Below are positions 1 to 32,376 of a DNA stretch of 32,376 nucleotides, piece by piece; the stretch's first letter is position 1; the number at the start of each line of letters is the position of its first letter. The position numbers and the translations under genes are program-made. The notes under the pieces were generated by a model, which saw only the letters and a program-made list of their open reading frames with translations, searched no databases and was not told the DNA's origin. This stretch comes from Gemmatimonadales bacterium (GTDB taxonomy: Bacteria; Gemmatimonadota; Gemmatimonadetes; Gemmatimonadales; GWC2-71-9): positions 1 through 32,376 of the forward strand of contig JACDBX010000160.1 of NCBI GenBank assembly GCA_013694695.1. The letters are read 5' to 3'.

Positions 1-1
1 C

Positions 2-145
2 ACGCGGCAGGCTCACGCGGCGTTGCAGCGCCAGCTCGCCCGGGCGGAAGCCCGTGCCGCACGCGCCGAGGCGCTCATCGAGCTCCAAAAAAAAGTCGCG
101 GCGCTGTTCGGGGAGACGCTCCCCGAGATCGACGAGCAGCCATGA
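2..145 (+). CDS. IS3-family transposase OrfA, C-terminal fragment (partial at window edge)
   Basis: Frame 2 reads TRQAHAALQRQLARAEARAARAEALIELQKKVAALFGETLPEIDEQP*, an alanine/leucine coiled-coil-like OrfA tail ending at TGA 143-145, overlapping the orfB ATG at 142. Confidence 0.7.
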   Translation, partial: TRQAHAALQRQLARAEARAARAEALIELQKKVAALFGETLPEIDEQP

Positions 146-1143
146 TCCCGATCATCGCGGCCCATCGTCATCTGGGCGTGCGCCGCTGCTGCCGGACCCT
201 CGAGGTGGCGCCCGCCACCTACTATCGCGCCCAGCGGCCCGTCACCGCGCGCGCACCGATCCTGCGTCCGTCGTCGCCGCGCGCGTTGCAGCCGGCCGAA
301 CGGGCGGCGGTGCTCGACGTGCTGCATGCCCCGCGGTTCGTCGACCTGGCACCCGCCGCCGTGCATGCCACGCTGCTGGACGACGGCACCTATCTCTGTT
401 CGGTCCGCACGATGTATCGCGTGCTGGGGGGCGGGCGGGAGCGGCGTGCCCAGCGTCGGCATCCGGCCTACGCCAAGCCGGAGTTGCTGGCGACCGCCCC
501 CAACCAGCTCTGGAGCTGGGACATCACCAAGCTGCGTGGGCCCGGGCGCGGCGTGTGGTATGCGCTCTACGTCGTGCTCGATGTGTTCAGTCGCTACGTG
601 GTGGGATGGCGGCTCGCCCCGCGCGAACGCGGGGAGCTGGCGGAGGAGCTGTTCCGCTGGTGCCGAGGGCAGCAAGGCCTGCCGGTCGGTGCGGGCCTCA
701 CGATCCATGCCGATCGCGGTGCGCCGATGACCGGCAAACCGGTGAGCGAGCTGCTCGTGGCGCTCGGGATCACGCGCAGTCACTCGCGGCCCCACGTGCC
801 CAACGACAACCCGTACTCCGAACCACAGTTCAAGACGCTCAAGTATCACGCGACCTTCCCGGGACGGTTCGGGAGCCTGGAGGATGCCCAGACGTACTGC
901 CGGGCGTTCTTCCGGTGGTACAACACGATGCACCGGCATAGCGGGCTCGGGATGCACACGCCGCACGACGTGCACACCGGCGCGGCGACGGCGCGGCAGG
1001 CCGCCCGCGCCGCGGTGCTGCGCGCGGCCTATGGCCGCCACCCGGAGCGGTTCGTCCACCGCGTGCCGGTCCCACCGACGCTGCCGACGGAGGCCTGGAT
1101 CAACAAGCCGTCGGCGGCGCTGCTCACGAGCGCAGGACAGTAA
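142..1143 (+). CDS. IS3-family transposase OrfB (DDE integrase core)
   Basis: 333 aa; WSWDITKLRG (first D), IHADRGAPMTGK (second D), NDNPYSEPQFKTLKYH (E), FFRWYNTMHRHSGLGMHTP, all typical of IS3 OrfB/rve. Confidence 0.93.
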   Translation: MIPIIAAHRHLGVRRCCRTLEVAPATYYRAQRPVTARAPILRPSSPRALQPAERAAVLDVLHAPRFVDLAPAAVHATLLDDGTYLCSVRTMYRVLGGGRERRAQRRHPAYAKPELLATAPNQLWSWDITKLRGPGRGVWYALYVVLDVFSRYVVGWRLAPRERGELAEELFRWCRGQQGLPVGAGLTIHADRGAPMTGKPVSELLVALGITRSHSRPHVPNDNPYSEPQFKTLKYHATFPGRFGSLEDAQTYCRAFFRWYNTMHRHSGLGMHTPHDVHTGAATARQAARAAVLRAAYGRHPERFVHRVPVPPTLPTEAWINKPSAALLTSAGQ

Positions 1144-1301
1144 AGGTCAGATCATCCGTGTCGCAAAGATGTTGACAGGTTCCGCGACACGCATGAGAAC
1201 CTCAATTTTTAGGGGGGCCAACAGTGAGCGATAACGCTACGACACGGTTTGAGGTCCGTCAATACGAGGATCGAGTCCAGATCTGCGCCCGCGGACCTAA
1301 G

Positions 1302-2513
1302 ATGCGAATTCATGGCCTCATTGGCGTGTTGGTCCTGCTTGGGCTCTCGCCAGAAATGCTCGCTGGCCAGGCGCGAGCGACCCGGGGCGATACGGTGATC
1401 GTGACTAACCCAATAGGAGGCCGTTGGGGCAAGGCTTCTACGCTACGCGCCGCAGCCAGCGCCCGCCCCCCTGCCCGATACGACGACTTTGGGAATGTGC
1501 TTGCAATTGCGGCGGCTCCTGACGGAGGCGTTTACGTCTTCGACCGCCAAGGACCGGACGGACCCACCCTCAGTCAATTCGATCGGACCGGCAGGTTTGT
1601 TCGCTTTGTCGGGCGGTGGGGCGACGGGCCGGGTGAGTACAATGCGACGGTGCCCAAGGCCGACTTGGCAGTTGGATCAGATTCCGTGGTGCACCTGCGA
1701 GTGGGTGACCGACTGCTGTGCTACGCCGCGGATGGCAAGGCGATCGGCACTGTGCGCATGAGGTCGAGCTTCATGACGGCTCAGCTTCGGGGTGGGAGCA
1801 ACCGAGATTTCTACGTGCGAAGCGAGATCGTCGCGGACCGATCTGGTGCCCGCGTCATGGTTGGCCTGCCGTATACGCACTCTCAGTGCGACGGCACATT
1901 TGTGGACTCAATCTTTGCCCCAGGTGGCAAGCGGCTGGAAACGCATTTGGTGGATCCCCATCAGCGATATCCGCTTTGGATGGTCCTGCCAACTGGCCGC
2001 GTGGTGACGGGTGAATCGTCACGCCTTGGCATTCAGGTCACCTCGCTGAAGTCGCGCCAGGTAATCCAAGCGTGGGTCGGGGAAGCCCCACCGAAGTACC
2101 TACCCGCCGAACTTGCCCAGCTCCGCACGATTTGGGATTGGGTGAAAGCTCGGGGATTTCCAACCGTTTCCCCAGGTGTTCCCGACACTAAGCGCATGGT
2201 CTATGGCATGACGACGGACTATATGGCGTCGAGGGTATGGCTTTCACGATCGAGCATATCCATCCCCTCGCGCCCGCGTTCCGTGGCATCGCAAGCCCGA
2301 GGAGGAAAGAATGAGCGGGCACCGTTGCTGACATACGATGATTTGCCTCGATTCGCGGGTTTCCTGCCGGACGGAACCTACCTTGGCGATGTCGTGCTTC
2401 CCGCGAACGTTCGACGCTTGGATGCGTCATTCGGCGTGGGTTTCGTTTGGGCGGTACTGCAGGATGAGGACGGGGTTCACACGGTATCCAGGTTTTTGAT
2501 CCCGACGAAGTGA
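1302..2513 (+). CDS. exported beta-propeller-like hypothetical protein
   Basis: The ORF is open from 1224, but the ATG at 1302 gives a signal-peptide start (MRIHGLIGVLVLLGLSPEMLAGQA). Repeated strand motifs (FDRTGRFVRFVGRWGDGPGEY) resemble 6-bladed propeller proteins. Confidence 0.6.
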   Translation: MRIHGLIGVLVLLGLSPEMLAGQARATRGDTVIVTNPIGGRWGKASTLRAAASARPPARYDDFGNVLAIAAAPDGGVYVFDRQGPDGPTLSQFDRTGRFVRFVGRWGDGPGEYNATVPKADLAVGSDSVVHLRVGDRLLCYAADGKAIGTVRMRSSFMTAQLRGGSNRDFYVRSEIVADRSGARVMVGLPYTHSQCDGTFVDSIFAPGGKRLETHLVDPHQRYPLWMVLPTGRVVTGESSRLGIQVTSLKSRQVIQAWVGEAPPKYLPAELAQLRTIWDWVKARGFPTVSPGVPDTKRMVYGMTTDYMASRVWLSRSSISIPSRPRSVASQARGGKNERAPLLTYDDLPRFAGFLPDGTYLGDVVLPANVRRLDASFGVGFVWAVLQDEDGVHTVSRFLIPTK

Positions 2514-2559
2514 GCGCTCTGCCAGGGCCTCGTCCGCCCTCACCACCTAGGATTGACCC

Positions 2560-2772
2560 ATGCGCGCTGTCCGTGAGTCCGTCCTGGTTGCCGACGTCAG
2601 TTGGCGCCTGGGCCGGATCAATGAACCCACTGGCGGCGGCCGCCTCGAGTTGGGGGACGGGGCGATCATGCATGGGCTGTCGATGCGCAAGCTGCCGACG
2701 GTGGAGGAGTTCCAGCAATTCACCTTCGGCGAGCTGCGGCCCTTCCTCGGGGAGGCGCGCCGTGGAAGGTGA
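2560..2772 (+). CDS. small hypothetical protein (70 aa)
   Basis: ATG start; its stop overlaps the next ORF; first of three overlapping small ORFs. Confidence 0.45.
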   Translation: MRAVRESVLVADVSWRLGRINEPTGGGRLELGDGAIMHGLSMRKLPTVEEFQQFTFGELRPFLGEARRGR

Positions 2773-2917
2773 GCAGGAGACACCGCAAGCGATCGACCAG
2801 CGGTGGACTGAGGCCTGCGCTGCAGTTGACGAGGTGCGCGAGAAGCTGGAGGAGCTGGAGCGCGCGGGCGGCCGACCGTTCGCGCTTAAACCGAAGCAGC
2901 CGGAGCCCGCCCGATGA
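2762..2917 (+). CDS. small hypothetical protein (51 aa, GTG start)
   Basis: VEGEQETPQAIDQRWTEACAAVDEVREKLEELERAGGRPFALKPKQPEPAR*, a helical ORF overlapping both neighbours. Confidence 0.4.
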   Translation: MEGEQETPQAIDQRWTEACAAVDEVREKLEELERAGGRPFALKPKQPEPAR

Positions 2918-3243
2918 AGAACAATTCCGACGAATTCCAGAAGAGCCTTCGACGTGCTGCAGCCGAGGTGAAGCGGAAGGCCGACGCGCTCACTGCAATC
3001 AAGCGCGCGTCGTTCGCAGAACTCTTTCCCCGGCAATTCATGGAGGCGCAGACGGACTTCTCCGACTTCAATCAGTTGATCGAGGCTTCAGGGCTGAAGG
3101 TGGAGACGCAAGATGACTTCAATGGGATGGATCCGGAGGCGTGGGACAAAGCAGTAGCCACGCACACCCGATTCGCGAACTGGACGGAGATGAAGAACGC
3201 CGCCGGTGCGGAGTTCATGAAACGAAAGTGGGACCAGGCGTAA
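2914..3243 (+). CDS. hypothetical protein (109 aa)
   Basis: ATGA overlap with the preceding ORF; soluble, plausible composition. Confidence 0.55.
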   Translation: MKNNSDEFQKSLRRAAAEVKRKADALTAIKRASFAELFPRQFMEAQTDFSDFNQLIEASGLKVETQDDFNGMDPEAWDKAVATHTRFANWTEMKNAAGAEFMKRKWDQA

Positions 3244-3279
3244 CTGTCACAATTACGCGCTACCCCCGAGGCTAGCTAG

Positions 3280-3447
3280 ATGGGCGTGTACACCGAGTAC
3301 GTTGACCAGCATCTGGACCCGACTGCACTGAAGGTTGAGCGCGCAGTCCAGTTGCGTCGCATCTCCGCGGCGAGGGGAGGCCGTGACATTTTGGTCTACG
3401 CTGCAGGAACCGCCAGCCAGGAGATCGAGGCGAGTGACTGCTTCTGA
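3280..3447 (+). pseudogene. possible N-terminal remnant of an SDH/Clp-fold serine proteinase-like protein
   Basis: MGVYTEYVDQHLDPTALKVERAVQLRRISAARGGRDILVYAAGTASQEIEASDCF*. From memory it resembles the N-terminus of SDH-family Clp-fold proteinases. The reading ends abruptly and no catalytic domain follows. Confidence 0.3.
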
Positions 3448-3726
3448 CAGGCTAGACTCCGCCTGCGCCCCGGTATGAGGGCGTTCAGCCCATTGCCGTA
3501 CCGAACTCGAATGCGGCCCAGTCTGGGGCATAGGTAGACGATTGCCTCAGTTTCCACGAACCCCTTTGCGCGCACGCGGGCGCGAGGGAACCGATTGGTT
3601 CCGCCGTTCCTTCCGCCGTTGGGATCGGCAGGGAGCCTAACACCGACCTCACAAACAGGTCAGGTTGCCCGGTCTAATCGCGTTTTCACGGCTTTTGGCA
3701 CTGGTTTGTGGGGGTGGGTGTGTCGG

Positions 3727-3768
3727 CTCCGGAGCAAGAGGTCGCGCGTTCGAATCGCGCCGGGCCCA
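3727..3768 (+). tRNA. tRNA-Arg(CCG)-like 3' half only (anticodon loop to discriminator base); 5' half missing, probable attachment-site remnant
   Basis: CTCCGGA loop (anticodon CCG), GCAAG 3' anticodon stem, AGGTC, T-arm GCGCG-TTCGAAT-CGCGC, CGGGCCC-A. The upstream sequence gtcgg does not pair with GCAAG, and no GGGCCCG 5' acceptor strand is present. Confidence 0.7.
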
Positions 3769-3935
3769 TTCTCAAGACCATATCCGGAACGCGCGACCAT
3801 ATCGCACGCGTGGAGCCCACCCTGCGGGTGGGCTCGCCTTCGGCTCGAATCGCGCCGGGCCCATTCTCAAGACCATATCCGGAACGCGCGACCATATCGC
3901 ACCCGTGGAGCCCACCCGCTTCGCGGGTGGGCCGG
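3750..3935. repeat. about 95-bp tandem direct repeat (about 1.9 copies): tRNA T-arm 3' end, flank and hairpin
   Basis: TCGAATCGCGCCGGGCCCATTCTCAAGACCATATCCGGAACGCGCGACCATATCGCAC(G/C)CGTGGAGCCCACCC at 3750 and again at 3845. Confidence 0.9.
3810..3856 (+). repeat. hairpin repeat family copy R1
   Basis: gtGGAGCCCACCCtgcGGGTGGGCTCgccttcggctcgaatcgcgcc; 10-bp perfect stem (3813-3822/3826-3835). Confidence 0.85.
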
Positions 3936-3950
3936 CCTGCGGCTCAGCCC
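3905..3950 (+). repeat. hairpin repeat family copy R2
   Basis: gtggaGCCCACCCGCttcGCGGGTGGGCcggcctgcggctcag; 10-bp stem (3910-3919/3923-3932). Confidence 0.85.
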
Positions 3951-3990
3951 CCTTCCCCCGCCAGAAGCGCCCGACTTCATTCCATGCTGT

Positions 3991-4006
3991 GCATATTATA
4001 ATATGC
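3991..4006. promoter_or_regulatory. perfect 16-bp palindrome, candidate antitoxin operator
   Basis: GCATATTATAATATGC, a perfect inverted repeat 4 bp upstream of the -35. Confidence 0.55.
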
Positions 4007-4010
4007 GTAG

Positions 4011-4038
4011 TTGACAAATACGAAAACCAAAATATACA
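4011..4038 (+). promoter_or_regulatory. promoter of the first hipBA-like module
   Basis: TTGACA (4011-4016), 16 bp, TATACA (4033-4038), 7 nt before the hipB1 ATG at 4046. Confidence 0.6.
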
Positions 4039-4045
4039 TTGTACC

Positions 4046-4411
4046 ATGCGTACGAAATCTGGAACTCTACCGGTCGAGGTCCGACTCGGCCTCCGCAAGC
4101 TTGGGAGCGACATCCGTCGCGCTCGGCTGGCACGGCGCATCCCGATGGCGTTGCTGGCCGACCGGGTCCAAGTCTCCCGGCTGACACTCGGCAAGGTCGA
4201 ACGGGGAGCGCCCACCGTCGCTGTCGGCACCTACGCCACGGTCCTCTGGGCGCTTGGTATGGGATCACGACTCCGTGACCTCGCTGACCCAGAAACCGAC
4301 AAAGTGGGACGAGACCTGGAGGAGGACCGCCTCCCGACCCGAGCATTCACCCCGACCTTGGCCACGCGGAGTCCGGCGACCCGCCGAACGAATCGGAGTG
4401 AGGAGTCGTGA
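4046..4411 (+). CDS. HipB-like XRE/HTH antitoxin (module 1)
   Basis: LGSDIRRARLARRIPMALLADRVQVSRLTLGKVERGAPTVAVGTYATVLWALGMGSRL helix-turn-helix; overlaps downstream hipA start (GTGA). Confidence 0.8.
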   Translation: MRTKSGTLPVEVRLGLRKLGSDIRRARLARRIPMALLADRVQVSRLTLGKVERGAPTVAVGTYATVLWALGMGSRLRDLADPETDKVGRDLEEDRLPTRAFTPTLATRSPATRRTNRSEES

Positions 4412-5688
4412 GCAGCCCTGATGCACTGGTCTATCTCGACACTGCAGAGGCACCACGGCTGGTTGGAAGTTTATGGACCAGCTCGAGGCACGGTCGGGAG
4501 TCCGCGTCGTTGGAGTTCGATCCCGATTGGCTGAAGGATCCGATTCATTTCGCGCTCGGGCCAGCAGTGGCACCGGGGCCGGGCCGGTTCGTGACGCCCG
4601 AGGGACATAGACTCTTCGGTGCCATTGGTGACTCCGCCCCTGATCGTTGGGGCCGCGGCCTCCTGCTTCAGCGCGAACGCCAGCGCGCAAGGGACGCCAA
4701 CGAAACGCCACGGGCGTTGCGTGAGTTGGACTATCTACTCGGTGTGGCTGACGGCACCCGGATGGGCGCCCTACGATTCAAGACGACCGTCAACGGCCCC
4801 TTCCTGGGTGAATCCGGGTCATCTCAGGTCCCGCCGCTTCTCGAGCTCCCCCATCTCATGCGGGCTGCCATGACCTTGGAGGCCGATGCGGATCACGCGG
4901 CGGTGCTCGACGCCCTGCGCGTGCTCCTTGCACCCGGCTCGTCCCTCGGTGGTGCCCGGCCCAAGGCTTCCGTGCGCGACCAATCGGGGCGCCTGTCGAT
5001 CGCCAAGTTCCCGAAGGCCACCGACACACGAGACGTGGCCCGTTGGGAAGCGGTCATGCTGCGGCTGGCAGACAAGGCCGGAATACCTGTGCCGGAGCAT
5101 CAGGTGTTTTCAATCGAAAACCGAAGCGTGCTCGTGATGGCCCGATTCGACCGTCGGGGTGAGTCTCGAGTCCCATTCCTTTCCGCGATGAGTCTGCTCA
5201 CCGCTCGTGACGGTGATGTGAGGAGCTACGTCGAGATTGCCGAGGAGCTCCGGCGTATCGAAGGCCCCGGCCGGGAGGGAGGGCCCGCACTGTGGCGCCG
5301 AATCGTGTTCAACATCCTCGCGTCCAATTTCGACGACCATCTCCGAAACCACGCGATTCTGTTTGATGGCGCGTATTGGGCGTTGTCACCAGCCTACGAC
5401 CTGAATCCTGTTCCCGCATATGAGCAGGGCAGAAAGCTGTCGACTGCAATTCACTTCGACGGCGATCAAACAGCCTCGCTCGAGGTGGCACTTGATGCAG
5501 CAAGTGAGTTCGACCTTGACGCACGGAACGCTCGCAACATCATCGGAGAAGTCGCGAAGGCGGTGGCACGCTGGAGGACTGAGGCGTTGGCCACGGGGAT
5601 CAAGCACGGCGAAATCGAAGAGATGGCGAGCGCATTCGAGCATCCGGAGGCCCACGCCGCTCAGCGACTCTCATCGGCTATCAGCTGA
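4408..5688 (+). CDS. HipA-like serine/threonine kinase toxin (module 1)
   Basis: DSAPDRWGRGLL, SLGGARPKA, ASNFDDHLRNHAILFD and LSPAYDLNP, typical HipA N- and C-domain motifs. Confidence 0.9.
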   Translation: MSSPDALVYLDTAEAPRLVGSLWTSSRHGRESASLEFDPDWLKDPIHFALGPAVAPGPGRFVTPEGHRLFGAIGDSAPDRWGRGLLLQRERQRARDANETPRALRELDYLLGVADGTRMGALRFKTTVNGPFLGESGSSQVPPLLELPHLMRAAMTLEADADHAAVLDALRVLLAPGSSLGGARPKASVRDQSGRLSIAKFPKATDTRDVARWEAVMLRLADKAGIPVPEHQVFSIENRSVLVMARFDRRGESRVPFLSAMSLLTARDGDVRSYVEIAEELRRIEGPGREGGPALWRRIVFNILASNFDDHLRNHAILFDGAYWALSPAYDLNPVPAYEQGRKLSTAIHFDGDQTASLEVALDAASEFDLDARNARNIIGEVAKAVARWRTEALATGIKHGEIEEMASAFEHPEAHAAQRLSSAIS

Positions 5689-5774
5689 TGTCGCCTACGA
5701 CCACCCCACTTCCTTGCCGGAGACTCCTTTCCTTGAGCGGATGGAGTCATGCCGCGAAACATTACAGCGCCACG

Positions 5775-7076
5775 CTAGGTTGCGGCCATCGTTCCCCTGC
5801 AGACTTGAAGCCGGGTTCCGATACGGCCCACCAAGTCATGAATAACGTCAGCATCGAGGCCTTCATCAATCGTCTTCGATTCAATTTGGTCCAGGACTTG
5901 ATCCGCCCCGTCAATCATCGCGATTACCCGACCGACCAGTTCTTCGTGTGGCACGCCCGCCGTCCCTGCAAGCTTCTTCCAGTCTGACAATCCAATCTTT
6001 CGCACCTCATACTCACGACCAATTCGCATCGCGAGCTTCACCCTGTGAAGCGGCTCCTCGGCATAGGGCAGGAAACTCGTGATGTCGTAGAATGGCGCCA
6101 ACCGACTCTCACCCGCGGCGGCGTGGAGCAAAGCAAAATTTTTCGCGTGCCCATCAGTCCCAACAATGATCCAGTTGAGCGCTATTGCGCCTAGAAATCG
6201 ATCCACATCTTCCGATGGCCGGGTAGAATAGTCCCGCAGTAGCTCGATGACGCTTCGAATCCCAGGGCCTCCCTCTGCCTCGTACTTTCCCATGGGCATC
6301 ATCCCAAGCGCTTGGCAGACATCTTCCTGGTGTATCCTGTGGTAGGTACCCCGAACCAAACGCCTATCGTATCGCTGAACTACAATTGCCGGTTCATCTT
6401 CAAATTTCATCACACTGCTTTGAACCGCGCCGAGGTCCAGTGCTCGAGCAAGAGCGAGACACAGATGCTCGTTTTCTGCAAACCCAACAAACTCTCCGGT
6501 AGGTGGTTTCAGGATCCTTGTCGTTGGGGTCCGGCCACCCGGGCGACCCCATCTTCCATCCTCCTCCAATAGCGCGATCTTCGGTTGTGCACCCGCCAGA
6601 CTGAATTGGCCCATCTTCCGAGATCCCGCCCCCAAGCTCCCGCGCTCACGTACTGCCTTCAAGTCTCGCGCAATTTCAGCCTCGGTAAGCCACTCGATCT
6701 CGGGCGCCGCCATCGGGTCCGCCAAAATTTTCTCCACCCGCTCCGGTTCGACAAACTGAACCGCGCCCGCGCAATCAGCTCCCATGAATTCGAGCAGTCC
6801 CGTCGGGCTCCTGACTGAGACACCAAATTGCCTTGCATACTGTTGAAGCGTCCGCTCATTGTCAGGTAGCAGGCCCCACAAGTACGCATTGATCTTGTCG
6901 TGCCCATGCCGTTCTGCAGCGAGCGGCATCGAAAGCGATAGCGGGTACGCACCGGGCGCATTCCGCCACCCCTCATCGTAGATGAACTCAAGTCCTCCGC
7001 TCCTTCCGTACACATTCCCGACCAGGACTCCGTTGCAGAGCGCTGTGAGCTTTGGTGGCTTATCGTTCATTCTCAT
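5775..7076 (-). CDS. hipA: HipA-like kinase toxin (module 2)
   Basis: SLAGAQPKIALL, VVQRYDR, HQEDVCQALG, GTDGHAKNFALL, LAPFYDITS, all HipA motifs. The start is probably MRMNDKPPK, overlapping the hipB stop. Confidence 0.92.
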   Translation of the reverse strand: MRMNDKPPKLTALCNGVLVGNVYGRSGGLEFIYDEGWRNAPGAYPLSLSMPLAAERHGHDKINAYLWGLLPDNERTLQQYARQFGVSVRSPTGLLEFMGADCAGAVQFVEPERVEKILADPMAAPEIEWLTEAEIARDLKAVRERGSLGAGSRKMGQFSLAGAQPKIALLEEDGRWGRPGGRTPTTRILKPPTGEFVGFAENEHLCLALARALDLGAVQSSVMKFEDEPAIVVQRYDRRLVRGTYHRIHQEDVCQALGMMPMGKYEAEGGPGIRSVIELLRDYSTRPSEDVDRFLGAIALNWIIVGTDGHAKNFALLHAAAGESRLAPFYDITSFLPYAEEPLHRVKLAMRIGREYEVRKIGLSDWKKLAGTAGVPHEELVGRVIAMIDGADQVLDQIESKTIDEGLDADVIHDLVGRIGTRLQVCRGTMAAT

Positions 7077-7374
7077 ACCCCTGTTTCCTCTCGCTAGGAT
7101 CGACCCTTCCACCCGCCAGTGCCACGACCTGGTCTAGACTCACCTCTTGGCTGTCCCGGCGATTGTCACGTGTCCCAATCTGAAATCTCAGTCCGAGCGC
7201 ATTCAGGGCTCTTAGAGCCAGACTCAAGTCCACGCTCCGCTTACCTGACTCCAGGTCGACGACCCATTTCCGACTCGCACCAACCCGTGCAGCAAGTTCC
7301 GCCTGCGTGAGCCCCTGCTTCCTTCGCTCCCCTCTGATCAACTGAGCCATCTCGAAAGCCGATCGCAGAAACAT
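7060..7374 (-). CDS. hipB: HipB-like XRE antitoxin (module 2)
   Basis: IRGERRKQGLTQAELAARVGASRKWVVDLESGKRSVDLSLALRALNALGLRFQI; AAGGAG Shine-Dalgarno upstream. Confidence 0.9.
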   Translation of the reverse strand: MFLRSAFEMAQLIRGERRKQGLTQAELAARVGASRKWVVDLESGKRSVDLSLALRALNALGLRFQIGTRDNRRDSQEVSLDQVVALAGGRVDPSERKQGYENER

Positions 7375-7401
7375 TTTGACTCCTTGGTTGCTCTCTCTAT
7401 T

Positions 7402-7498
7402 GTCACCGAAAGGTGTCTTTTATAATATGTAACCCATGGGTGTCTTTTATTGTTTGACACCGATAGGTTACATGATACAATTGTAACCGATCGGTGTC
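7402..7498. promoter_or_regulatory. array of four 16-bp HipB-type operators at exact 27-bp spacing
   Basis: GTCACCgaaaGGTGTC 7402-7417; GTAACCcatgGGTGTC 7429-7444; GACACCgataGGTTAC 7456-7471; GTAACCgatcGGTGTC 7483-7498. Confidence 0.88.
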
Positions 7499-7500
7499 AA
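7472..7500 (-). promoter_or_regulatory. promoter of hipBA module 2
   Basis: Minus strand TTGACA (7500-7495), 17 bp, TATCAT (7477-7472), interleaved with the operators. Confidence 0.7.
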
Positions 7501-7520
7501 TGGGAGGATGTGGCGTAGTC

Positions 7521-7552
7521 GGGCGGCTCGCCTTCGGCTTGAATCCGAATCC
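7521..7552 (+). repeat. hairpin repeat family half-copy R5
   Basis: gggcggctcgccttcggcttgaatccgaatcc matches the right half of R1/R4. Confidence 0.65.
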
Positions 7553-7566
7553 GCGAGGGGGGCGCT

Positions 7567-7841
<275 letters not shown>

Positions 7842-7842
7842 C

Positions 7843-7857
7843 GCCCCTCAGGGGCGA
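7843..7857 (+). terminator. small hairpin after the msrB pseudogene
   Basis: CGCCCC-TCA-GGGGCG; no clear T-tract. Confidence 0.35.
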
Positions 7858-7916
7858 GGCACGTATTCCATGACGAAGAAGACAGCTTATTCCTGGGCTT
7901 CCACCGCGTGGATCGT

Positions 7917-8462
7917 TTAAGGATTCGTTGAAGCGGTGACTGGCCGCGCCCCTGGCTTTGGCCGCACCTGATCCCGCCGGAGCCCGGCAGGCCACCCTTG
8001 GGGAAAGCGCGCGAACCGGGCGATCTGGTCCGTCGTGGACCCTCCAATCGGCACGATCGGGTGACGGAACTGGGTGGTGTTGGCAACGCCCGTCGTGATG
8101 AACCATGCGGGCGCAGTGAAGAAGGCGAACAACCCATTCGACGCCGTGCTGAGTGTCCCAAGCAACCCGGCAATGTTCACCGCGCCCGCCCTGGAGTTCC
8201 AGCCGATTACCCGACCACCCGCAACAGCCGCGCGGTGCACCACTTCAACCCCACGTGCGCCCAGAAACAGGACCGAATCATCGGTGACTGCGAGCAGTTC
8301 ACCGCCGGAGACCGACCCGTTCACCGGCTCAAACCATCCCCCATACCCTGACTGTTCCGTTTCTTGCGCCGTGGCCAACCACGTGACCGGGCCCGCCGTG
8401 CTGTGACAGCCGGACAGCGCGGTGATCAGGACCAGCGCGACCCCCCGGTTAGTGCCGGACAT
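7917..8462 (-). CDS. putative lipoprotein of unknown function
   Basis: MSGTNRGVALVLITALSGCHSTAG lipobox; its start overlaps the end of the upstream lipoprotein gene. Confidence 0.55.
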   Translation of the reverse strand: MSGTNRGVALVLITALSGCHSTAGPVTWLATAQETEQSGYGGWFEPVNGSVSGGELLAVTDDSVLFLGARGVEVVHRAAVAGGRVIGWNSRAGAVNIAGLLGTLSTASNGLFAFFTAPAWFITTGVANTTQFRHPIVPIGGSTTDQIARFARFPQGWPAGLRRDQVRPKPGARPVTASTNP

Positions 8463-9984
8463 AGGCCGACCCCCAGAAGATCGCATCCATCTCTGCTTCC
8501 TGCGACTTGTACGCGGGGGCGAGGGCGCGCATCATCGCCGCCGGGTCGAGCAGGAAGCGTGTCGCCTTGCCGTGATCCTCCTCGGCGAGCCACTCCTGGC
8601 GCATCCACTCCAGGTAGTAGCCGCGCGCTTCAAGAAAGAGTTCGAGTGACTTCGGTGGCGCGGGTAACTGATACCGCAGCGTGTATTCGTCGCCGGGCAT
8701 CGAGGTGACCGCGGCGCTTCGGCTCCGAAAGGTGGCGAGCGCGACCATGTTCTTCCGACCGTCGCGCATCACCACGGTCGGCTCCAGTCGTACCGCAGCC
8801 GCTGCGGGAGCGAGGTTCGCCAGCGCGATCCAATCGAGTCGCCAGAGTCCCTGCGTCATCCGCAGGCGGACCCGCGTCGTGCCGTGCTGCACAGGGAGTG
8901 GCACGACCTTGGTGTCGGTCGCCAGCGGTCCGGTCTCCCCGACCATGCCGACCGTGATCCACCCACCCTCTGCGTCGGGCACCTGCACCTCGATCCGACC
9001 GAGGACCTTTCCGATCCCGGCTACCATCGGCGATTCAATGCCGGCGTCGAGGCGCGCGAGGAGCGGCGCGGCCTCCGTGCCGAGATAGGCCAGTCCCTGA
9101 TAGAGCACGAAGGTGGAGAGGAGCGACTGCCGCGTGGCGAGGATGAGTCCCTGCTGTCCCGATCGCGTCGGGAAGCTCAGCTCCACGACTTCGCGTGCCG
9201 CAAGGTCGGTGGAGTCGGTGGTGGAGAGCCGATACTCGCCATCGAAGTTCCGGACAGCTGGGAGACAATCACCTTCGGCGCCGCGGCACATCACCGGAGC
9301 AGTGATCGCGGTGGCGGCGTGGAAGGTCCCGCCGTCGTCCACCACAACGCGACCGTTCTTCGGCCGTGGGACGGCGAGCACGTCCACGTGTCGGACCACG
9401 TGGGTCTCGAACGCTTCGTTCTTCATCTGCACATCGAATGTCCGACTCGTCCCCTGCGCGTGCCAGAGGGCGTCGAGATCCGTCGCCTCGAGCGCCGGGG
9501 CGATGCTGGCCGAGAAGCCTTCCGCCTGAAGGTGCTGGCCGGTGGAGTCGGCGATGTAGAAGGTCGGGCAGGATCCGAAGCAGGCTTTGGGGTTGGTGAG
9601 ACAGAAGCCCGCGACCGCGGCCGTGATCCCCGTCATCACAGTCAGCGCGGTCTTGGCGCCTGACCCGCGGACGACGTTGGTCTCGAAGAGTGCGACGGAG
9701 GCGACACCGATGGAGAGGAGTCCCTGTTGCAGCGTATCGCGATTGACGCCCAGGAGCGCACCGGTTCCCTGGATCCGGTTGGAGGTGGAATCCACGTTCC
9801 ACTGCCCGAGGACATACATCGTTCCGTCGCGCAGGTGCGCCTTGAGGAAAGGCGACTTGTGGTCGAGGGTCGCGACGGCACTGGCCGGGACGAGCGTCCG
9901 GTTGACCTGTTGGAAGTTGCAGGAGCCAAGGAGCGCAAGTGCGAGTGCGAGTGCGATCAGAGCCGTGAGACGGGCATAAGGCAC
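8449..9984 (-). CDS. putative lipoprotein, about 511 aa, unknown function
   Basis: GTG start gives VPYARLTALIALALALALLGSCNFQQ (lipobox). The longer ORF start at 10212 runs through repeat sequence and is rejected. Confidence 0.65.
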   Translation of the reverse strand: MPYARLTALIALALALALLGSCNFQQVNRTLVPASAVATLDHKSPFLKAHLRDGTMYVLGQWNVDSTSNRIQGTGALLGVNRDTLQQGLLSIGVASVALFETNVVRGSGAKTALTVMTGITAAVAGFCLTNPKACFGSCPTFYIADSTGQHLQAEGFSASIAPALEATDLDALWHAQGTSRTFDVQMKNEAFETHVVRHVDVLAVPRPKNGRVVVDDGGTFHAATAITAPVMCRGAEGDCLPAVRNFDGEYRLSTTDSTDLAAREVVELSFPTRSGQQGLILATRQSLLSTFVLYQGLAYLGTEAAPLLARLDAGIESPMVAGIGKVLGRIEVQVPDAEGGWITVGMVGETGPLATDTKVVPLPVQHGTTRVRLRMTQGLWRLDWIALANLAPAAAAVRLEPTVVMRDGRKNMVALATFRSRSAAVTSMPGDEYTLRYQLPAPPKSLELFLEARGYYLEWMRQEWLAEEDHGKATRFLLDPAAMMRALAPAYKSQEAEMDAIFWGSAYVRH

Positions 9985-10087
9985 GGGGCACTCCGGTATG
10001 GAGGGTGAGAGAGGATACGTCGCGGGTTGGGCGGCGTCAATTCGCGGCGCTTCGCGAAGGGGACGTCTCCCCCGATATCCGGCCAAC

Positions 10088-10120
10088 GCGGGCGGGCTCG
10101 CCTTCGGCTCGAATCGCGCC
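10088..10120 (+). repeat. hairpin repeat family half-copy R3
   Basis: gcgggcgggctcgccttcggctcgaatcgcgcc; ends 4 bp from the hipA3 stop. Confidence 0.75.
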
Positions 10121-10123
10121 AGC

Positions 10124-11458
10124 CTAAACAAAGTGCCTGAATGAGCTCCTGATCGTCTCGATCTCCGCCTTTCCCAGCCCCGCGTTCTCAGCTTCTTGCG
10201 GCCAGAACGCAATAGCCTCTTCTACGTCCCGCAGGACTTCGCGCCCGTCTGCGGGGAGGTTGAACTTCGCCCCAACGGCGAGGAGATCCTCCCGCGTGAA
10301 GCCGTCATCCTTTCCATTCACCCGCATCTGATGCGTGGCTGCCCACCGTCCGCCGACCGCGTGGATGAGGTCATATGCCGGCGCGAGAGACCACTTGCCG
10401 GACGAATCCATTAGGAAAGCAAAGTTCTTGACGTGATCGTCCTGATTCCGGGCAGCGAGATTGAACACCATCCGACGGTACGCCTCCACCAGTGCCGGTG
10501 CGCCAAGCTCCATCTGCTGGATCGTGCGGAAATATTGCTCGTAAGTGACCACCTGCCGGATGTTGTAATCAGCGTGGAGCAGGCCACCCAGGCTGTGCAT
10601 GTGGAGCCGTTCGCTCCCAACTCGATCGAATCGCTTCGTCATGAAATGCGCGTAGTCGCGTTCACGAAGCAGGTGCGTATCGGCCATCGTGATCTTCGCG
10701 CGGCGCGCCAGCTTCGAGTAGGCGTATTCGATCCGCCCAAATGGACCGGGCCGGAAATCTTTCGCCAGTTCGTGGCCACCAATGGCAGGGGTCACGCCGT
10801 CAAACTTGACGAGCCACGCCTCCTCTCCCTGTTCGGGAACCGCGAAGCCCGACCGTACCCGGTCTCGGGTGGGGTCCCAGAGTATCAGACCCTTCGCGCG
10901 CGCTCCACCGGCCGTCGCCCCGACCTGCATGATTTCGGGAATCGCAACGGTGGTGTCGCCCTCGATGACACGGCGCGCTTGATCCACCAGACTGGCGATC
11001 TCAAGCGCCTCCTCAGTGAGCTCAGGCGTTCGCATCCGGGTCGGCGGATGAAACTCCAATGCCCCCATGCCGCGCCGACCGACGTAAAGCAATCGCTGCA
11101 CCGGACTCAGCGATGCATTCGGTCGGCCCTGTTGTTCGAAGTACCGTGCGATGATGGCGTTTCCGAACGCATCTGGAAGACTGTCGGCCAACACACCAGG
11201 CAGGCCCATGAATGACTCCGACCTGGCCAATTCGTCGAATGTCTGCGGACCTTTCCGCGACAGTGGGAGATTGATCGGTGAAATCTCAAGCCCTGACGTT
11301 CGGAACGGGTTGGCATACTCGAAGACAACCCGTCCCGTCTGAGGCTCCTCCGCAATCGCACCGACTTCGTGCCCCCACAGGTGTACGGTTGCGACCGCCC
11401 CACGATCGGGCGAACGCCGCCTAACCGTGTTTGCTGATCTGGGACCCGGCGTTGTCAT
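10124..11458 (-). CDS. HipA-like kinase toxin (module 3)
   Basis: TAGGARAKGLILWDP, MTKRFDR, AARNQDDHVKNFAFLMD, SLAPAYDLIHA; ATGA overlap with its antitoxin. Confidence 0.92.
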   Translation of the reverse strand: MTTPGPRSANTVRRRSPDRGAVATVHLWGHEVGAIAEEPQTGRVVFEYANPFRTSGLEISPINLPLSRKGPQTFDELARSESFMGLPGVLADSLPDAFGNAIIARYFEQQGRPNASLSPVQRLLYVGRRGMGALEFHPPTRMRTPELTEEALEIASLVDQARRVIEGDTTVAIPEIMQVGATAGGARAKGLILWDPTRDRVRSGFAVPEQGEEAWLVKFDGVTPAIGGHELAKDFRPGPFGRIEYAYSKLARRAKITMADTHLLRERDYAHFMTKRFDRVGSERLHMHSLGGLLHADYNIRQVVTYEQYFRTIQQMELGAPALVEAYRRMVFNLAARNQDDHVKNFAFLMDSSGKWSLAPAYDLIHAVGGRWAATHQMRVNGKDDGFTREDLLAVGAKFNLPADGREVLRDVEEAIAFWPQEAENAGLGKAEIETIRSSFRHFV

Positions 11459-11832
11459 GTCGCATCGCCTGCCCGCGGCCGGTTGGTGCTATCAGACCCA
11501 GCCCCTCCCTCCCCCGCGGTATGCGGGCCGGAACCGCTCGCCCGTTGGCGAACGCGCCCACCGAGGCGCGCCATCTGGATCGGAGAAATCGTCGGGACAG
11601 GCAGAAATGCGTCCAGCGCCTCCAAGCGCCCCAGCGCCCTGAGCAACTGGACTACCGTCATCAGCGATGGGCGGCTCTCTCCGGCCTCGGCCCTTCGAGC
11701 CGTGCGGTAGCTGACACCGGCTGAGCGCGCGAGCTCCTCGAGGGTACGATTCTGTTGAAGTCGGTAGCGCTCCAGACGCGCCCCGACTTCCTGAACCACC
11801 TCACTATCGGTCATACCGTTTACGATTTGCAT
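11455..11832 (-). CDS. HipB-like XRE antitoxin (module 3)
   Basis: MQIVNGMTDSEVVQEVGARLERYRLQQNRTLEELARSAGVSYRTARRAEAGESRPSLMTVVQLLRALGRLEAL, a helix-turn-helix. The ORF is open from 11871; the start is uncertain. Confidence 0.82.
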   Translation of the reverse strand: MQIVNGMTDSEVVQEVGARLERYRLQQNRTLEELARSAGVSYRTARRAEAGESRPSLMTVVQLLRALGRLEALDAFLPVPTISPIQMARLGGRVRQRASGSGPHTAGEGGAGSDSTNRPRAGDAT

Positions 11833-11891
11833 GGACGTTGCCTCGTCACAATAGGCCTTGAATGGCCACAACTACCATAATACCAGTATAG

Positions 11892-11967
11892 TGGTCCGGT
11901 TATGGACTATAAGGTATCGCAACATAGGCATTCTGACAACGCCGAATAATAGTCCGAATATGGACCA
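11892..11967. promoter_or_regulatory. two 18-bp palindromic operators for module 3
   Basis: TGGTCCggttatGGACTA (11892-11909) and TAGTCCgaatatGGACCA (11950-11967); the two are near reverse complements of each other. Confidence 0.75.
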
Positions 11968-12256
11968 TCACATGCATTCGATGCGCCTCGTCGGTCATAT
12001 ATGGCCTATTATGTTGGCTTCACATCTTCGTGAGTCCGCTCGCTTCTTGGGTCAGACGAGATCCGCCTGTTCATCGATGAAGCGGCCAAGGCGGGGCTGG
12101 GATTGAGGGGGCGCAATCGCACCGGTGGCATGTCGTAGCCTGCGGCATGTGGGGTCACGGCGGACAGGAAAACCGAAACCGCCCCGCAGGCGTTGTGTTG
12201 GCATGAACCCCTACACGCACCCCGGCTCAACCTCCCGCAGGCGAAAGGACCACATC

Positions 12257-12820
12257 ATGAACGGATCCATCCGGCACGCGGCGAAGGCGGCCGCCGTGCT
12301 CCTCTCGATGGCCTGTGCGGCCACGCCGCCGGCGCCGGCCCAGGGCAACCCCGCTCGTCCCGCCACCATGGGGTCATTCGTCAAGCCGAGTGATGCAACG
12401 CTGAAGAAGATGCTCACGCCGATCCAGTACGCGGTGACGCAGCACGACGCCACCGAGCGGCCGTTCCACAACGAGTTCTGGGACAACCACGCCGCCGGCA
12501 TCTATGTCGACGTGGTGTCGGGCGAGGCGCTGTTCAGCTCCGTTGACAAGTACGAGTCGCACACCGGCTGGCCGTCGTTCACGCGGCCGCTCGAGCCCGG
12601 CAACCTGCGCACCGCCAACGACAAGGCCTTGGGGATGGACCGCACCGAGGTCCGCTCGCTGGCAGCAAACTCACACCTGGGCCACATCTTCGACGACGGG
12701 CCCCGACCCACCGGCCTGCGCTACTGCATCAACTCGGCGGCACTCCGATTCATTCCGGTCGCGAAGCTCCAGGCCGAGGGGTACGGCAAGTACCTGCCGC
12801 TGTTCAAGAAGGGGGCGTAG
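12257..12820 (+). CDS. msrB: exported peptide-methionine (R)-S-oxide reductase
   Basis: [59 protein letters not shown] (catalytic Cys); signal/lipobox [22 protein letters not shown]. Confidence 0.93.
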
Positions 12821-12902
12821 CGCGCCTCAGCGGAGCGCCAGGCCCATAAGCCACGCGATAGGTAACGCGCCGCGGAGCCCTTGCTCCGATGTCCGATCTG
12901 GG

Positions 12903-14006
12903 TCAATGGGGAGCCAGAAAGTATCCAACTCCTCGTCCACCGGCCTCGTTGCGTGCGAGTATCCGCCGTGCGACCAGATCGGTGATGTCACGCAGCGCCG
13001 TGTCCGGCGAAGTCGACGTCATCCGTGCCCACTTGGACGAGGTCATTTTTCCTTCAAATCCACTCAACATCCGGTCGATGACCTTGCGTTGCCGGTCATT
13101 GAGCGGCTGGTCTCGAAGCGCCTCCCAATACCGTGCTTTGCGCAACACACCTTCCAGCGTTGTATCCGCCCCCGCGATCGCCCGATCCAGGCAATTCAGG
13201 AACCACTCCAGCCAATCCGTAACATCCAACTGCCCTCGCTGCGTTGCCTCCAGCACATCGTAGTAGTTTTTCCGCTCCAGGCGAATCTGCGCAGACATGC
13301 TATAGAAGCGTTGTGTACTTTCCTCCGACCGAGCCAGCGCCATGTCCGCAATGGCACGCGCAATCCTCCCGTTGCCATCATCAAATGGATGGATCGTGAC
13401 AAACCACAGATGTGCGAGCGCAGCTTTGATAACTGGGTCGATTTCTGCCTTGTCGGCGAACCATCGAAGGAACGCTTTCATCTCGACGGTCAAGCGCTCG
13501 GCCGCGGGTGCTTCATAGTGAACACGCTCCTTTCCCATTGGGCCTGAGACCACCTGCATCGGCCCTGAAGCGTCGTCGCGCCAGGCACCGACGATGAGCT
13601 TGTTGATGCCGCTTCGCCCGGTTGGAAAGAGTGCAGCGTGCCATCCGGACAGCCTTTCTTCGGTGAGGGGCGTGTCGTACCTCTGTGTGGCATCAAGCAT
13701 CATTTCCACGACGCCGTCAACGTGACGATCCTTGGGGGCTAGCGCACCGATATCCATTCCAAGCCTGCGTGCAATCGAAGAGCGTACCTGCTCCTGGTCC
13801 AGCTTTTCACCCTCGATCTCGCTGGACTTGAGAACATCCTGTGTCAGGGTGAGGAGCACCGCCTCAGCGCGCATCGGGAAGCCCAAGGCTTCCATGCGTC
13901 CAACGAGGCGCCCTTGCCGATGACGCACTTCAGCCAGGCGCTGAGCGAGCGCACCCTCATCCCATCGAAAGTTTGGCCAGGTCGTCAGTTCGTGAATGTA
14001 GGTCAT
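12903..14006 (-). CDS. Fic family protein (DUF4172-type N-terminus, likely AMP transferase)
   Basis: HPFDDGNGRIAR Fic motif; SSEIEG N-terminal inhibitory-like motif; C-terminal winged-helix-like region; AGGAGG upstream of the ATG. Confidence 0.92.
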   Translation of the reverse strand: MTYIHELTTWPNFRWDEGALAQRLAEVRHRQGRLVGRMEALGFPMRAEAVLLTLTQDVLKSSEIEGEKLDQEQVRSSIARRLGMDIGALAPKDRHVDGVVEMMLDATQRYDTPLTEERLSGWHAALFPTGRSGINKLIVGAWRDDASGPMQVVSGPMGKERVHYEAPAAERLTVEMKAFLRWFADKAEIDPVIKAALAHLWFVTIHPFDDGNGRIARAIADMALARSEESTQRFYSMSAQIRLERKNYYDVLEATQRGQLDVTDWLEWFLNCLDRAIAGADTTLEGVLRKARYWEALRDQPLNDRQRKVIDRMLSGFEGKMTSSKWARMTSTSPDTALRDITDLVARRILARNEAGGRGVGYFLAPH

Positions 14007-14064
14007 CTTTCTCCGCACCTCCTGCGGACATTATGGCCTATAATCCCCGCAAAGGCAATAGCTA

Positions 14065-14085
14065 TCACCGCATGTTTTGCGGTGA
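14065..14085. promoter_or_regulatory. inverted repeat upstream of fic
   Basis: TCACCGCA-TGTTT-TGCGGTGA, perfect 8-bp arms. Confidence 0.5.
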
Positions 14086-14120
14086 TTAGGCCAGGTAATC
14101 GCCGCATGATAAGCGTCGGC

Positions 14121-14164
14121 GTGGAGCCCACCCGCTTCGCGGGCGGGCTCGCCTCCGGCTCGAT
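14121..14164 (+). repeat. hairpin repeat family copy R4
   Basis: gtgGAGCCCACCCGCttcGCGGGCGGGCTCgcctccggctcgatc; 12-bp stem with one mismatch. Confidence 0.85.
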
Positions 14165-14769
14165 CACGACGGACCGACAAACCGCCACCATTGCAACCAC
14201 CGCTCCGCACCGACGTGACGAAACGGGGCGATCAGTTGCGGCGAGGGCCTGGCAGCGGACGAAGCGGCTAGGGGGGCGCCGGTTCCCCGCGCCACCGTAG
14301 ATTGGGTCTACCCTGGAGGATCCAATGTCGACTCATCCTGCCCGATCCTGCGAGTCCCGCGTGGCGGCATTGCTCGCCATCATTCAGCTGGCCGCGGCTC
14401 CGCTCGCGGCACAGGCGGGACAGATGGGGCCGGTCGGCGGCCGCTACGCGAGGCAGGCCATCATGCGCTGATCGGCAGCCGCGACCGGATGGGAGAGGCC
14501 GCCATTCTCCTTGTCGCCAGGCCGGGGCAGTCGCCAATTCGGTTGGTCGGCGCCGCCTGGGCGCCCACCGGGGCGGTTAGCAAATCGGGATCCGGCGGGA
14601 GGGTTTACCGGCGCGGCGGGACCTTGCATTTGGTCTCGGTCTTGCTAGCTCGTGGGCGGGCGGCATACTCGCCGGGCGGACCACCGGTTGGGCCGGCTGT
14701 GCCCTACTCTCCCTCCAGACGTGGGTTGCCGGTGCCGATCTCTACAACTCGCCAGCATTGCAACCATCC

Positions 14770-16776
14770 ATGAACTACCGTCCGGAACTCGATGGCCTGC
14801 GGGCAATCGCGGTCATCCCGGTCATGTTGTTCCACGCCGGCATGTGGCCCGGCGGGTTCGTCGGCGTAGACGTGTTTTTCGTGATCAGCGGCTACCTGAT
14901 TACCGGCATCCTGGTGTCGCAGGACGCGGAGGGAGGCATACGACTCTCACAGTTCTACGAGCGACGCGCCAGGCGAATCCTCCCGGCGCTCTTCGTCGTC
15001 TCGCTGGCTTGCCTGCCTCTCGCTTGGTGGTTGCTGCTTCCCGGAGAGTTCGTCGAGTGGAGCCGCAGTCTCGTGAGCGTGGCGACATTCAGCTCCAATA
15101 TCCATTTCTGGCAACAAACCGGGTACTTCTCGACTGCAGCGGAGCTGAAGCCTTTGCTCCACACCTGGAGCTTAGCCATCGAAGAGCAGTTCTACTTGTT
15201 CTACCCGGTATGCCTCATGCTCGTATGGCGTTTCGGCCGACGGTATCTCTCACTCCTCCTGTGGGTGGGAATGGTGCTCAGTCTGGGCCTCTCCATCGCG
15301 CTGGTGGGCAGCAGGCCGAGCGCAGCGTTCTTTCTGCTTCCCACTCGCGCCTGGGAGCTGCTGGTCGGCGCGCTCATCGCACACCGGGAACTCACAGGCC
15401 ACAGCCACGGAGAAAATCGCCGTCCCTGCGCGGGAAATCGCGCGGGCGCCATCGGATTCGCCGGCTTGGCATTGATTGTCTTCGCCATGATGTGGTTCGA
15501 CGAACGCACCCAGTTTCCGGGAGTTTCGGCGACAATCCCCGTGCTTGGCACGGCCCTGGTGATCGTCGGCGCGGCACCGACCAACCATGCAGGTCGGTTT
15601 CTCTCGGTCAGGCCACTCGTCGGGATGGGATTGATCAGTTACGGGGCGTACCTCTGGCACCAGCCGCTTCTGGCATTCGCGAGAATCTGGAGCATCGTTG
15701 AGCCGGCCACATGGCTGCTGCTCTCCCTGCTGGCCCTCAGCACCCTACTCGCGTATCTCAGCTGGAAGTTGATCGAGGTACCCGTACGTCATGGCGCGTG
15801 GAGCAGTCGCCGGCTTGTCTATGCAGGCGCCGGGATCGGGTCGGTCACCCTGATCGCCATCGGCGCGGTGGGGTCACTGATGGACGGCTTTCCGGCTCGG
15901 TTCGAACTGCCCGCGAGCGTCGTTGCCTCATTCGATTCGTCCAGTCCGGCGGACGTCTGCTTCGGGAAGCCGTTCTGGGAGCCGGACGCGAAGTGGACCT
16001 GTGCCTTGGGCGATGTCAACCTGAAACCTTCCGTGCTCGTCGTGGGGGATTCCCATGCGCGGGCGCTCTTCCCGGCGTTTGACGTTGCGCTGCGTCAGGT
16101 AGGCGTCGGTGGAACGTTCGCGGCCGCATCGGCGTGTCCACCGCTCCTGGACGTCACCGTTTTCCAGAATCGCTTTCCCTGGGAGGGGGACTGCCGCGAC
16201 AGGAATCGCGCGGTTTGGGAGCACGCCCGGGGCGCTCAGATTCGTCTGGTGTTTCTCGTGGCACGGTGGCCACTCTACAGCGACCCTGGATACGATGGTG
16301 ACCTCCTGACGCCGGTTGGTCGTCAGCCGTATTCCCCGCGTTCACTGCTGGAGTCCCGGGCGACCATTGCGCAATCCTTGGTGAGCACCGCGGAGTCGTA
16401 CCGTCAGAGTGGTGCCCAGGTCGTGATCGTCGGGGATGTCCCGCAACAGCCCGTTGATGTACGCAGGGCGTACTATCGGGCCTTCCGAGTCACCGGACGC
16501 ACGGTTGACATCGCCCTGCGACAGTCCTCGATTCCTACGAGCCAGCATCTGCAGCTGCAATCGTTCATGACGAACGCCGTTGAATCCGCGAGGACCGCGC
16601 AAGGACTCTCGCTGCTTTCGCTCGACCCGGTGCTGTGCGATGCAGACGTCTGCGCTATGGGCACTTCGGAGGGCGCGTACTACTTTGACGACAATCACCT
16701 GACCCGAGTGGGCGCGATCCGTATCGTGCCGGCCATCGTTCGCATGCTGCAGGAGCATCTAGTGGTCGCTCGCTGA
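14770..16776 (+). CDS. OafA/YrhL-like acyltransferase 3 with C-terminal SGNH domain
   Basis: MNYRPELDGLRAIAVIPVMLFHAG...GGFVGVDVFFVISGYLIT; C-terminal VLVVGDSHARALFP and DDNHLTRVGA. Confidence 0.95.
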   Translation: MNYRPELDGLRAIAVIPVMLFHAGMWPGGFVGVDVFFVISGYLITGILVSQDAEGGIRLSQFYERRARRILPALFVVSLACLPLAWWLLLPGEFVEWSRSLVSVATFSSNIHFWQQTGYFSTAAELKPLLHTWSLAIEEQFYLFYPVCLMLVWRFGRRYLSLLLWVGMVLSLGLSIALVGSRPSAAFFLLPTRAWELLVGALIAHRELTGHSHGENRRPCAGNRAGAIGFAGLALIVFAMMWFDERTQFPGVSATIPVLGTALVIVGAAPTNHAGRFLSVRPLVGMGLISYGAYLWHQPLLAFARIWSIVEPATWLLLSLLALSTLLAYLSWKLIEVPVRHGAWSSRRLVYAGAGIGSVTLIAIGAVGSLMDGFPARFELPASVVASFDSSSPADVCFGKPFWEPDAKWTCALGDVNLKPSVLVVGDSHARALFPAFDVALRQVGVGGTFAAASACPPLLDVTVFQNRFPWEGDCRDRNRAVWEHARGAQIRLVFLVARWPLYSDPGYDGDLLTPVGRQPYSPRSLLESRATIAQSLVSTAESYRQSGAQVVIVGDVPQQPVDVRRAYYRAFRVTGRTVDIALRQSSIPTSQHLQLQSFMTNAVESARTAQGLSLLSLDPVLCDADVCAMGTSEGAYYFDDNHLTRVGAIRIVPAIVRMLQEHLVVAR

Positions 16777-16963
16777 GCGCCTGGGATCGCCCGATCGGTC
16801 GACTTGCCGTCCGGTAAAAATCAGCGCAATGAGAGAAGGAGAGCCGTCATGCCGAAAAGGCACGTTCCCCTGTTTCCCGCGCCTGCCAAACTGCATACCT
16901 CCACCTCGAGCAATTACATTTTCAGGATTCGCCCCTCGTCCGAAACCCTATGAAGGAGACTCG

Positions 16964-17548
16964 ATGCCCGTTCGTCCATCAGCCACCATCATCGCCGCCC
17001 TTGCCATCGCAATCCTGCCCACCGTGGCATCGGCCCAGGCCGCGCCGCGATTCGTACCCAGCGGCCGCGGGACCAGCGAGATCACCGTGGCGATGCCCGA
17101 GGGCACGCCCGATTCGGTGACGCCCCCCAAGATCCGTGTCGATCATGGACAGCCCCACCTTCGCGGCCGCACGCTGCACACCGACAGCCTGGTTCCATTC
17201 GACAAGGTCTGGCGCACCGGCGCCAATGCAACCACGACGCTCACCACCGATCTCGCTCTCATGATCGGCGGCGTGAAGCTTCCGGCTGGTCGTTACGCGT
17301 TGCTCACGATTCCATCAGCTGGCACCTGGAAGCTCATCATCCAGAAGGACGCCGGAGAGATGGCGGGCGCGTACGACGCGGCGGCCGACCTCGCACGCGT
17401 TGACCTGGTGCGGCGCGAGCTGGCGACGCCGGTGGAGAGCCTTTCCATGTGGCTGATTCCGTCCACCAAGCCGGGGGTGCTCGGCGGGGAGCTGCGCCTG
17501 GTGTGGGGGAACACCGAACTCTCGACCCCGTTCACCGCCGTGCGCTGA
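16964..17548 (+). CDS. exported DUF2911 family protein
   Basis: Signal peptide; LVPFDKVWRTGANATTTLTTD...GGVKLPAGRYALLTIP. Confidence 0.85.
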   Translation: MPVRPSATIIAALAIAILPTVASAQAAPRFVPSGRGTSEITVAMPEGTPDSVTPPKIRVDHGQPHLRGRTLHTDSLVPFDKVWRTGANATTTLTTDLALMIGGVKLPAGRYALLTIPSAGTWKLIIQKDAGEMAGAYDAAADLARVDLVRRELATPVESLSMWLIPSTKPGVLGGELRLVWGNTELSTPFTAVR

Positions 17549-17610
17549 GGGTTGGTGCGGCACGACCTGGTTCCCGGATCCCCGAACGCGTGCAATCCAT
17601 GCCTGATCGA

Positions 17611-18288
17611 TCAGGCCGGTGATCGTCGGGTCTCGCCCCGCCGCCTTCGGGCGAGCTGGAGCCCGACCACGGCGACCACCAGGGCTGCGAAGGTGATGAC
17701 CAGCGCCGCACCCCGCCGTTCCATCATTTGATACAGTGCGCCATGCACGACGGTCAGTGCCAGCAGGGGATACGCCCACCGCTGAATCCCGCGCCAGCGG
17801 GAGACGCCCAACGATCGCAAGGCTCTGTCATTGGAGATGGCGCTCAGCAGGACCAGCAGGAACACCGCAGCCAATCCGGCATAGTTCGCCGCACCGAAGA
17901 GGTCGGCGCGCAGCCCGAGGAGTCGAGGACTATCGTCGGTGGGGAGAAAATATTGCCACATCTTCCCCCGCAAATGGACTGTAAGGCCAATGCCGGTGTG
18001 CAGGAGTCCGAACACCGCCGACCAGATCCCGAAATCGCGACGACGGTGGAAGGAAACCGGGTTCGATCGTCCGCGCAGCACATTCAGTGGCCCGAGCGAG
18101 AGCGTGATTGCGAGCAGTGCCAGGGCGACATAGGCACTCGCAAGCGAAAGCCGCTCCCGCATGCCCCCAGTCAGCACCATCACCAGGGTGCTCCCCGCGA
18201 CGATCGATCCGGCAAGTATCGCCAGATGCCGTCGCACGCGGCGCCCGTCGCGGCTCAAAACCCCGTTCCCCGCCCGGTCGCGATTCAT
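17611..18288 (-). CDS. ferric reductase-like transmembrane protein
   Basis: Several TM helices; FGIWSAVFGLLHTGIGL and WAYPLLALTVVHGALY with paired haem-ligand-like His. Confidence 0.75.
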   Translation of the reverse strand: MNRDRAGNGVLSRDGRRVRRHLAILAGSIVAGSTLVMVLTGGMRERLSLASAYVALALLAITLSLGPLNVLRGRSNPVSFHRRRDFGIWSAVFGLLHTGIGLTVHLRGKMWQYFLPTDDSPRLLGLRADLFGAANYAGLAAVFLLVLLSAISNDRALRSLGVSRWRGIQRWAYPLLALTVVHGALYQMMERRGAALVITFAALVVAVVGLQLARRRRGETRRSPA

Positions 18289-18366
18289 CCCGGCAACCTA
18301 CCCTCTCGCGCGCCTGGCCGAACCGAGGACGGTGGACACGAACTGCGCCTGAATCGCCCGGTTGAT

Positions 18367-19827
18367 TCAGCGCGCGAAGGTGAAGGTCGTGACACTCCGC
18401 GCCGGCAGGTTGTCGAGGATGCCGGGGCCGGACAATGTTGCCGTCGGTATCAGGCTGCTGGATAGCGTCTCGCTGGTGCGCATCCCGGTCACTGTGCGGA
18501 TGCAGGGGGTACCAGCGCCCAGAAGGAATTGGGTGCTGATCGGCGCGCCACCGGTGTTTATCGCGACGACTACCACCCGATCCCCCACCGCGTAGGCGCT
18601 CACCAGCACGTTCGGATCGGAACTCGATGTCTGCACACGCGTTGAGCCGGGTGGCAGGAAACGAGACCACTGCCCCATCACGTGATACTGTTTGTGGAGC
18701 ACGAACCCGGTGTACGTGGATCCCGTGTAGGTAATCGTGATGAGGTGAGGCGCCGTCCCTTCCCATTGCCCGAAGAAACCCCACATGTAGTCGACCGCTG
18801 ACGCATCATAGTTGGCGAGCATGTCGTGCATCGTCGCCGCCCACGTAAACCAGTCAGGTGCAATCCACTCGGTCATCCAGAGCGGCAGGTTGTACTGCCG
18901 GGCGAGCGCAGAGAGCGTCACGAGGTCCGGCTGGGTGACGCCCGGCGTGTATCCGGTCTCATAGAGGTGATACGCCAGCGCGCCCACGTATCGCCGGGCA
19001 TCGGGATCGTCCATTACGGCCTGCGCCCGAACGAGCGCGCGGGACGGATTGAGGTCGTCGGGCACAACCAGCCGGGTGGGGATGCCTTCAGCCGCCAACC
19101 TTGCCCCCAGCATCTTCGTCGCATCCCGCACAAACGCCGGCGAGTACGGCCCGATTAGTCCCGGTTCATTGAGAATGGACCAGTACGGCAGGGTCGCGCC
19201 CCGATCGCGCCAGCGACGAATCGTCACCAGCGCCCATTCCACATATTCTGACGGATCATCGCGACCCATCCACGGTTCCAGCAAGATCGGCGACCCGAAC
19301 CAGGTCGTGACGCCCAGCTGGCGCGCCGCGAGGACGTAATCGACGTGGCCGTCGAGTCGCTTCCACGCAAAGTTGAACTTCGAGAGGTCCGTCAGCGCTG
19401 GATCGGCATTGTCGTTGACCGGCTCGATGCCCGGGTCGGTCGCGTACCGAACCCGGGTCAGGCGAAGGTCGGTATAGAGTGCCGCGAGAATGCGCTGTTG
19501 CTCCGCGGCGGGGATCACCACCGCGCCACGCTGCGTCGCAGGATCGAACGTTTCGGTCAGGTGGGGATCATCGAACAGACGAACCGTTGTCCCGAATCCG
19601 TCGATGGCCTGGTGCCGGACGGAAGGCGTGATGGCAACCCGGGCCGCGCCGGACGGGATCGTCCCGGCGGGAGTCATGCAAGCCGTCGGCGCGGGGGGTA
19701 CCGGCGAGGGCGGCACCGGGACCCCCGGAGCGACCGGATCGTGGGTACTGCACGCCAGGAGCACGGATGCTCCGGCGACTAACGTGGCCCAGCGTACAGC
19801 TCCCAGTTTCGGCTCCCGATCCGTCAT
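18367..19827 (-). CDS. GH30-like glycoside hydrolase, lipoprotein
   Basis: Lipobox VLLACS; IDGFGTTVRLF; WSILNEPGL (acid/base Glu); LWMTEW (nucleophile Glu); C-terminal beta-rich domain. Confidence 0.7.
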   Translation of the reverse strand: MTDREPKLGAVRWATLVAGASVLLACSTHDPVAPGVPVPPSPVPPAPTACMTPAGTIPSGAARVAITPSVRHQAIDGFGTTVRLFDDPHLTETFDPATQRGAVVIPAAEQQRILAALYTDLRLTRVRYATDPGIEPVNDNADPALTDLSKFNFAWKRLDGHVDYVLAARQLGVTTWFGSPILLEPWMGRDDPSEYVEWALVTIRRWRDRGATLPYWSILNEPGLIGPYSPAFVRDATKMLGARLAAEGIPTRLVVPDDLNPSRALVRAQAVMDDPDARRYVGALAYHLYETGYTPGVTQPDLVTLSALARQYNLPLWMTEWIAPDWFTWAATMHDMLANYDASAVDYMWGFFGQWEGTAPHLITITYTGSTYTGFVLHKQYHVMGQWSRFLPPGSTRVQTSSSDPNVLVSAYAVGDRVVVVAINTGGAPISTQFLLGAGTPCIRTVTGMRTSETLSSSLIPTATLSGPGILDNLPARSVTTFTFAR

Positions 19828-20034
19828 TCCGGTTCACGGCGATGAGACCACTTCGTGCGCTACGGGTCCAGTCCCGATATAATACGTCCCTCCCGTATTT
19901 GGTTCCCGAGGGCGGCTGGATCTGGCCGGCCGCTGTCGCGATTTGGGTCGCCGGGCTTGCGGAGGGAACCTCCCCGCCGGAGACGACGTTCCGTACGCAA
20001 TCGACACACTTTCAACGACCAACAAGGACTGCCC

Positions 20035-22014
20035 GTGCGGATTCCGATCCGGACTGTTCCGCTTTTGCCGATTGTCCTCCTCTCCCTAGCATGCCACGAT
20101 AGCCAGACACCCACCCACCTCACCGAGGCGCCGCCCGCCCTCGCGGCTAGTTCAACGCCTGGGGATCGCTACATCGTGACCCTGCGTGCCGAGGTCGCCG
20201 ATGTCCCCGGTGTGGCGACAGCAATTGTCCGGAGTCACCAAGGCGTGCTGCACCATACCTTTGTCCGCACACTACACGGCTTCGCCGCCGACCTTCCGGC
20301 ATCCGAGGTGGGAGCGGTCCGCGCCCATCCCGCCGTGGCGGCTCTCGAGCGCGACGCCATCATGTCGATTCGGGGCACCCAATCATCGGCGACGTGGGGC
20401 CTCGACCGGCTCGACCAGGCGAATCTCCCGCTCAACCAGACCTACACCTGGGGACCGTCGGGAAATGGTGTCCGCGTATACATCATCGACACCGGAATTC
20501 GTACGTCGCACGCAGACTTCGGCGGGCGGGCAACGGGCGGCTTCACCGCCATTACCGATGGCAACGGCACCGCTGACTGCAACGGACACGGAACACACGT
20601 CGCCGGGACCGTCGGCGGAACCACCTGGGGCGTGGCCAAGCAGGTTGCCCTGATCGGAGTTCGCGTGCTCGGCTGTGATGGCAGGGGCTACACATCAGGC
20701 GTGATCGCGGGCATCGAGTGGGTCACAACAAACGCGATCAAGCCGGCCGTCGCGAACATGAGCCTTGGTGGCGGCGTGTCCACCTCGTTGGACCAGGCGG
20801 TGCAGGCTTCGATCAATAGCGGTGTCACATACGTCGTCTCAGCGGGCAACGACAACGCCGATGCGTGCGGTTCGTCACCTGCGCGGGTTCCTGCTGCCAT
20901 CACGGTCGGTGCGTCGACCGCGTGGGACGCGCGTTCATCTTTCTCGAACTACGGCAGTTGTCTTGATCTCTTCGCGCCCGGTTCGGGCATTACCTCGGCG
21001 TACGCGACGAGCGACAATGCCACCGCCGTCCTGAGTGGAACGTCGATGGCATCGCCCCACGCCGCTGGGGTGGCGGCACTCTATCTCGAAACCGCACCGA
21101 TTGCTTCACCCGCTGCGGTCGCAGCCGCGCTGTCAGCCAACTCTGTCACGAACGCGGTCACGAACATCGGTGCGCTGTCGCCGAACCGCCTCCTGAACAC
21201 GGTGTTCCTGTCCGGGTCACCGCAGCCCGGAAACCTTGCCCCGGTGGCGGCCTTCACCTGGAGCTGCCCGACGGTCACCTGCCAGCTTGACGCCTCGTCG
21301 TCCACCGACGATGGCACGATCGTGTCGTACGCCTGGGACCTCGGCCGCTATCCCGACCCCACCGCCACCGGCATTTCGGTGGCCGCAACGTACCCGCACG
21401 CCGGCCCCCGCACCGTGACGCTCACCGTCACCGACAACGGCGGCAAGAGCACCAGCATCACCAAGACGGTCAACGTCGGCAGCCCCCCGCCGGTCGACAA
21501 TCCACCGGTGGCGAGCTTCACCTGGACCTGCAACTACCTGAGTTGCACCCTGAATGGCGGCGCCAGCTCCGACGACGGGTCCATCCAGCAGTACGCGTGG
21601 AGCATGCCCGGCGGAACACCTGGTTCCGCAGCAGGCGTCACCACCACCGTGTCGTATCCCACGGCGGGGTCGAGGAGCGTGACGCTCACCGTCACCGACA
21701 ATGCCGGTCAGGCCGCCACGCTCACCCGGACCGTTACCGTGTCGGCGCCCCCGCCGTCAGTCGACAACCCGCCCGTGGCAAGCTTCACCTGGAGCTGCCC
21801 GACGCTCACCTGCCAGCTTGATGCCTCGTCGTCCACCGACGACGGCACGATCGTGTCGTATGCCTGGGACCTCGGGCGCTTTCCCAATCCGACAGCCACC
21901 GGTGTGACGGTGGCGGCGACGTACCCACATACCGGGTCACGCACCGTAACGCTCACCGTCACCGACAACAGCGGCAAGAGCAGTAGTATCACCAAGGTCC
22001 TGACCCTGCCCTGA
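20035..22014 (+). CDS. S8 subtilisin-like protease with I9 propeptide and three PKD domains (lipoprotein)
   Basis: IIDTGIRTSH, NGHGTHVAGT, SGTSMASPHAAGVAALYLE; three PKD repeats; GTG start gives VRIPIRTVPLLPIVLLSLACH. Confidence 0.92.
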   Translation: MRIPIRTVPLLPIVLLSLACHDSQTPTHLTEAPPALAASSTPGDRYIVTLRAEVADVPGVATAIVRSHQGVLHHTFVRTLHGFAADLPASEVGAVRAHPAVAALERDAIMSIRGTQSSATWGLDRLDQANLPLNQTYTWGPSGNGVRVYIIDTGIRTSHADFGGRATGGFTAITDGNGTADCNGHGTHVAGTVGGTTWGVAKQVALIGVRVLGCDGRGYTSGVIAGIEWVTTNAIKPAVANMSLGGGVSTSLDQAVQASINSGVTYVVSAGNDNADACGSSPARVPAAITVGASTAWDARSSFSNYGSCLDLFAPGSGITSAYATSDNATAVLSGTSMASPHAAGVAALYLETAPIASPAAVAAALSANSVTNAVTNIGALSPNRLLNTVFLSGSPQPGNLAPVAAFTWSCPTVTCQLDASSSTDDGTIVSYAWDLGRYPDPTATGISVAATYPHAGPRTVTLTVTDNGGKSTSITKTVNVGSPPPVDNPPVASFTWTCNYLSCTLNGGASSDDGSIQQYAWSMPGGTPGSAAGVTTTVSYPTAGSRSVTLTVTDNAGQAATLTRTVTVSAPPPSVDNPPVASFTWSCPTLTCQLDASSSTDDGTIVSYAWDLGRFPNPTATGVTVAATYPHTGSRTVTLTVTDNSGKSSSITKVLTLP

Positions 22015-22043
22015 TCTGGTGCGAACCTTGCTTCTGACGTTAT

Positions 22044-22064
22044 CCGGGCCTCGCGGAGGCCCGG
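22044..22064 (+). terminator. GC-rich hairpin between the protease gene and rfbF
   Basis: CCGGGCCTC-GCG-GAGGCCCGG perfect 9-bp stem; no T-tract. Confidence 0.5.
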
Positions 22065-22091
22065 GCCAGTCAAGCGCAATCGGGAGCGTGG

Positions 22092-22865
22092 ATGAAGACC
22101 GTGATTCTGGCCGGGGGGCTCGGCACCCGGCTTTCCGAGGAAACCGCCCAACGACCCAAGCCGATGGTGGAAATCGGCGGCCGCCCGATCCTCTGGCATG
22201 TGATGTCGATCTACGCTCGGCACGGATACCGGGAATTCGTGATCGCGTGCGGATATCGCGGCGAGGTCATCAAGCAGTACTTCCATGATTACTCGATCCA
22301 CGCGGCGGATTGGCAGATTGACCTGCAGAGTGGAGCGCGGACCCAGCTCAACCAGCAAGCGCCTGATTGGCGCATCCACGCGGTCGACACCGGACTGCAC
22401 ACATTGACCGGTGGCCGATTGCAGCGTCTGCGGCAGACCTTGCAGGATGAAACATTCATGGTCACCTACGGCGACGGGCTCAGCGACATCGACATCGCCC
22501 GCCTTGTTGCCTTTCATCGGGCGCATGGCAAGATCGCCACAGTCACCGCCGTGCATCCGCCGGCACGCTTCGGATCAATGGAGCTGGACGATGGCCGGGT
22601 GACCCGATTCTCGGAAAAACCACAGACCGCCGTCGGCTGGATCAACGGCGGCTTTTTCGTCTTTGAGCCGGGAGTCCTCGACTACCTCGACGGTGACGCC
22701 ACCTCGCTCGAGCGCGAACCGCTCGAGCGCCTCGCCGCTGCGGGCGAGCTGATGGCCTACCGGCACGAGGGATTCTGGCAGCCGATGGACACGTTGCGCG
22801 AGAAGCGCCAGCTCGAGGAGTTGTGGGAGAGCGGTCACGCGCCATGGACCGCGTCCAGTGACTGA
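22092..22865 (+). CDS. rfbF: glucose-1-phosphate cytidylyltransferase
   Basis: MKTVILAGGLGTRLSEETAQRPKPMVEIGGRPILWHVMSIYARHGYREFVIACGYRGEVIKQYF. Confidence 0.97.
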   Translation: MKTVILAGGLGTRLSEETAQRPKPMVEIGGRPILWHVMSIYARHGYREFVIACGYRGEVIKQYFHDYSIHAADWQIDLQSGARTQLNQQAPDWRIHAVDTGLHTLTGGRLQRLRQTLQDETFMVTYGDGLSDIDIARLVAFHRAHGKIATVTAVHPPARFGSMELDDGRVTRFSEKPQTAVGWINGGFFVFEPGVLDYLDGDATSLEREPLERLAAAGELMAYRHEGFWQPMDTLREKRQLEELWESGHAPWTASSD

Positions 22866-23973
22866 TCCCCTGACCGACTGGTACCGGGGTCGGCGGGTGC
22901 TGGTCACCGGCCACACCGGGTTCAAGGGATCCTGGCTGGTCGCATGGCTCCGTGAGGCGGGCGCCGAGGTCACCGGATTCGCGCTTGCACCCGAGGCCGA
23001 TCGTCCGGCGCTCTTTCGGGATGCGGGATTGCATCATGGCATCCACTCCGTGATCGGCGATATCCGTGACGCCCGGTTGATCGCCACCACATGCCAGGCC
23101 GCCGCGCCGGAAATCGTGTTCCATCTCGCGGCACAATCACTGGTGCTGCGGTCGTACCGCGAACCGGTGGCGACTTTTACCACCAACGTGATGGGCACCG
23201 CGCACGTGCTGGAGGCCGTTCGATCCACGCCGTCTGTCCGGGCGGTGGTGGTCGTGACCAGCGACAAGTGTTACGAGAACGACGGCAGCGGGACGCCGCT
23301 TGATGAACACGCGCCGATGGGTGGCCATGATCCCTACAGTGCGTCGAAGGGCTGCACTGAACTGTTGGCCACGGCGTGGCGGCGTGCCTTCCTCGCCGAA
23401 CAGGGTGTGGCACTCGCGACCGCCCGTGCCGGCAATGTCTTCGGCGGAGGCGACTGGGCTCCGGACCGCCTCTTTCCCGACCTCTTGGGCGCCGCCGGTC
23501 GCGGCGAGACGTCGACGGTGCGCCACCCCTCGGCGGTGCGTCCGTGGCAATACGTGCTCGAGCCACTGCAGGGTTACCTCCTGCTGGCGCGCGCGTTGAC
23601 GGAAACAGGGATGGATGCCGCCGAAGGATGGAATTTCGGGCCCGCCGCCGAGGACGCGCTCCCGGTGCGGGAGATCGCGGCGCAGCTGCAGCAGTCGTGG
23701 CCGGCTGTGACCGTCGCCGCAACGAATGCGCCGCCGCCGTCGCCGCACGAGGCAGCCACGCTGGTCCTCGACGCCACCAAGGCGCGGGAGCGACTCGGCT
23801 GGCGCCCGGTGTTCACCCTTCGGGAAGCACTTGCTGCGACAACCGCGTTCTATCGCGAGAGCCTGCGGTGCCCCGATGCCATCGACACGTTGCTGCACGA
23901 CGCACTGTCCGACTACCTCACCCATCTTAACACTCAGACCTCCGCCGTCGCGGAGCATCGGAGCAGCCCGTGA
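22858..23973 (+). CDS. rfbG: CDP-glucose 4,6-dehydratase
   Basis: GTG start; RVLVTGHTGFKGSWLVAWL; YxxxK (YSASK); follows rfbF with overlap. Confidence 0.96.
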   Translation: MTDPLTDWYRGRRVLVTGHTGFKGSWLVAWLREAGAEVTGFALAPEADRPALFRDAGLHHGIHSVIGDIRDARLIATTCQAAAPEIVFHLAAQSLVLRSYREPVATFTTNVMGTAHVLEAVRSTPSVRAVVVVTSDKCYENDGSGTPLDEHAPMGGHDPYSASKGCTELLATAWRRAFLAEQGVALATARAGNVFGGGDWAPDRLFPDLLGAAGRGETSTVRHPSAVRPWQYVLEPLQGYLLLARALTETGMDAAEGWNFGPAAEDALPVREIAAQLQQSWPAVTVAATNAPPPSPHEAATLVLDATKARERLGWRPVFTLREALAATTAFYRESLRCPDAIDTLLHDALSDYLTHLNTQTSAVAEHRSSP

Positions 23974-25184
23974 AACCAGCGAGTACCGAGTCGATCCGTG
24001 TGCCCTACGGCCAGACCGTTCATGGTGAGGAGGAGATCGCCGCAGTCGAGCACGTGTTGCGGACCACGACCCAGATGGGCATTCACGTTCGGCCCTTCGA
24101 GGCACGGGTGGCGGCGCTCTTCGCGAAGCAGCACGGGATCATGGTGAACTCCGGGTCGAGTGCCCTGCAACTCGCGGTAGAGCTGCTCGCGCTCCCGGCG
24201 GGCGCCGAGGTGATCACTCCGGCGCTAACCTTCGCGACCACAGTGGCCCCACTGGTGCGCAACGGCCTCATCCCTGCCTTCGTCGACGTCGAGCCGGACA
24301 CGTTCAACATCGATGTCGGACAGATCGAGGCGATGATCACGCCCGCCACCCGGGCGCTGATGATCCCTTCCCTGATCGGCAACCTTCCCGACTGGGACCG
24401 GATTGCCGAGATCGCTGCGGCGCACGACCTGGTGGTGATCGAGGACAGCGCCGACACGCTGGGCGCGACGTTGCGCGGCACCAGCACCGGCACCCGCTCA
24501 GCGATCAGTGCCACCAGCTTCTATGGCTCGCACGTGATCAACTGTGCTGGCAACGGCGGGATGCTCTGCGTGAACCGGGACGACTGGGCCGACGAGGCGC
24601 GACTGCTTCGGAGCTGGGGCAGGTCGTCGTCGCTGTTCGTCGAGTCGGAGCGGATCGAGAATCGGTTCGACGTCGATGTTGGCGGGATTGCGTACGACGC
24701 GAAGTTCGTCTTTTCCCGGCTGGGCTACAATCTCGAGCCCTCGGAGATGGGGGCGGCATTTGGCCTGGTGCAGCTCGATCGCCTGGCTGGAAACATCGCC
24801 GCACGTGAAAACAACTTCGCGGCACAGCTGGCGTTCTTCTCGAAGTATCCCGAATGGTTCATCATGCCGCGCCAGCTGCCGGACAGCGTCACCGGTTGGC
24901 TGGCGTTCCCGATGATCGTGCGGGACGATGCCCCCTTCTCGCGCCGCGACCTCCAGATTCATCTCGAGAAGCAGAACATCCAGACGCGTACCGTGTTCAC
25001 CGGAAACATCCTGCGGCAGCCCGGATTCAGCGGCATTCCGCGCCGGGAGACGCCCGGGGGTTACCCGAATGCAGACCAGGTGATGCGCGGCGGCATGCTG
25101 CTGGCTTGCCATCACGGGCTGGTGCCGGAACAGCTGGCGCACGTGCATGACGTGTTCCTACGGTTCGCCGAGGGATATCGCTAG
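23970..25184 (+). CDS. RfbH-like DegT/DnrJ/EryC1 family dehydratase (catalytic Lys replaced by His)
   Basis: RVPYGQTVHGEEEIAAVEHVLRTTTQMGIHVRPFE...GIMVNSGSSALQLAVELL; SFYGSHVINCAGNGGM; GTGA overlap with rfbG. Confidence 0.9.
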   Translation: MKPASTESIRVPYGQTVHGEEEIAAVEHVLRTTTQMGIHVRPFEARVAALFAKQHGIMVNSGSSALQLAVELLALPAGAEVITPALTFATTVAPLVRNGLIPAFVDVEPDTFNIDVGQIEAMITPATRALMIPSLIGNLPDWDRIAEIAAAHDLVVIEDSADTLGATLRGTSTGTRSAISATSFYGSHVINCAGNGGMLCVNRDDWADEARLLRSWGRSSSLFVESERIENRFDVDVGGIAYDAKFVFSRLGYNLEPSEMGAAFGLVQLDRLAGNIAARENNFAAQLAFFSKYPEWFIMPRQLPDSVTGWLAFPMIVRDDAPFSRRDLQIHLEKQNIQTRTVFTGNILRQPGFSGIPRRETPGGYPNADQVMRGGMLLACHHGLVPEQLAHVHDVFLRFAEGYR

Positions 25185-25185
25185 C

Positions 25186-26331
25186 GTGCGCATCGCCTTC
25201 AACGGGCAGCGCTTCGCGGGGCAGCGATTCGGCGTGGGACGGTACCTCGAATACCTGCTGCGCCACTGGGCCACCATGCTGCATGATGATGAGTCGATCT
25301 CGGTGTTCGTGCGCCGTCCGCTCGAGGCCGACATGGCGACCCTGCACCCTCAGATCGTGCCGGTGCTCCTCGAATCGACGGTGTCGGGAATTCCCTGGGA
25401 GAACCTCCACCTGCGCGGACCGGCCAGTCGACACGACGTCCTGTTCTGCCCGGCATACACGGCCCCGATCGGGTATCGTGGCCGCCTCGTCGTGGCCACC
25501 CATAGCGTGAATGAGAGCCAGCCCGGGACACACAGCTGGAGGTATCGGCAGACCTACGCCCGTCTCCATCGTTACTGTGCCCGTCGGGCCGACATGGTGA
25601 TCGTGCCAGCGGAGTGCACCCGGGACGAGGTCATGCGGCACTATGGCATCGCTGCGGATCGAATCGCCGTGGTGGCGCAGGGCGCCGATGATGCGTTCAA
25701 GCCCACCACCGACCCGGCCGTGCGGCAGGCCGTGCGCGAACGGTATTTCGGGCACGACCGACCCTACGTCCTCTTTGTCGGGAAGTGCTCGGAGCGTCGG
25801 AATATTCCGATGCTGCTCCGCGCATTTGCCCGGCTTCGTCACGAGGATGGTCTGCCTCACGGACTGCTCCTCTTCGGTCCGAACCAAGAGGGATTGCCGC
25901 TGCGCCACCTCATCCGGGAGCTCGGCATCGAGGGCGATGTGGTGCAGACCGACGGGCAGATTGCGCACCACGCCGATCTTGTGCCGATCTATGGCGCGGC
26001 CGACGCCTTCGTCCATCCCTCGGAACTCGAGGGGTGGTCGATCACGACGGTCGAGGCGCTGGCCTGCGGCACGGCGGTGATCGCGAGCAATCGCGGCGGG
26101 CTGGGTGAGGTCGCCCGCGGCCACGCCATGATGGTCGACGAACCCTCGGTCGAGGCGTTTCACGACGCCATGCGTCGGGTGCTAACTGATACGGCACTTC
26201 GCACCGACCTGCAGCAACGGGGGCGCCTGCGCGGGCAGGCGATCCGCTGGGAAGTCACCACCCGCCAGACACTCGACGTCATTCGCGGCGTCGCGGCCGG
26301 AACACGTCACTCCGAGGGCCCGTCCAGATGA
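25186..26331 (+). CDS. glycosyltransferase family 4
   Basis: GTG start; YVLFVGKCSERRNIPMLLRAF; HADLVPIYGAADAFVHPSELEGWSITTVEALACGTAVIASNRGGLGEV. Confidence 0.93.
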   Translation: MRIAFNGQRFAGQRFGVGRYLEYLLRHWATMLHDDESISVFVRRPLEADMATLHPQIVPVLLESTVSGIPWENLHLRGPASRHDVLFCPAYTAPIGYRGRLVVATHSVNESQPGTHSWRYRQTYARLHRYCARRADMVIVPAECTRDEVMRHYGIAADRIAVVAQGADDAFKPTTDPAVRQAVRERYFGHDRPYVLFVGKCSERRNIPMLLRAFARLRHEDGLPHGLLLFGPNQEGLPLRHLIRELGIEGDVVQTDGQIAHHADLVPIYGAADAFVHPSELEGWSITTVEALACGTAVIASNRGGLGEVARGHAMMVDEPSVEAFHDAMRRVLTDTALRTDLQQRGRLRGQAIRWEVTTRQTLDVIRGVAAGTRHSEGPSR

Positions 26332-27551
26332 ACACCATGACGCAGTGCCGCGCCTGCACCAGCAGGAATCTCCTGATGTACCTCCCTCTCGGGTACCATC
26401 CGGCGGCCAACGCCTTCCCGCGACCCGATCAGCTCGGTGAAACTGAACCGCGCTGGTCACTCGACACCCACGTCTGCCTTGATTGCGCGCTGATCCAGGT
26501 GCCCGACGTGCTGCCACCCGATTTCTTCGTGGACTACCTCTACATTCCGTCGGCGTCGGATACCATGCACGCCCATTTCGCGGGAACGGCGCAGCGGTTT
26601 CGCGAACGCCTGGTCACGGCACCCGGCCAGCTCGTGGTCGATATCGGCTGCAATGATGGGCTGCTGCTGTCGGCCTGCCAGCGCGAGGGGCTCACGACCC
26701 TCGGCGTGGATCCAGCGGCCAACATCGTTGAGCGAGCGCGTGCGAACGGCATCGAGGTGTTCAACGAGTATTTCACGGCGGAGTCGGCCCAACGCATTCT
26801 TGCGCAGTACGGGCCGGCGCAGGTAATCGTGACCACCAACACCTTCAACCACATCGACAACCTGCACGGCTTCATGGAAGGGGTGGTCACGCTGCTCGCC
26901 CCCGACGGCACGTTCGTGATCGAGGTGCCGCAGGCGCTCACCTGCATTGAACAGAACGAGTTTGACACCGTCTACCACGAGCACCTTTCGGTGTTTTCGG
27001 TGTCCTCCGTGGCTGCATTGGGAAGGTTCTTCGGGCTGCAGGTCGTGGATGTCGACGAGCTACCGATCCACGGTGGGTCGATGCGGGTGTACCTGCGGCG
27101 CGGGGGACCGGTGGCGCCAGTGGTGGCAGAGTGGCTCGAACGGGAGCGGCAGGCCGGACTGTTCGAGGCTGCCACATACGCGGCGCATGCGTTCCGGGTC
27201 GACGCGATCCGGGATGAGCTCATGGCCCTCCTGCGGGACTTGAAGCGCCAGGGGAAGAGACTTGCCGGCTACGGCGCTCCCGCCAAGGGCAACACGCTAC
27301 TCAATTACTACAACATCGGGCCGGACATCCTGGACTTCCTGGCCGACCGGAACAGCCTCAAGCAGGGCCGCCTCTCGCCGGGCATGCACATTCCGGTGGT
27401 CTCGCCGGACGAAATCGCGGCGCGGGCCCCCGACTACCTCCTGATCCTGGCTTGGAACTTCGGTGAGGAGATTATGGCGCAACAGGAGTCATTCCGCGCG
27501 GGCGGCGGGAAGTTCATCTTGCCGATACCCAAGCCCCAAATCATCGCCTGA
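26328..27551 (+). CDS. SAM-dependent sugar C-methyltransferase (Methyltransf_13/14 architecture)
   Basis: N-terminal Zn-like CRAC...CLDC; LVVDIGCNDGLLLSACQREG; C-terminal GYGAPAKGNTLLNYYNIGPDILDFLADRN. Confidence 0.9.
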   Translation: MNTMTQCRACTSRNLLMYLPLGYHPAANAFPRPDQLGETEPRWSLDTHVCLDCALIQVPDVLPPDFFVDYLYIPSASDTMHAHFAGTAQRFRERLVTAPGQLVVDIGCNDGLLLSACQREGLTTLGVDPAANIVERARANGIEVFNEYFTAESAQRILAQYGPAQVIVTTNTFNHIDNLHGFMEGVVTLLAPDGTFVIEVPQALTCIEQNEFDTVYHEHLSVFSVSSVAALGRFFGLQVVDVDELPIHGGSMRVYLRRGGPVAPVVAEWLERERQAGLFEAATYAAHAFRVDAIRDELMALLRDLKRQGKRLAGYGAPAKGNTLLNYYNIGPDILDFLADRNSLKQGRLSPGMHIPVVSPDEIAARAPDYLLILAWNFGEEIMAQQESFRAGGGKFILPIPKPQIIA

Positions 27552-27578
27552 GAACGCCATGAATCGCCGGCAAGGTGG

Positions 27579-28547
27579 TCAGGTCGTGCGACTGTATTCC
27601 GGCGGCAGCGTTCCAATCCTGCGGAACCAATCAACGGTCGCGCTTAATCCGCCACCCAGCTCGTGACCCGGCATCCAGCCGAGCACTTCGCGGGCGAACT
27701 GGGGGGATCCCGACGTCCGCCACATCTCACCTGGGATGTCTGGTCGTGCGCCGACGACCACGTCCATCGCGCCGCCCGCGAGCGCAACCACCTCGCGTGC
27801 CGCGTCCAGCACCGTCGTTTCCACACCGGTGCACAGGTTGAAGACTTTCCCCTTCGCCTCTGGGACAGCGCACGCGAGTGCGATCCCAGCCGCCACATCG
27901 TCCACGTGTACGTAGTCACGGGTCTGGGTGCCCATGGAGATCTCCACGGGCCGGCCGGTGATCGTGTTCAAGATGCAGTGTGGAATCAGGCGGTAGGCAG
28001 CCTCGAACGGGCCATAGACCGCAAAGGGCCTGACCACGGTGACGTCTAGGCCGCGCGTGTTCCCGAATGCCCGCGCCAGCAAGGTGGCCGCAGCCCGGGT
28101 CGCCCCGTACTCGGATGTGGGGCACAATGGTGCGGCCTCATCAAGCATCACGCCAGCTCCGTACTCGCCGCTGGTGCCCACATGCACGAACCGGCCTGCC
28201 CCCACCCGAGCGGCATGTTCGAGAATCTGGAGGGTACCGCGAACGTTCGTCTCGACCATTGCCCGCACATCGCTGAAACGCTGATCCACCCCCGAAGCGG
28301 CACAGTGAACAACTACCGCCGCGACCGGCGCGTCCCGCCGGCCCGCCAGCTCGTCCAGCGATCCGACCCACCGGACGATTCGATCATCGACCGGTGCAAG
28401 GCGCCATGGGTTGGAACTCGCCCGTAGCACGGCAGTCACACGTGCCCCGCGATTCACGAGGTCTCGCACGACGGCGCTTCCGAGAAAGCCCGATGCACCT
28501 GTCACCATGACTTCGGTGCCGCTCAGCGCCGGAATATGCCCGTTCAC
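27579..28547 (-). CDS. NAD-dependent epimerase/dehydratase (SDR)
   Basis: VMVTGASGFLGSAVVRDL; YGATRA; RDYVHVDDVA. The ORF is open to 28712; GTG at 28547 is the likely start. Confidence 0.85.
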   Translation of the reverse strand: MNGHIPALSGTEVMVTGASGFLGSAVVRDLVNRGARVTAVLRASSNPWRLAPVDDRIVRWVGSLDELAGRRDAPVAAVVVHCAASGVDQRFSDVRAMVETNVRGTLQILEHAARVGAGRFVHVGTSGEYGAGVMLDEAAPLCPTSEYGATRAAATLLARAFGNTRGLDVTVVRPFAVYGPFEAAYRLIPHCILNTITGRPVEISMGTQTRDYVHVDDVAAGIALACAVPEAKGKVFNLCTGVETTVLDAAREVVALAGGAMDVVVGARPDIPGEMWRTSGSPQFAREVLGWMPGHELGGGLSATVDWFRRIGTLPPEYSRTT

Positions 28548-28608
28548 CGCGGCGACTGCGGGGACAGCGGGGCGGACGACCTGCTGCGTGCTCGTCGCGC
28601 AAGGTTCA

Positions 28609-29544
28609 TCACTTGAACCGACGCGAGGGCGGGCGGAACTGGTCGAAGTGGGGGCGCTCCAAGTACTCACCCAGGGCATTCCTCCAATGGCGCTGACGGT
28701 TAAGTCCTTCACGATCGAGTCGCGTGGTGGCCGTCACCATGCGATCGGGACGCAGTGCCGCCTCGTGGTAGGATTCTCCATCAATCCTCAGAAGGACACG
28801 AACCTGATCCGTCAGGCCGAGCGCCTCCACACACGCAGTGGCCACGTCGTGAAAGGAGGCCTCGCCCGGCGAGCCCATGTGGTAGATGCCGCTGCAGCTT
28901 CTTGCCAGCAGCAAGAGGACGTTTCGCGCATGATCGAGTGTGTAGGTAGGCTGCCAACGCCGGCCACCGACTTCGCACTCGCTGATTCCGGCATCGAGGA
29001 GGGCGGCGAGCGATCGGGTGAAGTGGCCGACGAAGTTCTTGTCCTTCTCATCGCCGCCGAAGAACCCTGCCATTCGTACCGAAAGTCCCTGGGGCGCCTC
29101 GTCGAGGACACACTGCTCTGCCTGCAGTTTTGCCCTGCCGTACACCATCTGCGGGTTGGGCATCGTGCTTTCGTCGACCGGAACGATACTCCCGTCAAAG
29201 ATGAACACTGATTGAGGAAAAAACAGCCTAGCGCTCGTGGCGTGGGCGAGAGAACAGACGTTGGCCGTCCCGTCAACGTGGACCCGAAACGCCTCGTTCG
29301 GGTCTATTTCACAGGCGTCCGCAAGCGCCATTCCTGCACAATGAAGGATCACCGTTGGGGCGTCAGCCTCGTGCCGAAGCACCGCACTCCGATCGGTGAC
29401 ATCGAGTCGTCGGCGCGGAAGCGCAATCACGCGCAACTCCTCACTCAACTCAGCGAAGGCCTCGACAAACGCTCGACCCAGCATGCCGTCGGAACCGGTG
29501 ATAAGCACTGTCTCGCCGCGGAAATGTCGGCGAAGCTCGACCAT
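28609..29544 (-). CDS. RmlD-like SDR sugar-nucleotide oxidoreductase
   Basis: VLITGSDGMLGRAFVEAF; MVYGRAKLQAEQ; the ATG at 29544 is preferred over the 30075 ORF start, which lies inside the flippase gene. Confidence 0.85.
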   Translation of the reverse strand: MVELRRHFRGETVLITGSDGMLGRAFVEAFAELSEELRVIALPRRRLDVTDRSAVLRHEADAPTVILHCAGMALADACEIDPNEAFRVHVDGTANVCSLAHATSARLFFPQSVFIFDGSIVPVDESTMPNPQMVYGRAKLQAEQCVLDEAPQGLSVRMAGFFGGDEKDKNFVGHFTRSLAALLDAGISECEVGGRRWQPTYTLDHARNVLLLLARSCSGIYHMGSPGEASFHDVATACVEALGLTDQVRVLLRIDGESYHEAALRPDRMVTATTRLDREGLNRQRHWRNALGEYLERPHFDQFRPPSRRFK

Positions 29545-29594
29545 ATCGGATCTGCTCAAACCGGTGCTCAGGGGGGGCTCGGACGGGAACGACG

Positions 29595-31115
29595 TCACGG
29601 GGGCACTCGTTGAGCCATCGATCGTCCTCGGCCCACACCGAGGAGCGCGCGTGGCATCGACCGGATCCTGTTCCGCTCGGCTGGCGTCAGAGACCGCCAG
29701 AGCACTCCGACAGCCGCTATCGCGTACAAGAACCGCAGGCCGAGGGGCCCCAACTGGAGTTCGTCGGCACCACCGAAAAGCAGGATTGCACCGAGCACCG
29801 CACCCACCACGAAGCCGGCGCGCCCGACCACCCGGGAATCGATGCCAATCAGATGGCGGGTGCGCAGGCGAACCACAGCCGCGCCCCCGTAGAGGAGCAT
29901 TCCAGCGAGCAACGACAAGGCAACCCCCGGGAGCCCGAGGCGAGGCGTCAAAATCACCGCGAGAAATGCGGCGCCCCCGTAGCCCAGGACAGTGGCCACC
30001 GCCATGAAGAACATGTCGTCGAGTCCGATGAGCAACTGTTGATAGATGTAGCCTAGTTGGGAGATGCATTGCCACAACACGAACAATCCGATCGCGCCAG
30101 CCGCGGGCAGGAACGCGGAGGTGAAGAGAAGCCGCAGCACGATATTCGGGAACAACACGATCGGGAGCGCCCCCACCATCAAAAACACAAGCATCTCTCC
30201 CGCGAATGTGTTTGCTGCCGAGACCTTGCTTGCGACGGGAATGTCCCGATTCACCAGTGGACCAAGAAAAAGATTGCTCAGGGGGGTCAGGATCGCTCCA
30301 ACTGTGAGCGCAATGCTCAGCGAGGCCTGGAGCAGGCCCGCTTGCACGGCCCCGAGGTCGGACAGGACAGTGGCCCGCACGGCCAACAGACTAAGGGAAT
30401 AGGCCGCCATCGCAAGGTAGACAGAGGCCGCGGCCGATCCCACGCTCGGTCGCTGGCGGAGGGTTCGGATGACGCTCGAGGCTCCTCCCGAGAAACGAAG
30501 GCCAACGCGCCGGCGAAGGACGAGCAACGATACGATCAGGGCGGCGCAACCGGCGATGACGACGCCCGCGTACAGCCCCATGACTCCCCCAGCCCATCCA
30601 CCGACCACCGCTCCGGTGGCCAAGCTCAGCATGACGGCAAGATTCAATTGGGCAGCGGTTCCCGGCTTTTCCGCCGCCGCAAGGGTGTTCACCAGGAATA
30701 TGTTCAGTGTCACCGCCGGTATTCCCACCAGGGCCAGCTGGGTCGGCCACCGGTAGGGAAGCAGGTCGGCACCTAACACCCCAGGAAACCATGCGAAGAA
30801 TGCTGACGCCAACAAGGTGGTTACGACGGCCGTGACCGACAGCAGCCGGAGAAACCCCGTGCTCACGGGGCGGAATTCCTGCTGTCCCCGACTATGCGCC
30901 TGTGACATGTACTTCAGCGCAGTGAAGGGAATCCCGAGGGCACCAAGCTGTACTGCAGTCATGACGACTTGGTCGATCGTGCTGACGACGCCAAAGTCCG
31001 CGGGGCCGAGGAGTACCGAGAGCAATTTGGACCGGACGAGGGCGACCAGGATCGTCAGCACCTGGATCACCGTGATGGTGAGGATCGCCGAGGTCATGCA
31101 ACCGGGGGTTGCCAC
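29595..31115 (-). CDS. Wzx-like polysaccharide flippase
   Basis: About 500 aa, many TM helices; LVRSKLLSVLLGPADFGVVSTIDQV; located in a polysaccharide cluster. Confidence 0.88.
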   Translation of the reverse strand: MATPGCMTSAILTITVIQVLTILVALVRSKLLSVLLGPADFGVVSTIDQVVMTAVQLGALGIPFTALKYMSQAHSRGQQEFRPVSTGFLRLLSVTAVVTTLLASAFFAWFPGVLGADLLPYRWPTQLALVGIPAVTLNIFLVNTLAAAEKPGTAAQLNLAVMLSLATGAVVGGWAGGVMGLYAGVVIAGCAALIVSLLVLRRRVGLRFSGGASSVIRTLRQRPSVGSAAASVYLAMAAYSLSLLAVRATVLSDLGAVQAGLLQASLSIALTVGAILTPLSNLFLGPLVNRDIPVASKVSAANTFAGEMLVFLMVGALPIVLFPNIVLRLLFTSAFLPAAGAIGLFVLWQCISQLGYIYQQLLIGLDDMFFMAVATVLGYGGAAFLAVILTPRLGLPGVALSLLAGMLLYGGAAVVRLRTRHLIGIDSRVVGRAGFVVGAVLGAILLFGGADELQLGPLGLRFLYAIAAVGVLWRSLTPAERNRIRSMPRALLGVGRGRSMAQRVPP

Positions 31116-31208
31116 TTCCGTGCCACCTCACATTGCGCGGTCGCGTGCAGCCGGGGCGTGGCACCAAACGTGCGCCCCATGGGTACAATACGCCCTACGG
31201 AGCGATAC

Positions 31209-32300
31209 ATGCGCGTCGCGGTCATCGGCCTCGGAAATGCCGGATCTACCCTGCACCTCCCGGCCCTCGCCGGCCTCCCGGGGGTCACGGCGTTCGGAAT
31301 GGACATTGATTCGAGCCGGCGAGCCGTGGCGAGCGCCCGGTTTCGCATTCCAGTCTATGCCGATTTCGACGAACTCGTCGACGAAGGGCGACCCGACGTC
31401 ATCATGATCGGCACACCCCCGGACTCGCACGCCGATTACTGCCTGCGAAGCTTTGCCGCCGGCGCACACGTCATCTGCGAGAAGCCGTTCGTCGCGTCGC
31501 TCGCCGAGGCCGACATGGTGCTGGACGCCGCCCGTGCCGCCGGACGGCGTGTCGCGTTGAACCACGAGTTTCGCGAGATGCCGATCTTCCGCGCGGTCCG
31601 GGACGCCGTGGACAGTGGTGAGAGCGGCAAGCTCGTGTTCGCGCAGGTCTGGCAGCTCATGGACCTGCCCCCCTGGGCAGAGCCCGGCTGGCGTGGCGAG
31701 ATGCTCCAACGCACCCTGTATGAGGCAGGCGTCCATCTCGTGGATTTCCTGATCGCGCTCTTCGGCGAGATTCCGGTTTCCGTGGAGGCCCGGACCTCCA
31801 CCTGCGGCGTACGCGAAGGCGACACCGACGCGGTTGCCCTGGTTACCTTGGAGTTCCCGGGTGGCCGCCTGGCTCAGATCACCCAGAACCGCCTCTGCAA
31901 GGGGGAGACGCAATACTTCGAGGTTCGCGCCGACACCGAAAAGGCGTCGATCCGCGCGTCGTTCGGAGGCCGGGCCCGGCTGCTGGCGGGTTTGTTCCGG
32001 AGCACACGCCCCGCTCTGCGATTCGAGTATGGGGTCTCCGGGATGGCGTGGCGTGAACGGGCGGGGCAGCGCGAGTTTCTCGCCCGCAATCCGAAGGATC
32101 CTGGCATGGTCGCTACCCGCACCGTGATCGAGCGCACCCTGCAGGCATTCCGCGACGGCACCGAACCTCCGGCCAGCGGTGAGGTTGGACGGGATGTGCT
32201 CGCCGTGATCGCCGCCGCGTATCACTCGGCGGCAACGGGAACACGATGCCAGGTCAACGCGGCAACGACCGCACAGCTCAGGGACCTTCGACTGGGATGA
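31209..32300 (+). CDS. Gfo/Idh/MocA family oxidoreductase
   Basis: MRVAVIGLGNAGSTLHLPAL; HVICEKPF; Gfo/Idh C-terminal domain. Confidence 0.93.
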   Translation: MRVAVIGLGNAGSTLHLPALAGLPGVTAFGMDIDSSRRAVASARFRIPVYADFDELVDEGRPDVIMIGTPPDSHADYCLRSFAAGAHVICEKPFVASLAEADMVLDAARAAGRRVALNHEFREMPIFRAVRDAVDSGESGKLVFAQVWQLMDLPPWAEPGWRGEMLQRTLYEAGVHLVDFLIALFGEIPVSVEARTSTCGVREGDTDAVALVTLEFPGGRLAQITQNRLCKGETQYFEVRADTEKASIRASFGGRARLLAGLFRSTRPALRFEYGVSGMAWRERAGQREFLARNPKDPGMVATRTVIERTLQAFRDGTEPPASGEVGRDVLAVIAAAYHSAATGTRCQVNAATTAQLRDLRLG

Positions 32301-32376
32301 CCCGCCCTCGGGTCGCCATCGTGGGAGCCGGCTTGATGGGTCTTTGGCATCTCGACGCCGCCCCCCCCGCGGGCGG
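32297..32376 (+). CDS. second Gfo/Idh/MocA-like oxidoreductase, N-terminus only (runs off window)
   Basis: ATGA overlap; MTRPRVAIVGAGLMGLWHLDAA Rossmann start. Confidence 0.65.
   Translation, partial: MTRPRVAIVGAGLMGLWHLDAAPPAG

What the first reader, a model, noticed from the sequence alone, without database searches (positions are those of the whole stretch)
3727..14164. Toxin island in which every toxin module is bordered by the same hairpin repeat
Seen: five copies of one repeat (consensus gtGGAGCCCACCCGC-ttc-GCGGGTGGGCTCgccttcggctcgaatc[gcgcc]). R1/R2 end about 95 bp before hipB1. R5 begins about 150 bp before the hipB2 start. R3 ends 4 bp from the hipA3 stop. R4 lies about 115 bp upstream of the fic start. 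I noticed no copy near the housekeeping or polysaccharide genes. Inference: the repeats may mark boundaries or recombination points by which toxin modules (three HipBA plus Fic) accumulate as cassettes. They could also simply be a common genomic REP-like element.
Basis: partly seen in the sequence, partly recalled or inferred. Interest (0 to 1): 0.72.

Follow-up and report, generated by a model that had tools for sequence, protein, structure and literature searches.

The report
Hairpin inserts in displaced tRNA-end fragments
The repeats around these toxin genes are short DNA hairpins that in this bacterial genus sit at one exact spot, the T-loop, of leftover tRNA-gene ends created when mobile islands insert into tRNA genes, so they mark old insertion borders rather than toxin genes as such.

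Summary
The repeats are real: three full hairpins (R1, R2, R4) and two truncated copies (R3, R5). No further copy was found in the available genome (94% complete, 195 contigs). They are not a toxin-specific marker. Window 3727-3768 is identical to the 3' half of the genome's intact tRNA-Arg(CCG): a displaced attachment fragment of a tRNA integration hotspot. Relatives have such fragments at the same tRNA, and in one the fragment is followed by a HipBA 81-85% identical to the window's third HipBA.

The repeat is a 33-38 nt two-hairpin insert (62-67 nt variants elsewhere). I found 23 copies in six genomes of one Gemmatimonadota genus. All but two degenerate window copies (R2, R4) have recognisable tRNA T-arm on at least one side; where both sides survive, the hairpin lies exactly between T54 and T55, in displaced fragments of seven tRNAs (Arg, Pro, Ile, Asn, Met, Phe, Gly). 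Related fragments without it show a clean insertion, with no target duplication. I found none outside the genus.

Best reading: islands accumulate at tRNA genes through a tyrosine integrase, and a REP-like palindromic element then colonises the T-loops of the displaced fragments. Its transposase is unidentified. Cargo elsewhere is not toxin-specific.

The parts
3727..3768 (+). Displaced 3' fragment of tRNA-Arg(CCG), anticodon loop to discriminator, without hairpin (attR-type)
   Evidence: 42/42 identical to contig C142:1-42(-), where ARAGORN calls an intact tRNA-Arg(CCG)
3750..3844 (+). 95-bp unit 1: tRNA-Arg 3' end (T55 to discriminator) + ~60 nt + hairpin R1
   Evidence: tandem repeat family D5; tRNA identity
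3812..3844 (+). R1, hairpin insert (33 nt) followed directly by tRNA-Arg T55..3' end (19/19)
   Evidence: R1 model E=2.9e-4; fold z -3.8
3845..3939 (+). 95-bp unit 2 of the tandem duplication, ending in R2
3907..3943 (+). R2, hairpin insert; right tRNA side lost
   Evidence: R1 model E=1e-6; fold
4046..5688 (+). hipB1 (4046-4411) and hipA1 (4408-5688)
   Evidence: HipA_C 2.1e-46; couple_hipB weak 5e-6
5775..7374 (-). hipB2 (7060-7374) and hipA2 (5775-7112)
7401..7499 (.). Four operator-like palindromes upstream of hipB2 at 7401, 7428, 7455, 7482 (27-bp spacing)
   Evidence: direct sequence; family D14
7518..7545 (+). R5, truncated 3' half of the hairpin insert + T-loop-like TTGAATCC
   Evidence: 95% over 21 nt; does not fold
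7565..7861 (+). Truncated msrB copy, 91% to 12584-12840 (upstream piece also matches 12211-12251)
   Evidence: D1 and D9
10088..10120 (+). R3, truncated 3' half of the hairpin insert + 12 nt of tRNA-Arg T-loop/T-stem (TCGAATCGCGCC)
   Evidence: 97% to R1 tail; does not fold
10124..11871 (-). hipB3 (11455-11871) and hipA3 (10124-11458), 85% and 81% identical to HipBA behind the tRNA-Arg fragment of relative G084
12257..12820 (+). msrB (SelR domain), full copy
   Evidence: Pfam SelR 3.6e-45
12903..14018 (-). Fic protein, SoFic-like
   Evidence: Fic 1.1e-16, DUF4172 3.5e-33; PADLOC SoFic 1.8e-44
14123..14159 (+). R4, full hairpin insert with degenerate T-arm-like flanks
   Evidence: R1 model E=4.7e-8; fold z -2.7

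Best explanation
The region is part of a tRNA-Arg(CCG) integration hotspot. Mobile islands inserted, by tyrosine integrase, into the 3' half of the tRNA gene. Each insertion restored the tRNA and left a displaced 3' fragment at the far end; repeated insertions stacked cargo (here HipBA and Fic modules) downstream. The repeat is a separate ~38-nt palindromic mobile insert made of two hairpins (GGAGC-stem-GCTC + GCC-TNC-GGC). It inserts precisely between T54 and T55 of the T-loop of such displaced fragments, without target duplication. It is tolerated there because the fragment is redundant, whereas in a working tRNA gene it should be harmful. A GT(A/G)G head next to a palindrome is the known layout of REP elements mobilised by Y1/RAYT transposases, so a RAYT-like single-strand mechanism is the leading candidate. 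Shown: the fragment, the T-loop position, clean insertion, covariation, restriction to one genus. Inferred: the integrase model for this window, the transposase, and the order of events.
For: tRNA fragment at 3727-3768. The hotspot recurs: tRNA-Arg plus distal fragment(s) in G084 and G076, and two 1.9-2.4 kb cassettes ending in hairpin-bearing fragments in G079. Tyrosine integrase genes lie right beside tRNA-Arg and tRNA-Pro, with the same family beside Pro, Gly and Ile tRNAs. In the genus, 23 model hits with E<1e-3; all but R2 and R4 of the window have tRNA T-arm sequence of one of seven tRNAs on at least one side, and the insertion point is T54|T55. Filled and empty sites: G080 Ile (L127:8213) against G076 Ile (L182:14895), whose ~60-nt left flanks are mostly identical; G080 Gly (L118:711) against G076 Gly (L179:16213). 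Stem covariation: 10 cells changed on both sides, covariation score 0.184 against 0.067 shuffled, 0/500 shuffles as high. A pattern found 16 genus hits with 0 in the reversed control (three of them an unrelated repeat), and 2 hits in the rest of the family, where the reversed control gave more. One copy is reversed in a palindromic TTCGAA T-loop (L119/L082), so orientation is not dictated by the tRNA. Y1_Tnp genes occur in 5 of 6 hairpin-bearing genomes and 0 of 4 hairpin-less ones (Fisher p = 0.024). Published REP head: 5'-GT(A/G)G followed by a palindrome (PMC2817692). Some REPs insert within small palindromes (PMC3733652), and the T-arm is one.
Against: No hairpin copy lies near the Y1_Tnp genes, and G076 has hairpins but no detected Y1_Tnp. 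Copy number (0-7) is far below typical REPs. Within arrays, successive copies share private features (G079 CTACGGC loops; two G076 Pro copies with the same extra C; three 62-nt Asn copies), so some spread together with the fragment rather than by independent insertion. In this window only R1 and R3 keep clear tRNA-Arg sequence; R2 and R4 are degenerate. No integrase gene was identified in the window itself.
Confidence: 0.68

Rival explanations
1. The hairpin is a working part of an attachment site. Hairpin-bearing fragments are the ends of small cassettes that recombine at T55..3' end, so the hairpin travels with the cassette, loosely like the variable terminal structure of integron attC sites.
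For: Successive fragments in one array share private hairpin features; minimal units of 49-147 bp occur beside Met, Phe, Ile and Asn tRNAs, and a 95-bp tandem unit occurs in the window; in five hairpin copies the right (T55..3') block is perfect or nearly so while the left block is strongly decayed.
Against: Related fragments exist with and without the hairpin, and most elements with an intact integrase of this family (6 of 7 with an identified fragment) end in a hairpin-less one; one copy is reversed; no dedicated recombinase found; overall asymmetry of left/right decay is weak (mean 2.6 edits per 17 nt against 3.0 per 19 nt).
Confidence: 0.2
2. The hairpin arises by local tandem duplication or template switching at the tRNA end and terminator; it is not a mobile element.
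For: Short tandem units in the window and beside Met, Ile and Phe tRNAs, with similar sequence after both copies.
Against: One hairpin family with the same GGAGC/GCTCGCCTNCGGC ends occurs in seven tRNA contexts and six species at one nucleotide position; its sequence is not derived from any of these tRNA genes.
Confidence: 0.07
3. Ordinary dispersed REP element unrelated to tRNA or islands.
For: Palindrome with GT(A/G)G head; Y1_Tnp present in most hairpin-bearing genomes.
Against: All clear genus copies outside the window are in tRNA T-arms and copy number is 0-7.
Confidence: 0.03
4. Toxin-cassette boundary element specific to toxin-antitoxin modules.
For: In the window four toxin genes lie in repeat-bounded segments.
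Against: In relatives the same hairpin-bearing fragments border non-toxin cargo, and the middle window segment has no recognised toxin.
Confidence: 0.02

Closest known systems
tRNA-integrated genomic islands with tandem arrays (Islander type, PMC4383910)
   Same: Intact tRNA gene, displaced 3' tDNA fragment, adjacent tyrosine integrase, tandem elements at one tRNA; anticodon-loop start of the fragment is one of the known subsites
   Different: Displaced fragments here are often split in the T-loop by a hairpin insert; many cassettes lack an integrase
REP elements mobilised by RAYT/Y1 transposases (PMC2817692, PMC3733652, PMC8266576)
   Same: Short GC-rich palindrome, GT(A/G)G head, no target duplication, covarying stem, Y1_Tnp in most hairpin-bearing genomes; insertion into small palindromes has precedent
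   Different: 0-7 copies instead of tens to hundreds; strict T-loop position; no cognate copy beside the Y1_Tnp genes; second small hairpin GCC-TNC-GGC always attached
Integron attC sites and gene cassettes (own knowledge)
   Same: Cassette arrays with a structured hairpin at each boundary
   Different: No GTTRRRY core sites seen; boundaries are tRNA fragments; no integron integrase identified
Tycheposons (tRNA-linked mobile elements; named in PMC11389934, details from own knowledge)
   Same: tRNA-linked integrative elements with variable cargo
   Different: No T-loop hairpin inserts known to me

Membership tests
tRNA-integrated genomic island | Intact tRNA gene plus displaced 3' fragment in the same genome | tested here: met
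   tRNA-Arg(CCG) on C142 and 42/42 fragment at 3727-3768
tRNA-integrated genomic island | Fragment in correct orientation and on the same contig as the tRNA | tested here: inconclusive
   C142 breaks exactly at the tRNA 3' end, so linkage cannot be seen here; in G084 and G076 tRNA and fragment are linked, same orientation, 17-40 kb apart
tRNA-integrated genomic island | Integrase gene in the element | tested here: inconclusive
   None identified in the window; tyrosine integrases beside tRNA-Arg and tRNA-Pro in G076 and beside Gly, Ile, Pro tRNAs; that family has no hit in G000
REP/RAYT element | Short palindrome with 5' GT(A/G)G head | tested here: met
   GTGG-AGC palindrome in nearly all complete copies, the GT being G53-T54 of the tRNA
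REP/RAYT element | High copy number, dispersed extragenic | tested here: not met
   0-7 copies per genome, all clear ones in tRNA T-arms
REP/RAYT element | Cognate copies flank the RAYT gene | tested here: not met
   No significant model hit within ~1.5 kb of any Y1_Tnp gene
Integron attC | R' GTTRRRY / R'' core sites and integron integrase | tested here: not met
   Repeat sequences read by eye contain no GTTRRRY/RYYYAAC pair; no integron integrase among the window proteins scanned
HipBA type II toxin-antitoxin | HipA_C kinase domain with adjacent HTH antitoxin | tested here: met
   Three modules; toxicity not testable here

The most novel reading that the evidence does not exclude
A palindromic insert with single-nucleotide target specificity for the tRNA T-loop that is a functional part of the attachment sites of small tRNA-borne cassettes, either locking islands in place or serving as the recombination structure of a new cassette system in Gemmatimonadota.
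Probability: 0.2. Interest if true: 0.82.

Novelty: new variant of a known kind. Interest (0 to 1): 0.6.

Why it matters
Displaced tRNA fragments are normally used only as signposts for mapping islands. Here they are themselves the exclusive target of a tiny palindromic element, at one nucleotide position across seven tRNAs. That makes the target choice of REP-like elements testable, provides a molecular fossil for the order of island stacking, and breaks the assumption of island finders that the displaced fragment is contiguous: a split T-loop would hide such islands. It also explains why this toxin cluster sits where it does.

Tried and rejected
Rfam gave nothing relevant: one sub-threshold hit elsewhere in the window. 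ARAGORN finds no tRNA in the window because only a 3' fragment is present. Exact-pattern scans of viral contigs found no true copy. Phylum-wide patterns gave only chance-like hits outside the genus. RAYT as proven agent: rejected for lack of cognate copies nearby. Toxin-specific marking: rejected from cargo in relatives. A strong left/right decay asymmetry that would have proved crossover 3' of the hairpin was looked for and is not clear overall. Three G084 pattern hits (L074, L079, L080) are an unrelated repeat. A conserved chromosomal gene downstream of tRNA-Arg(CCG), which would fix the right end of the island, was not found. The literature searches found no description of T-loop hairpin inserts, but the library is open-access only.

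Full report
1. Observation. The five repeats are present. R1, R2 and R4 are complete two-hairpin inserts that fold better than shuffles (z -3.8, -3.5, -2.7). R3 and R5 are 3' halves that do not. R1 and R2 lie in a 95-bp tandem duplication. Mismatch-tolerant pattern, BLAST and covariance-model searches of the genome assembly (2.80 Mb, 195 contigs, 93.8% complete) found these copies only in this window. The model search scored only the best 150 candidates per genome, and copies could also be lost at assembly breaks.

2. The tRNA link. A BLAST of 3700-3970 against the own genome hit contig C142 bases 1-42 with 100% identity. ARAGORN calls an intact tRNA-Arg(CCG) there, and C142 stops exactly at its 3' end, as expected if the assembler met a repeated tRNA 3' half. 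Window 3727-3768 is therefore a displaced tRNA-Arg 3' fragment. R1 is followed by 19/19 nt of the same tRNA from T55, and R3 by 12 nt.

3. Hotspot in relatives. In the genus, tRNA-Arg(CCG) is followed by distal partial copies: 28 kb away in G084, 17 and 40 kb away in G076, and two 1.9-2.4 kb cassettes in G079. Tyrosine integrase genes lie beside tRNA-Arg and tRNA-Pro in G076, and members of that family beside Pro, Gly and Ile tRNAs. A HipBA 81-85% identical to HipBA3 of the window starts about 660 bp behind the G084 fragment. HipBA1, HipBA2, msrB and Fic have no close counterpart there; on the left the homology ends at the R3 border, on the right it ends without a repeat. So the modules did accumulate at this site, and one of the two testable breakpoints falls at a repeat.

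4. What the repeat is. In G079 the displaced tRNA-Arg fragment is split: GGTCGCGCGT | GGAGCTGCGCCCGCTCTGCGGGCTCGCTCGCCTACGGC | TCGAATCGCGCCGGGCCCA. A pattern built from this found 16 hits in the ten genus genomes (control 0) and chance-level hits in the other 92 family genomes. Three of the 16, all in G084, are an unrelated repeat. The covariance model (13 sequences, 38 columns) rests on a stem whose pairing and covariation score exceed all 500 shuffles; it gave 23 hits with E<1e-3 in six genomes. All except R2 and R4 of the window have T-arm sequence of tRNA-Arg, Pro, Ile, Asn, Met, Phe or Gly on at least one side; where both sides survive the insertion lies between T54 and T55. Longer 62-67 nt forms occur in Asn and Pro fragments. 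One G080 Gly copy is reversed, in a palindromic TTCGAA T-loop.

5. Clean insertion. Fragments without the hairpin exist in the same islands. Pairs such as G076 Ile (L182:14895, empty) and G080 Ile (L127:8213, filled), or G076 Gly and G080 Gly, show an insertion with no duplication or deletion. Hairpin-bearing fragments are more decayed (mean 4.5 edits per 25 nt left and 3.0 per 19 nt right, against 0.9 and 0.3 for hairpin-less ones). Where both kinds occur in one array the hairpin-less one tends to be nearest the tRNA. Fragments ending elements with an intact integrase of this family are usually hairpin-less (1 of 7 with hairpin against 20 of 28 of the rest, p about 0.01, a post hoc grouping). 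Two hairpin fragments lie about 200 bp from decayed integrase remnants.

6. Mechanism. The simplest account has two layers: ordinary integrase-driven stacking of islands at tRNA genes, then colonisation of the redundant T-loops by a REP-like palindrome. The head GTGG (GT from the tRNA) followed by a palindrome fits the published REP layout (PMC2817692). Insertion of some REPs within small palindromes has been described (PMC3733652). Y1_Tnp genes occur in 5 of 6 hairpin-bearing and 0 of 4 hairpin-less genomes, but the sample is small and no hairpin flanks those genes. The agent is therefore a candidate, not shown. The main rival is that the hairpin is part of the attachment site and travels with cassettes: private hairpin features are shared along arrays, and very short units of 49-147 bp occur beside several tRNAs.

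7. Toxin specificity. In relatives the bordered cargo is mixed, so the toxins in this window are cargo of a hotspot, not the reason for the repeats. MsrB is partly duplicated within the region, consistent with repeated rearrangement.

8. Novelty. The islands are of a known kind. A palindromic element restricted to one nucleotide position of tRNA T-loops was not found in the literature available here or outside this genus, within stated limits. I class it as a new variant of a known kind.

Noticed in passing
window 7401-7499: Four near-palindromic sites (TGTCACCGAAAGGTGTC type) at exact 27-bp spacing between hipB2 and R5: likely HipB2 operators.
   Followed up: partly
window 7565-7861 and 12211-12840: A truncated, internally deleted second copy of msrB lies directly behind R5, 91% identical to the full copy behind HipBA3.
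   Followed up: yes
window 142-1143: IS3-family transposase at the left end of the contig, in the material before the tRNA fragment.
   Followed up: no
window 7917-8486 and 8449-10212 (-): Two ORFs between R5 and R3 (189 and 587 aa) match no Pfam, PADLOC or NCBIfam family.
   Followed up: partly
L035:1339-7453 and L036:8744-10141 (G084): The G084 tRNA-Arg(CCG) island carries a type I restriction methylase (HsdM) and, just before the fragment, an E1-N/ThiF protein: defence-like cargo at the same hotspot.
   Followed up: no
L122:166-227, L122:313-374, L123:8779-8840 (G077): A 62-nt three-hairpin version of the insert sits in tRNA-Asn T-loops; a 67-nt version sits in a Pro fragment (L114:6593).
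   Followed up: partly
L179:14296, 16213, 19232 (G076): tRNA-Gly(CCC) array with 1.9 and 3.0 kb cassettes that share a conserved left flank (GGCGCTCGTGGGCGCTCG), resembling the flank of the G079 tRNA-Arg cassettes.
   Followed up: partly
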